Positions 1-64,000 of a DNA stretch of 64,000 nt are shown here, one piece after another (position 1 is the first letter of the stretch; every line of letters begins with the position of its first letter). The translations under genes and the position numbers were made by a program. Under the pieces are notes generated by a model. The model was not told the origin of the DNA. It made no database searches and saw only the letters and a program-made list of their open reading frames with translations. Origin of the DNA: Betaproteobacteria bacterium (GTDB lineage: Bacteria > Pseudomonadota > Gammaproteobacteria > Burkholderiales > Eutrophovitaceae). The stretch lies in assembly GCA_020354125.1 (NCBI GenBank), contig CP070643.1:3922612-3986611 (forward strand), given 5' to 3'.

Positions 1-49
1 GAAAAACCCCGCCGCAGAGACTGTGTAAATAGTCCGGGGCCTTTGAGAG

Positions 50-79
50 AATACCCGCAGTTCACTGCGGGTATTTTTT
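50..79 (+). terminator. Intrinsic-terminator-like hairpin directly before the transposase start
   Basis: AATACCCGCAG (50-60), loop TTCA, CTGCGGGTATT (65-75) forms a perfect 11-bp stem followed by a run of T to 79. The transposase ATG is at 81. Transcripts entering from outside should stop here, limiting transposase expression from impinging promoters. Confidence 0.7.
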
Positions 80-80
80 C

Positions 81-1487
81 ATGCACGTTCAAGGGCAAGA
101 CCGGTATCAGGCAACGCTGTTTCCAGAGCGGCTGGACGAACTGATTGGCGAGGACAACCCTGTACGGGTAATCGATGCGTTCGTGGACTCGCTGCAACTC
201 AAGGCACTGGGCTTTGCGCGTATTGAGGCTAATGCAACGGGCCGGCCGCCATACCACCCCGGTGATTTGCTCAAGCTCTACGTGTATGGGTATATGCACC
301 GCATACGCAGCTGCCGGGCTCTGGAACGTGAGTGCCACACGAACCTGGAGGTGCTGTGGCTGCTCAACCGACTGGCGCCCGATCACAAGACGATCGCCAA
401 CTTCCGGGTGGACAACCGGGTAGCGCTCACGCGCGTGTGCCGGGCGTTCGTGCAGTTTTGCCGCTCACAGTCGCTGTATGGCGGTGAGACCATCGCGATC
501 GACGGCAGCAAGTTCGGTGCGGACAACAACCGCGGCAAAGTCACGCGCAGGCAAGAGCTCAAACAGCAGCTGCAGCGGCTCGATACCCAGATCTCAAGCT
601 GGTTGGACGAGCTAGCCGACAATGACGACGATGACGAGCCACCCTCGGGCGGTGGCAACACGCGTGCGGCGCTACAGGCCCTGAAGGCCGAGCGTGCCAC
701 GCTCACCGAGCGCATCGAGGCGATGGATGAAGCCGGTGTGAATGCCCAACCGGACACCGACCCCGAGGCTCGGGTAATGCGCCATGGCCAGGTTGGCTAC
801 AACGTGCAAAGCACGGTGGACGGCAAGCATTGTCTGATCGTGGATGTGGACGTGGTGCAAAACGCCAATGACCAAGAGCAGTTGTACCGCATGGCACGGC
901 GCACCCAGCGCCAATTGCAAGAGCAGCGCATCACGGTGCTGGCCGATGCGGGCTACTCCAATGGTCAGTTGCTAAAGCGCTGCCAGGCGCACGGACTGAT
1001 TGCGTACGTACCGGTGAACCGCGCGATCAACAATCAGGGAGATGGCAAGCTGTTTGACAAGTCCGCGTTCACCTACCACGCCGAGGGGGACTATTACCAA
1101 TGCCCGGCCGGGCAGCGACTAGCGAAGAAGACCAAGTCCACGGCCAAACGCCTGTACTTGTACACCAACGCTGCTTGCCAAGACTGCCACGTGCGAGAGC
1201 ACTGCACCACGGCGGGGCAACGCTGGGTCACGCGCCACTTCGAGGAAGACGTGCTCGATGCGGTGGCTGATCGCACCGCGGCCAATCCACTGATGATGCA
1301 ACGGCGCAAGGGCATGGTGGAGCATCCCTTCGGCACGCTGAAACGACGAATGGACGGTGGGCGCTTCCTGCTACGAGGCTTGCAAAAGGTCAAAGCCGAG
1401 ATGGCATTGGCGGTGACCGCCTACAACCTGACCCGTGCTATCAACGTGCTGGGAACGAGGCAACTCTGCCAGGCACTGGCAGCTTGA
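81..1487 (+). CDS. IS1182-family-like transposase (DDE)
   Basis: This 468-residue transposase catalyses movement of the surrounding insertion sequence. The N-terminal part (about residues 1-110) resembles the DUF772-type domain of IS1182/IS5-like enzymes. Candidate catalytic acidic residues lie in IAIDGSKFG (about 139), VLADAGYSNG (about 290) and MVEHPFGTLKRRM (about 414). The charged segment at about residues 152-200 looks like a coiled coil. A CQDCHVREHC stretch near residue 370 could bind metal. The frame is intact and full length, so it may be active. ATG 81 comes straight after the U-tract of a hairpin and has no visible Shine-Dalgarno sequence, so translation is probably weak. Confidence 0.92.
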   Translation: MHVQGQDRYQATLFPERLDELIGEDNPVRVIDAFVDSLQLKALGFARIEANATGRPPYHPGDLLKLYVYGYMHRIRSCRALERECHTNLEVLWLLNRLAPDHKTIANFRVDNRVALTRVCRAFVQFCRSQSLYGGETIAIDGSKFGADNNRGKVTRRQELKQQLQRLDTQISSWLDELADNDDDDEPPSGGGNTRAALQALKAERATLTERIEAMDEAGVNAQPDTDPEARVMRHGQVGYNVQSTVDGKHCLIVDVDVVQNANDQEQLYRMARRTQRQLQEQRITVLADAGYSNGQLLKRCQAHGLIAYVPVNRAINNQGDGKLFDKSAFTYHAEGDYYQCPAGQRLAKKTKSTAKRLYLYTNAACQDCHVREHCTTAGQRWVTRHFEEDVLDAVADRTAANPLMMQRRKGMVEHPFGTLKRRMDGGRFLLRGLQKVKAEMALAVTAYNLTRAINVLGTRQLCQALAA

Positions 1488-1500
1488 GCCCAACGATAAC

Positions 1501-1535
1501 GAGGCCACCTCAAATGAGATGGCCTCTCAGTTTTT
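1501..1535 (+). terminator. Terminator-like hairpin downstream of the transposase
   Basis: GAGGCCA (1501-1507) pairs with TGGCCTC (1520-1526), with an inner CTC/GAG extension. A TTTTT run at 1531-1535 forms the start of the right inverted repeat. It lies 14 nt after the transposase stop. Confidence 0.55.
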
Positions 1536-1691
1536 ACACGGCCTCTGCGGCGGGGTTTTTCTTTGGCAGGTTTTTCATTTAGGTGGCAAGACGCCGCATC
1601 ATCAAATGCGCTAGCCTGCCAATTGTCGAAACGACCAGCCGAGCGAACCAGTAGGCTGCGAGGCTGAAAACCAAATCGCGTTTCATCAAGA

Positions 1692-3557
1692 ATGGAAATC
1701 GAGTTGATCGAGATCAGGGAGTTTCTCGCCGCGCATCATCCATTTGATGCGCTGCCGGCTGATGTCCTTGATCGCTTGCCAAAGAAGCTTACGGTGCGCT
1801 ATTTGCGGCGCGGTACTTCGGTGCCGCCAGCGGATGCCGGTAGTCGCGATCTGTACATTGTTCGTCAAGGCGCGGTTGAGACGCGTGACCAGCGCGGAGA
1901 GCTGATCGATAAACTTGGCGAAGGTGATGTGCTAACGGCCGCATGCACCCGCAGTCGCGACGACGCGGCGATGACCAGTGTCACGGTTGAGGACACCCTG
2001 GTCTATCTTCTGCCCTGTGAACAACTCGACGGATTGCGCAGCGCTTATCCCGATTTCGCCAGGCACTTCGACGCGACACTGACTGAGCGCCTCGAGAAGG
2101 CCATCGAGGTATTACAGCAAATGCCGCAGCGCGGTTCAGGATTGCTGACCGTCGCTGTCGGTAGCCTGGTTAAACGGCCTGCAGTATTCGTCGGCCCGCA
2201 AGCGAGCATCCGTGAGGCGGCACAGCGCATGAGCAATGAGCGCGTCTCGTCGCTGCTGGTGATGCAGGGCGACGAACTGCTGGGAATGGTCACAGATCGC
2301 GATCTGCGCAACCGCTGTATTGCGGCCGACGTTGCTATCAGCCGACCAGTTACCGAGATCATGACAACGCAGGTTTATACCATCAGTTCCGAGTTGGCCG
2401 GCTTCGAAGCGTTGATGCAGATGACCCGACTCAATGTGCATCATTTGCCGGTCGTCGATGGACGGCGCGTGGCCGGAATGGTGTCGACCACGGATCTGAT
2501 CCGTCACGAAAGTGCCAACGCCGTCTACCTCGCTGGTGATGTCAGCAAAGCCGACTCGGTGGAGGTGTTGGTCGAAATCAGTCGCCAGCTACCGGAAATG
2601 CAGATCCAGCTTGCGCTGGCCGGTGCCAGTGCGCGCCACGTTGGCGACGCGGTATCGACCGTCAACGACGCCATCACCCAACGCCTGCTGCGTCTGGCTG
2701 AGGCGCAGCTCGGCGCACCACCCGTCGCATATGCCTGGGTCACTGGCGGCTCGCATGCGCGCCGCGAACAGACATCACATTCTGATCAGGACAATGCGCT
2801 GATCATCTCCGACGATTTCACGACCGAGCATGAGAGTTACTTCGAGTCGCTGGCGCGCTTTGTCAACGATGGTCTCAACGCCTGCGGTTTCGTCTACTGT
2901 CCCGGCGACGTGATGGCCAGCAACTCGCAGTGGCGTCAGCCGCGAGCGGCCTGGCGGCGCTATTTTGATACCTGGATCAACGAGCCGGAACCGATGGCGC
3001 TTATGCTGTCGAGCGTGTTCTTTGACCTGCGCGTGGTACACGGCGACGCGTCGTTGCTGGAGAGCTTGCAGCAAGAAAATCTGGAGAAAACCCGTGCCAA
3101 CGGGATCTTCCTTGCCTACATGGTGGCTAACGCGCTCACGCATCGCCCGCCCCTTGGCTTCTTCCGGAACATCGTGCTCATCCATGGCGGTGAGCATGAC
3201 AAGACGTTCGATATCAAGCTGCGCGGCGTTGTGCCAGTGGTCGATCTCGCGCGTGTTTACAGCCTTGCCGAAGGCCTGGAGGAGGTCAACACACTGGACA
3301 GGTTGCGCGCTGCGGCGGGAACCAAAGCGCTGAGTGCCGAGGGCGCTCGTAACCTGGAGGACGCCTACGACTTCATCGCGACACTTCGTGTCCAGCATCA
3401 GGCGCGCCAACTGCGTGCCGGTGAGAAAGCCGATAACTTTATTGCGTCCAGCGAAATCTCGGGGCTGGAGCGACGCCATTTGAAGGATGCTTTCCGAATG
3501 ATCGCGACCATGCAACAAGCCATTGAGCAGCGTTATCAGTCGAGCAGGCTGCGTTAG
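1692..3557 (+). CDS. Cyclic-nucleotide-binding/CBS/DUF294 nucleotidyltransferase-like signalling protein
   Basis: This is a 621-residue soluble protein with a familiar bacterial architecture. A cNMP-binding-like beta-roll covers about residues 15-125. A CBS pair follows at about 150-280 (VKRPAVFVGPQASIREAA; MVTDRDLRNR; MVSTTDLIRH). A GlnD-like nucleotidyltransferase domain spans about 300-440, with GGSHARREQTSHSDQDNAL carrying the Gly-Ser and Asp-x-Asp type metal-site pattern. A DUF294 C-terminal helical domain completes it. Family knowledge suggests nucleotide or adenylate sensing coupled to a nucleotidyl-transfer reaction; the substrate is unknown. Its stop codon is directly followed by the DnaQ-like exonuclease frame, a pairing seen in other gammaproteobacteria, so the two are probably co-transcribed. 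Confidence 0.88.
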   Translation: MEIELIEIREFLAAHHPFDALPADVLDRLPKKLTVRYLRRGTSVPPADAGSRDLYIVRQGAVETRDQRGELIDKLGEGDVLTAACTRSRDDAAMTSVTVEDTLVYLLPCEQLDGLRSAYPDFARHFDATLTERLEKAIEVLQQMPQRGSGLLTVAVGSLVKRPAVFVGPQASIREAAQRMSNERVSSLLVMQGDELLGMVTDRDLRNRCIAADVAISRPVTEIMTTQVYTISSELAGFEALMQMTRLNVHHLPVVDGRRVAGMVSTTDLIRHESANAVYLAGDVSKADSVEVLVEISRQLPEMQIQLALAGASARHVGDAVSTVNDAITQRLLRLAEAQLGAPPVAYAWVTGGSHARREQTSHSDQDNALIISDDFTTEHESYFESLARFVNDGLNACGFVYCPGDVMASNSQWRQPRAAWRRYFDTWINEPEPMALMLSSVFFDLRVVHGDASLLESLQQENLEKTRANGIFLAYMVANALTHRPPLGFFRNIVLIHGGEHDKTFDIKLRGVVPVVDLARVYSLAEGLEEVNTLDRLRAAAGTKALSAEGARNLEDAYDFIATLRVQHQARQLRAGEKADNFIASSEISGLERRHLKDAFRMIATMQQAIEQRYQSSRLR

Positions 3558-3566
3558 TTGTTGCGC

Positions 3567-4259
3567 ATGTGGCGACGGATTCTCCCGCTTGACTATCGCC
3601 GCCGGAAGTTGCTGCGCGGCGCTCCGGCCGGGCCGTTACGCGATTATCTGGCGACACCGTTTGCCGACCGCGGTGCGGACTACCGGGATATCGAGTTTGT
3701 TGCACTGGATCTCGAAACGACCGGGCTTGACCCCGCTCACCATTCGATCTTGAGTGTCGGAATGGTCTCGCTGATTTCGCGGCGGATCGACCTGTCCACT
3801 GCGCAGCATCTCTTAGTCAAGCCGGAGCACGCAATTCCCGAGGGCTCTGCTGTTATTCACCGAATTACCGACGATGCGGCTGCGCATGGCGACGCGCTTG
3901 CCAACGTCATGCCGCGAGTACTTGCCCGTCTCTGCGGGCGGGTGATGCTTGTTCATCACGCGGAAATCGAGCGCCGGTTTCTCAACGCCGCTTGCCGACA
4001 GCTTTACGGCACCGGCTTCCTGGTTCCGGTGGCTGACACTGAGACCCTGATACGGCGCTGGTTGGAGCGGCGCGACCAGCCGCTTGCCGGTCGCGAACTT
4101 CGTTTGCATGCGCTGAGGGCGCGCTACGGGCTGCCACGCTACACCGCGCACAACGCACTCACGGATGCGTTGGCAACCGCTGAGTTGTTTTGTGCCTTTG
4201 TCGCAAATGCCAATCTCGAATCCAAGCTGCCGTTGAAGCGCTTCCTCGAACAGCAGTAG
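3567..4259 (+). CDS. DnaQ-like DEDDh 3'-5' exonuclease
   Basis: A 230-residue exonuclease of the DNA polymerase III epsilon type. Motif ExoI is DLETTGLDP (about residue 49), followed by HRITDD, the central VHHAEIERRFL, and HNALTDALATAELF, which supplies the DEDDh His/Asp pair. The open frame extends upstream through TTG codons at 3558 and 3561, but ATG 3567 is preferred. It sits immediately downstream of the CBS/DUF294 gene, probably in one operon. It lacks the C-terminal polymerase-binding tail of replicative DnaQ, so a repair or nucleotide-turnover role is more likely than replication proofreading. The specific substrate cannot be read from sequence. Confidence 0.87.
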   Translation: MWRRILPLDYRRRKLLRGAPAGPLRDYLATPFADRGADYRDIEFVALDLETTGLDPAHHSILSVGMVSLISRRIDLSTAQHLLVKPEHAIPEGSAVIHRITDDAAAHGDALANVMPRVLARLCGRVMLVHHAEIERRFLNAACRQLYGTGFLVPVADTETLIRRWLERRDQPLAGRELRLHALRARYGLPRYTAHNALTDALATAELFCAFVANANLESKLPLKRFLEQQ

Positions 4260-4288
4260 GCGAGGAAAATCATGCAAGCATCGGACGT

Positions 4289-4317
4289 TTGGTGGGCACG
4301 GCTTTTCTACGTATAAT
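4289..4317 (+). promoter_or_regulatory. Sigma-70 promoter upstream of the tRNA-Phe locus
   Basis: TTGGTG (4289-4294), a 17-nt spacer, then a perfect TATAAT (4312-4317). The predicted start near 4323 lies about 160 nt before the truncated tRNA copy and about 375 nt before the intact tRNA. Confidence 0.6.
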
Positions 4318-4357
4318 TCGCCGCTTTGCGACGAACGGTCATCTTGTGCCGAAGTCA

Positions 4358-4383
4358 AAATACGCCATGTGAATGGCGTATTT
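4358..4383 (+). terminator. Perfect 11-bp hairpin in the tRNA leader
   Basis: AAATACGCCAT (4358-4368), loop GTGA, ATGGCGTATTT (4373-4383). The A-rich 5' and T-rich 3' flanks resemble a weak bidirectional intrinsic terminator. It falls between the promoter at 4289 and the tRNA sequences, so it could also be an attenuator or processing signal. Confidence 0.4.
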
Positions 4384-4390
4384 CAGTGAA

Positions 4391-4775
<385 letters not shown>

Positions 4776-4927
4776 CCTTCCGGAATTCTCCGCGGGGTTG
4801 GCGACCCGTAATCGATGCAGCAACTAATCGGCTGTGCCAACTAGTTGAGCGCTCCGACTCACCGCAGGGATGCCTGGCTGTTAACCAGACGTAGTCCCGA
4901 AGAGAGATAGGCTGGTGTGGCGTACGA

Positions 4928-5944
4928 TCACGGGAGCGTTACGGAGGCAACGTCGGTTGCCTGTGGCATTTGTTCACTGGTAGCTTCATTGATGCGCCAT
5001 GCCACGCGCAATGCTTGCAGCGCGTCCCAGCCGGTGACCAGGAGCTCCTGTTCTCCTTTTACGACGTCGACGAAGTGCTGCAGCTCAGCCATGAGGGGCT
5101 CGGTGCTGCGTACCAAAACGCGTTCCATCGCGTAGTCGAAAACGGTACCTCCGGGCTCCGGACTCAGTAAGCGCGGCGGGGCAAGATCGGGACCCCGATA
5201 GATCGCTAACTCCTGGCGGCCGTAATCGAGGTGGATGTGGCCGATGTCCGTCGTTGCTGTTAGCTCGCGGATACGGTTCTGGGTGATACGGCTAGCCGTC
5301 AAGGTGGCCAGAATGCCATTGCAGAAAGATAGGGTCGCTACAACGTGATCCGTGCCTTCCGAGCCGAGGATGTTGATCCCATGAGCGGAAACATCGCTTA
5401 CCGGATTCGCAACGAGGCTCAGGACAACGTCGAGATCATGGACCATGAGGTCGGTCACGACGTCCATGTCGTTGATCCGCGCGCTTGCCCAGCTCATGCG
5501 GCGGACGTCCATTGCGTAGATTCTGTGGCCCCCGTTCATGATTTCGGACAGTCGCCTGACCGCCGGATTGAAACGTTCTACATGCCCGACCAGCAGTCTC
5601 GCTCCCGATTTCTCGGCGGTGGAGATCAGGGCAAGGCAATCCGCCTCGGTGGTGGCCAGAGGCTTTTCGACGAGACAGTGGATGCCGTTGTCGAGCAGGA
5701 AAGCTGCAATCTCGGCATGCACGCACGACGGCGCAGCCACGCTGACGGCATCAACAATGCCGACGAGGTCTTCTATCCCGGCGAAGACTCTGCAACGGTA
5801 TTTCTCGGCCGCCGCCTTTGCCCTTTCCTCGACCGGTTCCACAAGTCCGACAAGCTCAACGTTCTTCAGCATGGCGTAGATACGAAGGTGGTTCTGGCCC
5901 ATGGAGCCGGCACCGACCACTGCGACCCGTATGGCAGCACTCAT
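4928..5944 (-). CDS. Gfo/Idh/MocA-family sugar oxidoreductase
   Basis: A 338-residue NAD(P)-dependent dehydrogenase. The Rossmann loop VAVVGAGSMGQNHLR is at residues 7-21 and the family signature VEKPLATT is near residue 93. The C-terminal alpha/beta domain is typical in length. The family oxidises or reduces sugars and sugar nucleotides. The partner directly upstream is a DegT-type aminotransferase overlapping by 4 nt, so the pair most likely makes an amino sugar by 3-keto formation and transamination, as WlbA/WbpB with WbpE do for UDP-diacetamido sugars. That specific pathway is an inference; no acetyltransferase or glycosyltransferase lies beside them in the window. Confidence 0.85.
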   Translation of the reverse strand: MSAAIRVAVVGAGSMGQNHLRIYAMLKNVELVGLVEPVEERAKAAAEKYRCRVFAGIEDLVGIVDAVSVAAPSCVHAEIAAFLLDNGIHCLVEKPLATTEADCLALISTAEKSGARLLVGHVERFNPAVRRLSEIMNGGHRIYAMDVRRMSWASARINDMDVVTDLMVHDLDVVLSLVANPVSDVSAHGINILGSEGTDHVVATLSFCNGILATLTASRITQNRIRELTATTDIGHIHLDYGRQELAIYRGPDLAPPRLLSPEPGGTVFDYAMERVLVRSTEPLMAELQHFVDVVKGEQELLVTGWDALQALRVAWRINEATSEQMPQATDVASVTLP

Positions 5945-7101
5945 TTCGCACCTCTCGCTGCGATGCGGAATGCCTTGACGATCACATCCTGGGTTTCCTC
6001 ACTCAAGTATGGATGCATGGGCAAGCTGAGAACCTGACCGGCCATCGCCTCGGTGACCGGCAGGCCTTTGGTGGACACCGGAAAGGCGCGGTAAGCCTCT
6101 TGCCTATGGATCGGTATGCGGTAATAGACAGCTGTTGGCACACCCGCCTCTTTCAGCCGTTCAGCAATGGTATCCCGGTCGTGATCGCGCATAACCAGCG
6201 TGTACTGTGCCCAAACCGATGTCACCTGATCAGCCAAGTGCGGCACAGATACCAGATCCCCGAGTTCCGCGCAGTACCGCTCCGAGACGCGCTGTCGGAG
6301 TCGTATCTCTTCGTCGAATATCGATAGCTTCTCTATCAGCACTGCAGCCTGGATCGTGTCCATTCGCCCGTTCAGGCCGGTTCGTACATGATCATAACGG
6401 TGTTCCCCGGCGCCGTGCATTCGAATCGACCGCAGAACCGAAGCCATGTCATCGTCGTCGGTGAACAGGGCGCCTCCATCACCGTATACTCCCAGTGGCT
6501 TGGCCGGAAAGAAGCTGGTGGCGGTAATGTCGCCTAGGGTGCCGACGCGCTTGCCGTTGAGGCTGGCGCCGAAGCTTTGCGCCGCATCGGCCAGAATGAA
6601 CAGACCAAAGCGGGTGGCAACGTCCCGAACCGCCGGGTAATCGGCCGGCTGGCCGAACAGGTCGACGGAAATGATCCCGGCAGGGCGGAGCCCATGCCGA
6701 TTGGCGGTATCGATCGCTTCCTCGAGGCAGTTGGGGTCTATGTTGAAGGTGCCCTCCTGTATGTCCACGAACACCGGCGTGGCTCCGAGAAGGGCACAAG
6801 CCTCAGCGGGGGCAACAAAGCTGAAAGAGGGTACAAACACCGCGTCACCCGCGGTCACCCCAAATGCCCTCAGTGCCATAAACAGGGCCTGGGTTCCGCT
6901 GCCGCAAGTGACGACGTGTCGAGCGCCGCAGAACGATGCGAGGCGTTTCTCGCATTCTGCGACTTCTGGCCCCATAATGAACTGGCCGTGCGCCATGACC
7001 CGCGATATGGCCTCGTCGATTCGGCTTCCGAGCCTGCGACGCTGAGCCTGTAGGTCAATGAAGGCAATGCGGGTGGTATCTTCCAGTGCCAGCCTGTCCA
7101 T
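5941..7101 (-). CDS. DegT/DnrJ/EryC1/StrS-family sugar aminotransferase
   Basis: A 386-residue PLP-dependent aminotransferase acting on keto sugar nucleotides. Recognisable blocks are FIDLQAQRRRL near the start, CGSGTQALFMAL for cofactor phosphate binding, ILADAAQSFGA with the PLP-ring Asp, and TSFFPAKPLGVYGDGG with the Schiff-base Lys. ATG 7101 was chosen over the longer frame to 7200 because AAAGGGGAG stands a few nt upstream and the family normally begins near IDLQAQ. It is the first gene of a two-gene unit with the Gfo/Idh/MocA dehydrogenase. Confidence 0.88.
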   Translation of the reverse strand: MDRLALEDTTRIAFIDLQAQRRRLGSRIDEAISRVMAHGQFIMGPEVAECEKRLASFCGARHVVTCGSGTQALFMALRAFGVTAGDAVFVPSFSFVAPAEACALLGATPVFVDIQEGTFNIDPNCLEEAIDTANRHGLRPAGIISVDLFGQPADYPAVRDVATRFGLFILADAAQSFGASLNGKRVGTLGDITATSFFPAKPLGVYGDGGALFTDDDDMASVLRSIRMHGAGEHRYDHVRTGLNGRMDTIQAAVLIEKLSIFDEEIRLRQRVSERYCAELGDLVSVPHLADQVTSVWAQYTLVMRDHDRDTIAERLKEAGVPTAVYYRIPIHRQEAYRAFPVSTKGLPVTEAMAGQVLSLPMHPYLSEETQDVIVKAFRIAARGAK

Positions 7102-7650
7102 CAGGGCTCCCCTTTGCCGGCTCGGCCCTCTAAACGCGCAACCGGCCGTATCGTGTTGCCTCGCTTCAAGACGACCAATTGTTTTCCAGGGCGTTGCCAA
7201 TGTTGGTCACTTTACCAGCAACCACGTGTTTGGCGTTATAGGGATCGCGCCGCGCAAGCGCCCTCTGCATCGCCGCGTGAGGGGCAGGATAAACCCGGTA
7301 AGCAGCCGATGCGGGGTAGGCCAACTCCGCGCTGTTGATTGCCGTGTTGACCCTTGGCAACCCGGTTTCGGTCGGGGTGTTATCCGGCTCAGGCCAATAC
7401 CCTGTGCCGACCTGCTGGTAACGTAAACCGACGCTGTCCACTGACTTGTGTGCCACGAACGAGATTATCGATCGGTATGCAAAATCACTCAACGCCTAGT
7501 TTCCTCGCGGGCGATAAACAGCTGCCCACTGCTGCGAAAACGGCTTTCGGTCGCGATTACGAAACCTGCCAGTCGGCTTGGCTTTGTGGCGGCCTTGTCA
7601 GATGCTATTTTGGCTCCTCGCGCGGGCCCGTTTTACGGCGATTTCTGACC
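7102..7650. other. Intergenic region without a convincing gene
   Basis: The space between the minus-strand aminotransferase and hemA. A 108-codon minus-strand frame (7166-7492, TTG start, GAGGAA about 9 nt upstream) has no motif I recognise; it could be a hypothetical protein or a decayed gene. It ends inside the upstream extension of the aminotransferase frame. No transposon ends or tRNA are visible. Confidence 0.4.
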
Positions 7651-7656
7651 TATAAT
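7651..7656 (+). promoter_or_regulatory. Candidate -10 element of the hemA promoter
   Basis: A perfect TATAAT lies just ahead of hemA. The corresponding -35 region (about 7628-7634, CCGTTTT) is weak. The predicted transcription start near 7663 leaves only about 30 nt of leader before TTG 7694. Confidence 0.45.
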
Positions 7657-7693
7657 TACGTACTTGCATACAGCCACCGCATTTTCTAGTCCC

Positions 7694-8956
7694 TTGTCGA
7701 TAGCGCAGCTTTTTGCCTTCGGGATCAACCACAACACGGCGCCGCTCGACGTGCGTGAGCAGGTGTCGTTTGAACCTGCCCGCCTCGACGAGGCGCTACG
7801 CGACCTGGTCAACCATGAACCGGTTCGTGAAGCGGCTATCGTTTCTACCTGCAACCGTACCGAGATCTACTGCAGCACCAGTGAGCCGCGTCGCGCGATA
7901 GACTGGCTGGCGCGCTTTCATCATCTCGACGCGGACAAGCTCGAACCGTTTATCTACCGCCTTCCTGAGTCGCGTGCCGTCGATCACGCTTTCCGTGTTG
8001 CCAGCGGCCTGGACTCCATGGTGCTGGGAGAACCGCAAATTCTCGGCCAGATGAAGGACGCGGTTCGCAGTGCCGAGAAAGCGGGCACGCTCGGCAGTGT
8101 TCTGCACAAGCTGTTTCAGTCCAGTTTCTCGGTTGCCAAGGATGTGCGCACCCGAACCGACATCGGTTCGAACTCAATCTCAATGGCCGCGGCGGCAGTA
8201 CGACTGGCCGAGCGGATCTTTCCGTCGATCGGCAATCAGAAGGTGCTGTTTATTGGCGCTGGCGAAATGATCGAACTATGTGCCACGCACTTTGCCGCGA
8301 AGGACCCGCGCGCCATCAGTTTTGCCAATCGCACTACAGAACGGGCGGCAGAACTGGCGGAACATTTCGGCGCCGAAACCATCGCGCTCAACGACATGCC
8401 CGATCAGCTGCCGTTATTTGATATCGTTATTTCCTGTACCGCGAGTCCGCTGCCGATTCTGGGCAAAGGCATGATTGAGCGTAGCGTGAAGATGCGTCGG
8501 CACCGCCCGGTGTTGATGATCGATCTCGCCGTGCCGCGCGACATTGAGGCCGAGGCTGCCGATCTCGACGATGTGTTTCTGTATACCGTCGATGATCTTG
8601 GCAAGATCGTGCAGGAAGGCATGGATGCGCGCGTCGCGGCTGTCGAGCAGGCGGAGGCGATAATTCTTGCCGGTGTCAGTACCTTCATGCATTGGCTGGA
8701 ATCAAGGGAGGTTGTCCCGACGATACGCGCGCTAAGGGAGCAGACCGAGCGCACACGCCGCCACGAAATCGAGCGTGCCATTGCCGCAGTCGAGCGCGGT
8801 GATGATCCTAAGCAGGTCCTGGAGAAGCTCTCGCGTGCTCTGACAAATAAGTTCCTGCATGCGCCAACCAGCACACTCAAGCAGGTCGATGCGAACGAAC
8901 GAACGCAGTTGCTTAACGCACTGGCGCGCCTGCACGGCCTCGACACCGAGGAATGA
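7694..8956 (+). CDS. hemA: Glutamyl-tRNA reductase
   Basis: It reduces glutamyl-tRNA(Glu) to glutamate-1-semialdehyde, the first committed step of C5-pathway tetrapyrrole synthesis. The N-terminal catalytic domain has [15 protein letters not shown] and [12 protein letters not shown] with the nucleophilic Cys. [18 protein letters not shown] follows, then the NADPH domain ([17 protein letters not shown]) and a C-terminal helical dimerisation domain. No ATG is available; TTG 7694 gives the usual short lead before GINHNTAP, while TTG 7664 would add 10 residues. No clear ribosome-binding site is seen for either. It overlaps prfA by 4 nt (ATGA). Other haem genes lie at 24868-29293. Confidence 0.93.
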
Positions 8957-10044
8957 AACCGTCGATTGAGTCCAAGCTGGCTCAGTTGTCGGCCAGGCTT
9001 GAAGAACTCAATGCGTTGCTGAGCTCCGAGGACGCCACTCGCGACATGGACAGTTATCGTCAGCTGACCAAAGAGCACGCCGACATTACACCGGTGGTTG
9101 AACTTTACCAGCAGTACCTGAAGTGCGAGCAAGACATCGAGTCGGCGCTCGAACTGGCAGGCGATCCCGAAATGAAGGAACTGGCCGAAGCAGAGATTGC
9201 TGTCGGCCGTGAAAACTTACAGGAACTGGAAACACAGTTGCAGAGGCACTTGCTGCCGAAGGATCCAAACGACGAGAAGAACATCTTCCTGGAGATTCGT
9301 GCCGGTACCGGAGGAGACGAGTCAGCATTGTTTGCCGGTGACCTGTTCAGAATGTACAGCCGTTTCGCCGAGCGTCAGCGATGGGATGTTGATGTCGTTT
9401 CACAGAGCCTGTCGGAGCTGGGCGGATACAAGGAGATCATCGCCAAGATCACCGGCAGCGGCGCCTATTCGAAACTGAAGTTCGAATCCGGTGGCCACCG
9501 TGTGCAACGGGTGCCGGAAACCGAAGCACAGGGCCGCATACATACCAGCGCCTGTACGGTGGCGATCATGCCGGAAGCAGACGCTGTCGAGGATGTCGAG
9601 CTTAATCCCGCAGACTTGCGCATCGATACGTTTCGCGCGTCCGGGGCCGGTGGTCAGCATGTCAACAAGACCGACTCGGCGGTGCGCGTTACGCACTTGC
9701 CGAGCGGTATTGTCGTGGAGTGTCAGGACGATCGCTCGCAGCATAAAAACAAAGCGCAAGCTCTGTCGATACTGGCGGCACGTATCAAGGACCGTCAGAT
9801 CCGAGAGCAACAGGCTGAGGAAGCGGCGACCAGAAAAACGATGATTGGTAGCGGCGACCGGTCCGAGCGCATCCGCACCTACAACTTCCCACAAGGCCGG
9901 GTCACTGACCATCGCATCAACTTGACGCTGTACAAGCTGCCACAGGTCATGGAAGGCGATCTCGATGAACTGATCGAGGCACTGGTTGGTGAGCATCAGG
10001 CAGAGCAGCTTGCCTCGCTGGCGGAAGAAGCAGCACTTTCATGA
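8953..10044 (+). CDS. prfA: Peptide chain release factor 1
   Basis: A 363-residue class I release factor that reads UAA/UAG and triggers peptidyl-tRNA hydrolysis. The stop-recognition loop contains P-E-T ([16 protein letters not shown]) in place of the more usual P-A-T. The catalytic GGQ lies in [20 protein letters not shown] near residue 233. Length is normal. The start overlaps hemA (ATGA) and the end overlaps prmC (ATGA), so hemA-prfA-prmC is a translationally coupled operon. The downstream methyltransferase modifies the Gln of GGQ. Confidence 0.97.
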
Positions 10045-10931
10045 CCACCAAGCTGGCCCCCCCGGGCGCGGCGCTGATGCACGATGCGCTGCGCTTGCGT
10101 GACACCCTGGGCTTGTCCAACCGCGAGGCACGCAGTGAAGCCGAACTGCTCTTGGTGCGCGCGCTCAACATTACGCGCGCGCGACTCATTGCTGAACCGG
10201 GACTCGCCGCCGAAGCAAAGACAAATGCTACCTATGGCCAATGGTTGAAGCGACGCCTTGCCGGGGAACCGATCGCTTACATCCTCTCCGCGCGCGAGTT
10301 CTACGGGCACGTGTTCACGGTTACGCCTGATGTATTGATACCAAGGCCGGAAACCGAGTTGCTGGTCGATATGGCGCTCGAGCGCATCCCGCCTGACGCG
10401 GATATGACGGTGCTCGATCTTGGCACTGGCAGTGGCGCGATAGCGATTACAATCGCTTTGCAGCGGCCCCATGTTCGTGTTGTTGGGCTCGATGCGTCGG
10501 CGGCCAGTCTACGTGTCGCTAAGCTGAACTGTGAGCGCTTACTGGGAAATAGCGACCGGCTAAGCCTAGTGCATAGCGACTGGTTTGATGCGCTCGCGGG
10601 AACGACATTCGACATGATCGTCTCTAACCCGCCATACGTGGCTGAAGGTGATACCCATCTTTCGAAAGGGGATATTCGCTTTGAGCCGAGGCAAGCTCTC
10701 CTCGGCGGCCCCGGGGGACTGGATGCATTGGAGCGAATCACCAGGGTGGCGCCGCGCCATCTGGCGGCAGGCGGTTGGCTGCTTTGTGAGCATGGCTACG
10801 ACCAGGCCGAAGCGGTCAAGCAGATGCTGATAGGGGCGGGTTTGTGTGATGTTGTCTCCGAGCGTGATCTGGCAGGCGTATTACGGGTCAGCGGCGGGCG
10901 CCGGTTGACGCGCAGTGTGGGCACCGGATAA
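10041..10931 (+). CDS. prmC: Release factor glutamine N5-methyltransferase
   Basis: It methylates the GGQ glutamine of RF1/RF2 using S-adenosylmethionine. There is an N-terminal helical domain (about residues 1-85), then a Rossmann methyltransferase fold with [13 protein letters not shown] as the SAM-binding loop. The substrate-glutamine motif NPPYV follows at about residue 196. The 296-residue length matches PrmC/HemK. It overlaps prfA by 4 nt, the standard arrangement. Confidence 0.95.
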
Positions 10932-11027
10932 TTAGGCCAATGGACAGGGCGACCTGGCGATCGCCTGCGATCGGTCTTTGTACTTGGCGGGTATGAACCC
11001 GTGCTAATCAAACTCAAGGAAGCAGTT

Positions 11028-11336
11028 ATGGACACTCAGGAAGTCATCAGAAAACAGGTAACCGACAATCCGGTTGTGCTTTACATGAAGGGTACGCCGG
11101 ACGCGCCGATGTGTGGATTCTCTGCCGCGGCGGTGCAGATACTTGAAGCTTGTGGTGCCGACAATGTCGCGACGGTGAACGTTCTGGCCGACAACGACAT
11201 CCGTCAGGGCATCAAGGAATTTTCGCAGTGGCCGACCATTCCGCAGCTGTATGTGAACGGCGAATTCATCGGTGGCGCTGACATCATGCGTGAGATGTAT
11301 CAGTCCGGCGAACTTCACAAGCTGTTCCAGAAATAG
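11028..11336 (+). CDS. grxD: Monothiol glutaredoxin (Grx4 type)
   Basis: A 102-residue single-domain glutaredoxin with the CGFS active site (Cys29 in APMCGFSAAA). Monothiol CGFS glutaredoxins bind glutathione-ligated 2Fe-2S clusters and take part in cluster delivery. QWPTIPQLYVNGEFIGG holds the cis-Pro and glutathione-binding region. ATG 11028 is preferred over an upstream GTG at 11001 because AAGGA ends 7 nt before it. It appears to be a separate unit following prmC. Confidence 0.94.
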   Translation: MDTQEVIRKQVTDNPVVLYMKGTPDAPMCGFSAAAVQILEACGADNVATVNVLADNDIRQGIKEFSQWPTIPQLYVNGEFIGGADIMREMYQSGELHKLFQK

Positions 11337-11403
11337 GACAACTTCCGCGGATAGGCCGGCACGAGCTGGCCCTTGTTTTCCTCCGCAAGCCAACGCACTA
11401 GCA

Positions 11404-11721
11404 ATGACCAACTATCGTGGCGTGCATGACATCGGTGGTTTGCCGGCCGGCGAAGTTGTGCCTGCAGAGCATGACTACGCGCTGTGGGAGAAACGTGTCG
11501 ACGCCATGATGGTGCTGCTGTCGAAAAAAGGCCTGATGACAGTCGATGAACTGCGCCGCAACATCGAAAGCCTTGGCGCTGACGCCTATGACAAGATGAG
11601 TTACTACGAGCGCTGGATCTATGCGATCACGCAGACCCTAATCCAGCGCGGCGTCATCAGCATCGATGAACTGGGCCGGCACATCGCCGCCGTTCAGGCA
11701 AGAAGCGATGACGAGAACTGA
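11404..11721 (+). CDS. Nitrile hydratase/thiocyanate hydrolase-type subunit (beta N-terminal half)
   Basis: A 105-residue protein matching only the N-terminal half of nitrile hydratase beta subunits: RGVHDIGGLPAGEV, then YALWEKRVDAMMVLLSKKGLMTVDELRRN and a YYERWIYAI segment. In ordinary nitrile hydratase this half is fused to an SH3-like half. Here the SH3-like part is the next gene, overlapping by 14 nt. Known split enzymes include thiocyanate hydrolase (scnB-scnA-scnC order), whose arrangement this matches. A P14K-type metallochaperone is an alternative reading for this small gene, but no other gene supplies the N-half. Function is structural around the metal subunit encoded at 12390. Confidence 0.75.
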   Translation: MTNYRGVHDIGGLPAGEVVPAEHDYALWEKRVDAMMVLLSKKGLMTVDELRRNIESLGADAYDKMSYYERWIYAITQTLIQRGVISIDELGRHIAAVQARSDDEN

Positions 11722-12013
11722 ACCGATTAAGCCGCGATTCCGGGCGGGAGACCGGGTGACGGTTCGCGAGGCTTACCCGATCGGCCATGTCCGCACGCCC
11801 TATTACGTTCGCGGCAAGTCAGGCGTGATCGAACGTTTCTGTGGCGCCTATGCCAATCCTGAGGAACTTGCCTACGCGCGTCCCGGGCTGCCGAAACAGC
11901 CGCTATACCGGGTGCGTTTTCGGCAAGCCGACATCTGGCGGGATTACGCGGGTAAGGACAGCGACACCGTAGATCTCGAGATTTATCAACACTGGTTAGA
12001 ACCTATCTCATGA
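11708..12013 (+). CDS. Nitrile hydratase/thiocyanate hydrolase-type subunit (beta C-terminal, SH3-like half)
   Basis: A 101-residue protein corresponding to the SH3-like C-terminal half of nitrile hydratase beta: FRAGDRVTVRE, HVRTPYYVRGKSGVIERF and PLYRVRFRQADIW, ending HWLEPIS. ATG 11708 lies inside the end of the preceding gene, so translation is coupled. Its last codons and stop (12011-12013) fall within the left inverted repeat of the element at 11998. The insertion has therefore supplied or altered the C-terminus just after the conserved W-L-E-P. The subunit packs on the metal-binding subunit at 12390 in known homologues. Confidence 0.8.
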   Translation: MTRTEPIKPRFRAGDRVTVREAYPIGHVRTPYYVRGKSGVIERFCGAYANPEELAYARPGLPKQPLYRVRFRQADIWRDYAGKDSDTVDLEIYQHWLEPIS

Positions 12014-12385
12014 TCGTTCACGCGATGCGTTACGCTGAAAAGATGGATGTCTGGCCGCTCCAAAAACAGTGTGGTGAATGTCGGGAAATGCCGAAACGAT
12101 TCGGACGAGCAGGTAGTGAGCGTAACCCTGCGGGCTGCGGCTGCGACTCGGTACGCGAAGCGCTGGTGCGGGAGCAGACGCGTGAAGCCCCGGCACCAAG
12201 CCGTTTGCGCAGCCGGTGCGCCCCTGCCCGCTCCACTCTTCGAGAGTCCGAGTCCGGGGCGCTAATTTTCGCCCTGGGCGTTGTTACTTGCTCCTTGTTT
12301 GGGCCTACCAAACGGCGTCGCGCGTGCCTAGCCAAGAGCCAAAATCGTCGCCATCGCACACGCAAACAATCATGAGATAGGTTCT
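11998..12385. mobile_element. 388-bp MITE-like inverted-repeat element inside the hydratase operon
   Basis: AGAACCTATCTCATGAT (11998-12014) is repeated exactly in inverted orientation at 12369-12385. Similarity continues inward, with about 22 of 27 positions matching. No transposase-sized frame lies between, so it is a non-autonomous element. Internal pairings are present (GCCCCGG near 12187 with CCGGGGC near 12254; ACTC-TTCGA-GAGT). The ends resemble termini of IS5-type elements, but that is an impression. A clear flanking duplication is not visible. It separates the second and third subunit genes and provides the leader of the third. Confidence 0.75.
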
Positions 12386-12389
12386 GAGC

Positions 12390-13022
12390 ATGAGCGAACA
12401 TCATCAGGAAGGTGTCCCGCATCGGCATCCGTTGCGTCCGGATCAGGATGACACTTTGACCTATTGGCGGGCGATGGAAATCGCATTGCGTCAATTGTTG
12501 ATAGAGAAACAGATTACCACCGCTGACGAAGTGCGACGTGAAGTCGAGGCAATGGATAATCGCTCGCCGGCGCATGGTGCGCAGGTCGTTGCGCGTGCCT
12601 GGACTGATCCGCAGTTTCGCGAACTGCTGCTATCGGATGGCAACGCTGCCTGTGAAGCACTCGGCTTCGAACGTGGTCTGTACAAGTTAATAGCCGTGGA
12701 AAACACCGACAAGGTGCACAACGTTGTGGTTTGTACGCTGTGTTCGTGTTATCCACGCTTCCTGCTTGGCCTGCCCCCCGACTGGTACAAGAGCCGCAAC
12801 TACCGTTCTCGTATGGTCAACAGCCCGCGTGAAGTACTGCGTGAGTTTGGGACGACGGTTGCCGACGACGTCGTCGTCCGTGTCCACGATTCGAACGCCG
12901 ATATGCGCTATCTGGTGGTGCCGAAGCGCCCCGCGGGCACTGACGGCTGGAGCGAGGCGCAGCTGGCCGAGCTGGTCACCAGGGACGCCATGATTGGCGT
13001 GGCGATGGCCTGCCAACCCTGA
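12390..13022 (+). CDS. Nitrile hydratase alpha/thiocyanate hydrolase gamma-type metal subunit
   Basis: A 210-residue catalytic subunit with the metal claw C115-T-L-C118-S-C120 inside VVVCTLCSCYP. The Thr variant is associated with cobalt enzymes, whereas Ser is associated with iron. The downstream LGLPPDWYKSRNYRSRMV and SPREVLREFG blocks are typical of the family. With split beta-type partners upstream, this is either a three-subunit nitrile hydratase or a thiocyanate hydrolase. The residue after CSCYP is R-F rather than the W-P usual in nitrile hydratases, which slightly favours a non-classical substrate. ATG 12390 begins 4 nt after the inverted-repeat element, and no strong ribosome-binding site is left. 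Confidence 0.85.
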   Translation: MSEHHQEGVPHRHPLRPDQDDTLTYWRAMEIALRQLLIEKQITTADEVRREVEAMDNRSPAHGAQVVARAWTDPQFRELLLSDGNAACEALGFERGLYKLIAVENTDKVHNVVVCTLCSCYPRFLLGLPPDWYKSRNYRSRMVNSPREVLREFGTTVADDVVVRVHDSNADMRYLVVPKRPAGTDGWSEAQLAELVTRDAMIGVAMACQP

Positions 13023-13374
13023 GCCTTTCGGCGGCGTTCTCCGGGCGTCGGTCGCCCTTCCCAGAGCATCCCTGGCAGCTTCCCTGAAGACTGTCAGTAA
13101 ATGACCGTTGTCAGCACATGTAAGCCATCGATTCTTACCATCAGAGGCTTGGAATCGCCTTGTCGAGGGGATGTTGACGGCGCCTGATCGCGTCGATGCG
13201 GCTCAGGGCATCGAGCCAGGTTGGCATTCTAATTGCAGATCATGGTGTCGACGAAACTCAGATTCAGCGATGTGCCGAAGAAAGTTGGCGTGACCAAGAG
13301 CCTGCATCCGGATCGAGGCTACAGAGTTCCGGGTTTTACGGCGGCCATTGCCGCTGATCAATGGAGGTGGGCTT
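13023..13374. other. Intergenic region carrying a candidate sigma-54 promoter
   Basis: This gap of about 350 bp follows the hydratase operon. Apart from the -24/-12 match at 13222 and a GGAGGTGG ribosome-binding site at 13363-13370, I see no gene, repeat or obvious terminator. A 61-codon frame at 13108-13293 has no recognisable motif. Confidence 0.5.
13222..13237 (+). promoter_or_regulatory. Candidate sigma-54 (-24/-12) promoter of the kinase gene
   Basis: TGGCATTCTAATTGCA keeps the GG and GC dinucleotides at the exact sigma-54 spacing (consensus TGGCACG-N4-TTGCW). Predicted start is near 13249, about 125 nt before the kinase start codon. No enhancer site was identified. Confidence 0.5.
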
Positions 13375-14334
13375 TTGTCATCCGATCTTCGCGCACTTGA
13401 CGGTCAACTTCTGCCGATGATCTCGCAGGACGCTTTACAAAAAGGCGTATCGGTTCTCAAGCGGACCATCACGGTGCGTCAGCCGCGCCGTTTCCGCTTG
13501 CCCGAGAAGGGTGAAACCATCTCGCATGGCGATCGCAATTACCGAATCGGCGAAAAGCTGGGTCGCGGTGGCTTTGGCGTCGTCTACGAATGCAGCGATG
13601 AATGGGGCAACGCGCTGGTCGCCAAAGTGATCCTGCCACACGATCGACCCTATGCAGAAGTACGTGAGAGCTGGCTGCAGGAAGCCGGCAAGCTCATGGA
13701 CCTGCGACACCCGAATATTACCTTTGTGCGTGATGCGTTCGAGCACCAGGACACGTTTTACCTGATCATCGAGCGCTGTAATTTTCCCTTGATGCAGGTC
13801 ATCACCAGTATCGGTCTGGACGCCGAACGTTGGCTGCCGTACGTCGCTCGCGATGTGTTGCAGGCGCTCGATTACATTCATGCGCATGGCTACATTCACA
13901 AGGATCTGCATCCAGGAAATGTCTTTGTGGTGGAATCACGGCAGCAGGCGGCGTTCATACACCGCATTGTGCGCTCGTTCAAAATAGGTGATCTGGGCTT
14001 GACCAGACTCGAAACCGATGTTCGGGCTTTTCAGACGAGGTTGGCGGAATGGATGCGTCCGCCCGAAATTATCGACCCTCGTACATTCGGCGCCAGCGGT
14101 CGGCAGATTGACATCTATCAGGCGGGTCTGTTGCTGCTGTCGCTGCTGCTCAAGGAAATCCCGTACTTCACCAGTGACGAGATCGTTGAAGGAATCCCGC
14201 AACAAGTAGCGCAGGATCACGCTTCGCCCTACGCGCCGGTCATTGCTCGTGCCTTGCGCCGCCATGTCGAATGGCGCACCCAGACTGCATTGGAATTTTG
14301 GCGCGAGCTTTCCGCCGTGACTAATTCTTCTTGA
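13375..14334 (+). CDS. Ser/Thr protein kinase with altered catalytic motifs
   Basis: A 319-residue cytoplasmic kinase-domain protein without a membrane segment. The glycine loop is GEKLGRGGFGVVYE (about 59-72) and the ATP-anchoring Lys is K84 in LVAKVIL. The catalytic loop reads YIHKDLHPGNVFVV (HRD changed to H-K-D177, followed by H-P-G-N). The magnesium loop reads KIGDLGLTRL (DFG changed to D206-L-G). Key acidic residues remain, so activity is possible. TTG 13375 is preferred because GGAGGTGG lies just upstream; an earlier TTG at 13348 lacks one. A sigma-54-like promoter precedes it. Its 3' end runs into a 15-bp repeat array. Substrate unknown. Confidence 0.85.
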   Translation: MSSDLRALDGQLLPMISQDALQKGVSVLKRTITVRQPRRFRLPEKGETISHGDRNYRIGEKLGRGGFGVVYECSDEWGNALVAKVILPHDRPYAEVRESWLQEAGKLMDLRHPNITFVRDAFEHQDTFYLIIERCNFPLMQVITSIGLDAERWLPYVARDVLQALDYIHAHGYIHKDLHPGNVFVVESRQQAAFIHRIVRSFKIGDLGLTRLETDVRAFQTRLAEWMRPPEIIDPRTFGASGRQIDIYQAGLLLLSLLLKEIPYFTSDEIVEGIPQQVAQDHASPYAPVIARALRRHVEWRTQTALEFWRELSAVTNSS

Positions 14335-14405
14335 ACCAGTTCCTTCTAATCCGTTATCTACTGAACCTGTACCTACTGAACCGATATCTCCTGAACCGGT
14401 AATAC
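14331..14405. repeat. Five-unit 15-bp tandem repeat with in-phase stop codons
   Basis: Units start at 14331, 14346, 14361, 14376 and 14391; consensus about CTGAACCGNTATCTA. Each unit carries TGA or TAA at the same position (14332, 14347, 14362, 14377, 14392), all in frame with the kinase gene that ends at the first. The array fills most of the space between the convergent kinase and dsbB genes. Confidence 0.75.
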
Positions 14406-14414
14406 CGATGCAGG

Positions 14415-14909
14415 TTAAGTCGCAGGTGGTTTTCGCGTCGCGAAGAAAACTTCAACAACAACAAAAATCAGGAACCAGACCAGTGCCCACTCGGCGATAG
14501 ACAGGCCGAGGAAACGCCACAACACCTCAGTACAGTCGCCAGTGCCGCGAAAAATCATCGGCAGCGCTTCGGCTAACGGGAAAGTGTCGATCATGAAACC
14601 GAGGTCGGCGCCGCAGTCATATATCTGCGGCGGGTTGTGTTCCAGCCAGGAATGCCGTGCTGCCACCCCGGCACCGAGGCCGGACACCAGGATGATGAGC
14701 CCGGAGTAGACCCATCGCCCCCAGCCGCGCGGATGCTGAATTGCCGCCGCCAATGCAAGCAGGCCGACACCGATGAATGCATAACGTTGCAGAATGCACA
14801 TCGGGCAAGGTTCGAGGTCCATGACGTGCTGCAGAACCATTGCGTATGCGATGAGCCCGGCGCATGCCACGAATATTCCTGCATGAACCCAACGTCGTTC
14901 AATTTTCAT
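14415..14909 (-). CDS. dsbB: Disulfide bond formation protein B
   Basis: An inner-membrane quinone reductase that reoxidises DsbA. The 164-residue protein has four predicted transmembrane helices. The first periplasmic pair is C35-x-x-C38 (EPCPMCILQR) and the second pair is C99 and C126 (IYDCGADLG; GTGDCTEVL), matching the DsbB four-cysteine pattern. No dsbA is in the window; DsbD- and TlpA-like proteins lie at 34502-35478. The gene converges with the kinase gene. Confidence 0.92.
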   Translation of the reverse strand: MKIERRWVHAGIFVACAGLIAYAMVLQHVMDLEPCPMCILQRYAFIGVGLLALAAAIQHPRGWGRWVYSGLIILVSGLGAGVAARHSWLEHNPPQIYDCGADLGFMIDTFPLAEALPMIFRGTGDCTEVLWRFLGLSIAEWALVWFLIFVVVEVFFATRKPPAT

Positions 14910-15032
14910 CAGAATGTTCCCAGGGATTGTTAAGTATCGACATCGTCACGACCCGCACCGTCGCTCGGTGTTGAACGGCCACTGTTGATTGATCGTCGGC
15001 TTGTTCAATGGTTGCTTGGAATCTGAGAAGTG

Positions 15033-15683
15033 TCATTCCTGCGCCAGACTGACTTCCCCGCGATCGACGGTGTAGACGCGATCGAGCAGTTCACGTGAAT
15101 GGGTCAAGCCCGATTCAGTCAGTACGATAGCCACGCCTTCCTCACGCAGGCCGCCAATCACTTCTGCCAAGCGAACCGCCAGCACCGGTGCAACACCCTC
15201 GAAAGGCTCGTCGAGCAATAGCAGCTTGGTGCCGCACATGAGAGCGCGAGCCAAAGCCACCAGTTTCTGCTGGCCGCCGGATAACAGCAAAGCCTTGCGA
15301 TGGGCAAACTCGCGGACCTCAGGGATCAAGGCATAAATTCTGCCCAGCCGTGCCGTGGCGTCTTTGAGCCCGACTGACCAGGCGGGAATCAACACGTTCT
15401 CTTCGACAGTCAGATCCGGTACCAGCCGGCGGTCTTCGGGCATATAGCCAATTCCATTGCGGGCACGCGCATGAGTCGGTGTCTTGGCGAGTGTTGTTCC
15501 ATTGAACTTGACCGAGCCGGCGCTCGGTTCGAGCAAACCCATCACGGTGCGCATCAGTGTCGTTTTGCCTGCACCGTTGCGGCCGATCAGACCGGTGAAT
15601 TTTCCGCCTGGAACTTCCATATCCACGCCACGCAGGATACCGACTGCGCCTATTGAGACGTCCACGCCTTCAAGCTGTAGCAT
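15033..15683 (-). CDS. Branched-chain-amino-acid-type ABC transporter ATPase (LivF-like)
   Basis: A 216-residue cytoplasmic ATPase of the HAAT/Liv family. Walker A is GRNGAGKTT (about 34-42), the signature LLSGGQQKL, and Walker B LLLLDEPFEG. It is slightly shorter than E. coli LivF. It is the last gene of a five-gene minus-strand operon (binding protein, two permeases, two ATPases), overlapping its neighbour by 14 nt. The substrate could be a branched-chain amino acid, an amide, urea or a related small polar compound; sequence alone does not decide. Confidence 0.9.
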   Translation of the reverse strand: MLQLEGVDVSIGAVGILRGVDMEVPGGKFTGLIGRNGAGKTTLMRTVMGLLEPSAGSVKFNGTTLAKTPTHARARNGIGYMPEDRRLVPDLTVEENVLIPAWSVGLKDATARLGRIYALIPEVREFAHRKALLLSGGQQKLVALARALMCGTKLLLLDEPFEGVAPVLAVRLAEVIGGLREEGVAIVLTESGLTHSRELLDRVYTVDRGEVSLAQE

Positions 15684-16455
15684 GACTGTCTCGCCGTTTT
15701 ACGTGGAGTGTTTCGCCGATGATGTATTTTCGAACTTCGGGATCGTTCAGCGCAACCTCGGGTTCATCGTCGGCAATGATGCGGCCCTCCGAGAAGGCCA
15801 GCACACGATGCGTATAGCGATTGATAATTTCCATGTCGTGCTCGACGAACAGCACAGTCACCTTCTGGTTTCGCACGGCCTCCATGACAAGGTCCATCAG
15901 AGCGAATTTCTCCTCCGCCGACACACCCGATGTCGGTTCGTCCAGCAGCAGGATTCTTGGTTGAGCCACCATAGCCATCGCGATGTCCAACAGCTTGCGT
16001 ATACCTTCGGGAAGCGTTCCAGCCGACATGTCGCGATAGGACTGCAGGTCAAAGCGCGCTAGCATGGTCTCGACGGCTTTGGCAGGCTCGCTATCGGTGT
16101 TGGCAGCGTGTCTCCAGCTGCCCCCTGCCGATGCGACGATGCCTACGCCGACCAACAAGTTGTCGCGTACCGATAGCGTGTCAAACAACTGTGGTATCTG
16201 AAACGAACGGCAAATTCCGAGCCGGGTAATCTGACGCGGTCCGAGCGAGGTGATGTCGCGGCCGTCGAAATAGATCGATCCGCTGGTGGGTTTGAGATAA
16301 CCCGTGACGATGTTCAGAAAAGTCGTTTTTCCGGCACCATTACTGCCGATCAGACCGACCACCGTATCTGACTCGACGCTGACGTTGATGTCGGCGGCGG
16401 CGGTGACGGCGCCGAAACTCTTCTGCAGGTCTCTTGCCTCGAGAATGACGCTCAC
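15670..16455 (-). CDS. Branched-chain-amino-acid-type ABC transporter ATPase (LivG-like)
   Basis: A 261-residue ATPase partner of the LivF-like protein. Walker A is GSNGAGKTT (about 36-44) and Walker B is RILLLDEPTSGVS. The signature region reads MSAGTLPEGIRKLLDIAMAM, a loose version of the family motif. The LivG-type insert at about residues 85-130 is present. It overlaps the upstream permease by 4 nt. The two ATPases would form the heterodimeric motor for the permease pair. Confidence 0.9.
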   Translation of the reverse strand: MSVILEARDLQKSFGAVTAAADINVSVESDTVVGLIGSNGAGKTTFLNIVTGYLKPTSGSIYFDGRDITSLGPRQITRLGICRSFQIPQLFDTLSVRDNLLVGVGIVASAGGSWRHAANTDSEPAKAVETMLARFDLQSYRDMSAGTLPEGIRKLLDIAMAMVAQPRILLLDEPTSGVSAEEKFALMDLVMEAVRNQKVTVLFVEHDMEIINRYTHRVLAFSEGRIIADDEPEVALNDPEVRKYIIGETLHVKRRDSHATA

Positions 16456-17396
16456 GCCACCCTCCGGCTGGCGCGTTTAAATAGCGACCAGAGGCCGCCG
16501 GGCAGGAACATGATCACCATCAGCATGGTAATGCCGAGCGCCATCTGCCAGGTATTGGGTGAATACTCGTAAGCGAAACTGCGGATGCTTTCGAAAATGG
16601 TGGCACCAAGGAATGGCGCCAGCACGCTTCCAGTGCCCGACAGAATAGTGATGAATACGAACTCTCCGGATGTTGTCCAGTAGGCCATTTCCGGATCGAT
16701 GTGTCCGACGCTGACTGCCATCAGCGCACCGCCCAGACCGGCAAGCACGGCTGACATTACGTAATGCAAGTGGATGGTGTTGGCGACTGACGCGCCCATA
16801 TACTCGACACGCAGTTCGTTGTCGCGAATCGCTTCAGCGAGCCGCCCGCGGTGCGACTTTAGGTAGAAGTGCATGAGCACGGCGCAGGTCCAGCAGATCA
16901 ATACAGTCAGCGCAAAGATCAGGTAGCGCTCATAGGCGGTATCCGCAATGTGCAAACCGAACAGAGTCTTGACGGTGACATTGAATCCGTCGGTGCTGCC
17001 CAACGAAGATGTCTTGACCAGCAATCCGTAAAGAATCATGGAAAACGCCAGCGACAACATGGCGAAGAAAATGTCGCGATACTTGCGCAGCAGCAACGCC
17101 AGTATGGCGGACACGATCGCGGTGACCGCGACCGCTGAACCAATCATGACGGCCAGTTCGGTAATACCGAACAAAGGTTCAAGCGTACCCGCAGCGTAGG
17201 CGCCAAGGCAGTAGTACAAGCCGTGACCGAATGAAACCAGCCCGGTGCGCACCAACAGCATCATGCCAAGCACAACGACGCCGTAGCAAAGCGAAACCGT
17301 GAACAAGAACATCGCCCAATTGGGCAGGAACGGGGTAAACGCTAACAGGGCTGCCATCGCTGCGGTCAGCACGATGATGGTCCTGTCGATTCTCAT
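16452..17396 (-). CDS. Branched-chain-amino-acid-type ABC transporter permease (LivM-like)
   Basis: A 314-residue inner-membrane permease with about eight to ten hydrophobic segments. The conserved glycine-rich stretch is VLAGLGGALMAVSVGHIDPE, followed by FVFITILSGTGSVLAPFLGA. It overlaps the LivH-like gene by 4 nt (ATGA type), consistent with stoichiometric expression. Confidence 0.9.
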   Translation of the reverse strand: MRIDRTIIVLTAAMAALLAFTPFLPNWAMFLFTVSLCYGVVVLGMMLLVRTGLVSFGHGLYYCLGAYAAGTLEPLFGITELAVMIGSAVAVTAIVSAILALLLRKYRDIFFAMLSLAFSMILYGLLVKTSSLGSTDGFNVTVKTLFGLHIADTAYERYLIFALTVLICWTCAVLMHFYLKSHRGRLAEAIRDNELRVEYMGASVANTIHLHYVMSAVLAGLGGALMAVSVGHIDPEMAYWTTSGEFVFITILSGTGSVLAPFLGATIFESIRSFAYEYSPNTWQMALGITMLMVIMFLPGGLWSLFKRASRRVA

Positions 17397-18289
17397 ATCT
17401 TGCGCGCCTCCTGGGCACTAAACAGCCCTTTAGGGCGCGCAATCAGTACGGCAGCCATCACGAAGTAGATACTGAACAGGTCGAGCTCCGGGCGGAAATG
17501 AATCGTTGCCGCGCGCACGATACCGACCAGCAGCGCGGCCAGTGCTGCCCCTGGCAGGCTGCCAAGACCACCGATGACAACAACCGCGAACGCCAGCACG
17601 ATTGTCTCGGCGCCGATACCCGGCTGCACTGAAATCATCGGTGCCGTCAACGCACCGCCGAGGGCGCCGAGCATGGCACCAAGCGTGAACGTGACGAAGT
17701 AGACGAGACTGACGTTGACGCCCTGCGACGCCGCCATCTCGCGGTCGTGAATCACTGCAATGAGTATCTTGCCGTAGCGCGTTCGTGTCAGCGTCCAGGC
17801 CAGTATTCCGCCAATGGCAACCGACATGGCGAGCAGCAAAAGATTGTAATTGGGGTAAGTCAGTTCGCCGATATCGAAACTGCCCAACAAGCCATAAGGC
17901 TGGTACAGAAAATAAGGGTCGACACCCCACACCAACTTGATGAAGTCCTCGAGAATGAGAAACGTTGCATAGGTCACAAGCACCAGCACGATCTCATCCC
18001 GGCCATACATGAAGCGCAACAAACCACGTTCGAGCAACGGACCAGCGACGATGCCCACCAGAATCGCCGCCAGCAGCATGATTGCGTAGGAGCCCATCGG
18101 GAGATAACCCTGTTCGAACCAGTGGCCGGCCAGCGATGCGGCTGTATAGGCACCCAGGGCGAACAGACTGCCGTGCGCGATGTTGAGGATCTTCATCACG
18201 CCATAGATCAGCGTCAGGCCGATGGCCATGATGAACAGCCACGATGAATAAATCAGTCCGTCGACCAGGACGGCGACCAGTGTTGTCAT
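17393..18289 (-). CDS. Branched-chain-amino-acid-type ABC transporter permease (LivH-like)
   Basis: A 298-residue inner-membrane permease. The N-terminal GLTLIYGVMKILNIAHGSLF is the hallmark of LivH/UrtB proteins, and the C-terminal half has GALGGALTAPMISVQPG and VIGGLGSLPGAALAALLVG. It pairs with the LivM-like protein in the channel. It is encoded 36 nt after the binding-protein gene. Confidence 0.92.
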   Translation of the reverse strand: MTTLVAVLVDGLIYSSWLFIMAIGLTLIYGVMKILNIAHGSLFALGAYTAASLAGHWFEQGYLPMGSYAIMLLAAILVGIVAGPLLERGLLRFMYGRDEIVLVLVTYATFLILEDFIKLVWGVDPYFLYQPYGLLGSFDIGELTYPNYNLLLLAMSVAIGGILAWTLTRTRYGKILIAVIHDREMAASQGVNVSLVYFVTFTLGAMLGALGGALTAPMISVQPGIGAETIVLAFAVVVIGGLGSLPGAALAALLVGIVRAATIHFRPELDLFSIYFVMAAVLIARPKGLFSAQEARKI

Positions 18290-18325
18290 CTTTGTTTCAA
18301 CTTGCTCGTGACGGCCAGGCCGTGA

Positions 18326-19699
18326 TTACCACCTGCCCGGCTTCAAACCGCCTTTTATCCAGTCGATGCTGCTGATACCTTCTGGCGGCTGAACCTGTTC
18401 GACCGGATAGTACTTGATGTTTTCAATGATGATCTTGCCGCCGACGGTGCGCGTTGTTCCGTAGGCCGTTCCCTGCACCGCTTGATGACCTTTACCGAGT
18501 TTCATCATCACCTTGCCGCTCGGTGATTCAAACGTCAGATTTTCGAACGCGGCAATCACCTCTTCGGTGTTGGGCATCTGATAGGCCTGCTCCATGCCTT
18601 CCTTGACACCCTCTACCGCCGCCATCGGTATGGCGCTTTTGACTTTCTCCAGACGGGCTCGCTCGTAGGCCGCTTTAAGGCCGAGAAATGCCTGGGCAGC
18701 ACTATATGCAGGGTAATTCGGCTCGCGGCCGGTCTTGGCCTTGTAGATACGGCGCAGCCAGTCGTTCAGCTTGCCTTTCGGCGCGAACACACCATGTGGT
18801 CCGCGGGCGCCAACGATGGTGCCATCCGGGATGTTTCCTACCAGACGATGCAGATTCGGCTCCCCGGCAATTAATAGCAAATCGCTGCGCCGGAACAGGC
18901 CGCGTGGCGTCGACTGCAGCATGAACGCCTCGAGATCGCCACCCCAAAGGCTTGAATGAATGACTTCAGGACGGCTTCGCATCAGCGCCGAAATCTCGGC
19001 GCCGTACTGGCCGGCGCCGAACTTCGGCATCTGCGAGGTGGTGACTTTTGCCTTTGGGCGTAGGACTTCCAGCACCGCGGTCCAGTCTTTCCAGGAGTCC
19101 TGGCCCCACGCATAGTTCTGGTTGATGCCGGCATAAGACTTCAGGTCGGGACGGGTCTCGAGCAGGTAGCGCGCCCCCGCAACGGCATCCATGGTGGCGT
19201 GCGGGCGTGTGCGAAAAACGTACTTGTAGGATGCTTCTTCGAACACGCGGGGTGTACCGCAGTCGAATAGCACGGTGAGCTTCTTGAGTTCTTCAGCGAC
19301 GGGCGGAATGGCGAGGCAGTCGCCACTGGAGATATAGCCGATCACGAAATCAACCTTCTGCCGCTCGACCAGATTACGGAATTCCGCGACCTGCTTGGTC
19401 GCGCCGCCCGCTTCGTCGATAATCACCAATTCGATCGGCAGACCGGACAATCCAATCGAACCGTATGGAGCCGGGACTTCTCCGGCATTGAGCGACTCGA
19501 CGATCGCTTCCGCAGCGATGCGGGCCGGAACGCCGAACGGGCCTGCCGCGGGACCGGATAGAAAAGTAACCAGACCGATGCGGATCGGTTTGTCAGATGC
19601 CTGCGCCGACGGGGCGGCGAGCATCACGACTGCGATAATTGCCGCGATACTGAACAGACCTGTTGTCAGCGGCCGTAAGGCACGTAATACCGTGTTCAT
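18326..19699 (-). CDS. Periplasmic substrate-binding protein of the Liv-type ABC importer
   Basis: A 457-residue Peripla_BP_6-type receptor. A Sec signal peptide covers about residues 1-34 (hydrophobic core TGLFSIAAIIAVVMLAAP, cleavage near AQA-S). IRIGLVTFLSGPAAGPFGVP begins the first lobe. It is longer than E. coli LivJ/LivK. As the first gene of the operon it has GGAGGAG about 12 nt before the ATG. The ligand cannot be named. The nearby nitrile hydratase/thiocyanate hydrolase-like genes make an amide or nitrile-derived ligand conceivable, but they are 5 kb away on the other strand. Confidence 0.9.
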   Translation of the reverse strand: MNTVLRALRPLTTGLFSIAAIIAVVMLAAPSAQASDKPIRIGLVTFLSGPAAGPFGVPARIAAEAIVESLNAGEVPAPYGSIGLSGLPIELVIIDEAGGATKQVAEFRNLVERQKVDFVIGYISSGDCLAIPPVAEELKKLTVLFDCGTPRVFEEASYKYVFRTRPHATMDAVAGARYLLETRPDLKSYAGINQNYAWGQDSWKDWTAVLEVLRPKAKVTTSQMPKFGAGQYGAEISALMRSRPEVIHSSLWGGDLEAFMLQSTPRGLFRRSDLLLIAGEPNLHRLVGNIPDGTIVGARGPHGVFAPKGKLNDWLRRIYKAKTGREPNYPAYSAAQAFLGLKAAYERARLEKVKSAIPMAAVEGVKEGMEQAYQMPNTEEVIAAFENLTFESPSGKVMMKLGKGHQAVQGTAYGTTRTVGGKIIIENIKYYPVEQVQPPEGISSIDWIKGGLKPGRW

Positions 19700-19851
19700 T
19701 CCGGTTTGTTCTCCTCCGCCAACTTTGGACAGGTGAGCGTTGTTGGTCTGGCGCCTGTCTGCACTACAGCGGGCGCCGGTGGTGGGGTGTAGTGGACCGC
19801 GAATGTATCAGTCCGTCTATCAATCAGCAACACGTGATCAGTGATTCGCGC

Positions 19852-20775
19852 TCAGTTGACCTGCGTCAGGAGTGCGTCGATGGTTGCCTGGCATTGAGGC
19901 AGATACCCTGCGCCGAACAAGTTGAGGTGATTTAGCAAGTGATAGAGGTTGTACAGATGTTTGCGTAACGGATAACCCTTATCGAGCGGCCATTGTGCTT
20001 CGTATGCGCTATAGAACTCGGGCGCAAAACCGCCGAACAACTCGGTCATCGCGATATCGGCCTCGCGGTCGCCGTAATAGACCGCCGGATCAAAGACAAC
20101 CGGTTGACCGTCGCCGAAGAATGCGACGTTCCCGGACCATAGATCGCCGTGCAGCAAGGAGGCCGCCGGGACGCGGCCGACGAAAAAACGTGGCAAGCTA
20201 TCGAGCAACTGGTGCCCACTTGACTGCAAGCGTTTGTCGGAGCCATTGCGGGCCGCCAGATCAAGTTGATATCCAATGCGCCGATCACGCACGAACTCAA
20301 TCCAGTCGTCGGAGTAGTCGTTGCATTGTGGCGTGGATCCGATGGTGTTGTCGCGATGCCAGCCATACTGATCTTGTTGACGGCGATGCATCAATGCCAG
20401 GCCGCGACCGAGTTGGCTCCAGTCTCCGCTTGCTTTTGGCCTTAGATCGCCGGCCTTCTCAAGTACAAGGTCCTCAAGCACGAGCCAGGCGTAATCATCG
20501 TTGTTGCCGCAACATAACGGCATCGGCACCCGCAGCGCATCCGCGCCGCACAGCTCGCGCAATCCATCGGCCTCGGCGGCGAACATTTCCGCGTACCTCG
20601 CGGAATTCAGTTTGACGAAGTAGCTGCTCTCGCCGTCACTGACTATAACGGCGCTGTTGATGCATCCGCCCGAAACCGGGCGGATGTAGTCAACGGAAAA
20701 GGGTTGATTGGTGCGGGCGCTGAGCGCGGCGCTGATTATTTGCCAGACAGGTTCGCTTCGACCGGGAACGGGCAT
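19852..20775 (-). CDS. Fructosamine/ketosamine-3-kinase family protein
   Basis: A 307-residue small-molecule kinase of the aminoglycoside phosphotransferase-like fold. Visible blocks are SSYFVKLNSA with the ATP-binding Lys, YAWLVLEDL (hinge), and LLHGDLWSGNVAF with the catalytic Asp. VVFDPAVYYGDREADIAMTELFGGF completes the metal site. Family members phosphorylate fructosamines or ribulosamines on glycated proteins, leading to deglycation. It lies 62 nt downstream of argH on the same strand, possibly in one transcript. Confidence 0.9.
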   Translation of the reverse strand: MPVPGRSEPVWQIISAALSARTNQPFSVDYIRPVSGGCINSAVIVSDGESSYFVKLNSARYAEMFAAEADGLRELCGADALRVPMPLCCGNNDDYAWLVLEDLVLEKAGDLRPKASGDWSQLGRGLALMHRRQQDQYGWHRDNTIGSTPQCNDYSDDWIEFVRDRRIGYQLDLAARNGSDKRLQSSGHQLLDSLPRFFVGRVPAASLLHGDLWSGNVAFFGDGQPVVFDPAVYYGDREADIAMTELFGGFAPEFYSAYEAQWPLDKGYPLRKHLYNLYHLLNHLNLFGAGYLPQCQATIDALLTQVN

Positions 20776-20837
20776 GGTGGTAGTGTGTAGCAGTTGGCAT
20801 CAGTCCCGCGCGTAGGTTGCGCGCACTATCGCTGAAC

Positions 20838-22259
20838 TCAACCGGAAAGCGATTCGCGCGCCGCCTTTATTGCGCGTTTCACCTGTTGCGCAGCCGTACC
20901 GCCGACGTGGCTGCGCGCGGCAAGAGCCCCGTCGAGCGATAGCTGGGCGGGAGCATCTTCGTCGATCAATGATGAGAACTCCCGTAATTCCTCGACCGAC
21001 AAGTCGGCGAGCTCGACGCCTTTGTCGGCGGCCAATCGCACCGCACGGGCAACGGCCTCGTGCGCTTCCCGAAACGGCAAACCTTTCCTGACCAGGTAAT
21101 CGGCAAGATCGGTTGCCGTGGCAAAGCCTTCCTCGGCGGCGGCACGCATGGCATCGCGATCAACCTCGATTCCGTTCAACAAGTCGGCGTAAATGCGCAG
21201 CGAGGTGACAACCGTGTCGACGCTATCGAACAACGGTTCCTTGTCTTCCTGATTGTCCTTGTTGTAGGCAAGCGGCTGGGCTTTCATCAGCGTCAGCAAT
21301 GAAACCAGGTTGCCGTTAACGCGCCCGGTCTTGCCACGTACCAATTCGGGGACGTCGGGATTCTTCTTTTGCGGCATGATCGACGAACCCGTGCAAAAAC
21401 GGTCGGCCAGACGCACGAACCCAAAGCGCGGATTCATCCACAGTATCAGCTCCTCTGACAGACGCGACAGGTGCGTCATCAACAAGGCGGCGTCGGCGCA
21501 GAACTCAATTGCGAAATCACGATCGGATACCGCGTCGAGCGAGTTCTGACACACGCCGTCAAAGCCGAGCTCGCGAGCAACTGCCTCGCGGTCGATAGGA
21601 AATGTGGTTCCGGCGAGTGCCGCGGCACCCAGCGGCAACAGGTTGACTCTTGCGCGGCACTCGATGAAGCGCTGCGCGTCGCGCAATGTCATCTCGTAGT
21701 AGGCCATCAGGTGATGCGCGAACGAGACCGGTTGCGCGACCTGCAGATGGGTGAATCCCGGCATCAGCGTGTCGACATGCTGTTCCGCAAGATCGAGCAG
21801 GTTGGTCTGAAACGAGCGCAACAAGCGCAGTATCTCGTCAATCGCGTGGCGCAAATAGAGCCGGATATCGGTTGCTACCTGGTCGTTGCGCGAGCGGCCG
21901 GTATGCAGGCGTTTGCCAGCGTCCCCCACCAATTCGGTCAAACGATGCTCGATGTTCAGGTGCACGTCCTCTTGTTCGACGGACCACTGGAACACGCCGC
22001 CAGCGATTTCCTCGGAGATTTGCCCGAGGCCGCGCTCGATGTCGGCAAGGTCTTCAGCCGAGAGCACACCGCAAGCATGCAACATCCTAGCGTGCGCAAG
22101 TGAGCCCTGGATGTCGAACTCAGCAAGGCGCTGGTCGAATCCGACCGACGCAGAGTAGTGCTTCACCAAATCCGCGACCGGTTCGCTGAATCTGCCTGAC
22201 CAGGTCTTATTGTCACTGGTTGCGTTGTGAGTAGCGCGTTGGGGCTTGTCGGGTTGCAT
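20838..22259 (-). CDS. argH: Argininosuccinate lyase
   Basis: It cleaves argininosuccinate to arginine and fumarate, the last step of arginine synthesis. The 473-residue length is normal. The fumarase/aspartase superfamily signature [20 protein letters not shown] is near residue 288; [18 protein letters not shown] and [19 protein letters not shown] are the other conserved blocks. The N-terminus (about residues 1-18) is an unremarkable extension before the conserved WSGRFSEP. It is divergent from algZ, with a 57-bp inverted repeat in the shared upstream region. Confidence 0.97.
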
Positions 22260-22291
22260 CGTGTGCGACGCTAAATCAGACTCTGGATCTG

Positions 22292-22348
22292 GGGAACCTC
22301 TGACTAATTGTCATGTAGTTAGTGCGTGAGAATTAATCAGAGGTTCCC
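22292..22348. repeat. 57-bp palindromic element between argH and algZ
   Basis: GGGAACCTCTGACTAATT (22292-22309) is inverted at 22331-22348 with one mismatch, around a 21-nt loop. It lies in the divergent promoter region. It could be a tiny IS-end remnant (the sequence resembles ends of IS5-type elements), an operator, or a hairpin in the argH leader. It shares GAACCT near the tip with the 11998 element. Confidence 0.6.
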
Positions 22349-22455
22349 TAGGTTACGAGGGCGGCACGCCCTTCGGCTTGGTTGGGGTTCGCGAGGTCTG
22401 CGGACTCGCGAATATGCCGTTCCGGGTCCAATGCTTGCATCCGTTTTTTCACGTG

Positions 22456-23472
22456 ATGGCAAGTATAAATCAGAACCCTCCGGCCAATACGTTGCCGGAT
22501 TTCCGAAATCTTGGCGTCATGCTGTCGATTTTCGTCTTCGTAACGACAGCCACCATGATTGCCGAAGCGCTGCGCCACGATTCGCTGGCGGCCTGGCTTG
22601 GCGCGTCCGCTGCGGCTATCGCTTTTGTGTTGCCAGTTCTCATCATTTCGCTGCTTATTCTTGGCATAGGCACTGCCTGGTTGCGCCGCATTGATTTTCG
22701 TCTGGCAGTGCTATGTGTCGTCATTGTCGAGTTGCTGGTGGTCACGGCACTTGTGCAGTTTGTATGGTTGTTGCTTCCAGAGGCTAATGGCTTCAGCATG
22801 CTTTTGCGCTATTGGCTTTTCACAGCGACCCTCACTCTGGCTTTGATTGCCTACTTTGACTTGCGCAACCGGGCGTTGTCTCCGGCCCTGACGGAGGCCA
22901 GACTGCAGGCCCTTCAGGCGCGCATTCGGCCCCATTTCCTGTTCAACAGCCTCAACGCGGTACTGAGCCTGATGCGTGCCGAGCCGCGCCGCGCCGAGAC
23001 GGCGCTGGAAGACCTTTCGGAGTTGTTCCGCGTCCTCATGGCGGACAATCGCAAGTTGATACCACTTCAACGTGAGTTGGAACTGTGTCGCCAATATCTG
23101 GAAATCGAGTCGCTGCGACTGGAGGATCGGCTCAATGTTGAATGGCGCATCGATGAGCTGCCGGAAGATGCCATGGTGCCACCGCTTATCCTGCAGCCCC
23201 TGCTGGAGAATGCGGTGTATCACGGAATCGAGCCGTCGGCACAACCAGGCACGATCACGATTGATGTTCATCGCAAGGGTGATCGCCTGGAGATGGTGCT
23301 GAGCAATCCGGTACCGCAGTCTTCCCGGCAACAGTCAGGCAACAAAATGGCGTTGGCGAACATCAGGGAGCGGCTTCAATTGCACTTCGATGCAGAGGCC
23401 ACGTTGAGCACCAAATCGGATGGCGCGCGCTTTGAGGTGCGCATCATCCTTCCCTGCGTGAAGGCGGTGTGA
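22456..23472 (+). CDS. algZ: LytS/AlgZ-type sensor histidine kinase
   Basis: A 338-residue inner-membrane kinase. Four hydrophobic segments lie in about residues 20-140. The His_kinase domain follows with QARIRPHFLFNSLNAVLSLM (phospho-acceptor His) and an ATPase domain containing PLILQPLLENAVYHGIEP. The partner response regulator begins 31 nt downstream. ATG 22456 (or the adjacent GTG 22453) gives a normal N-terminus; the frame extends upstream without a good start, and no clear ribosome-binding site is seen. In Pseudomonas the same algZ-algR-hemC order controls alginate, twitching and pilus genes. Conservation of that role is an inference. Confidence 0.88.
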   Translation: MASINQNPPANTLPDFRNLGVMLSIFVFVTTATMIAEALRHDSLAAWLGASAAAIAFVLPVLIISLLILGIGTAWLRRIDFRLAVLCVVIVELLVVTALVQFVWLLLPEANGFSMLLRYWLFTATLTLALIAYFDLRNRALSPALTEARLQALQARIRPHFLFNSLNAVLSLMRAEPRRAETALEDLSELFRVLMADNRKLIPLQRELELCRQYLEIESLRLEDRLNVEWRIDELPEDAMVPPLILQPLLENAVYHGIEPSAQPGTITIDVHRKGDRLEMVLSNPVPQSSRQQSGNKMALANIRERLQLHFDAEATLSTKSDGARFEVRIILPCVKAV

Positions 23473-23503
23473 TGGCCAGGGCTGAACTCGTAGAGGCGGG
23501 GTC

Positions 23504-24274
23504 ATGAGCGCTGCCAAGCTGAGAATCGCGATTACCGATGACGAGGCGCCGGCCCGAAATCGACTCAAGAGCCTGCTCGAAGACATCGCCGAAATGATCC
23601 CGATCGAAGTGGTCGGCGAGGCGGAGAATGGGCAGAGGCTACTCGAGCTTCTTGAGCAACGTCCGGCGGACGTGGTTTTGCTCGATATCAGGATGCCGGA
23701 AATGGATGGTCTGGAATCGGCACGTCACCTGCAAAAACTCGACGATCCGCCCCATGTAATTTTTACGACCGCCTACGATGATTACGCAATCAGCGCGTTC
23801 GAACTGCATGCGATCGACTATCTGGTCAAACCGATCAGGCTGCGACGCTTGCATGACGCGCTGGCGCGGACGCGATCAATCACGCGGATTTCGCTCGACG
23901 TCTTGAACGAGGTCGCTGACAGCGCACGAACGCACTTGTCGGTCCATGAGCGTGGCAAGGTCCAGCTGGTACCAGTGGCCGATATTCTTTATCTGCGCGC
24001 CGAACTCAAGTACGTTACGATTCGCACGGCGGAGCGTGAGCTGGTGCTCGAGGAGTCCCTGTCACGCCTCGAAGAGGAGTTCCGCGACCGCTTTGTGCGC
24101 ATCCACCGTAACTGTCTGGTCGCGAAAGACTACATTGAGTCGTTCGAGAAGGAATCACAGGCAGGTGGTGCTGAGGCGCGTTGGGTGGTTCGTGTGCGCG
24201 GTGTCGACGAAGCCCTGCCAGTTAGTCGGCGTCAGCAGCCCGCCATAAGGCAACTGGGGAAGAAAACTGCATGA
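23504..24274 (+). CDS. algR: LytTR response regulator (AlgR-like)
   Basis: A 256-residue two-domain transcription factor. The receiver domain has ITDDEAPAR acidic residues and the phospho-accepting Asp in VVLLDIRMPEMDGL (about residue 60). TTAYDDYA and YLVKPI complete the receiver signature. The C-terminal LytTR DNA-binding domain (about 145-250) includes VADILYLRAELKYVTIRT and FVRIHRNCLV. It overlaps the following secreted-protein gene by 4 nt. Cognate kinase upstream. Confidence 0.93.
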   Translation: MSAAKLRIAITDDEAPARNRLKSLLEDIAEMIPIEVVGEAENGQRLLELLEQRPADVVLLDIRMPEMDGLESARHLQKLDDPPHVIFTTAYDDYAISAFELHAIDYLVKPIRLRRLHDALARTRSITRISLDVLNEVADSARTHLSVHERGKVQLVPVADILYLRAELKYVTIRTAERELVLEESLSRLEEEFRDRFVRIHRNCLVAKDYIESFEKESQAGGAEARWVVRVRGVDEALPVSRRQQPAIRQLGKKTA

Positions 24275-24789
24275 ATCGATTCGCAGCCATCATCGCCTTG
24301 CTGGCATGCTGGTCGGCGACAGCGGCAACGCTGCCGCAAGTGCCCGAAGCCGGCAGCCGGCTTGGTGATCTGGACAAAAGCTCGTTCAAGTGTCGTACGA
24401 TTGAGAGTCTCGCAGACTGCCGCCGTGAGGGCCTGGCGGCTGACCGGATAGCTGAAGAGTCGGTCAGAACGATCGTGCTGTTCTATCGTGATGGGGTGCT
24501 GGTTCGCTCTGTCTTCACTTTCACAGAACAGCATTTCGAAGAACTTGTCGGGCGACTGACTGAGCAGCTCGGGACACCGGAGAGCGGCAGCGAGGGCCTC
24601 AAAGCCAGTATGGGGGGCGTGTTCCAGAATCGTTATTACGTTTGGAAGCTGAATGGTCGAGTCTGGTTTGTCGAGCAATACTTCGAGCGCGTTGCCACTA
24701 GTGGTTTGTGGGTTATGGACGAAGTCGAGTTCGCGGCGCTGCAGGCCGAGCGCGAAAGCGTGCGATTTCGCGGCGCACGAGATTTGTGA
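24271..24789 (+). CDS. Hypothetical exported protein
   Basis: A 172-residue protein I do not recognise. It has a clear Sec signal peptide (MNRFAAIIALLACWSATAA, cleavage near residue 19) and two cysteines shortly after it (FKCRTIESLADCR), which could form a disulfide. The remainder is a small mixed alpha/beta domain with no transmembrane helix. The start overlaps algR by 4 nt, so its expression is coupled to the AlgZ/AlgR two-component pair. It may be a periplasmic accessory or target; this is inference from position only. Confidence 0.75.
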   Translation: MNRFAAIIALLACWSATAATLPQVPEAGSRLGDLDKSSFKCRTIESLADCRREGLAADRIAEESVRTIVLFYRDGVLVRSVFTFTEQHFEELVGRLTEQLGTPESGSEGLKASMGGVFQNRYYVWKLNGRVWFVEQYFERVATSGLWVMDEVEFAALQAERESVRFRGARDL

Positions 24790-24867
24790 CGGGCCTTTGT
24801 TTGTCAGCGATCCGGTGCACTCCGGGAACAGTCCGGCACGCTATTAGAAAATAGTTAGACTAGCACT

Positions 24868-25899
24868 GTGGCCAATGCGCTCGATGCGACTGGTTGGCCG
24901 CCGATCGTCGATTCTTCGTTTCAGCTTGCACAGTTTCAACTTGCACCGGTAACTTTGTCAGACACGCTCAACTCCATCGTCATAGCCACCCGTCAAAGCG
25001 CGCTTGCGCTATGGCAGGCGCGTTACGTCAGTTCGCTGTTACAGCATCATTATCCAGGCCTGCAGGTGTCGTTGCTGGGCCTGACCACCGAAGGCGATCG
25101 CCGTCTGGAAAGCTCACTTGCCAAAATCGGTGGAAAGGGGCTGTTCGTCAAAGAACTGGAACGGGCCCTGGCTGACGGACGGGCCGATATCGCGGTCCAT
25201 TCGATGAAGGATGTTCCGATGCACCTGCCGGACGGGTTCCGTATCGGGGCGATCCTGGCGCGGGAAGAGCCGCGCGATGCGTTTGTATCGAACCAGTTTG
25301 CAAGTTTGCAGTCTCTCGGCCCGGGAAGCATTGTTGGCACCTCCAGCTTACGTCGGCAAAGCCAGATCAAGGCCCATCATCCGCAAATCCAGGTAAAGCC
25401 CCTGCGCGGCAATGTCCAGACACGCTTGCGCAAACTTGACGAAGGTGAGTTCACAGCAATCATTCTCGCTGCTGCGGGATTGACCCGTCTTGAGCTGCAG
25501 CACCGAATTACACATCTGTTGGAGCCCGAAGAGAGTCTGCCGGCGGTGGGTCAGGGCGCCTTGGGCATAGAATGCCGCAACGACAGGAGAGAACTTCGCG
25601 AACTGCTGGCGCCACTCGATGATGCCAGCACGCGTTGTTGCGTCGAGGCTGAACGGGCCCTGTCGCGAGCGCTTTCCGGTAGTTGTACGTTGCCGCTCGG
25701 TGGGTACGCGCAACTTGTCGGCGAACAGATGCAGTTGCGCGGCTTTGTGGCAACGCCGGACGGATCAAGGTTGATTGAGGAAGAGTTGACATTGCCTTAC
25801 ACGGATTCCGTGCCAGACAAGATTGGCAAGGAACTCGCGCGGCGGCTGACGCAGCGTGGCGCCGGGGAAATCCTTGCTTCACTGGACAGCACAGGGTGA
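24868..25899 (+). CDS. hemC: Porphobilinogen deaminase (hydroxymethylbilane synthase)
   Basis: It joins four porphobilinogens into hydroxymethylbilane. Conserved blocks are IATRQSALALWQARYV near the N-terminus, DIAVHSMKDVPM with the catalytic Asp, GTSSLRRQSQI, LRGNVQTRLRKLD, and ALSGSCTLPLGGYAQL holding the Cys that carries the dipyrromethane cofactor. GTG 24868 gives 343 residues, about 30 more than usual. TTG 24955 (codon 30) would start at the normal position, so the true start is uncertain. It overlaps hemD by 4 nt. Confidence 0.93.
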   Translation: MANALDATGWPPIVDSSFQLAQFQLAPVTLSDTLNSIVIATRQSALALWQARYVSSLLQHHYPGLQVSLLGLTTEGDRRLESSLAKIGGKGLFVKELERALADGRADIAVHSMKDVPMHLPDGFRIGAILAREEPRDAFVSNQFASLQSLGPGSIVGTSSLRRQSQIKAHHPQIQVKPLRGNVQTRLRKLDEGEFTAIILAAAGLTRLELQHRITHLLEPEESLPAVGQGALGIECRNDRRELRELLAPLDDASTRCCVEAERALSRALSGSCTLPLGGYAQLVGEQMQLRGFVATPDGSRLIEEELTLPYTDSVPDKIGKELARRLTQRGAGEILASLDSTG

Positions 25900-26678
25900 G
25901 TGGCTCAGGTCTGGCTGGTGTTGGCGTGTTGGTGACTCGCCCAGCTGAACAGGCGCAATCACTTGCGGGCGCCATTCGGCAACTGGGAGGCGTGCCGACG
26001 GTTTTCCCGGGCGTGGAAATCGAGCCGTTGACTGCTACGGCTGGAAGTTCGCTGCCGAGCCGCCGGGCTGAGATCGATTTATTGGTTTTCGTCAGCCCGA
26101 CGGCGGTGCGCCTCGGTGTGCCATTGCTCATTGAAAAGTATGGATCTGTCGATCAGCTACGCGTCGCGGCAGTCGGGCCGAGCACTGCCGCGGCTTTGAA
26201 GGACTGCGGATGGAGTGAAATCATGATCCCGAGCGAGGCGAGCGGCTCTGAAGCGCTTGTCGATTTGGCAGCGCTTAGGCAGGTGGCGGATTGGTCAGTG
26301 CTGGTGGTCAGAGGCGAGGGTGGAAGCGATGTCCTGGAGTCGATCCTGAAATCGCGCGGAGCCCGTGTTTCCTTTCTTGAATGCTACCGGCGCCGCTTGC
26401 CACAAACGGCGTTCAGTAGCGTCGAGCCGTTGTTGCGCGGCGGACGCATTGCGGCATGGATGGCAACCAGCGGGGAGATACTGGACAATCTGTTTCTTCT
26501 GGCGGGTGAGCATGGCGGCTTGCTGCGCGACACGCCGTTGTTCGTTAACCACCCTCATGTCGCGGTTCGCGGATTCTCGCAGGCAGTGAAAGTAATATTT
26601 GTCACCAGGGGTGGGGACAAAGGTCTCGCGGAAGGCCTGGCGACATGGTTTTGCGGTTTGCAGGGTTCATCGAACTGA
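25896..26678 (+). CDS. hemD: Uroporphyrinogen-III synthase
   Basis: It cyclises hydroxymethylbilane with inversion of ring D. A 260-residue two-lobe protein starting GTG, with VLVTRPAEQAQSLAGAIRQLGG at the N-terminus, then DLLVFVSPTAVRLG and VAAVGPSTAAALKDCGW. HemD is a weakly conserved family, but position after hemC and before hemX makes the call firm. The stop at 26676 is the first of five in-phase TGA codons in a 15-bp repeat array. Confidence 0.9.
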   Translation: MSGSGLAGVGVLVTRPAEQAQSLAGAIRQLGGVPTVFPGVEIEPLTATAGSSLPSRRAEIDLLVFVSPTAVRLGVPLLIEKYGSVDQLRVAAVGPSTAAALKDCGWSEIMIPSEASGSEALVDLAALRQVADWSVLVVRGEGGSDVLESILKSRGARVSFLECYRRRLPQTAFSSVEPLLRGGRIAAWMATSGEILDNLFLLAGEHGGLLRDTPLFVNHPHVAVRGFSQAVKVIFVTRGGDKGLAEGLATWFCGLQGSSN

Positions 26679-26748
26679 TCTCAACTGACTTGATCTGAAT
26701 CGCTTTGATCGAAACGGTCTTGATCTAAACGGTCTTGATCTAAACGGA
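26674..26748. repeat. Five-unit 15-bp tandem repeat with in-phase stop codons
   Basis: Units begin at 26674, 26689, 26704, 26719 and 26734; the last three-to-four units are close to CTTGATCTAAACGGT. TGATC occupies the same place in every unit, so TGA recurs at 26676 (the hemD stop), 26691, 26706, 26721 and 26736, all in the hemD frame. The array fills the gap up to hemX (ATG 26755), leaving no strong ribosome-binding site. Confidence 0.8.
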
Positions 26749-26754
26749 TATCTC

Positions 26755-27948
26755 ATGAGCAAAAAAGGCACTGATGAGCAGACCGGCAACACCGAGTCGG
26801 TAACCGAAGAAAGCAATAATAGCGAGGCGAAAGCCGCGACGAAGGACAGGGACCGCAAAGCTGCCAGCGGGGCGGCGGCAGACCAGTCGGTAGCCGAGCA
26901 GGCCTCTGTGGCGACATCACAGCCGGCCGATTTGAAGCCGCGGCAAAGACGCGGCGCATCGGGTCTGACCGTGCTGCTTGCCTTGCTGATCGCATTGGCA
27001 GCAGCGGGATTTACCGCTTGGCAGAACTACGAACTGCGTCGCGAAAGAGCACAGCTGGAACTCGAACTGGCGCGCAAGCTTGACCAGATTGAAACCATCG
27101 GCAGCGACAGCCGCAAACTGTCCAGTGATGCGAGAGATCTGGTGCGCGATGTTGACTCACGGCTCGGTCAGCTCGAGGCGCGACTGGCAGGGATGCAAAA
27201 TCAGCGCCTGGCAATCGAGTCCTTGTACCAGGAGCTGTCACAGTCGCGAGACGAGTGGACGCTTGCCGAAGTCGAGCAAATCCTGCTCGTTGCCAGCCAG
27301 CAACTGCAACTTGCCGGCAACGTCAAAGCGGCGCTGATTGCTCTCGAGGCAGCCGACGCGCGGCTTGCCAGATCGGATCGGCCGCAGCTGACTCAGGTGC
27401 GACGCGTCATCGCGGAGGATATCGAACGTCTCAAAGCGTCTCCGTTTGTCGACGTAACCGGCATCGGGCTGAAACTCGAACGCGTCATTGCAACGGTCAA
27501 TGAGCTACCTCTGGCGATGGAAACCAGACCGGCTGAGGAAAATGCCACTCCCGAATCCGATACAGCTGAAGAAGGCTGGCGCCTGCTGGTTGCGGAAATG
27601 TGGGGCGATCTGCTCAGCCTGGTTCGCATTCAACGAATCGATGCCCCTGAAACGCCGCTGTTGGCCCCCGATCAGGCCTTCTTCCTCAAAGAAAACCTCA
27701 AGCTCAGACTGCTCGGCGCACGTCTGGCCTTGTTGGCGCGTGATCAGGCGGCATACCGGGCTGACCTGGCCGCAGCAGTGGACTGGACAACGCGCTACTT
27801 CGATGGCTCCGCGCCGCCAGTCGCCTCGTCCATTGACACCCTCAATGAGCTCGCTGCATCAGACATTCAAATCGAGTTGCCCGACGTAACTGCCAGCCTT
27901 GATGCAGTACGCACCTATCGCCTGGTAAAGGAGCCTGACGTACGATGA
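26755..27948 (+). CDS. hemX: HemX-like membrane protein (uroporphyrinogen-III C-methyltransferase-annotated family)
   Basis: A 397-residue single-pass membrane protein. A polar Lys/Glu/Ala-rich cytoplasmic N-terminus (about 1-68) precedes one transmembrane helix (LTVLLALLIALAAAGFTAW, about 70-88). A long coiled-coil segment follows (ELELARKLDQIETIGSD and onward to about 165), then a periplasmic alpha-helical domain. Database entries often name HemX a methyltransferase, but no SAM fold is visible. Its role in the haem operon is structural or unknown. It lies between hemD and hemY. Confidence 0.88.
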   Translation: MSKKGTDEQTGNTESVTEESNNSEAKAATKDRDRKAASGAAADQSVAEQASVATSQPADLKPRQRRGASGLTVLLALLIALAAAGFTAWQNYELRRERAQLELELARKLDQIETIGSDSRKLSSDARDLVRDVDSRLGQLEARLAGMQNQRLAIESLYQELSQSRDEWTLAEVEQILLVASQQLQLAGNVKAALIALEAADARLARSDRPQLTQVRRVIAEDIERLKASPFVDVTGIGLKLERVIATVNELPLAMETRPAEENATPESDTAEEGWRLLVAEMWGDLLSLVRIQRIDAPETPLLAPDQAFFLKENLKLRLLGARLALLARDQAAYRADLAAAVDWTTRYFDGSAPPVASSIDTLNELAASDIQIELPDVTASLDAVRTYRLVKEPDVR

Positions 27949-28084
27949 GTTCGACTCCGGCAATGGCAAGCGGGCCAAGTTTGGCGGCCATGGCAGTCGC
28001 TTGTGCTGAATTGGGTCACCGGCGATATTCGTCGGGAGCGATTTGCACTTGCTCGACGACACCTGGTCTGGAATAGGAGACGGG

Positions 28085-29293
28085 ATGCGCTGGTTGTTAT
28101 GGATTATTGCGCTGGCTGCTCTGGCGATTGGATTGATTCTGGTGGCTAGGGTCAACCAGGGATTCATACTACTGGTGACTCCAATGCACCGCATCGAACT
28201 GTCGCTCAATCTCGCCATTCTCCTGGTGCTGGCGACCATCGTTGCGGGTTACCTGCTGGTTCGCGCATTTGCACTGGTAATGTCCATGCCGGGGCGGGTG
28301 CGCGAGTTTCGAAAACGGCGTGCGCAGAACAAGGAGAGAACTACTTTTTCCGAGGCCGTGCGCAACTACTTCGAGGGACGCTACGGCAAAGCTGAACGTG
28401 CCGCCGCCGCCGTCCTTTCGACAAATTCCTCAGCAGGCCTGGCGGCGCTGGTTGGCGCCTGGTCCGCCCATGGCCGGCGTGACTATGCCTTGCGCGACGA
28501 GTATTTGGCAAAGGCTGCAGAGCACGCCCCGAACGAAAATGTTGCGCGCCTGATGGCGCAGGCGGAGATGTACCTCGATGAGCGGCGGTACCACGACGCC
28601 CTCAATGTGCTGCGTCAATTGCCTGAAAAACACACCGAAGCGCTGAAACTCGAGCTGCGTGCGCGGGAACAGGCTCACGATTGGGAGGCAATGTTAGCGC
28701 TACTGCCGCAACTGGAGAAACGCAAGGTCTTCGATGGCGCGATGCTTGAGGAAATTCGCCGCCATGCCTACATGGAGAATCTAAGACACAAGGCAGTAGA
28801 CGTCGAGGCACTGCGTACCTATTGGTCGCGATTGCCTTCTCAGCAAAGAAGTGATCCGCGAATCGCCTCGATCGCGGCCCAGTGCTTTCTGTCGTTTGGC
28901 AGCTGCAGTGACGTGCACAAAGTTGTCGAAACGGCACTGGCTGCCGAGTGGGATTCCGCGCTTGTTGCTTATTACTCTGAATGCCTCGGCGCCAACGTAA
29001 ATAGACAGCTTGAGCAAGCGGAAAAATGGCTTAAGGAGCATCCCCAGGATCCGGTGCTGCTATTGGTTCTTGGAAAACTATGCGCACATCAGGAGCTGTG
29101 GGGCAAAGCACAGAGCTACCTTGAAGCGAGCCTGTCGGTCGAGCCGACGCATTCGACTCACCTGGAGCTTGCGCGTTTGTTTGAGAGGACGGGAAAGTCC
29201 GAACAGGCGACTGCGCAGTATCGGCAAGCGTTGGAGCAAACTCTGCCGCGCCTCAAGCAAGCAACCGGCGGGCGCCGACGGCCAGTCATCTAG
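28085..29293 (+). CDS. hemY: HemY-like tetratricopeptide membrane protein
   Basis: A 402-residue protein with two N-terminal transmembrane helices (LLWIIALAALAIGLILVA; LNLAILLVLATIVAGYLLV). A HemY_N domain with NYFEGRYGKAERAAAA follows, then TPR repeats to the C-terminus. Not the protoporphyrinogen oxidase of Bacillus that shares the symbol. ATG 28085 has AGGAGA a few nt upstream; an earlier start at 28043 is less likely. It is the last gene of hemCDXY, the usual gammaproteobacterial order. Confidence 0.9.
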   Translation: MRWLLWIIALAALAIGLILVARVNQGFILLVTPMHRIELSLNLAILLVLATIVAGYLLVRAFALVMSMPGRVREFRKRRAQNKERTTFSEAVRNYFEGRYGKAERAAAAVLSTNSSAGLAALVGAWSAHGRRDYALRDEYLAKAAEHAPNENVARLMAQAEMYLDERRYHDALNVLRQLPEKHTEALKLELRAREQAHDWEAMLALLPQLEKRKVFDGAMLEEIRRHAYMENLRHKAVDVEALRTYWSRLPSQQRSDPRIASIAAQCFLSFGSCSDVHKVVETALAAEWDSALVAYYSECLGANVNRQLEQAEKWLKEHPQDPVLLLVLGKLCAHQELWGKAQSYLEASLSVEPTHSTHLELARLFERTGKSEQATAQYRQALEQTLPRLKQATGGRRRPVI

Positions 29294-29347
29294 AACATCA
29301 TCCCTTATCTAACTTGCCGGTTGCCGCAGGCTTGACCACGCATAGCC

Positions 29348-32119
29348 ATGAACGAACTCATCAGTCCCACCCTTAGTGCCGACAAGAACCACCCGCTGCG
29401 CGAAGATATTCGATTGCTTGGCAGGATACTGGGCGACACCATTCGCGAGCAGGAGGGTGATCGCATCTTCGATCTTGTCGAACTGACGCGCCAGAACTCG
29501 ATTGCTTTTCAGCGCGACGGTGACGCAAAAGCGAAGAGGCAGCTCGAGTCGGTTCTGAATGACCTCGATGCTGATGACACGATCGCTGTTATTCGTGCTT
29601 ACAGTTACTTCTCGTTGCTGGCAAACATTGCTGAAGATCAACACTATATTCGTCGGCGGCGCGCCCATGATCTGGCTGGCTCGCGTCCTAGGGAGGGCAC
29701 AATTTCGCTGGCAGTCGAACGCACACTCGATGCCGATATCCCAGCCGAAGACCTGATCAGGTTCTTGTCCGATGCCTTGATTGTGCCGGTACTTACTGCC
29801 CATCCCACCGAGGTGCAGCGAAAAAGCATCCTCGACTTGCAGAAGCAAATCGCCCAGTTGTTGACCGAGCGTGACCGCTTACAGCTCACCCCGCAGGAAG
29901 AAGGGCGCAACGAGGACGGCTTGCGGCGCGCAGTGCTGACTCTTTGGCAGACGCGCATCCTGCGCGAACTTCGCCTGACCGTCGAAGACGAGATCGAGAA
30001 TGGTCTGTCCTACTATCAGTACACGTTCCTTTCGGAAGTGCCGCAACTTTACGGCGAGGTCGAAGACGCACTGGCCGTCAAAGGTGCATCGAAGCCGATC
30101 ACCGCCTCGTTCCTGCGCATGGGTAGTTGGATCGGTGGTGATCGCGACGGCAATCCATTTGTCACCCACCACGTAATGGAACATGCATTGGCACAGCATT
30201 GCACGACCGTCATGAACCATTATTTCGATGAGCTGAACAAGCTCGGGTCTGAGATGTCCCAATCGGTTCGCTTGGTGGGGGTGAGCCAGGCCCTCGAGTC
30301 GCTGGCCACGTACTCACCAGACGACGCGATACACCGGCATGACGAGCTCTATCGCAGGGCGCTGATCGGCATCTATGCCAGGTTGTCAGCTACTGCTCGC
30401 GCGTTGAATTTGCAGCTGCAACAACGGCCGCCTGTCGCGCAAGTTATCCCCTATGCCAATTCTGCCGAGTTTGGCGCTGACCTCGCGATCATCATCGAGT
30501 CGCTGGCGGAAAACCACAGCAATCGCATCGCTCGCGGTCGCTTGCGGGCGCTTCGCCGCGCAGTTGACGTGTTTGGCTTTCACCTTGCCGCACTCGACAT
30601 GCGTCAGCACTCGGGCGTCCATGAGTCGGTCGTTGCTGAATTGTTCTTGCGGGGTGCCGGGCGAAGTGGATATGCGCAACTGCCGGAGAACGAGCGCCGG
30701 GCGTGGCTGCTTGACGAGCTGCAGGTGCCTCGCCCGCTGCGGTCACGATTTCTTGACTACAGTGAAGCGACCAGAAACGAGTTGGCAATTATCGATATGG
30801 CCGCCGACCTGCGCCGGCGTTTCGGAGCGCAATCCGTAGCCAATTACATTGTTTCGATGACCAGTGGTGTTAGTGATCTACTGGAAGTGGCGTTGTTGCT
30901 CAAGGAATCGGGACTGCTGGTACCCGGCGAAAAGCCGCGGCTTGATCTGAATCTCATCCCCTTATTCGAAACGATCGACGACCTGCGTAATTCCGGCAAG
31001 GTGATGGATACCTTGTTTCGTGAGCCCTACTACCGTGCCTTGCTCGAGAGCCGCGGCGATGTTCAGGAAGTCATGCTCGGCTATTCCGACAGTAACAAGG
31101 ACGGCGGCTTCCTGACCGCAAATTGGGAGCTGTACAAGGCCGAAGTCGATCTGGTGAAAGTATTTGCCGAGCACGGCATCGGTTTGCGACTGTTTCATGG
31201 TCGCGGCGGTACAGTGGGTCGCGGCGGCGGCCCCAGCTACAACGCCATTCTCGCGCAACCACCCGGCAGTGTCGCCGGGCAAATACGTATCACAGAGCAG
31301 GGCGAAGTCATCGCCAGCAAATACTCGGATTCGGAAATCGGCCGGCGCAACCTGGAGACTCTGGTTGCCGCAACAATGGAAGCGACTTTGCTCGCATCAC
31401 AAGATCACAGCCACGAACAGCCGGGTTATTACGAGGCGCTGGAGGCGATGAGTGCCCATGCTTACAGCGTCTACCGTGCGCTGGTCTACGAAACGCCTGG
31501 GTTCGTCGAGTTCTTTCGCTCCGCAACCCCGATTGCGGAAATTGCCGATCTTAATGTCGGCAGTCGCCCAGCTTCACGTCGCAAGTCCGACCGGATCGAG
31601 GATCTGCGAGCCATTCCCTGGGTATTCTCCTGGTCGCTGGCGCGCATCATGTTGCCGGGTTGGTACGGTTTCGGATCGGCAGTCGAGCAGTGGGTATCGG
31701 TCAGCGGCGAGAACAGCGTCGAGACGCTACGCGAGATGTACATGAAATGGCCGTTCTTCCATGCCTTGCTATCGAATATGGATATGGTGCTCGCCAAGAG
31801 CGATATCAGCATTGCGTCACGCTATGTCGAACTGGTCGGCGATGCGCGACTCGGGCAGGAAATCTTCTCGCGCATTGAGCAGGAGTGGCACCGTACAGTG
31901 CATTGGCTGTTGACCATTACCGGTCAGAAAAACCTTCTCGAGGCCAACCCGGCGCTGGCCAGAAGCCTACAGAGTCGATCGCCCTACATTGATCCGCTCA
32001 ATCACTTACAGGTCGATTTGCTGCTGCGCTATCGCAGGGGCGAGCACGATGACAGTCTGAAGAGGGCGATATTGCTGACCATCAAGGGTATCAGCGCCGG
32101 ACTCAGGAACAGCGGTTGA
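29348..32119 (+). CDS. ppc: Phosphoenolpyruvate carboxylase
   Basis: It carboxylates phosphoenolpyruvate to oxaloacetate, replenishing the TCA cycle. The 923-residue length is within the family range. TAHPTEVQRKSILD holds the catalytic His (about residue 154), GGDRDGNPFVT follows near 260, and LGYSDSNKDGGFLTANWEL near 580. FHGRGGTVGRGGGPSYNAI is the substrate loop near 617. The C-terminus ends L-R-N-S-G, close to the canonical R-N-T-G allosteric tail. It lies 54 nt after hemY. Confidence 0.98.
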   Translation: MNELISPTLSADKNHPLREDIRLLGRILGDTIREQEGDRIFDLVELTRQNSIAFQRDGDAKAKRQLESVLNDLDADDTIAVIRAYSYFSLLANIAEDQHYIRRRRAHDLAGSRPREGTISLAVERTLDADIPAEDLIRFLSDALIVPVLTAHPTEVQRKSILDLQKQIAQLLTERDRLQLTPQEEGRNEDGLRRAVLTLWQTRILRELRLTVEDEIENGLSYYQYTFLSEVPQLYGEVEDALAVKGASKPITASFLRMGSWIGGDRDGNPFVTHHVMEHALAQHCTTVMNHYFDELNKLGSEMSQSVRLVGVSQALESLATYSPDDAIHRHDELYRRALIGIYARLSATARALNLQLQQRPPVAQVIPYANSAEFGADLAIIIESLAENHSNRIARGRLRALRRAVDVFGFHLAALDMRQHSGVHESVVAELFLRGAGRSGYAQLPENERRAWLLDELQVPRPLRSRFLDYSEATRNELAIIDMAADLRRRFGAQSVANYIVSMTSGVSDLLEVALLLKESGLLVPGEKPRLDLNLIPLFETIDDLRNSGKVMDTLFREPYYRALLESRGDVQEVMLGYSDSNKDGGFLTANWELYKAEVDLVKVFAEHGIGLRLFHGRGGTVGRGGGPSYNAILAQPPGSVAGQIRITEQGEVIASKYSDSEIGRRNLETLVAATMEATLLASQDHSHEQPGYYEALEAMSAHAYSVYRALVYETPGFVEFFRSATPIAEIADLNVGSRPASRRKSDRIEDLRAIPWVFSWSLARIMLPGWYGFGSAVEQWVSVSGENSVETLREMYMKWPFFHALLSNMDMVLAKSDISIASRYVELVGDARLGQEIFSRIEQEWHRTVHWLLTITGQKNLLEANPALARSLQSRSPYIDPLNHLQVDLLLRYRRGEHDDSLKRAILLTIKGISAGLRNSG

Positions 32120-32131
32120 GACACCGCCTCA

Positions 32132-33160
32132 TTAACTGGGCGTTGGATCGACCGACGGCGTAAACGCGTCGGAAAAGAACTCCTCTTCAGGCAATCCGCA
32201 CTGCGCGGTGAAGTCGCGGTGAGCAGCCTCTACCATCACCGGTGCACCGCAGGCGTAAACCTGGTAACCGGACATGTCCGGAAAATCCTCCATCACAGCG
32301 CGATGTACGAAACCGCTGCGGCCGGTCCAGTTGTCCTCCGGCAGCGCGTCCGAGATGACTGGAATGAATGTCAGATTGTCGTGCTGCTCTTGCCATTGGC
32401 CGGCCAGTTCTCCCATATAGATATCTTGGGGTCGACGACCGCCCCAGTACAGCGTCATGGGCCGCTCAATTCCCAGGTAGAACGCATGTTCGACGATGCT
32501 CTTGATTGGCGCGAAACCGGTGCCACTGGCAACCAGGATCATCGGTTTGTCCGAATCTTCCTGCAGAAAGAAAGTCCCCAGCGGTCCTTCGAACCGCAGA
32601 ATGTCTTTTTCTTTCATGCGGCCGAACACGTACTCGGTGAAAGCGCCGTGCTCCATGTTTCGCACATGCAGTTCGACGAACTCATCGTCATGCGGGGGGT
32701 TCGCCATGGAGTAGCTGCGTCGTTTGCCGGTGCGTAGAAGGATGTCAAGGTACTGCCCGGCCAGGAATTGCAGGCGCTCGTTTGCCGGCAGCTTAAGTTT
32801 AAGAATCATTACGTCATCGGCCGCCTTTTGCATGTGTTGCACGCGGCAAGGAAGCCGCCTGACTTCGAGTTCACCGACACCACCGATCTCGCGTGCTTCG
32901 ATGACCAGGTCACTGGTCGGTTTGGCCTGACAGAACAAGGCGTAGCCGGCACTTTTCTCGAATTCGGCAAGTGCAGCCGGTTGCGGATTTCCGTAGTCGA
33001 CGCTGCCCGCCAGGATTTTGCCCTTGCAAGATCCGCACGCTCCATTCCGGCATCCGTAGGGTAAGACATAGCCCTCACGAAGCGCAGCGGCGAGCACAGT
33101 TTCGTCCTCGCCCGTTGTGAAGCTGTGTCCGCTTGGCTCTATCTTGACCTCGAAGGGCAT
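32132..33160 (-). CDS. 2Fe-2S ferredoxin/flavin reductase (CDP-6-deoxy-delta-3,4-glucoseen reductase-like)
   Basis: A single-chain electron-transfer enzyme of about 342 residues. An N-terminal plant-type ferredoxin domain has the cluster cysteines in YGCRNGACGSCKGKIL plus YALFCQAKP. An FAD domain (RSYSMANPP) and an NAD domain (ILVASGTGFAPIKSIVEH) follow. The architecture matches AscD/phenol-hydroxylase-reductase types and in gammaproteobacteria is often a stand-alone gene near ubiD or Fre-type genes. The redox partner is not evident. The ATG at 33160 gives the normal N-terminus (MPFEVKIEPSG); GTG 33172 is in frame. Both have an AAAGGA because the leader is a 13-bp direct repeat. Confidence 0.88.
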   Translation of the reverse strand: MPFEVKIEPSGHSFTTGEDETVLAAALREGYVLPYGCRNGACGSCKGKILAGSVDYGNPQPAALAEFEKSAGYALFCQAKPTSDLVIEAREIGGVGELEVRRLPCRVQHMQKAADDVMILKLKLPANERLQFLAGQYLDILLRTGKRRSYSMANPPHDDEFVELHVRNMEHGAFTEYVFGRMKEKDILRFEGPLGTFFLQEDSDKPMILVASGTGFAPIKSIVEHAFYLGIERPMTLYWGGRRPQDIYMGELAGQWQEQHDNLTFIPVISDALPEDNWTGRSGFVHRAVMEDFPDMSGYQVYACGAPVMVEAAHRDFTAQCGLPEEEFFSDAFTPSVDPTPS

Positions 33161-33186
33161 GATTCCTTTCACCGATTCCTTTCACA
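33161..33186. repeat. 13-bp direct repeat duplicating a ribosome-binding site
   Basis: GATTCCTTTCACC (33161-33173) and GATTCCTTTCACA (33174-33186). Read on the minus strand, each copy contains GTGAAAGGAATC. One copy places AAAGGA before ATG 33160 and the other before GTG 33172 of the ferredoxin reductase gene. Confidence 0.75.
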
Positions 33187-33243
33187 ACTGGTTGCTTGGG
33201 TCCGATCGCGTGCGCGGGAGCGAAGTTCCCCTAGAATACAAGC

Positions 33244-34116
33244 ATGCGAAGACTGTTAATTGTCGGATGCGGAGACATCGGCTTCCGGCTTGCACAAACT
33301 GTGCGCGGTCGCTGGCGCGTGTATGCGCTATCGCGATCCGCGCGACATCACGAGTCGCTGCGCGCGCTCGGTGCAGTACCGGTGGTTGCCGATCTCGACC
33401 GTCCTGAAACGCTCGGGCGACTTGCCGGACTTGCAAACGATGTCGTGCACCTCGTGCCGCCGCCGCGAACAGGTACACGGGATACGCGTACTTCGAACCT
33501 GGTCCGGGCCCTAGCAAAGGGCGGCAGCATACCACAGCGTTTGGTTTATATGAGCACCAGCGGTGTTTACGGCGATTGCCGTGGCGCGCTCGTGCCGGAA
33601 ACGCGCCCCACCATGCCGATGTCACCACGAGCCAGGCGCCGGCGCGATGCCGAACGCTTGTTGCGTTGCTGGGGCGCGGAGAGGGGTACGCATGTCACTG
33701 TGCTTCGGGTGCCGGGAATCTATGCGGCAGAAAGGCTGCCGCTTGCCCGACTCAGATCCGGAACACCGGCGCTCGAGTCGGAGCAGGATGCCTACACCAA
33801 TCACATTCACGCGGACGACCTTGCGCGCATTGTGCTGGCCGCGTTGGTCCGAGGCAAAAGCGGGCGCACCTACAATGCGTCCGACGACTCGTCTATGAAA
33901 ATGGGAGACTACTTTGACCTCGTTGCAGACCGTTTTGGTCTGCCTCATCCACCGCGCGTGAGCTGGGAGGCCGCACAGTCTCGTGTTCCGGAAACCGTGT
34001 TGTCGTTCATGCGCGAATCGCGCCGCCTGTCAAACGTCCGGCTAAAGAAGGAATTGCGTGTCCGTCTGCAGTACCCGTCGGTGCATGAAGGCGTCGCCGC
34101 TGCACGTGCCTCATGA
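33244..34116 (+). CDS. NAD-dependent epimerase/dehydratase-like SDR protein (YeeZ-like)
   Basis: A 290-residue extended short-chain dehydrogenase-like protein. LLIVGCGDIGFRLAQTV is the nucleotide-binding loop, close to the family GxxGxxG. VYMSTSGVYGDC supplies the Ser and Tyr of the catalytic site, but the YxxxK lysine is not obvious, as in several YeeZ-type proteins. VLRVPGIYAAERLPLARL and NHIHADDLARIVLAAL are typical substrate-side blocks. Physiological substrate unknown. Overlaps cutA by 4 nt (ATGA). Confidence 0.82.
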   Translation: MRRLLIVGCGDIGFRLAQTVRGRWRVYALSRSARHHESLRALGAVPVVADLDRPETLGRLAGLANDVVHLVPPPRTGTRDTRTSNLVRALAKGGSIPQRLVYMSTSGVYGDCRGALVPETRPTMPMSPRARRRRDAERLLRCWGAERGTHVTVLRVPGIYAAERLPLARLRSGTPALESEQDAYTNHIHADDLARIVLAALVRGKSGRTYNASDDSSMKMGDYFDLVADRFGLPHPPRVSWEAAQSRVPETVLSFMRESRRLSNVRLKKELRVRLQYPSVHEGVAAARAS

Positions 34117-34451
34117 CTGAAGCCGCGGACAAGTACCTTCTGGTGCTGACTAACCTGCCCGATCGGGACGGCGCGCTGCAACTCGCGAAGGCATTGGTCG
34201 AAAAGCGGCTTGCTGGCTGTGTCAATGTGCTCGATGGGTGTACTTCGGTCTTTCGCTGGGAGGGCGCCGTTCAGACTGAGCGGGAAATCCCGGTCTTGAT
34301 CAAAACCCGCACTGAGCACTTTGACCAGCTGCAGGAAGCAATTCTCGCCTTGCACCCGTACGATTTGCCGGAAGTGATTGCGGTTCGGCTCGACGATGGG
34401 CTCGAAAGTTATCTCGAATGGGTCGGCACCGAAGTGGATCTATCCGGCTAG
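34113..34451 (+). CDS. cutA: CutA-family divalent cation tolerance protein
   Basis: A 112-residue trimeric PII-like fold protein. Family signatures are LAGCVNVLDGCTSVFRWEG and ETEREIPV-like TEREIPVLIKTRTEHF, followed by HPYDLPEVIAVRLDDGLESY. The family was linked to copper tolerance, though its role remains unsettled. It is followed by redox genes (DsbD N-domain and TlpA-like), the usual cutA-dsbD neighbourhood. Confidence 0.93.
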   Translation: MTEAADKYLLVLTNLPDRDGALQLAKALVEKRLAGCVNVLDGCTSVFRWEGAVQTEREIPVLIKTRTEHFDQLQEAILALHPYDLPEVIAVRLDDGLESYLEWVGTEVDLSG

Positions 34452-34501
34452 TACGTGGTCAGACAGCGTAAGGTGTCAATCATTTTGCATATGGTGAGAC
34501 G

Positions 34502-34963
34502 ATGATGCTGCTGCGATCGATGGTGGCTGTGTTGGTTATGCTGGTTACGGCGGCCCCTTCATACTCGGATGATGAATTTCTTGACCCGGAGCAGGCGTTT
34601 CGCTTCTCGGCACAGCTCAAGCCCAGCGGTTCACTCGAAGTGCGCTACCTGATCGCGGATGGCTATTACATGTACCGGGACCGGTTTCGATTCGACGTCG
34701 AGCCGAGAACCGTCGTATTGGGCGCAGCGCGCTTTCCGGTTGGGCAATGGCACGAAGACGAGTTCTTTGGCCGCAGCGAGATTTTTCGTAGCGATGTAAC
34801 GATCGAGATTCCGATATTGTCGGGTACCAAGACAGGTCAGACGATACGCTTGGTCGCCGTATCACAGGGCTGCGCCGACGCCGGAATCTGTTACTTGCCA
34901 ACCACACAAACGATGGATTTCGTGCTGCTCGGGTCGTTCGGTGCTCCCGCTGACGTGCCATGA
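34502..34963 (+). CDS. Stand-alone DsbD N-terminal domain protein
   Basis: A 153-residue exported protein matching only the periplasmic alpha domain of thiol:disulfide interchange protein DsbD. A signal peptide (about 1-22, MLLRSMVAVLVMLVTAAPSY) precedes FLDPEQAFRFSAQL and YMYRDRFRF. The redox Cys pair lies in VSQGCADAGICYLPTTQT. Normal DsbD continues into eight transmembrane helices and a C-terminal thioredoxin domain of about 400 residues; here the frame ends cleanly and overlaps the TlpA-like gene by 4 nt. How it would receive electrons is unclear without the membrane domain. The cutA position shows this is the usual dsbD locus. Confidence 0.85.
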   Translation: MMLLRSMVAVLVMLVTAAPSYSDDEFLDPEQAFRFSAQLKPSGSLEVRYLIADGYYMYRDRFRFDVEPRTVVLGAARFPVGQWHEDEFFGRSEIFRSDVTIEIPILSGTKTGQTIRLVAVSQGCADAGICYLPTTQTMDFVLLGSFGAPADVP

Positions 34964-35478
34964 ATCGGGCGTTACAGATATCGCTGTTTGTTGGCCTTAC
35001 CTTGTTGGCGGGCTTAGTTGGCTACCGACTCAGCGCGCCGGACCGACTCTCGGAAGTAGACGCCAGCGGTGTTCTTGCTGCCACTCTGCCGGACCTGGAA
35101 GGTGTTCCTCATTCGGTCTCACGTTGGAAGGGCAAGGTACTGGTGGTCAATTTCTGGGCGACCTGGTGTCCGCCCTGCCTAGAGGAGATCCCGGTATTCG
35201 TTCGCCTACAGCGGGAAATGGGTGAGCGGGGCCTGCAGTTCGTTGGAATAGCCATCGATGAGCGCGACAAGGTGGTCGCTTTTGCGCGGCGAAATGCTAT
35301 CAATTACCCGATCATGATTGGCCAACTCGATGCGATTGAGTTATCCAAAACGGCTGGAAACGAGAGGGGCGGTCTGCCCTACACCCTGGTGCTGGATCGC
35401 TCAGGAAGGGTTGTTAGCCAGCATTACGGCGCGCTGACGGAGCAGACACTTGTGCCGATCATTGCCGAACTGTTGTGA
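34960..35478 (+). CDS. TlpA/ResA-like membrane-anchored thioredoxin
   Basis: A 172-residue protein with one N-terminal anchor (LQISLFVGLTLLAGLVGYRL) and a periplasmic AhpC/TSA-type thioredoxin domain. The active site is W-C-P-P-C in VVNFWATWCPPCLEEIPVF (about residue 70), with a cis-Pro region RGGLPYTLVLDRSG. Such proteins reduce periplasmic disulfides, for example during cytochrome c maturation. It overlaps the DsbD N-domain gene by 4 nt, so the two are likely partners. Confidence 0.9.
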   Translation: MNRALQISLFVGLTLLAGLVGYRLSAPDRLSEVDASGVLAATLPDLEGVPHSVSRWKGKVLVVNFWATWCPPCLEEIPVFVRLQREMGERGLQFVGIAIDERDKVVAFARRNAINYPIMIGQLDAIELSKTAGNERGGLPYTLVLDRSGRVVSQHYGALTEQTLVPIIAELL

Positions 35479-35685
35479 AATTGGAGCATCTTGCAGCCAA
35501 AAGCTGCGAACATCGGCGATCTGGTCGATTTTGTCAGAGCCTGCCAATACCTTGTTGCGAGGAGGTTGGGCTCGCTGTTATGGCTAGCTGAGATCGTTTC
35601 CAGAGAAGCCTATCGATGGTCAAGCTGATGGCTTATTGTCGCTAAATCTGGACAATTTGCAGCGATCTGCGGCAAACTTGCCGTC

Positions 35686-36213
35686 ATGAAAACGGATCAA
35701 TCGACGCCCGCACGGGCTCGAGGTGGGCGCGATGCGCCGCACATTCTGGTGATTCACGGACCCAACCTGAATTTGCTGGGTCAGCGTGAACCGGAAATCT
35801 ACGGTTCAGAAACGCTCGACGATATCAACGCCCGGTTATCCGGCAGCGCGAAACGTGCTGGGGCGCAGCTGTCGGTTTTTCAAAGCAACAGTGAGGGCAG
35901 CCTCGTCGATCGCGTTCAGCAGGCGCGCCGTGAAGGCGTCCAGTTCATCATCATCAATCCGGCTGCATATACGCATACCAGTGTGGCGCTGCGCGATGCG
36001 CTCGCAGCCGTACAGATTCCATACGTAGAAATACATCTGTCCAACGTCCACGCTCGAGAGCCGTTCAGGCAACACTCATATTTCAGTGACAAAGCGGTGG
36101 GCGTGATTTGTGGTCTCGGCTCGGGCGGTTACGACACGGCTCTGGATTTTGCAATCCAGTACCTATCAAAAGGGGTTGATCATGGATCTGCGAAAGCTGA
36201 AAAAGCTCATTGA
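35686..36213 (+). CDS. aroQ: 3-dehydroquinate dehydratase, type II
   Basis: It dehydrates 3-dehydroquinate in the shikimate pathway. The 175-residue protein carries [21 protein letters not shown]-type N-terminal residues with the catalytic Tyr, [33 protein letters not shown] and [19 protein letters not shown] with the catalytic His. The first 18 residues are an extra tail compared with most AroQ proteins. It overlaps accB by 32 nt. An ATTGTC/GACAAT inverted repeat (35635-35656) precedes it. Confidence 0.95.
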
Positions 36214-36661
36214 CCTGGTGCAGGAGTCCGGCATTGCCGAGCTCGAGATCAGCGAGGGCGAAGAGAAGGTCAGAATCAACCGGGTCGGTTCGGCTGATCA
36301 GGCGGTCGTTCCCGCAATGCCGGTGGCGCCTGCCCCCGTGACCACGATTAGTGCTTTGCCGGCTGCGGCTGCTGCGACGGCCGTCGCGCCTGCACCGGAA
36401 GACACCGCGGCGCCCGAGGTCAGTGAAGGCAACACCGTGAAGTCGCCGATGGTCGGGATTTTCTACCGTGCCTCATCACCAGGTGCGAATGCGTTTGTGG
36501 AGGTCGGGCAGTCGGTCAGTGCTGGCGATACGCTATGCATCATCGAGGCGATGAAACTGCTCAACGAGATCGAAGCCGAGACCAGCGGCACGATCAAAGC
36601 GATCCTGGTCGACAATGGCCAGCCGGTCGAGTATGGCCAGCCGTTGTTTGTGATCGGTTGA
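36182..36661 (+). CDS. accB: Biotin carboxyl carrier protein of acetyl-CoA carboxylase
   Basis: The 159-residue carrier subunit of acetyl-CoA carboxylase. An N-terminal [19 protein letters not shown] helix is followed by a Pro/Ala linker (about 45-80) and a biotinyl domain. The Lys in [14 protein letters not shown] is the biotinylation site. ATG 36182, preceded by AGGGG, is inside the end of aroQ. accC follows after 69 nt. Confidence 0.96.
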
Positions 36662-36730
36662 TGGCTCGTTGAGCTGATATCCGGACTAGATGACCCGCAG
36701 TGGCCTTGAAAACCAGAGCGTCCGACTCGC

Positions 36731-38086
36731 ATGTTTGAAAAAATCCTGATCGCTAATCGTGGCGAGATTGCTCTGCGCGTACAGCGAGCCTGCCGCGAAC
36801 TGGGGATTCGTACCGTCGCGGTGCATTCGGAGGCAGATGAGGACGCAAAGTACGTACGGCTTGCCGACGAATCGGTCTGTATCGGACCCGCCTCAAGTAC
36901 TGATTCGTACCTGAACATACCAGCCATCATCAGTGCTGCGGAAGTGACCGATGCGGAGGCAATTCACCCTGGTTACGGTTTCCTGTCCGAGAACGCCGAC
37001 TTCGCCGAGCAAGTCGAGAAAAGCGGTTTTGTGTTCATTGGCCCCCGCGCCGACACGATTCGCCTGATGGGTGACAAGGTCACCGCCAAACAGACGATGA
37101 TCAAGGCCGGTGTCCCGGTAGTGCCGGGCAGCGAAGGCGCACTATCCGAGGACTCTGAGGAAATTGTCAAAATCGCCCGCAAGATTGGTTATCCGGTGAT
37201 CATCAAGGCAGCAGGTGGCGGCGGTGGCCGCGGTATGCGTGTCGTTCACACTGAAGCCGCGCTGATCAACGCCGTCACAATGACGCGGTCGGAGGCGCAG
37301 AGTGCCTTCGGCAATCCGATGGTCTACATGGAGAAGTTTCTCGAGCATCCGCGTCACGTCGAGATCCAGGTACTGGCCGATGAACACCGCAACGCGGTGT
37401 ACCTTGGAGACCGTGATTGTTCACTTCAGCGGCGGCACCAGAAGGTGATAGAGGAAGCTCCAGCGCCATTCATCGCGCCGAAGGACCGAGCACGCATCGG
37501 CGAGCGATGCGCCGAGGCATGCCGCAAGATCGGCTATCGGGGAGCAGGCACGTTTGAGTTCCTCTATGAGAAAGGCGAGTTTTACTTCATCGAAATGAAC
37601 ACCCGGGTTCAGGTCGAGCATCCGGTTACTGAACTGATTACCGGTATCGACATCGTCAAGAACCAGATCATGATTGCTGCCGGTGAGAAGCTGAGTTTTC
37701 GCCAGAGGAATGTCACGTTTCATGGCCACGCCATTGAGTGCCGTATCAATGCCGAGCATCCGTACAAGTTCACTCCGTCGCCCGGGCGAATCACCACATT
37801 ACATATGCCCGGCGGGCCCGGCATCCGTGTCGACTCTCATGTGTATCAGAATTACTTCGTGCCGCCTCATTACGACTCGTTGATTGCCAAGGTCATCTCC
37901 TATGGGGATACGCGCGAACAGGCGTTGGCACGCATGCGTGTGGCACTTTCCGAAATGGTGGTCGAGGGAATTCAAACCAACATTGCGCTCCATCAGGACC
38001 TGATGGTTGACAGCGGATTTGCCGAAGGCGGCATCAGTATCCACTATCTGGAGAAGAAGCTCGCTGCATCCAGCAAGACCGACTGA
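36731..38086 (+). CDS. accC: Biotin carboxylase subunit of acetyl-CoA carboxylase
   Basis: An ATP-dependent carboxylase of AccB biotin, 451 residues, normal length. [20 protein letters not shown] opens the protein. ATP-grasp features include [14 protein letters not shown] and [18 protein letters not shown], and [12 protein letters not shown] begins the C-terminal domain. prmA begins at the base after the stop. accA and accD are not in the window. Confidence 0.98.
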
Positions 38087-38983
38087 ATGTCCTGGGTCGC
38101 TGCGGAGTTGCTGCTTGAGGCACCGGTCGTGACCTCGTTCGCCGATGCGCTGCTTGAGCGAGGCGCGATATCGGTCGACGTTACCGACGCACGTTCCGGT
38201 TGCGTCGACGAGCAGGCGATCTATATGGAACCGGGCGAGGATGTCGCAGTGGCGTGGGGAGACAATCGGTTAGTCGCCCTGTTCCGGGAGGGCGCCGATG
38301 TGAAAAGCGCAATCGAGGAAGTGGCAAGTTTCACCGGTTTGACGGCTGTGCCGTCGTACCGTACCTATCCGGTCGCGGATCAGGACTGGGTGCGCCTCAC
38401 GCAACAGCAGTTCGAGCCGGTGGCGGTGTCGAACCGGCTATGGATCATTCCAAGTTGGCATGCCGCACCCGACCCGGACGCTGTCAATATCGTTATGGAC
38501 CCCGGCCTTGCGTTTGGGACTGGCACTCATCCGACAACATTTCTGTGCCTGGATTGGCTTGATCGCCTTCTTCGGCCTGGACAAAGCGTTATCGATTATG
38601 GCTGCGGTTCCGGCATCCTGGCGATTGCAGCTGTCAAACTGGGAGCCTCGGATGTTACTGGCGTCGATATCGATACGCAGGCGTTGCAAACGAGCCGCTA
38701 CAATGCGCAACGAAACCGCGTTCAAGTTCGGTTCGTTAGCGCTGAGACGAGCGATATCGAAGCTGCCGATGTTGTCATCGCAAATATTCTTTCCGGTCCG
38801 TTGAAAGTGCTCGCACCACTGCTTTCCGGGTTGACTCGTCGAGGAGGTTGCCTGGTCTTGTCGGGGATTCTGGAAGGACAAGCGGAAGAATTGATGAACA
38901 TCTATCATCCCTGGTTTGAAATGCTGCCAGCCGCCACCCGCGAGGGATGGGTGCGACTGGAAGGGATTCGACGGCAAGACTAG
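38087..38983 (+). CDS. prmA: Ribosomal protein L11 methyltransferase
   Basis: A 298-residue methyltransferase that trimethylates ribosomal protein L11. It has an N-terminal substrate-recognition domain (about 1-60) and a SAM domain with VMDPGLAFGTGTHPTT and VIDYGCGSGILAIAAVKLG. VVIANILSGPL is motif IV (family NILAxPL). Directly abuts accC, the standard gammaproteobacterial order. Confidence 0.96.
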   Translation: MSWVAAELLLEAPVVTSFADALLERGAISVDVTDARSGCVDEQAIYMEPGEDVAVAWGDNRLVALFREGADVKSAIEEVASFTGLTAVPSYRTYPVADQDWVRLTQQQFEPVAVSNRLWIIPSWHAAPDPDAVNIVMDPGLAFGTGTHPTTFLCLDWLDRLLRPGQSVIDYGCGSGILAIAAVKLGASDVTGVDIDTQALQTSRYNAQRNRVQVRFVSAETSDIEAADVVIANILSGPLKVLAPLLSGLTRRGGCLVLSGILEGQAEELMNIYHPWFEMLPAATREGWVRLEGIRRQD

Positions 38984-38988
38984 AGCGT

Positions 38989-39918
38989 ATGGATCTGTTT
39001 ACGCGCTGCCCTCATTGCGAGACGGTGTTTCGGGTCACTACGCGCCACCTCCAGGCATCTGGCGGCCAGGTCCGCTGTGGCCGTTGCCAGAGCGTGTTTG
39101 ATGCGTTTGCCAGTCTTACTGCCAAACCACCGGAAGACAGCCAACGCAAACCCACCCCACAAGAAACGCGACCAGCACCAGAGGTAATTGAGCCGGCGTC
39201 ACAACAAGCGCAGCCAATGCCGGAACAAGCGCAGCCGGTTGCGGATGCTGACGCCAGTGAGACAGTCGAGTCTGTTGAGACAAGCGTAGCGACTGAAGCT
39301 GAAATTGCCGGCGCCGACGACGACGTACCAGAGGCACAGACCGCGACAGCGAAACGCAGCGAAGATCTGCTCGCTGAAGATCCGGCGGCTCATTTGTACG
39401 AATGGGAGTTCAAACCTGCGCCAAGGCTGCGGCAAAGCTGGCTGTGGCTGAGTCTGTCGCTGCTGCTGGTCATCACTGGACTCGGTCAGGCCGCATACAT
39501 TTTTCGCACCGAGTTGATGGTCATCTATCCACCGTTCAAGTCAGTCTATCAATTGGCTTGCAAGAGGCTGGCGTGCGAGATCGAGCTTCCGCGTCTTCGC
39601 GATCAGCTCAACATTGAAGCCTCGGACCTGCGATCGGTTGATCCCCGCCAGCCGAATCTGGTACAGCTCACCGCGCTGGTGCGCAATCGCGCTCGGGTGC
39701 CGGTAGAATATCCTGCGTTCGAACTCACTTTGACGAACGCGCAACAACAGGTGGTGGCGCGGAGGGTGTTTTTTCCAGGTGATTATCTTGACGACGCCGC
39801 GCAGACTGACGTTGGGCTTGCCGGACGTCGGGAGCTGGCCATTAACATGTATCTCGACACCGGGCCGCTACGCGCCGCCGGATACAGGATCTATCTTTTT
39901 TACCCGCCCTCCAACTGA
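38989..39918 (+). CDS. DUF3426 protein with N-terminal zinc ribbon
   Basis: A 309-residue protein. The N-terminal MJ0042-type finger has C7-P-H-C10 and a C-G-R-C pair about 18 residues later. A long Pro/Gln/Glu/Ala-rich low-complexity stretch (about 40-140) precedes one transmembrane helix (WLWLSLSLLLVITGLGQAAY) and a DUF3426 domain. The finger is cytoplasmic and the DUF3426 domain periplasmic by this topology. Function is unknown in the family. ATG 38989 was preferred over an upstream in-frame start inside prmA. It regularly follows prmA in this class. Confidence 0.87.
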   Translation: MDLFTRCPHCETVFRVTTRHLQASGGQVRCGRCQSVFDAFASLTAKPPEDSQRKPTPQETRPAPEVIEPASQQAQPMPEQAQPVADADASETVESVETSVATEAEIAGADDDVPEAQTATAKRSEDLLAEDPAAHLYEWEFKPAPRLRQSWLWLSLSLLLVITGLGQAAYIFRTELMVIYPPFKSVYQLACKRLACEIELPRLRDQLNIEASDLRSVDPRQPNLVQLTALVRNRARVPVEYPAFELTLTNAQQQVVARRVFFPGDYLDDAAQTDVGLAGRRELAINMYLDTGPLRAAGYRIYLFYPPSN

Positions 39919-39948
39919 CTGTCGTTTGACTGATTTGGTTTCCTGCCG

Positions 39949-41043
39949 ATGCTGAAACGCACCCCGCTTTTCGAATCGCATCGTCAATGCAACGCAAAGC
40001 TTGTGGATTTCAGCGGTTGGGAAATGCCACTTCACTACGGCTCGCAGCTCGAGGAGCATCATGCCGTTCGCCGGGATGCAGGGATGTTTGATGTATCCCA
40101 CATGCTCGCAGTCGATGTGCTGGGTGCACACGCCAAAGACTTTCTGCTTCAGTTACTCGCCAACAGCGTGGCGCGCCTGTCGCGACCGGGCAAGGCGCTG
40201 TATAGCTGCATGCTCAACGCGCAGGGCGGCATCATTGACGACTTGATCGCTTATTACGTAGCCGATGGCGTTTATCGCCTGGTGGTCAACGCTGGCACTG
40301 CCGACAAGGACCTGGAGTGGATTTCACGCCGACGCGACAGCGCCGCCCTAAAGGTGGACGTCGTTGCGCGGCGCGATCTGGCGATGATCGCCGTGCAAGG
40401 GCCAAAGGCACGGGAGAAATTCTGGCAAGCAAAACCTGCTTTGCGCAAGGATTCCGAAAACCTGTCGAGTTTTTCTGCGGAACCAGCGGCAGACTGGTTG
40501 ATTGCGCGTACCGGCTACACCGGCGAAGACGGCTTTGAGATTACATTGCCGGCCGGTCAGGCCGAGGGACTGTGGGAGTCGTTGCTTGCGGCCGGTGTCA
40601 AGCCGGCAGGACTCGGGGCGCGTGACACGCTGCGGCTGGAAGCCGGAATGAATCTGTATGGACAGGACATGGACGAGAGCGTGACGCCAATCGAGTCGGG
40701 TCTGCAGTGGACCGTCGATCTGAGTGGGGTGCGGGATTTTGTTGGCAGGGACGCGATCAGTGAACTTCAACCAGCGCGCAAGCTGGCGGGACTGGTATTA
40801 CGTGAGCGCGGCGTACTTCGAGCTCATCAAAAAGTGCACACTGCGCATGGCGCGGGAGAGATAACCAGTGGAACCTTCTCTCCGACGCTAGGTCTTTCCA
40901 TTGCCTTTGCCAGATTGCCGGTGGCGGTAGGTTTGGGTGAGGAAGTGAGCGTAGAAGTGCGCGGACGGAATTTGGTGGCGAGGACGGTAAAATATCCGTT
41001 CGTTCGTCATGGTCAGAGTTTGATAGACGATCAGTTGGCCTGA
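39949..41043 (+). CDS. gcvT: Aminomethyltransferase (glycine cleavage T protein)
   Basis: It transfers the aminomethyl carbon from lipoyl-H protein to tetrahydrofolate. The 364-residue protein has HAVRRDAGMFDVSHM (catalytic Asp region), GKALYSCMLNAQGGIIDDLI and RTGYTGEDGFEITLP, with GARDTLRLEAGMNLYG in the folate-binding half. First of the gcvT-gcvH-gcvPA-(tpx)-gcvPB series. Only 30 nt separate it from the preceding gene, so there is no room for a glycine riboswitch. The preceding stop at 39916 is echoed by an in-phase TGA 15 nt later. Confidence 0.97.
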   Translation: MLKRTPLFESHRQCNAKLVDFSGWEMPLHYGSQLEEHHAVRRDAGMFDVSHMLAVDVLGAHAKDFLLQLLANSVARLSRPGKALYSCMLNAQGGIIDDLIAYYVADGVYRLVVNAGTADKDLEWISRRRDSAALKVDVVARRDLAMIAVQGPKAREKFWQAKPALRKDSENLSSFSAEPAADWLIARTGYTGEDGFEITLPAGQAEGLWESLLAAGVKPAGLGARDTLRLEAGMNLYGQDMDESVTPIESGLQWTVDLSGVRDFVGRDAISELQPARKLAGLVLRERGVLRAHQKVHTAHGAGEITSGTFSPTLGLSIAFARLPVAVGLGEEVSVEVRGRNLVARTVKYPFVRHGQSLIDDQLA

Positions 41044-41073
41044 ACAGGCTTGGCCACAACAAGGAGCCACGCA

Positions 41074-41463
41074 ATGAGCATCCCCGCCGAACTCAAGTAC
41101 ACAGACACGCACGAGTGGGTACGCAAGGAAGCCGACGGTTCGGTTAGCGTCGGCATTACCCATCACGCGCAAGACTTGCTCGGCGATCTGGTCTACGTGG
41201 AGAATCCGCAAGTCGGCCGTGAGGTCAAGAAGGGCGAAGAGTGTGGTGTGGTTGAATCGGTGAAAGCCGCGTCAGACATTTATGCGCCACTGACCGGGAA
41301 GATAGTTGCGGTGAACGAAGAGTTGGCCGACGCGCCAGAAAAGATCAATGAAGGCGCCTACGATGCCTGGATGTTTCGGCTGCAGCCGGCCGAACCGGGC
41401 GAACTCGAAACGCTACTCGATGCCGCCGGTTACGGCACGCTCGTCGAATCCGAAACGCACTGA
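41074..41463 (+). CDS. gcvH: Glycine cleavage H protein
   Basis: The 129-residue lipoyl carrier of the glycine cleavage complex. [12 protein letters not shown] opens it, and the lipoylated Lys is in [19 protein letters not shown] 41074 with AAGGAG upstream; an earlier in-frame start at 41050 is less likely. Confidence 0.97.
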
Positions 41464-41559
41464 ACGGTCAAACCTGGTTGTTGATGTCGCGGCATTAGCA
41501 GCGAATCTAGATTACCGGGCCAGACTGCTACGCAAACAACGCAAAGCCAAGGAACTTGA

Positions 41560-42939
41560 TTGCCTTTCATTCCCCACACAGCCGATGACGTGCGGGAGAT
41601 GCTCGCCGAATGCGGTGTTGAGCGCATCGACGAACTGTTCGATGAAATTCCCGACAGCCTGATATCGAAACCGTTGTCGGCTATCCCGGAAGGCCTTTCG
41701 GAGATGGAGGTCTCCCGCTTGATGCACGATGCATCACGTCGTGAGGGAGCATTTTTGAATTTCATTGGTGCCGGTGCTTACGAGCACCACATACCGGCAG
41801 CGGTCTGGCAGATTGCAACGCGTGGCGAGTTCTATTCAGCGTATACACCTTATCAGGCCGAAGCCAGCCAGGGCACGTTGCAGGTTCTGTACGAATACCA
41901 AAGCATGATGTGTTCGCTGACCGGTATGGACGTTACCAACGCAAGCCTTTATGACGGTGCGTCGGCGCTGGCGGAGGCGGTGCTGATGGCGGTACGGTTG
42001 CACAAGTCAGCGCGCCGGGTTGTGGTACCGCGAGCCTTGCATCCGGCTTATCGTGCCACGGCCCGAACCATTGTTTCCAATCAGGGTATCGAGATTGTTG
42101 AAGTTCCTTACTGTCAGGACAGTGGGCGCACGCTGGTCGACACGGTAAAGGCCGAACTTGATGACGGGGTCGCGGCGGTGGTGGTCGCGCAACCGAATTT
42201 CTTTGGTGTGCTCGAGGACGTCGATGCGCTGACCGACTTGGCGCAAAGTGCTGGCGTCGCGGTGATCGCCTGCGTCAACCCGGTCACGTTGGCGTTGCTA
42301 AAACCGCCCGGGCAATGGGGTGCGCAAGGTGCTGACATTGCCGTCGGTGACGGCCAGCCGCTCGGTATTCCGCTGTCCAGCGGTGGACCTTATTTCGGCT
42401 TCCTGGCGTGCCGGCAGAATTTGGTGCGCCAGATGCCTGGCCGCGTCGTCGGGCGCACGGTCGACCTGGATGGCAAGCCCGGTTTTACATTGACATTGCA
42501 GGCGCGCGAGCAGCACATCCGGCGCAGCAAAGCGACTTCCAACATCTGCACTAACCAGGGGCTCGCCGTGACGGCAGCGGCGATTCATCTTTCGCTGCTT
42601 GGCGCCGAGGGTTTGCGTCGTGTTGCTGCGCAAAGTCATGCAAACATGAAACGGCTGCTTGGCATGATCAGCGGTATTGAGGGCGTCCGTCAGCGATTTG
42701 ACAGCGCTTATTTCCACGAGGCGGTCGTCGCGCTGAGTGTGCCCGCGCAGCAGGTTTGTCAATCGCTGCGCGACGAAGGCGTAATTGCCGGGTATCAGCT
42801 TAAAACGGAGTTTCCGCAATTGGGCGAGGCATTGTTGATTTGTACTACGGAAACGCGCACCGAAGCGGACTTGCAGCACTACGCGGCGGCAATGGCGCGC
42901 TGCCTGGCCGCTACACCGCATAAAACAACGGCGATATAA
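41560..42939 (+). CDS. gcvPA: Glycine dehydrogenase (decarboxylating) subunit 1
   Basis: The N-terminal half of the two-subunit P protein (459 residues). [30 protein letters not shown] and [14 protein letters not shown] are typical, and [14 protein letters not shown] follows. It starts with TTG 41560, with AAGGAA at good spacing. It lacks the PLP lysine, which is in subunit 2. It is separated from gcvPB by tpx. The C-terminal codons run into a 16-bp direct repeat (42920-42951) that contains the stop. Confidence 0.96.
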
Positions 42940-42951
42940 AACAACAGCGAT
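42920..42951. repeat. 16-bp direct repeat at the gcvPA stop codon
   Basis: ATAAAACAACGGCGAT (42920-42935) followed at once by ATAAAACAACAGCGAT (42936-42951), one mismatch. The second copy carries the stop TAA (42937-42939). The tpx ribosome-binding site AAGGAG follows directly. Confidence 0.8.
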
Positions 42952-42967
42952 CTAAGGAGAATAAGTA

Positions 42968-43471
42968 ATGGCGACAGTTACACTTAAAGGAAACCCGGTC
43001 AAGGTTGGCGGCAAGCTTCCAGCCGTTGGTGATACGGCTCCGGATTTCAGCCTCACCGGCAAAGACCTGCAGGACGTCTCGCTTGAGGACTTCGCCGGCA
43101 AACGCAAGGTACTGAACATCGTGCCGAGTCTCGATACACCGACGTGCCAACAATCAACGCGGGTGTTCAACGAGAAAGCGTCGGCGATGACGAACGCGAC
43201 GGTATTGGTGATTGCTGCCGATTTGCCGTTTGCCATGGCGCGATTCTGTGGCGCCGAGGGCCTGGACAATGTGATTACCTTGTCGACTTTCCGTGGCAGG
43301 GATTTTCATGACGGTTACGGTGTCGACATACTCGACGGCCCGCTCAAGGGGCTCACCGCCCGGGCAGTGGTGGTGCTCGACGAAAATAACAAGGTGCTGC
43401 ACTCGCAACTGGTTCCCGAGGTCGCCAATGAGCCGGATTATCAGGCGGCACTGGATGCACTCGCGAAATAA
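42968..43471 (+). CDS. tpx: Thiol peroxidase (atypical 2-Cys peroxiredoxin)
   Basis: A 167-residue periplasmic-type or cytoplasmic Tpx that reduces hydroperoxides with thioredoxin. The peroxidatic Cys is C60 in [13 protein letters not shown] and the resolving Cys is C94 in ARFCGAEGL, as in Tpx. No signal peptide. AAGGAG lies about 9 nt before the ATG. Its location between gcvPA and gcvPB is odd: it splits the two subunits of one enzyme yet keeps the same strand, so it may share the operon. Confidence 0.96.
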
Positions 43472-43582
43472 CTTCGGAAACAAATTGCGAAATATTTTGG
43501 CAATGTTTAACGGTGATACTGGCAGGCTGTCGATGAATGCGGCAAACAGCGGTCTGTTCCACTTCGGCGGCTGTTCGCTGGC

Positions 43583-45028
43583 ATGCTGATATTTGATCAA
43601 TCAAGAGCGGGTCGTCGCGCACAGGCCCAAAGCCCGAAACAGGTCGCGGAAATCGATATTGCGCCGAATTTGCTGCGAGAGGACGAGCCGTTGTTGCCGT
43701 CGGTGTCTGAAATGGATGTCGTACGGCACTACACGCGACTGTCACAACAGAACTTCTCGATCGATACGCACTACTATCCGCTTGGTTCGTGCACCATGAA
43801 GTACAACCCGCGGGCGTGTAACGCGCTGGCGATGTTGCCGGGTTTCGTCGGGCGTCACCCGCTGGCGCCAGCGGAGACCGGCCAGGCCTTTTTGGGTTTC
43901 ATGCAAGAACTGCAGACCATGTTGTGTGAGCTGACCGGTATGGAAGCGGTCAGCCTTGCGCCGATGGCGGGTGCCCAGGGCGAGTTTGCCGGTGTCGCGA
44001 TGATCCGCGCCTATCATGAATCCCGCGGTGACTCCGAACGCACCGAGATTATCGTTCCCGATGCTGCGCATGGTACCAACCCGGCGACTGCGACCATGTG
44101 CGGTTACAAGGTGCGCGAGGTTCCCACCGACGACGATGGAAATGTCGACCTCGCAGCCTTGAGTGAGGCAGTCGGCCCGCAAACGGCGGGCTTGATGTTG
44201 ACCAATCCGTCGACGCTTGGTGTTTTTGAACGCACGATCGAACAGATCCGCGAAGTAGTGCACAACGCTGGCGGCTTGCTCTACTACGATGGCGCCAATC
44301 TCAACGCCATTCTCGGCAGGGTACGCCCGGGTGACATGGGCTTCGACGTCATTCATATGAATTTGCACAAGACTTTCTCGACGCCGCACGGCGGCGGCGG
44401 CCCCGGGGCGGGACCGGTCGGTGTAAATGAGCGATTGAAGCCGTTTCTGCCGGTGCCCATCGTCGAACGTGTCGAAGATGCTTATGTCATGATCGATGAA
44501 GTGCGGCGCCCGCAGTCCATCGGCCGTTTATCCGCATTCATGGGCAATCCGGGAGTGCTGCTGCGCGCCTATGTTTATGCGCGCATGCTCGGCCGCGAGG
44601 GGATGCGCCGAGTGGCAGACTTCGCGACGTTGAACGCGAATTACCTTATGGCCAGACTGGCCAAGTACGGATTCGAGTTGGCCTACCCGAAGCGGCGAGC
44701 CAGTCACGAGTTCATCGTCACATTACAAGGCGTGAAGAATGAGACGGGTGTGACGGCGATGGATTTTGCCAAGCGTTTGCTGGATAAGGGGTTTCATGCA
44801 CCGACCACCTATTTTCCACTGCTGGTACCCGAGTGTCTCTTGATTGAACCGACGGAAACCGAGTCCAAACAGACACTTGACGCGTTCGCAGCAGCGATGA
44901 AAGAGATTCTCGACGAGGCTCGGACGCAACCGGAACTCGTCAAACAGGCTCCGCATAGCATGCCGGTCCGCCGCCTGGATGACGTACGTGCCGCCCGGCA
45001 CCTCGATCTCAGATGGATGGCGACATAG
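43583..45028 (+). CDS. gcvPB: Glycine dehydrogenase (decarboxylating) subunit 2
   Basis: The PLP-binding half of the P protein (481 residues). [13 protein letters not shown] and [16 protein letters not shown] precede [20 protein letters not shown], which holds the Schiff-base Lys (about residue 258), and [13 protein letters not shown] follows. Works with gcvPA, gcvH and gcvT. Overlaps dgkA by 16 nt. Confidence 0.97.
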
Positions 45029-45393
45029 AGAGTCCGCATAAGGGCAAAACCGGACTGCGCCGCATCTGGAATGCCCTGTTCTATTCGATCGACGGAATAG
45101 CGGCTGCTTTTCGTCACGAAGATGCGTTTCGCCAAGAGGCGCTGCTTGCACTGGTACTCATTCCGACCGCGCTTTTCCTGCCGGTTAGCGGCGTCGGCAA
45201 GGCATTGATGATAGGGAGTCTTCTGCTGGTGCTGGTCGTCGAGCTGCTGAACTCTGCAGTAGAGGCAGCTGTGGACAGAATATCGCTGGAAAATCACCGG
45301 CTTGCAAAGCGCGCTAAGGATATCGGCAGCGCTGCAGTTTTGTTCTCACTGCTCAATGTAGTCATCGTCTGGGGGCTGGTGCTGTTCGGCTGA
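45013..45393 (+). CDS. dgkA: Diacylglycerol kinase
   Basis: A 126-residue inner-membrane kinase with three transmembrane helices. [19 protein letters not shown] and [19 protein letters not shown] contain the conserved active-site Glu/Asn/Asp residues. It phosphorylates diacylglycerol released by membrane-derived glucan synthesis. It starts inside the gcvPB end. Confidence 0.95.
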
Positions 45394-45773
45394 CTAGCTC
45401 AGCTCAGGCCGCTGGCAAGTCGGCCTTCCTCTCCTGCTTGCCACTTTGATCCGTTTTTTGCTTTTGGTAAACACGCACGGCGCGTGCGCCTGACTGGTCA
45501 GTCAAGCCTCACACTCGCTGCAAGCGACAGTTTGATCGTTAGCCAGCAGCGACATACGTCGGGCCCGAAGTCTGCTTAGTGCAACCCCATGCGGACTGAT
45601 GACAAACGCAGCCTAATAGCTTAACGGGGTGCTTGGGACTAGCCGGAAATGCCTTTAGTTGCAGAAAAATCATACACTTTTGGCGGAAATATCGTAAAAT
45701 CTCTAGGTAGACGGGCATATTGTGCGCAAATCCAATGGCTTAGTCGGTCCGGGTCAGTGCCGAAGCGGGGCAG
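45394..45773. other. Intergenic region upstream of the kinase/phosphatase/FHA module
   Basis: About 380 bp without a gene. It holds a candidate -10 TAAAAT (45695-45700) with only a weak -35 (ATACAC at 17 nt), and a short palindrome TGACTGGTCAGTCA near 45490. No terminator for dgkA stands out. It is the likely promoter region of the 45774 operon. Confidence 0.45.
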
Positions 45774-48320
45774 ATGACTGAGACCAGAACGGCTTTCTGG
45801 AGATCGGACTGGTTCTTGGGGCTGTGTATTGCCCTTTTGTTGCTGATGACGGCACCAAGCACCGCGGTCCAAAGTTTGGAGCGATGGGCATATGACGTTG
45901 GCGTCAGAGCGTCCGATCTCGAGCCGTCGCGGCGCGTCGCGGTCATTGGAATTGACGACCAGAGCATTGCGAATATCGGCCGATGGCCATGGTCGCGGGA
46001 CGTGCACGCAGAGATGATTGACCGCCTGTCCTTCTCGGGGCCCAAGGCAGTGGGCTACATGTCGTTCTTTTTCGAACCGCAGCAAGATCCGGGATTGCAC
46101 TACATTGATCGGTTGATTGAGGTGTACGAGAGCTTGCCGCCAGAAGAGCAGACCAATCTGAATGAATTTGCCTACGTGCTTGCCGAAGCCGAGAATGCGC
46201 TCAACAGCGATCGTAGGCTCTCAGCGTCCATATACTCTGCGCGAAACGTCGCTCTGCCGATGCTGTTTCAACTCGGCGAGCCTCGCGGCAAGCCCGATGC
46301 CGCATTACCCGATCAGGTTCTTTCGAATCAGCTCTCCAACGTCGTTGATCGAACCGGGGCGGCTGAACAGTATTACTTCCCGACCCCGGCAAGCGCGGCG
46401 GCAGCGCCGCTGACTGACATCGCGTTCGGTGCAAATGCGATCGGTCATCTCAATAGCATTCCGGATGTTGATGGCAGTACCCGTACAGAGGCCTTGGTGC
46501 TGCGTTACTTCGATCAGTACTACCCGTCGTTTTCACTGATGCTTGCGGCGCAAGCTCTCAACATTGGGCCGGAGGACATCGAAGTCCGCCTCGGAGAAGG
46601 CGTGCGCCTGGGTAATCTGGCCGTGGAAACGGATCCGTTTTTGCACATGTCGACATATTTCTACAAGGATCGCCGCGACGCGCCGGCGTTTCAGGTCGAT
46701 TCCTTCTACGATGTTCTCACCGGCAGGATCCCGGCAGAAAAATACCGTGACAAGATTGTTCTGGTCGGAGCCACTGCGAGCGGCGTCGGTACTTACCAAG
46801 TGACACCCGTTTCACCGGCAATGGCGCCGGTGCTGACTTTGGCGCACACCGTGTCTTCGATCCTGGAAGAAGACTTCTTCAGAGCCCCGACTTGGGCAAC
46901 ATGGGCCCAGCTTAGCGCTTACGTATTTATCTCACTGTATATCATCGTCTTGCTGCCTCGTCTGAGCGCGGCCCCGGCCGCGGCTATGACCCTGGCGTTA
47001 CTGTTCGCGTTGCTCGCAACGCATTACGTGCTGATGACGGTACAGCTGACCTGGTTGAAGCTCATGTCATCGGCGGTACTGCTCGTGGTCGGCCATCTTG
47101 CCCTGGTTACCAAGCGTTTCATCGTTACCGAGCGCGGCAAACTCAAATCAGATATGGAGTCTGCTGAATCGAATCGGATGCTCGGCTTGGCGTTTCAGGG
47201 ACAAGGCCAGTTGGACATGGCTTTTGACAAGTTCAGACAGGTGCCCCTGAACCAGAAGTTGATGGACAACCTGTTCAGCCTGGCACTCGATTTCGAACGT
47301 AAACGCCAGTTCAACAAGGCCGAGGCGGTCTACCAGCACATGGCGTCGTTTGATCCGGACTACCGGGATGTGGCGAAAAGGCGTGAACGCGCCAAACAGA
47401 TGTCCGAGACGGTCATTCTCGGCGGCGGCTCGACACATCCTGGTGGGAGCATGGCGTTGCAGGCCGGGACTGAGAAGCCGATGCTGGGGCGCTATCAGGT
47501 CGAAAAAGAGCTCGGTAAAGGGGCGATGGGCGTGGTCTACGTTGGCCGCGATCCGAAAATCGGCCGGATTGTTGCCATCAAGACAGTCGCGCTGTCGGAA
47601 GAATTCGATGGCGATGAGCTCGAGGCCGTGAAAAGGCGTTTCTTTCGCGAGGCCGAGACGGCGGGCCGACTCAATCATCCCCACATTGTCACGATCTATG
47701 ATGCCGGTGAGGAGCACGACCTGGCTTATATCGCCATGGAGTTTCTCAAAGGCAGCGATCTCGTCGCTTATTGCAAGCCGGACAATCTGTTGCCGATACC
47801 GGAAGTCCTGTCACTGGTCGAACGCGTCGCTGAGGCGCTCGATTACGCGCACCAGCACAATGTGGTTCACCGGGATATCAAACCCGCCAACATCATGTGG
47901 GATCGCGCAACCGACTCGGTCAAAGTGACTGATTTCGGGATCGCCCGTATCACCGATTCCTCGAAAACCAAGACCGGTATGGTTTTGGGGACACCGTCGC
48001 ACATGTCCCCGGAACAGTTGGCAGGAGAGAAGATAACCGGCCAGTCCGATCTGTACTCGCTGGGCGTGACTCTCTATCAGCTCACCTGCGGCAAATTACC
48101 TTTCGAGGCGGGGTCGATGGCGCAGTTGATGTACAAGATCTCCAATGAGGAGCCGGAGAACATTCAGTCAGTGAACCCGGCGGTGCCGGCGCGTCTGGCA
48201 GCCGTCATCGGCCAGGCGTTGGCCAAGGACGTCTCGCGGCGTTTCCGGAGCGGTCACGAAATGGCTCAGGCATTACGTGACTGCATGCAAGGGCTGGTCA
48301 CGGTGGACGTGCAACTCTAG
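45774..48320 (+). CDS. CHASE2-domain membrane Ser/Thr protein kinase
   Basis: An 848-residue sensor kinase. One N-terminal transmembrane helix (about 12-32) leads into a periplasmic CHASE2 domain (about 35-370; VAVIGIDDQSIANIGRWPWSRD, KIVLVGATASGVG). Three more helices follow (about 375-447), a TPR-like cytoplasmic linker (about 465-540) and a full kinase domain (about 573-835). The glycine loop is KELGKGAMGVVYV, ATP Lys K603, catalytic HRD at 699-701, DFG at 720, and activation-loop Ser/Thr in 728-740. All catalytic residues are intact. The next genes encode a PP2C phosphatase and an FHA protein, the usual eraser and reader. The signal sensed by CHASE2 is unknown. Confidence 0.93.
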   Translation: MTETRTAFWRSDWFLGLCIALLLLMTAPSTAVQSLERWAYDVGVRASDLEPSRRVAVIGIDDQSIANIGRWPWSRDVHAEMIDRLSFSGPKAVGYMSFFFEPQQDPGLHYIDRLIEVYESLPPEEQTNLNEFAYVLAEAENALNSDRRLSASIYSARNVALPMLFQLGEPRGKPDAALPDQVLSNQLSNVVDRTGAAEQYYFPTPASAAAAPLTDIAFGANAIGHLNSIPDVDGSTRTEALVLRYFDQYYPSFSLMLAAQALNIGPEDIEVRLGEGVRLGNLAVETDPFLHMSTYFYKDRRDAPAFQVDSFYDVLTGRIPAEKYRDKIVLVGATASGVGTYQVTPVSPAMAPVLTLAHTVSSILEEDFFRAPTWATWAQLSAYVFISLYIIVLLPRLSAAPAAAMTLALLFALLATHYVLMTVQLTWLKLMSSAVLLVVGHLALVTKRFIVTERGKLKSDMESAESNRMLGLAFQGQGQLDMAFDKFRQVPLNQKLMDNLFSLALDFERKRQFNKAEAVYQHMASFDPDYRDVAKRRERAKQMSETVILGGGSTHPGGSMALQAGTEKPMLGRYQVEKELGKGAMGVVYVGRDPKIGRIVAIKTVALSEEFDGDELEAVKRRFFREAETAGRLNHPHIVTIYDAGEEHDLAYIAMEFLKGSDLVAYCKPDNLLPIPEVLSLVERVAEALDYAHQHNVVHRDIKPANIMWDRATDSVKVTDFGIARITDSSKTKTGMVLGTPSHMSPEQLAGEKITGQSDLYSLGVTLYQLTCGKLPFEAGSMAQLMYKISNEEPENIQSVNPAVPARLAAVIGQALAKDVSRRFRSGHEMAQALRDCMQGLVTVDVQL

Positions 48321-48330
48321 GACGGCTGAC

Positions 48331-49155
48331 GTGAACCTACGGAACAGTCTCGAAATGGCAACCGCGACGCATACCGGGATGGTGCGTTCTCACAATGAGG
48401 ACAGCGTCAATGTCGAGACGGATATTGGCCTGGCGGTATTGGCTGACGGAATGGGCGGCTATAACGCCGGCGAGGTGGCGAGTGGTATCGCTACGGCACT
48501 GATTGCAACCGAGACCAGGGAAGCACTGACGCGGCTGAGTCCGCACGATGTCGACCAGGAAAGCGGCGAAATGGTTGCCTTCGGCTTACTCAATGATGTC
48601 GTCACCAAAGCGAATGAGTCGATTTATCAGTCCGCCAACAGCCAGCCTCAGTATGCAGGTATGGGTACGACCTTGGTCGTCGGCCTGTTCTGCGATAACA
48701 AGGTAACCGTGGCGCACATTGGTGATTCGCGTTGCTATCGGCTAAGGGACAACAGGCTGGAACAGATTACCCGTGATCACTCTCTGTTACAGGAGCAAAT
48801 AGACAGTGGTCTGCTCACCAAGGAAGCGGCGCGTCGCTCCCAGAACAAGAATCTGGTAACCCGCGCTCTCGGCATCGAGCCCAGCGTCATTCCCGAAATA
48901 CACGTACATGAGGCCAAACCCGGAGACCTGTATCTGATGTGTTCGGATGGTCTGAATGACATGGTTGATGATGAAGATATCGAACTCACCGTCAGTTCAC
49001 TGTCTTCAAACTTGCCGCTCGCCGCGACTCAGCTGGTGCAGATGGCAAACGACGCGGGTGGACGCGATAATATTTCAGTGGTACTTGTTAAGATCAAGAG
49101 GGACTTTCCTGCCGGCAATGGCTGGGTGTCAAAAGTCCGCTCTTGGTTCGTATAG
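48331..49155 (+). CDS. PP2C-family protein Ser/Thr phosphatase
   Basis: A cytoplasmic phosphatase of about 275 residues (PrpC/Stp type). Metal motifs are SHNEDSVNV, VLADGMGGYNAGEVAS and HIGDSRCYRL, then MCSDGLNDMVDD and GGRDNISVVLVKI. It should reverse phosphorylation by the kinase encoded immediately upstream. GTG 48331 is preferred (AGGACGG upstream); ATG 48355 is an alternative that still leaves the full fold. Confidence 0.93.
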   Translation: MNLRNSLEMATATHTGMVRSHNEDSVNVETDIGLAVLADGMGGYNAGEVASGIATALIATETREALTRLSPHDVDQESGEMVAFGLLNDVVTKANESIYQSANSQPQYAGMGTTLVVGLFCDNKVTVAHIGDSRCYRLRDNRLEQITRDHSLLQEQIDSGLLTKEAARRSQNKNLVTRALGIEPSVIPEIHVHEAKPGDLYLMCSDGLNDMVDDEDIELTVSSLSSNLPLAATQLVQMANDAGGRDNISVVLVKIKRDFPAGNGWVSKVRSWFV

Positions 49156-49173
49156 AGTCACGAGGAAGCGGCT

Positions 49174-49974
49174 ATGGCGAAGTTAATACTCAGTCTTGAT
49201 GGTCAGGTCATCAAGGAATACGACATCAACAAGGAGCGAATGACCATCGGCCGTAAGCCCCATAATGACATCCAGATTGATAATCTGGCGGTCAGTGGAG
49301 AGCACGCCATGATCATGACCATCCTCAACGATTCGTTCCTGGAAGATCTGGGTAGCACCAATGGGACCATGGTCAATGGCCAGCCGGTTAAGAAGCACTT
49401 CCTGCAAGGTGACGACGTCGTAGAAATCGGCAAGTACAAGCTCAAGTACGTCAACGAGAAGGCAGGCGGAATGAGCCAACAAGAATTCGAAAAAACCATG
49501 GTTCTGAAGACGCCACCGGTTGAGACGGCCAAAGCGAAAGCAGCGACAGACACCAATGTCTCGGACACCAAGCCAGACATGCAGGCCAACCCCCAGGCGG
49601 CTGTTGTCGCCCAGGCCGCGATGAAGGCCGACGCAGCTGCCGAGCAACCGGCCGTGGGCGGCAAGCCACAAGAGGACGCAACGAATCCGCTGGCAGGTGC
49701 GGCTGGTGATCTCGGCGGCACCATCCAAATTCTTTCCGGGCCCAACGCCGGGCGCGAGTTGCCGCTCAGTAAGCCTTTGACAACATTAGGCAAGCCGGGC
49801 ATCCAGGTTGCTGTTATCGCGAAACGGCCGCAGGGTTACTTCATTACCCACGTCGAGGGCACGAACTTCCCGGTCGTTAACGGCAAGCCATTGGACGCGC
49901 AGGCGCAGAAGCTGCAGGACCACGACATTATCGAGCTGGCCGGCGTCAAGATGGAGTTCTTTCTCAAAAGCTGA
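49174..49974 (+). CDS. FHA-domain phosphothreonine-reader protein
   Basis: A 266-residue cytoplasmic protein. The first FHA domain (about 1-93) has the canonical IGRKPHNDI, SGEH and STNGTMVNG residues. An Ala/Gln-rich linker (about 115-180) connects to a second, degenerate FHA-like domain (about 186-265; GPNAGRELPL, TTLGKPG, NFPVVNGKPL), in which the binding Arg is replaced. Thr108 in QEFEKTMVLKTPP just after the first domain could be a phosphorylation site. Sits between the phosphatase and the cyclase genes. Confidence 0.92.
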   Translation: MAKLILSLDGQVIKEYDINKERMTIGRKPHNDIQIDNLAVSGEHAMIMTILNDSFLEDLGSTNGTMVNGQPVKKHFLQGDDVVEIGKYKLKYVNEKAGGMSQQEFEKTMVLKTPPVETAKAKAATDTNVSDTKPDMQANPQAAVVAQAAMKADAAAEQPAVGGKPQEDATNPLAGAAGDLGGTIQILSGPNAGRELPLSKPLTTLGKPGIQVAVIAKRPQGYFITHVEGTNFPVVNGKPLDAQAQKLQDHDIIELAGVKMEFFLKS

Positions 49975-50059
49975 CCACCCGTCATGGCTGCCGGCTTGAC
50001 CGGGTAGCCGGTCGGGCGGTCCGGCGCGAAGCGCACCCGGCGTCAACAAGGGAGAGGCA

Positions 50060-52288
50060 GTGAAGAAACACCTTGTTCGATTCTCGCTTGGCTTTGTGGT
50101 CGTGCTCGCATTCGTTGCACATGCGATTGGCGCGTTCGATTCTTCTCTGCTTGACCGTCTTGAACTCGCTCTGTACGACGCGCGCCTGCGGTTGACCATG
50201 CCGGGCGGTGTCGATCAGCGCATCGTTATCGTCGATGTCGACGAGAAGAGTCTCGCGGTAGAAGGTCGTTGGCCTTGGCGACGCGACAAGGTTGGCATGC
50301 TCGTGGACCAGTTGTTTGATCACTACCAGGCCGGCCTGGTGGGCTTCGACGTGGTTTTCTCCGAGCCAGGCGAGAGCTCCGGTCTGACGGTGTTGCGCGA
50401 GTTGAGTGCAACAACACTGCGCGACGACAAAGCCTTTCAGGATGCCGTGCAGCGGTTGTCACCGCGACTGGAATACGACCGTGTGTTCTCTGAAAAGCTG
50501 CGTAACCGCCCGGTTGTGCTGGGCTATTACTTCACGAATCCAGAGGAATCCTCGGACCAAGTGCAAAGCAGCGGTTTGCTTCCGGACCCAGTGCTGGGGC
50601 CAGGCACCTTCACGGACAAGAACATTCGTTACACGTCGTGGCTCGGCTACGCGGCAAATCTTCCCGAGCTACAACGCGCTGCCGCAGGTGCTGGCCATTT
50701 CAACACCTGGCCTGACGAGGATGGTGTCACGCGCCGCGTACCGATGTTGGTTGAACATGCCGGAGCGTTCTACGCACCGCTGTCCTTGGCGCTGGTGCGC
50801 CTTGGGCTGGGTTCACAGGATGTAGTGCCCGGCTTTCCGAAACTATCAGTCTGGAACAGGAACTACCCGGGGCTTGAGTGGCTGGAGGTTGGTGGCATGC
50901 GCGTTCCGGTCGATGAAATGATGGCTGCGCTGGTGCCGTATCGAGGCGCTGTCGGAAGCTATGCGTATGTTTCGGCTACCGATGTATTGCGCGGCGTCAC
51001 GCCAGTCGAGTTGCTGCGCAACAAGATCATACTGGTTGGAACGACTACGCCCGGGTTGTACGACCTGCGTGCGGCTCCTGTCGGCGAGGTTTATCCGGGC
51101 GTTGAAATTCATGCCAACTTGATTGCGGGCATGCTGGACGGGACGATCATGCATCGACCGCCTTATGTACTCGGCGCAGAGGTGGCGTTGTTGTTGCTTT
51201 GTGGTGTGTCCATGACGGTCTTGCTCCCTCTATTCTCGCCGTTGCGTGCAACGCTCCTGACCGTGGCGATACTAGCCGGCTTGGTCGGTCTTAATTTACT
51301 CGTCTGGGTCAACGCCAATACTGTTCTGCCGCTTGCCTCCGGCATGACAATGATTGCGTTGTTATTCGCACTGAATATGTCTTACGGCTACTTCGTTGAA
51401 TCGAGAGCGAAGCACCAAATTACCAGCCGCTTCGGACAGTACGTGCCAGCGGCTGTAGTCGAGGAAATGTCACGGCACCACGAGACCATATCCATGGAGG
51501 GCGAACGTCGCGAGTTATCGGTGCTGTTCAGCGACATACGCGGTTTCACGTCGATATCGGAACGGCTTGGTGCGAAAGAACTGACAAGTCTTATGAACCA
51601 GCTGATGACTCCCCTAACTCAGCTTGTCTATCAGTACCGTGGAACCATCGACAAGTACATGGGTGATTGCCTGATGGCTTTTTGGGGTGCGCCGTTGAAA
51701 GACCCTGAGCACGCCCAGAAAGCGGTGCTGTGTGGCCTCGAAATGCATAAAACGATACGGCAACTGACACCGGCTTTTCGCGCCAGGAATTGGCCTGAGA
51801 TCGAGATTGGCGTGGGGGTCAATAGCGGCAAGGTTGTCGTCGGCAACATGGGTTCGGAGCTGCGTATCGCGTATACGGTGATAGGTGATGCTGTCAATTT
51901 GGCGTCGCGGCTGGAAAGCCTGACCAAGCACTACGGCGTACCGATGATCGTTGGTGAAAGAACGCGATCGTTAGCGCCCGAACTGGTTTATCGCGAGCTC
52001 GACAAAGTCGTAGTGAAGGGAAGTGATCAACCAGTCACCATATACGAACCGATGGGCCGGCAGGGCGAGGTGGACGCGGCGCAGCTCGATGCACTGCAGC
52101 TCTGGGCGCAGTTTCTGAGGCTCTATCGCACAGGTGAGTGGGACAAAGCTGAATTGCAGCTGTTGAATCTGCAGAAGCAGGATTCGTCGCGGCGTCTCTA
52201 TCAACTGTTCATGGACCGCATTTCCGGTTTGCGCAGCAACCCGCCTGTTGCACCTTGGGATGGTGCAACACGTTTCGAGCCAAAGTAG
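50060..52288 (+). CDS. CHASE2-domain adenylate/guanylate cyclase (class III)
   Basis: A 742-residue membrane cyclase starting GTG. An N-terminal transmembrane helix precedes a periplasmic CHASE2 domain (about 28-360; VIVDVDEKSLAVEGRWPWRRD, KIILVGTTTPGLY). Three helices follow (about 370-450), then a class III catalytic domain (about 475-650). FSDIRGFTSISERL carries the first metal Asp, and YMGDCLMAFWGAP the second. A C-terminal segment of about 80 residues follows. Homology to class III enzymes suggests cAMP production; cGMP is possible because I did not resolve the purine-specifying residues. A phosphodiesterase gene follows after 7 nt. Confidence 0.93.
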   Translation: MKKHLVRFSLGFVVVLAFVAHAIGAFDSSLLDRLELALYDARLRLTMPGGVDQRIVIVDVDEKSLAVEGRWPWRRDKVGMLVDQLFDHYQAGLVGFDVVFSEPGESSGLTVLRELSATTLRDDKAFQDAVQRLSPRLEYDRVFSEKLRNRPVVLGYYFTNPEESSDQVQSSGLLPDPVLGPGTFTDKNIRYTSWLGYAANLPELQRAAAGAGHFNTWPDEDGVTRRVPMLVEHAGAFYAPLSLALVRLGLGSQDVVPGFPKLSVWNRNYPGLEWLEVGGMRVPVDEMMAALVPYRGAVGSYAYVSATDVLRGVTPVELLRNKIILVGTTTPGLYDLRAAPVGEVYPGVEIHANLIAGMLDGTIMHRPPYVLGAEVALLLLCGVSMTVLLPLFSPLRATLLTVAILAGLVGLNLLVWVNANTVLPLASGMTMIALLFALNMSYGYFVESRAKHQITSRFGQYVPAAVVEEMSRHHETISMEGERRELSVLFSDIRGFTSISERLGAKELTSLMNQLMTPLTQLVYQYRGTIDKYMGDCLMAFWGAPLKDPEHAQKAVLCGLEMHKTIRQLTPAFRARNWPEIEIGVGVNSGKVVVGNMGSELRIAYTVIGDAVNLASRLESLTKHYGVPMIVGERTRSLAPELVYRELDKVVVKGSDQPVTIYEPMGRQGEVDAAQLDALQLWAQFLRLYRTGEWDKAELQLLNLQKQDSSRRLYQLFMDRISGLRSNPPVAPWDGATRFEPK

Positions 52289-52295
52289 GTCAGCC

Positions 52296-53060
52296 ATGCA
52301 GCTCAGAATTCTCGGATGCAGTGGCGGGATCGGGGGAACCTTACAGACCACCTCCATGCTCCTCGACCACGACATATTGATTGACGCCGGCACTGGGGTG
52401 ACAGCGTTGACGTTGTCCGAACTCGAGCAAATCGAACATGTGTTCCTTACTCATTCTCATCTCGACCACGTGGCGGCACTGCCTTTGATCGTCGATACGG
52501 TCGGTCCGGTCCGCAAACGGCCGCTCACCGTGCACTGCCTGCCGGAAGTAAAGAAAAGCCTGCAGGACCATATTTTCAATTGGAAGATCTGGCCGGACTT
52601 TGGCCAGATTCCTTCCAAGGAAGAGCCACTGCTGCTGTGGCACAGCATCGAAGTCGGCGAAACGGTTGACATGGATGGACGCAAGCTGACGGCCATTCCG
52701 GCAAACCACGTGGTGCCGGCTATTGGTTACTGGTTTAACAGCGGATCAGCCAGTCTCGTGTTCACTGGTGATACGACCTCGAACGATGCGTTATGGAAGG
52801 TGGTGAACAAGATCCCTAACTTGCGTTATCTGATCATCGAGACCGCGTTCCCGAATACAGAGCGTGAGCTGGCCATTCAATCAAAACACCTTTGCCCAAG
52901 TCTACTTGCAGCTGAGTTGAGCAAACTCAAAGTCCCGGTGCAGGTATTCATCACGCATTTGAAACCGGGGGCAGGCACCCAGACGATGGCGGAGATCGAA
53001 GAAGATGCCTCGGACTTCCACCCCCGAATGTTGGCTAATGGACAGGTATTTCGGTTTTGA
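52296..53060 (+). CDS. Metallo-beta-lactamase-fold 3',5'-cyclic-nucleotide phosphodiesterase
   Basis: A 254-residue hydrolase of the class II cAMP phosphodiesterase/ribonuclease-Z-like type. LGCSGGIGGTLQTTSMLLD opens the fold, and HVFLTHSHLDHVAALP is the HxHxDH metal motif. NHVVPAIGYWF, FTGDTTSN and FITHLKPG supply further metal ligands. It should degrade the nucleotide made by the adjacent cyclase, giving a make-and-break pair. ATG 52296 was chosen over an upstream in-frame start in the cyclase gene. Confidence 0.88.
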   Translation: MQLRILGCSGGIGGTLQTTSMLLDHDILIDAGTGVTALTLSELEQIEHVFLTHSHLDHVAALPLIVDTVGPVRKRPLTVHCLPEVKKSLQDHIFNWKIWPDFGQIPSKEEPLLLWHSIEVGETVDMDGRKLTAIPANHVVPAIGYWFNSGSASLVFTGDTTSNDALWKVVNKIPNLRYLIIETAFPNTERELAIQSKHLCPSLLAAELSKLKVPVQVFITHLKPGAGTQTMAEIEEDASDFHPRMLANGQVFRF

Positions 53061-53101
53061 TTTGCATTGGATTTGACTTGCGATGGTTTGATCGAATCTT
53101 C
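53056..53101. repeat. Three-unit 15/16-bp imperfect tandem repeat at a gene end
   Basis: Units TTTGATTTGCATTGGA (53056-53071), TTTGACTTGCGATGG (53072-53086) and TTTGATCGAATCTTC (53087-53101). The first contains the phosphodiesterase stop TGA (53058-53060). The first unit is 16 bp, so later TGA copies are out of phase with that gene. Confidence 0.6.
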
Positions 53102-53160
53102 TTTTTCAGTCGCGCTGTTTCGGTCGCTGTGATCGGCGTTGCGCAACGAAGGACAATGTT

Positions 53161-55539
53161 ATGAGTACGGCCTTTGGATCCAAAGCCAAGAAGGGCGACA
53201 AGAACGTCGAGGAAATCTCCTCGCAACTTGAGTTTCAGACCAAGTTGCAGGCAGTTACAAACCGCATCCACGCGGCGCGTAACACCGAGGAGCTCATGTT
53301 GGAGATGTCCAAGGACATCTGCGATCTGTTCGACGCGGACCGTCTGACGCTGTACGTGGTTTCTGAAGATCGCACCACCATCGTTTCCAAAATCAAGACC
53401 GGATTGGCCTCGTTCAAGGACCTCAAACTTCCCATCAACGAGCAGAGCATCGCCGGCTATGTTGCGTTGACCAAGAAGATTCTCAATATCAAAGACGTTT
53501 ATGACGAAAAAGAACTGCGCTCGCATCATCCGCAACTGAGGTTCCTGGTGGAAGTTGACCGCCGTACCGGTTATCGCACGACACAGATGTTGGCCGCGCC
53601 GATCGTTGACACGAGTAACGATGATCTCATCGGCGTGATTCAGCTGATTAACTCGAAACACAAGAAGCCGTTTGATAAGCTGACTGAAAAAGGGGTAACG
53701 CACCTCGGTGAAACCCTCGGTATTGCGCTGAAGCAGCTCACCAAATCGACCGCGCCGCTGCGTGGCAAGTACGATGCGCTGATTACTGATGCGGTACTTT
53801 CGGCCGAAGAAATGGAGCTTGCGACGCGTTCCGCGCGCCGCAAAAACATTGACATCGAGGATGTGCTCGTCGATGAGTTCCAGGTCAAGGCGAGTGCCAT
53901 AGGCGGTGCCTTGGCGAAGTTCTTTGGCGTGACTTACGAAGGTTTCAAGCAGGACCGGGTCAAGCCGATGGACCTGCTGAAAAACCTGAAACGTGATTTC
54001 GTCGAGAGCAGTTGGTGGATCCCGCTCGAAGAAGGTAAGGACGGGCTGGTGGTATTGACGGTGGACCCGGAGAGAGTCCGCTCGTCCAGAGTCGTCAACA
54101 ATATCTTTCCGAAAAAGCGCGTCGTCTATTGGGTCTGCACCAGGCGAGAGTTTGCAGCCACGGTCGATCATTTCTTTGGCGCGGCGGTTGACTCAGCGTC
54201 GATCGGTGACCTGCTCGAGGGCATGGAGGACGAGGGTGAAGAAGACGGCGCCAGCAGTGACGAGATCTCTCTTGCAGAAGACAACGAAGTCGTCAAGCTG
54301 GTCAACAAGGTTATCGTCGACGCATATCATCAGGGCGCATCGGATATCCACATCGAACCTTATCCGGGGAAAGCCAAGACCGAGATCCGCTTCCGTAAGG
54401 ATGGAACGCTGCAGCCGTACATCTCGGTGCCGGCGAGCTATCGCAGCGCCATCGTGGCCCGTTTGAAGATCATGTGCGATCTGGATATTTCCGAGAAGCG
54501 CAAGCCGCAAGACGGCAAGATCAAGTTCAAGAAATTCGGGCCGCTTGATATCGAACTGCGTGTCGCGACGGTTCCATCCGCTGGCGGTGTCGAAGACATT
54601 GTCATGCGTATTCTCGCCGCGGGCGAACCAATCCCGGTCGACAAACTGGGTCTTTCCAAGAAGAACACCAGTAAGCTGAAAGAAACCGTATCGAAGCCAT
54701 ATGGATTGTTTTTCGTGTGTGGCCCTACCGGTTCTGGTAAGACCACCACGCTGCACTCGGTACTCGGTTATCTGAATACACCCGAGACAAAAATCTGGAC
54801 TGCCGAGGATCCGGTTGAAATCACCCAGCGAGGTCTCAGGCAAGTGCAAATGAACCCCAAAGCGGGGTTGACTTTTGCAACGGCGATGAAGGCGTTCCTG
54901 CGTGCTGACCCTGACATCATCATGGTTGGTGAGATGCGCGACAAGGAAACGACGTCAATCGGTATTGAGGCATCACTGACTGGTCACTTGGTATTCGCGA
55001 CGTTGCATACCAATAGCGCGCCGGAGTCAATCACTCGTCTTCTCGACATGGGGATGGATCCATTCAATTTTGCCGACGCACTGCTCGGTGTGCTTGCTCA
55101 GCGTCTTGGCAAGCGTCTTTGCTCGAAATGCAAGACGCCGCACGTGGCAACCAAGGATGAACTCAAGTCCTTGATGGAAGAGTACTGCCTGGAGTTGCAG
55201 CAAACCGAGACGTGGAAGAAAGATCCAAAAGGCTCGTTTGAAGCCATCTACCGCGAGTGGACCAAGGAGTTCGCCGATGACAAGGGACAGTTCACGCTGT
55301 ATTCCCCGGTCGGGTGCGACAGCTGTAACGGAACGGGTTACAAGGGGCGGGTCGGCCTACACGAATTGCTGCTCGGCTCTGACTCCGTGAAGAAGCACAT
55401 ACAGGAACACGCACGCGTCGCCGAAATCCTGTCAACAGCGCTGAGCGAAGGTATGCGAACGCTGAAACAGGATGGTATCGAGAAGGTACTGCAAGGTATT
55501 ACAGACATACACCAGGTTCGAGCCGTCTGCATCAAGTAA
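53161..55539 (+). CDS. GAF-domain PilB/GspE-type secretion ATPase
   Basis: A 792-residue hexameric-type ATPase. An N-terminal GAF domain (about 15-190; FLVEVDRRTGYRTTQMLAAP, IGVIQLINSKHKKPF) is fused to an MshEN/T2SSE_N-like domain (about 215-330). The catalytic T2SSE domain has Walker A GPTGSGKTTT (about 521), an Asp box with TAEDPVE, and Walker B DPDIIMVGEMRDKET. A tetracysteine zinc site (CSKCKTPH; CDSCNGTG) is present. The type IV pilus extension ATPase PilB has this core, but the GAF domain is an addition and could regulate it. A pilA gene lies 2 kb downstream; no other pilus assembly genes are visible. Confidence 0.92.
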   Translation: MSTAFGSKAKKGDKNVEEISSQLEFQTKLQAVTNRIHAARNTEELMLEMSKDICDLFDADRLTLYVVSEDRTTIVSKIKTGLASFKDLKLPINEQSIAGYVALTKKILNIKDVYDEKELRSHHPQLRFLVEVDRRTGYRTTQMLAAPIVDTSNDDLIGVIQLINSKHKKPFDKLTEKGVTHLGETLGIALKQLTKSTAPLRGKYDALITDAVLSAEEMELATRSARRKNIDIEDVLVDEFQVKASAIGGALAKFFGVTYEGFKQDRVKPMDLLKNLKRDFVESSWWIPLEEGKDGLVVLTVDPERVRSSRVVNNIFPKKRVVYWVCTRREFAATVDHFFGAAVDSASIGDLLEGMEDEGEEDGASSDEISLAEDNEVVKLVNKVIVDAYHQGASDIHIEPYPGKAKTEIRFRKDGTLQPYISVPASYRSAIVARLKIMCDLDISEKRKPQDGKIKFKKFGPLDIELRVATVPSAGGVEDIVMRILAAGEPIPVDKLGLSKKNTSKLKETVSKPYGLFFVCGPTGSGKTTTLHSVLGYLNTPETKIWTAEDPVEITQRGLRQVQMNPKAGLTFATAMKAFLRADPDIIMVGEMRDKETTSIGIEASLTGHLVFATLHTNSAPESITRLLDMGMDPFNFADALLGVLAQRLGKRLCSKCKTPHVATKDELKSLMEEYCLELQQTETWKKDPKGSFEAIYREWTKEFADDKGQFTLYSPVGCDSCNGTGYKGRVGLHELLLGSDSVKKHIQEHARVAEILSTALSEGMRTLKQDGIEKVLQGITDIHQVRAVCIK

Positions 55540-55569
55540 TCGACGTCTCCATAGGCCGGTTTGCTTGCA

Positions 55570-57183
55570 ATGTCCTCCGATTTGAGCCTACCTCACAGCA
55601 ACGAGCTGCTGCTTCGCCTCGAGGAGCTCACGGAGGTTGGCATCTCGCTGTCGCGCCAGCGAGATATACCGCGCCTGCTTGAAGCCATTCTTGGTGCCGC
55701 GAAAAGAATCACCAACGCCGACGGCGGCACACTGTACCGGGTTGATAGCGAAAGGAGGCTGGCGCTTTTCGAGATACTCCATACCGACTCACTTGGAATC
55801 TCTGTAGGCGGAGCGACAGGGGCCGAGGTGCCGTTCTATCCGGTGCAACTCTACGACGAGTCGGGCGCGCCCAACAATTCGATGGTGGTCGCCTATTCAG
55901 TGTTGCACGATCAGACCGTCAACCTGGCCGATGCCTACCAGGCGGACGGATTCGATTTCAGCGGAACCCGGGAATTCGACCAGAAAACCGGATATCGCTC
56001 GAAGTCATTCCTGACGGTGCCAATGAAGAATCACGAAGGCGAGATCATCGGCGTATTGCAGCTGATCAATGCCAAAGATGGCGAGACGGGAGCCATCGTC
56101 GCCTTTTCCGAGGCCGACCAGAAGCTTGCCGAAGCGCTCGCTTCGCAGGCCGCAGTTGCGCTCACCAATGGCCAGCTGATCGATCAACTCGAGCAGCTGT
56201 TCGAATCCTTTATCAACCTGATCAATGCCGCGATCGATGACAAATCGCCCTATACCGCGGGCCACTGCCAACGCGTTCCGGCTTTGACGATGATGCTGGC
56301 CGAGGCCGTCAACGAAACCAAAGAAGGCCCGCTTGCCGATTTCTCGATGACCAACAAGGATCACTACGAACTCAGGATCGCCGGTCTATTGCACGATTGC
56401 GGCAAGATCACCACGCCGGTTCATGTCGTCGACAAGGCGACCAAGCTGCAGACCATTTACGATCGGATCGGGGTGATCAATACGCGTTTCGAAGTGATTC
56501 GGCGCGATGCGGAAGTTCGCATGCTGAAGCAAAAACTCGCTGCGCCGGATAACTGCAACGGCGAATGGCAGCAGGCTGAGCGGGAGTTCGAAGCTACCTG
56601 TAGGCAAATGGAGCTCGACCGTGTTTTCCTGCGCTTTGCCAATATCGGCTCGGAGAGAATGGCCAGGCAAGACCAGGACAGGGTGTACGAGATCTCCCAA
56701 GCCTACCGGTGGCGCGACAGTGCCGCCGACGAAGAGGTTGATTTTCTGACCGAAGACGAGTTGCGCAATCTGACTATACGCTCAGGCACGCTGACGCAAG
56801 AAGAACGGCAAATTATTAATCGCCATATTGATGTGACGATCAGGATGCTTGAGTCTCTTCCCTGGCCGAGCCATCTGCGTAATGTGCCCGAGTACGCAGG
56901 AGGGCACCACGAGCGCATGGACGGCAAGGGCTATCCGCGGGGCCTCACCGGTGACCAGATGTCGGTACAGGCGCGTGTGATGGCGATTGCGGACATATTT
57001 GAAGCATTGACTGCCCGCGACCGACCGTACAAGATGGCCAACACACTGAGCGAGTCGCTTGATGTTCTGCGCCGATTCAAGGACAACGGCCACATCGACC
57101 CCGATCTGTTTGACGTGTTCGTCAAGCAGAAGGTATATGAGAAGTATGCGCAGCGATTCCTCGATCCTGAACAGATAGACTAG
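55570..57183 (+). CDS. GAF-HD-GYP domain protein (probable c-di-GMP phosphodiesterase)
   Basis: A 537-residue cytoplasmic protein. A GAF domain (about 15-200; FDQKTGYRSKSFLTVPM, IIGVLQLINAKDG) precedes an HD-GYP domain. AGLLHDCGKITTPVHVVDK is the HD pair and GGHHERMDGKGYPRGLTGDQM is the GYP signature. About 150 residues separate the two, more than usual, and include a long charged helical insert. HD-GYP proteins hydrolyse c-di-GMP to pGpG or GMP; activity here is likely since metal ligands are intact. ATG 55570 was preferred over TTG 55561. Confidence 0.92.
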   Translation: MSSDLSLPHSNELLLRLEELTEVGISLSRQRDIPRLLEAILGAAKRITNADGGTLYRVDSERRLALFEILHTDSLGISVGGATGAEVPFYPVQLYDESGAPNNSMVVAYSVLHDQTVNLADAYQADGFDFSGTREFDQKTGYRSKSFLTVPMKNHEGEIIGVLQLINAKDGETGAIVAFSEADQKLAEALASQAAVALTNGQLIDQLEQLFESFINLINAAIDDKSPYTAGHCQRVPALTMMLAEAVNETKEGPLADFSMTNKDHYELRIAGLLHDCGKITTPVHVVDKATKLQTIYDRIGVINTRFEVIRRDAEVRMLKQKLAAPDNCNGEWQQAEREFEATCRQMELDRVFLRFANIGSERMARQDQDRVYEISQAYRWRDSAADEEVDFLTEDELRNLTIRSGTLTQEERQIINRHIDVTIRMLESLPWPSHLRNVPEYAGGHHERMDGKGYPRGLTGDQMSVQARVMAIADIFEALTARDRPYKMANTLSESLDVLRRFKDNGHIDPDLFDVFVKQKVYEKYAQRFLDPEQID

Positions 57184-57195
57184 CCGTAAGCGACG

Positions 57196-57309
57196 ATGAA
57201 AGCCTGTCTGTTGTTGAGTGACGAACAGCGTCAATTGATGACTGCCGCACCTGATGCGCGATTTTTTGCTTACTTTGGCCATGCTTGTCGCGCTTCGGGT
57301 TCTTATTGA
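57196..57309 (+). CDS. Possible 37-residue small ORF
   Basis: A short frame beginning 12 nt after the HD-GYP stop, encoding MKACLLLSDEQRQLMTAAP and 18 more residues. There is no strong ribosome-binding site and no recognisable motif. It may be chance. Confidence 0.2.
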   Translation: MKACLLLSDEQRQLMTAAPDARFFAYFGHACRASGSY

Positions 57310-57428
57310 ATGAGCCGAAAGTATTTCTCCGGCGCCGGTTCACAAAGGTCTCGCAACATCATGGTTATTAAGCGTTTCCGGGCACGGATTACGCTTGGTA
57401 AAGCGGTGTTTGGATAGCATCCCAGACC

Positions 57429-57444
57429 TGGCACAGGGATTGCC
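57429..57444 (+). promoter_or_regulatory. Sigma-54 (-24/-12) promoter of pilA
   Basis: TGGCACAGGGATTGCC matches the sigma-54 consensus with exact spacing. Transcription would start near 57456. The leader contains ACACAC...GTGTGTTTTT (about 57459-57481), a small hairpin ending in T's, and an AAGGAG ribosome-binding site (57493-57498) before ATG 57505. PilA transcription is sigma-54 dependent in Pseudomonas (PilS/PilR). The rest of 57184-57504 shows nothing else. Confidence 0.75.
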
Positions 57445-57504
57445 AATACTGTTTCGAACACACACGCATCGGTGTGTTTTTAACCAATCCAAAAGGAGTG
57501 ATTC

Positions 57505-58032
57505 ATGAAAGCCGTCCAAAAGGGTTTTACCCTGATCGAACTGATGATCGTGGTAGCGATCATCGGTATCCTGGCCGCGGTCGCATTGCCCGCGTACCAG
57601 GACTACACCGCTCGCGCCAAGATGTCTGAAGTGATTCTGGCCGCTTCTGCCTGCCGTACCAGCATTACCGAGACCATCCAGTCTGCATCGGGTGGCCTGC
57701 CGGGTGGTGGTCAGTGGGGTTGTGAGACCAGTGTTGCTGGCTCCGCGGTTAATTCTTCGAAGTATGTTGACGAGATCCGTACCAGTGCTGATGGTGAGGT
57801 CTGGGTTTCGGCCACCGGCATTAACAGCGTGGTGAACGGCATGGCGATCATCCTCAAGCCGTGGCAGGATTCAGGTGCGACCACTAACCCGGGCGCGGGT
57901 GACGCCGTGGCACGCTGGGATTGCGGTCCTGATCCTGCGAACGGATCGGACATCAACAAGTTCTTGCCGGGTTCCTGCCGTGTCGACCTGACTGGTAGCG
58001 TCAACGGTACATATTCGCTCAGCCCGTCGTAA
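57505..58032 (+). CDS. pilA: Type IV major pilin
   Basis: A 175-residue prepilin with a short leader, MKAVQKG, cleaved before the N-methylated Phe ([20 protein letters not shown]). Glu5 of the mature protein is present. A C-terminal disulfide loop is formed by the cysteines in [10 protein letters not shown] and LPGSCRV. Strong AAGGAG at -7, its own sigma-54 promoter and an intrinsic terminator at 58082 make it a single-gene unit suited to high expression. Could be a minor or variant pilin, but length and loop fit PilA. Confidence 0.95.
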
Positions 58033-58081
58033 TCGTGAGCGAAACATTGGCGGTCATGGTGGATACCATTGGTCGCCGGGG

Positions 58082-58109
58082 AAAAAGGGTGCTTGAGCAC
58101 CCTTTTTTT
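58082..58109 (+). terminator. Intrinsic terminator of pilA
   Basis: AAAAAGGGTGC (58082-58092), loop TTGA, GCACCCTTTTT (58097-58107) and two more T's. The stem is perfect and located 50 nt after the pilA stop. Confidence 0.9.
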
Positions 58110-58238
58110 CGTTAGCGGCGGGGATGCGAGGCGGGCCTTGTGTCCTTGCAGCCAAATCAACGGCGTTTCGGTCAGAAGATGTGAGGCGCGGGCAAACTAA
58201 TCTCGAGACTTACGGATTTGGCGCGAGTCGAGTTCTGA

Positions 58239-59732
58239 ATGCTAAGGCAAACAAAAGTAATGGCTTTCTCAAAGGCGTTTTCGATTTCTAGTCGCAATGT
58301 CTCAGGTATAAGCGTGTGGCTGATCATGCTTTCAGTTCTGGCAAGCTACCTGATCATCGCGCCGGTTTGGTCGCCACGACTGCTTTGGTGGCGTTACGAT
58401 AACGCTCGGCTGTTGGAGATCGCGCTGCTGTTGTCGATCGGCGTTTTGACCGCGATGCCGGCAGCGTCGCGCGCCGTCGCTGTGCGCTGGTCCGAATTAG
58501 GCGGCGTGCCGAAAGCGTTACTCGCCGTTTTTTGTGCAGCTGGCGCGCTCAGCGCTGTACTATCTTCCGTTCCTCAAGTCGGTATCCTGCAGATCAGTCT
58601 GGTGGTGTTGCTGGTATGCATGACGCTCAACATTTCCACGATGGTGAAAGACAACACACAGACGCAAAACGCTCTGTCATTCGCTATCTGTGCAGGTGCG
58701 CTTTTGGTGGTGCTGCAGTTCTGGGCGGCACAAGCCGTTTACATGGCACAGGCAGATTCTTTTCCTTGGGTTAGCCCGTTTCTCACCTTCGCCAATGTAC
58801 GTTTTTTCAGCCAGTATCAGTCCTATGCCTTGCTCTTGATTGTCTTGCCGATCGCCCTGTTCAAACTAGGCCGTCCGTCAAAAGTAATGCTGTACGTCTT
58901 GGCCGCCAATTTCTGGAGCCTTCAATGGATGGTTGGCACCAGGGCGGTATGGGCTGGCTTTCTTGTCGCTGTCGCAGCTGTTGCTGTTTTCGGGGGCACG
59001 CAACGCGGGCGCTGGATTCGGCTACAGTCAATTGGGTTGGCTGGTGGCCTGGTGATATTTCTTGTCTTTACCAGACTGATGATGCCGTCTGCGGATGCGC
59101 CGGAGATTCCCAAAACCCATTCCGTCGTCGAGCGTGGTTGGGAAAGCGTCAACGAGCGCGTCATCATGATGAAAGGTGCGCTCGGGATGATTCGGGAAAA
59201 CCCGTTCCTTGGAGTGGGGCCTGGGCAGTTCGGACACAATTACTCAGCCACCCTCGCTGCTCATCCGCACAACAGTGCGCTACAGCATGTATCGGAGTAT
59301 GGATTGGTCGGCGGGGGAGCGGCCGTTTTGCTGCTTGCCATGCTGGGTATCGCTGCGCTGGGATCGATCCGTTCTGCATCGAGCGGCGAGAGCAGCGCGG
59401 TTGGAGTTTATGTGGCAGCGGCCTTGATCATGGGCCTGGTGGAGTCATGCTTCAGCGGCAATCTGACCATGCCACACAGTCAGATCATGTTTTGCGTCGT
59501 TGCCGGCTGGCTTCTGGGGCTGCGGCCTGGGCAGGCGACCGCAGTGCAGGCGCATCGTCTGCCTGCCATGGCGCAGCATACGAGGCTTGCTCTGGTATCG
59601 GTAATCTTACTGGCCGTTTCTCTCGTGTTTGTCTTGACCTATGAGTATGTGCACGCCATTCACGGTATGCCTTACTGGCTGAATCCCAATCCGCCCAACC
59701 TGTGGCAGTACGGCCGCTTCTCCGCCTGGTAA
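58239..59732 (+). CDS. O-antigen ligase/PglL-like membrane protein
   Basis: A 497-residue polytopic membrane protein with about ten to twelve hydrophobic segments. The Wzy_C/O-ligase signature lies in GVGPGQFGHNY and AHPHNSALQHVSEYGLVGG (about residues 325-365). These proteins transfer lipid-linked glycans to lipid A or, in the PglL/TfpO branch, to pilin. Location directly after pilA, like tfpO in some Pseudomonas, supports pilin glycosylation. This is inference. Start at ATG 58239; ATG 58260 is an alternative. It lies beyond the pilA terminator, so it needs its own promoter or read-through. Confidence 0.83.
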   Translation: MLRQTKVMAFSKAFSISSRNVSGISVWLIMLSVLASYLIIAPVWSPRLLWWRYDNARLLEIALLLSIGVLTAMPAASRAVAVRWSELGGVPKALLAVFCAAGALSAVLSSVPQVGILQISLVVLLVCMTLNISTMVKDNTQTQNALSFAICAGALLVVLQFWAAQAVYMAQADSFPWVSPFLTFANVRFFSQYQSYALLLIVLPIALFKLGRPSKVMLYVLAANFWSLQWMVGTRAVWAGFLVAVAAVAVFGGTQRGRWIRLQSIGLAGGLVIFLVFTRLMMPSADAPEIPKTHSVVERGWESVNERVIMMKGALGMIRENPFLGVGPGQFGHNYSATLAAHPHNSALQHVSEYGLVGGGAAVLLLAMLGIAALGSIRSASSGESSAVGVYVAAALIMGLVESCFSGNLTMPHSQIMFCVVAGWLLGLRPGQATAVQAHRLPAMAQHTRLALVSVILLAVSLVFVLTYEYVHAIHGMPYWLNPNPPNLWQYGRFSAW

Positions 59733-59751
59733 TTGGGCAAGAATTGACGAC

Positions 59752-60603
59752 TTAGCGACGATATACCGAGGCTTTTAGCGGCAAGCCGTTGTTCAGGTAG
59801 GAGTGGAAGTACTCCAGATTATTAAGCTCCTCACTACCGGCTGCAAATGGCACTGCGCGCAGCGCCTCCATGCAGCGCTGATAGCGCATGTGCAAGGTGA
59901 ACAGGAACTCGCCGCCACGAAACACCGGAAAATGGACCGCTTGGCCGATCGTTGGTGACAACAGTTCGTCGCGGAAATAGTGGCCGGCGTGGGTGTAGTG
60001 GCACGACGCACAGGCAAGATTGTGCTGTCCGATGCGGCGAAAGTAGAACGCTCGCCCGGCTTCGTATTTCTTCCTTGCACCTTCCGAGTCAACCTTGATA
60101 TTCATTGCCATGCCGTCGGAAAGCGTGCGTGCGTAGGCCGTCAGCACCCCCATCGTGCTCCTGTCGCCATAATCCAGTTTCGCTTCGCCGTTTTCCTTCA
60201 GGCACGCATTCAGTGCCATCTCGAAGGTGACAACGCGATCGTTGGCCTCATCGTAGTATGGGTACAGGCCGGCGACGTTGCGGCCGCCATCATCGAAGCA
60301 GTCGGCAAAGGTCCTGCCGTTGGCAAACGGTTTTTCCCACAGCATGCGCCCTCGATCGATGTCGCCCTGGAACGGCGGGAAGTCCATGATGCTTTCATAC
60401 TGTGACAGAGCGTCCTCGCTGAGCATCATTGAGCCATGGACATATTGCTCCAAGGGCACGCCGGGAAACCGCCCACTGAAGAACGCCAGAAATGCCTCGC
60501 GATCTTCCTCCGGAGACGCAAATAGCGGCGCGCCGACAAGCAGCAGCAACAGTGTCAGGAATGCCCGCTTGAAGCGCGATGCGTGGCAAGCAATCGGGCT
60601 CAT
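59752..60603 (-). CDS. soxA: Sulfur-oxidation cytochrome SoxA
   Basis: A 283-residue periplasmic c-type cytochrome, half of SoxAX, which attaches thiosulfate to SoxYZ. There is a signal peptide (about 1-28, [16 protein letters not shown]). One heme motif only, C-A-S-C-H in [14 protein letters not shown]; the N-terminal motif of diheme SoxA is replaced (ADCFDDGG). The heme-ligand/persulfide Cys is in [17 protein letters not shown] 60603 overlaps the soxZ stop (ATGA). The longer frame to 60732 is rejected. No soxB follows. Confidence 0.93.
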
Positions 60604-60917
60604 TTGATAGTGGCCTCGCCGCTGCCGGCTTCTCCAAAATTGTCTTGCCAGGCGATCCCGATTTTGTCGCCGACCTTGGCGCCGAGCAGCCGAAAATGCA
60701 GAAACGGGTTGCGCGAGACCGAACGGCTCCATTCGACCTCCAGCACAGTGTTGCCGTTGTGTGTTGCTTGCAGGGTCTGGATAAAGTGCTTCGGGACGAT
60801 TTCGCCCGTCGCCGGATGAGTGCGATAGCCGGTTTCCATCGGATGAAAGATCAGCATCTTGACGTCGGCTACGTCGCCCTTGCGGACAACCCGAATACGC
60901 ATCGGGTCTGCCATCAC
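60600..60917 (-). CDS. soxZ: Sulfur-oxidation carrier subunit SoxZ
   Basis: A 105-residue beta-sandwich partner of Sox[21 protein letters not shown] and [20 protein letters not shown] are typical of SoxZ. No signal peptide; it is normally exported as a heterodimer with SoxY through the Tat system. It overlaps soxA by 4 nt. Confidence 0.93.
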
Positions 60918-60947
60918 TTCGCCTCCATACTTGGTTGCAATCGCCGC

Positions 60948-61409
60948 CTACTCACCGCAGCCCCCAATTGTGACTTTGACGTCGCGCGAAACCGTGTAAT
61001 GCTTGCCATCGGCGCGCACTACGACGTGGACCTTGGCCGACTCGCCCATTTTGATGCGCGTCGCGAAAAACGGTTCGACGTTCTTTACGAATGTGAATGA
61101 GGCGACCAGAGGCTGCGGATTCTTCTCCGCAAACACGAACACTTTCTCGGTGTTGGGGATTTCGCTGATTACCCGTATCGGCACGATCGCGCCGTTCTCG
61201 GCAATTTCCGGTGTCTTTAGTCGGATCTGGTCGGTCTCTATCAGCTCGAGCGCACCGACGCTTTTCAGCGAGTCTGGAAAGCGCGTCTCGTCGAAAGCCT
61301 TGGCATTCCACTGTGCCGCCAGTAGTTTCAGCGGCGTCAACACCATGCTGGTCATGGCGCCAATGAAGGTGATGAACTTTCGCCGAGTGCAATGCATATT
61401 CTGGGTCAA
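60948..61409 (-). CDS. soxY: Sulfur-oxidation carrier subunit SoxY
   Basis: A 153-residue carrier of covalently bound sulfur intermediates. The N-terminus has a twin-arginine signal (TRRKFITFIGAMTSMVLTPL). The swinging C-terminal arm reads V-T-I-G-G-C-G-E, where the carrier Cys is present but the usual last residue of G-G-C-G-G is Glu. The remaining immunoglobulin-like domain fits SoxY. It lies between soxX and soxZ. Confidence 0.9.
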   Translation of the reverse strand: MTQNMHCTRRKFITFIGAMTSMVLTPLKLLAAQWNAKAFDETRFPDSLKSVGALELIETDQIRLKTPEIAENGAIVPIRVISEIPNTEKVFVFAEKNPQPLVASFTFVKNVEPFFATRIKMGESAKVHVVVRADGKHYTVSRDVKVTIGGCGE

Positions 61410-61422
61410 ACGCCAACAGCCC

Positions 61423-61824
61423 TTACAAGGTGTACAGGTAGTCGATAATCAGTTCGATTTCATCGTTACTGAGAATCTTGTGCCTGCCGAACGGCGGCAT
61501 GATTGTTTCCGGGTTGCGCTTCGCTGCATCCCATATCTGGCTGCGCAAAGCTTGCCGGTCGCCGAATCGGGCACGCATGCCGATTAAAGGCGGGGCAATA
61601 TTGGCCTTGGTGATCGCCTGCGGATCGGTCGGCGCGGCATGGCAAGCGAGGCAATTGCCTTTGTCAAAATCGTGCGCCAGGCGACGCCCCTCGTCTACGC
61701 GGCTATTGTTTTCAATGACATCACCCGCCGGCAGCGGATTGTGGAGCAAGGATGCAACGATGGCGAACACCAAAGAACTGAGTCTCATCGGTACTAGTGA
61801 CCTTACAAGGCCGCCTGCGTTCAC
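61423..61824 (-). CDS. soxX: Sulfur-oxidation cytochrome SoxX
   Basis: A small c-type cytochrome, partner of SoxA. The heme motif is C-L-A-C-H in [10 protein letters not shown] and the Met ligand is in TIMPPFGRH. The signal peptide core is [18 protein letters not shown] 61824 overlaps the moaC stop (GTGA) and gives 133 residues; ATG 61788 would give 121 residues with the same signal core. Neither start has a strong ribosome-binding site. Confidence 0.88.
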
Positions 61825-62312
61825 TTCGCCGACGCGTTATCTGCAACCCATTCACCGGTTTTTCCCCCGCTTTTCTTCAGCAGCCGGATATTGTCAATCT
61901 GCATGCCCCGGTCAACCGCCTTGCACATGTCGTATACGGTGAGTAACGCGACACCGACAGCGGTGAGTGCCTCCATTTCGACACCAGTACGCCCGATGGT
62001 TTCGGCGCGTACTGTGCAATGGACCGCCGAGTTAACCTTGTCGGTTTCGAACTCGACACCGATTCTGGTGAGCGGCAGCGGATGACACAACGGGATCAAC
62101 TCGGAGGTGCGTTTGGAACCCTGGATTGCCGCGATACGGGCAACACCGAGCACATCGCCTTTCTTGGCGCTGCCTTGCAGAATGCTTTCAAGGGTGTTGG
62201 GCTGCATGCGTACGGTGCCGCTGGCGACCGCGACCCGATGGGTTTCCGACTTGGCGCCGACGTCCACCATATGGGCCTTGCCGTGCGCGTCGAAATGAGT
62301 CAGTTTGTTCAA
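61821..62312 (-). CDS. moaC: Cyclic pyranopterin monophosphate synthase
   Basis: It converts the MoaA product to cPMP in molybdenum-cofactor synthesis. The 163-residue protein has [20 protein letters not shown] at the N-terminus and [18 protein letters not shown], followed by [19 protein letters not shown] with active-site residues. TTG 62312 (GAGGG 6 nt upstream) aligns with the family start; TTG 62327 is possible. It heads the minus-strand sox series. A molybdenum link to sulfur oxidation (SoxCD/SorAB sulfite oxidation) is imaginable, but no such gene is visible. Confidence 0.95.
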
Positions 62313-62377
62313 CGAAGCCCTCAACAATGTTGGTCTGTGACACTCGAACTTTGAGTGCCTTTCGATATCATAGCATT

Positions 62378-63820
62378 GTGAAACTACAGGTTTTTTTGCT
62401 GATTATTGTGCTGCTTTCGCGGCCTTTGGGCGCGCAGGACCTGCCTGATCTGGGCGATGCTTCGCAGTCTACCCTGTCGCCCGCGCAGGAGCTGATGTTC
62501 GGCAAGGCCATCATGAGCCAGATTCGTGCGAGCCCCGGCTATCTGGATGATGCCGAAGTCAGCGACTATCTCAACGAGGTCGGTTTCAGGTTGGTCGCCA
62601 ATTGTCCCGACCCGGGCGGCCATTTCGAGTTTTTTGCTGTCAATGACAAGTCCGTCAACGCGTTCGCGCTCCCTGGGGGCTTCATCGGCGTGCATAGTGG
62701 ATTGTTGCTCACCGCGCAAAGTGAATCGGAATTCATCGGGGTGATGGGGCACGAAATTGCCCACGTAACGCAACGACACCTGGCACGGATGATGGCCGTA
62801 CAAAAGCAGTCCCGGTTGACTTCGCTCGCTGCAATTGCGGTTGCCATACTCGCGGCGCGATCCAATGCACAACTGTCGCAGGGTGCCATAGCCGCGGCGG
62901 CGGCGGCGCCGCTGCAGTCGCAGCTGAACTATAGCCGCGATAACGAACGGGAAGCTGATCGAATCGGGTTGCAAATCGTGCAGAAGTCCGACTATGACGT
63001 GCATGCAGTCCCGGTGTTCTTCGAGCGTTTGCAAAGGGCGTCGCAAATCTATGAAGGCGGCGCCCCATCGTATCTGCGTACCCACCCGCTCACCTTTGAG
63101 CGTATCGCCGATATCCAGAATCGTGTCAGCGAGATGCCCTATCGTCAGGTCCCGGACAGCCTCGCTTTCCATATGGTCAGAGCGCGCCTGACCGCGTTGG
63201 ATGGTTCGCCGTCAGATGCAGTTTTGATTTTCAGCGAGCGCATTCGGCAGAAGAAGTATGCCAACGAGGTTGCTGCGCGTTATGGCTACGCGGTGGCTCT
63301 GCTGCGTCAGGATGAACTCAAGCCGAGTGATGTCGCGACCGCCAGAGGGCAAGTAGATATGCTTCTGGAGAAGGCCCCCGATGACCCGATGATTCTGGCC
63401 CTGCACGCGCAGCTCGAAATGCGTACCGGGCAAGCCCAGGTTGGGCTGTCCATTTATCGCCAGGCGCTCAGACTCTACCCGACGCGGAGATCGCTGATGT
63501 ACGGCTACTCGGCCGCCTTGATCAATTCGGGACGAGCGCAGGAAGCGGTTGAGTTCCTCGACCGCAGTCTGGACCGGGTCGCTCCCGACCCGCGTTTGTA
63601 CGAACTCAAAGCCCAGGCGCACTCCCTGTTGGGTGAGCAGCTGCGCCAGCACCGAGCCCGGGCGGAAGCATTGTTGTTGCGGGGCAATCTCAGAGCGGCG
63701 ATCGAACAGCTACGCTTTGCCCAGGCGAGTGCCGATGGCGATTTCTACGAGCGCTCCGGCGTGGACGCGCGACTTCGAGAACTGACGGCGTTCGAAGCCG
63801 AGTTGCGCCGCGACAACTGA
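62378..63820 (+). CDS. bepA: M48-family metalloprotease with TPR repeats (BepA/YfgC-like)
   Basis: A 480-residue periplasmic protease. The signal peptide ([17 protein letters not shown]) follows GTG 62378. The zinc motif [11 protein letters not shown] is at about residue 125, with the third ligand in [10 protein letters not shown]-terminal TPRs begin after residue 270. BepA degrades stalled outer-membrane proteins such as LptD. The open frame continues upstream to 62126 antisense to moaC, but the signal peptide fixes the start. CACTC/GAGTG inverted repeat (about 62340) lies in the divergent promoter with moaC. Confidence 0.92.
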
Positions 63821-63848
63821 TTTACCGGCGCTGGATTTACCGGCACAA
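63819..63848. repeat. 15-bp direct repeat at the bepA stop
   Basis: GATTTACCGGCGCTG (63819-63833) followed by GATTTACCGGCACAA (63834-63848). The first unit begins within the bepA stop TGA (63818-63820). Confidence 0.7.
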
Positions 63849-63895
63849 AGAGTGCTTTCCCGTTAGTGTGTGCTGCTCCTGTCAGAGGACCGTCT

Positions 63896-64000
63896 TTGCC
63901 ATCACTTCCGGCTACGCTGCTTCCCAGTCACCAATTGAAGAAAATTGGCAAGTATGAGGTGGTCCGTGAACTGGGCAAGGGCGCGACCAGCGTCGTCTAT
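63896..64000 (+). CDS. Ser/Thr protein kinase, N-terminal fragment (runs off the window)
   Basis: Only 35 codons are visible. TTG 63896 follows AGAGGA by 6 nt. The sequence reaches YEVVRELGKGATSVVY, the glycine-rich ATP loop of a Ser/Thr kinase. It would be the third kinase of this family in the window. The remaining domains lie outside. Confidence 0.8.
   Translation, partial: MPSLPATLLPSHQLKKIGKYEVVRELGKGATSVVY

Follow-up and report, generated by a model that had tools for sequence, protein, structure and literature searches.

The catalytic alpha-subunit gene of a hydratase operon is separated from the preceding beta-subunit gene by a 388-bp element. Judged from its sequence, this element is genuinely mobile, and is a MITE with IS5/IS427-like ancestry. 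As a mobile element it is ordinary, a new member of a known sort; what is mildly new is the gene-edge layout that is repeated at operon junctions, together with the covariation of its two arms. Three natural insertions have been found in which the element lies in a packed stop/start junction and one of its ends serves as the stop of the upstream gene. We propose, at rather less than an even chance, that three steps acted jointly: past mobilisation of IS5 type, landing in a junction that tolerated the element, and pairing of its arms, which would re-make the coupling between the beta-C and alpha genes. The operon lies in a window of 64,000 nucleotides (the whole stretch of DNA analysed), part of a single-contig genome of 4.24 Mb (G000) that is 92.5 % complete.

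The hydratase operon and its gene edges

The three subunit genes run in one direction and have the operon plan of the three-subunit nitrile hydratases and thiocyanate hydrolases, with the beta chain split in two genes and followed by alpha (Table 1). The alpha subunit scores slightly above the cut-off of TIGR01323; as a nitrile hydratase it reaches 251.7 for a cut-off of 249.85, and as a thiocyanate hydrolase it falls below the cut-off (215.9 for 291.45). Its CTLCSC motif is presumably of the Co type, and its closest matches in named genomes come from betaproteobacterial MAGs. The beta genes share 14 nt (11708-11721), tight spacing thus being kept at the first operon junction.

Table 1. Features around the insertion, in window coordinates. 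The PF02211 score was obtained with the NHase_beta_C protein searched from position 11711.
Feature	Position	Strand	Description
NHase_beta_N subunit gene	11404..11721	+	105 aa; Pfam PF21006, E 6e-19
SH3-like NHase_beta_C subunit gene	11708..12013	+	101 aa, ends HWLEPIS; PF02211, E 1e-24
Catalytic alpha subunit gene	12390..13022	+	PF02979, E 2e-80; CTLCSC motif
MITE	11998..12385	+	388 bp; core GAACC...GGTTC at 11999-12384
Left terminal inverted repeat	11998..12014	+	encodes E-P-I-S-stop; contains ATGA (12010-12013)
Right terminal inverted repeat	12369..12385	-	carries AGGT (12379-12382)
Optional internal hairpin module	12135..12260 (limits approximate)	+	absent from all eight 233-269-bp copies of the alignment
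TTAG at left junction	11996..11999		TA at 11997-11998 is the left duplication copy; the frequent target of the family is CTAG
121-codon frame	12010..12375	+	opens at the ATGA of the left end; 14 nt lie between its end and the alpha start

At the second junction, the alpha start follows the beta-C stop after 376 nt in the window. In agreement with the initial annotation, the left end of the element supplies the last four codons (E-P-I-S) and the TGA stop of the SH3-like subunit gene, while its right end forms the leader of alpha and leaves 4 nt before the ATG. The best Shine-Dalgarno-like stretch before alpha is the AGGT of this right end, with a weak duplex of -3.7 kcal/mol. The three hydratase frames, described from the outset as intact, are all open and show dN/dS values of 0.05-0.12 against two relatives; the values for alpha (0.07-0.08) indicate purifying selection over the comparison as a whole, into which the branch after the insertion is pooled.

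A mobile family with copies and empty sites

The limits of the element and its 17-bp perfect inverted ends proved correct on recheck, and 23 of 27 positions agree over a longer stretch. Its arms are the sole perfect 16-mer inverted pair with a span below 700 bp in the whole window, and such pairs were absent from mononucleotide shuffles of the window (n=20). The element is short and has no transposase gene. In its own genome it gives 46 BLAST matches (self included, many partial), and its 16-nt end occurs, with at most 3 mismatches, at 56 sites, compared with 6 for the reversed control. These counts, together with the empty sites of relatives described below, bear out the first description of the element as MITE-like, and the further copies that it called for exist: 19 copies with both ends were found, window copy included, of which 17 were extracted with both ends and two, of 52 bp, are hardly more than the two ends. 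Copies range from 52 to 678 bp, the base form of the family being 233-269 bp, and internal hairpin modules are optional. Of 61 genomes searched, own included, seven have a match to the element, several of these to the internal module or to one side only, and of 399 genomes taken from the order, 12 contain the end together with CTAG (pattern CTAGARCCTATCTCA). Rfam at gathering cut-offs returned only a tRNA over the window, and blastn of the element against a plasmid collection gave no match.

The two closest relatives have an empty site at the hydratase junction. In L108 and L107, whose alpha subunits are 86 % and 82 % identical, the element is missing and the beta-C stop and alpha start overlap by 4 nt (ATGA), in agreement with the proposal of the initial annotation that the element splits the operon and rewrites its gene edges. 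Loci L078 (G001) and L079 (G003) give values equal to those of L108 and L107 and probably represent the same genomes. Among the best 80 of 171 alpha-relative loci, beta-C adjoins alpha in 79; in none of these 79 pairs is the gap near 376 nt, and the largest BLAST gap is 282 nt, compared with 380 in the window. In the same set of 79, a candidate alpha start at -4 is present in 34 loci and a WLEP tail resembling the element-supplied one in 26. A further 29 loci were inspected, of which 13 have both genes, with a largest gap of 128 nt and none near 376 nt. The spacer is not conserved in the orthologous operons inspected and the element has further copies in the genome; the refuting condition set by the initial annotation did not hold, and the MITE reading stands.

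The eno insertion reveals the target. The empty site of G001 (locus L300) reads AATCTAGGCTGA / AATCTAGGCTGAATG; in the filled site of the own genome, AATCTA precedes the element (GAATC to GGTTC), which is followed by TCGCCTGA / TCGCCTGAATG. This comparison gives a CTAG target and a 2-bp TA duplication, of which the right copy has changed since. The duplication of the hydratase copy is imperfect (TA on the left, TG on the right), as is that of several other copies. Since the duplication at eno is 2 bp, the hydratase flank must have drifted. A plain 2-bp duplication restores the ATGA frame of the relatives only with a further small indel, and the pre-insertion letters of the hydratase site are therefore beyond recovery. 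A 3-bp TNA duplication, whose removal would give HWLA-stop and the ATGA overlap, was considered and set aside, as eno shows 2 bp. Of two other sites looked up in G001, the cobD-like one is without the element, its flanks being separated by 124 nt of different sequence, and the ribD site carries the element.

Copies, empty sites, target duplication and insertion sequences that carry both related ends and a transposase all contradict a native spacer or an unrelated palindrome devoid of mobility. No point in support of such a reading was found; it has been ruled out as a working explanation, and we give it practically no chance.

A putative IS5-type mobiliser

Two elements from genomes of the same order, of 840 bp in G063 and 842 bp in G106, are bounded on both sides by CTAGAACCTATCTCA. 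The sequence TAGAACCTATCTCA is identical in both, and the TA plus terminus that they have in common with the MITE amounts to 14 nt. The G063 element encodes an intact IS5-family transposase frame (NF033580, E 8e-66, cut-off passed) with the Pfam domains DUF4096 and DDE_Tnp_1; in G106 the IS5-family transposase frame is broken. A search with the G063 protein recovered no partner transposase from the own genome, and the transposase family search, which covered 14 genomes and recovered G063 as positive control, returned from this 92.5 % complete genome one match of 25.8 bits for a cut-off of 110. The full-length insertion sequence with the same ends that the initial annotation had proposed to look for thus exists in other genomes, G063 and G106, and was not found in its own. 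The IS5_3 transposase of G001 was rejected as partner, its locus (L251) being without these ends within 3 mismatches.

As no transposase of this family exceeds the cut-off in the own genome, the mobiliser has to be deduced from other genomes, which suggest past mobilisation of the MITE by a transposase of the IS5 family (IS427-like) favouring CTAG and duplicating TA. Length and the 2-bp duplication, from which alone the subgroup is assigned, would fit IS427; in a table of Paracoccus insertion sequences, elements of the IS427 group measure 832-865 bp and 2-bp repeats are given for 10 of 11 (PMC3281130).

Stop codons and leaders at other copies

Six of the 19 copies overlap the stop codon of a neighbouring frame (frames being long ORFs, not gene calls) and 13 do not. 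The six stops belong to the hydratase beta-C subunit, enolase, RibD, a CobD-like protein, LepA and a class II tRNA synthetase with a GAD domain. In four of them the stop is a TAG made at the junction, three times within CTAG and, at lepA, within GTAG. In the hydratase subunit and in enolase, the element end adds E-P-I-S or E-S-I-S and then the stop, the enolase tail reading FYNL-ESIS-stop. On the other side of the element, the next gene starts after 4 nt (alpha), 7 nt (DivIC/FtsB-like) or 4 nt (riboflavin-synthase-like, hereafter ribE-like), which makes three stop/start junctions with a close leader: hydratase, eno/ftsB-like and ribD/ribE-like. An S26 peptidase gene lies in the same direction 35 nt past the lepA copy, and a NUDIX gene, also in the same direction, 107 nt past the tRNA synthetase copy. 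The riboflavin-synthase-like frame after the ribD copy (L003:1770-2354, G000 near 2,432,945) has one in-frame stop after codon 65, and is either a pseudogene or the product of an assembly error.

These edges could have arisen from target choice. CTAG is 7-fold depleted (245 observed for 1693 expected in 464 kb), and the 245 sites comprise 28 stops, 76 intergenic positions and 141 positions inside frames; because the target is rare and often a stop or intergenic, the harmless edges are largely explained. On such grounds the hydratase insertion might be merely tolerated, with a harmless tail on beta-C, alpha read from its own weak site and no regulatory role, which we consider almost as probable as the preferred reading. 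The layout itself argues against this, as a stop in the left end with a start 4-7 nt past the right end recurs at three junctions.

RNA folding and covariation of the arms

The initial annotation had also suggested that internal complementary segments provide RNA structure, and this found support in both folding and covariation. The element has an MFE z-score of -3.85, none of 100 shuffles folding as well. Six copies of 267-269 bp have in common a closing stem formed from both ends and two inner arms, with 98.3 % of the cells paired. Eight pairs show two-sided changes, compared with 2.9 +/- 1.3 in shuffles; this comparison leans towards the structure, which had itself been built from those six copies. 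When the partner is slid by 1-3 columns, 0 or 1 two-sided pairs are left. Across 20 copies (19 own and one of G001), 365 of 400 comparisons at the first 20 arm positions agree. Right arms dealt between copies gave 335.7 +/- 4.2 agreements, and the observed value was reached in none of 10,000 trials. This covariation may reflect selection on structure, matching or recognition by the transposase, or template-switch repair. How inverted ends stay alike, given that changes are matched between the arms within each copy, is a separate question.

Opening the region from -18 to +9 relative to the alpha start has a calculated cost of 16.4 kcal/mol; this cost is 9.6 when the beta-C stop is occupied by a ribosome footprint and 8.1 without the element. 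When the left arm is shuffled, it becomes 9.15 +/- 0.28 (60 trials, in a slightly different context). For the ftsB-like start the corresponding costs are 12.9, 9.7 with the ribosome and 9.7 without the element, and for the ribE-like start 29.9, 9.9 and 17.5 kcal/mol. Random starts of the own genome (150 of 281, each defined as the first ATG in a long ORF) have a mean opening cost of 11.6 +/- 3.7 kcal/mol; 14 of the 150 are at least as closed as alpha, 51 as ftsB and none as ribE. Gating of the start by the paired ends is plausible in this model, with the ribE-like gene as the strongest case. Starts as closed as that of alpha are not rare, which suits an insertion without regulatory role; the fall to 9.6-9.9 kcal/mol at all three junctions once the upstream stop is occupied speaks against it, with the caveat that the native ftsB value is ordinary.

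Another possible regulatory effect has also to be considered, in which the element lowers alpha relative to beta through closure of the start, RNase III acting on the long stem or Rho acting on the untranslated 376 nt. The stem has 17 perfect pairs, and with a longer upstream context opening of the alpha start costs 16.5 kcal/mol in the window and 6.9-11.9 in six relatives. There are also precedents in the portion of the review consulted, as RNase III cuts transcripts at the ends of Correia elements and in ERIC an RNase E site becomes unmasked (PMC10969869). However, alpha is the catalytic chain and its dN/dS is low over the whole comparison. The case for an intrinsic terminator in the element is also weak: the match at 12252-12279 has a poor T run, and the region 11300-13400 holds 3 terminator-like sites, compared with 1.4 +/- 1.4 in shuffles. 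We regard a lowering of alpha as unlikely.

A possible re-made coupling

The preferred reading, in which arm pairing re-makes the coupling, would proceed as follows. The MITE landed where the beta-C stop meets the alpha start, which in the relatives overlap by 4 nt. Its end can hold a stop in two of the three frames, either as the TAG of the junction or, in those copies that have it, as TRA at element positions 14-16. The insertion would have been tolerated because one end can carry a stop and the other leaves alpha a short leader. In the mRNA, beta-C ends in the left arm and the right arm is the leader of alpha; pairing of the arms would presumably hide the ribosome site of alpha. A ribosome finishing beta-C would sit on the left arm, open the stem and free the alpha start, which must remain accessible long enough once this ribosome departs. 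The coupling lost with the ATGA overlap would in this way be partly re-made, with the open 121-codon frame as a possible second route. If the ends do re-create coupling, this would provide a simple rule for the sites at which such elements survive and for the evolution of operon spacing.

A broader proposal, which we consider doubtful, is that this MITE family, through its inverted ends, acts as a portable operon splice and makes downstream translation dependent on the upstream ribosome. The left arm would bring the upstream stop and an anti-Shine-Dalgarno-like ACCU, and the right arm the downstream AGGU site. The element could thus enter the tight junctions of essential operons with coupling intact, and arm covariation would hold the pairing.

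The internal 121-codon frame

The left-end ATGA also allows for a ribosome relay, in which ribosomes leaving beta-C would restart there, read the 121-codon frame and restart at alpha, 14 nt beyond its end. When the interior is shuffled with its dinucleotides kept, only 50 of 2000 trials leave the frame open, and MIRUs offer a precedent in the part of the source available (PMC12548453). Nonetheless, 15 of 17 other copies are without the ATG at this position (11 have ATA or ATC, 4 ACA or ACC), and several are nearly open in the same frame, its openness being therefore partly inherited. The product gave no family match in Pfam or NCBIfam. We regard the relay as very improbable, and the frame was set aside as a gene, being without relatives.

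Relation to known systems

The element resembles the IS427 group of the IS5 family by the ends that it has in common with relatives of ~834 bp, by their IS5-type transposase, by the CTAG target and by the TA duplication; it differs in that it has no transposase gene and in that no partner was found in its own genome. To our knowledge, the MIRUs of mycobacteria do not have terminal inverted repeats of the type found in this MITE. According to the text consulted, they are mobile repeats at start codons whose internal frame may keep coupling, and RNA unfolding and ribosome scanning are described as routes of coupling (PMC12548453). While a MIRU frame is coupled at -4 to the downstream gene, the frame of the MITE stops 14 nt short of alpha.

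In the portion of the review consulted, small mobile repeats are frequently presented as disrupting genes or as providing promoters, IHF sites or RNase sites (PMC10969869). There, the Chunjie MITE of Geobacter uraniireducens is similar in size, lies within an operon and has size-variable copies; the title of its original paper, as cited in that review, has the operon structure left undisturbed, and the review itself states that one operon copy is disrupted (PMC10969869). In contrast to the present element, ends that supply the stop or leader of neighbouring genes do not appear in this description (PMC10969869). Correia (NEMIS) and ERIC elements are similarly small, with ends acting in mRNA, but as described there they work by providing promoters, by binding IHF or through RNase processing, and not by gating a start site (PMC10969869). 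The enterobacterial RU repeats with open frames (Delihas) are small and enter or extend genes in frame, whereas a stop/start layout at operon junctions is absent from their abstract-level description (PMC2759123). MITEPsy1 of Pseudomonas syringae has a CTAG or YTAA target but, from the part consulted, differs by its 4-nt duplication, 100-nt length and other ends (PMC3189936). A literature search on MITEs at operon junctions, the supply of stops or Shine-Dalgarno sites and coupling, covering few subscription papers and partial texts, returned no description of this MITE family, the MIRUs being the nearest case.

Modules, flanks and related elements

Sequences resembling the internal module, of the form 'GCGGCTGCGACTCGG...CCGAGTCCGGGGCGC', occur at ~70-76 % identity in other genomes (L064, L069 and L073 of G002; L071 and L075 of G051), and no MITE ends were seen around it in the G002 stretches inspected. 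The module is perhaps an independent repeat family that entered the MITE as a hairpin. Four copies (L019, L008, L011 and L010) have common flanks of the type gtgtaYcc ... aRgagtacatg, themselves partly inverted, which would correspond either to insertion within another repeat or to a subfamily with longer ends. Several others (L006, L007, L015 and L021) have flanking words in common, with gctacg on one of the two sides, and may therefore lie within a second repeat family.

The flanks of the ribD/ribE-like insertion are 1.3 Mb apart in G001 (near 632,360 and 1,940,940; L304, L308, L189 and L067). Each adjoins an end of the same element family, with runs of N there, and their separation is due either to recombination between copies or to misassembly. 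Elements of similar plan, with similar ends and inner inverted arms but a different sequence, occur in G005 (L192 and L195) and G050 (L070 and L074), which may point to a broader MITE group within the order.
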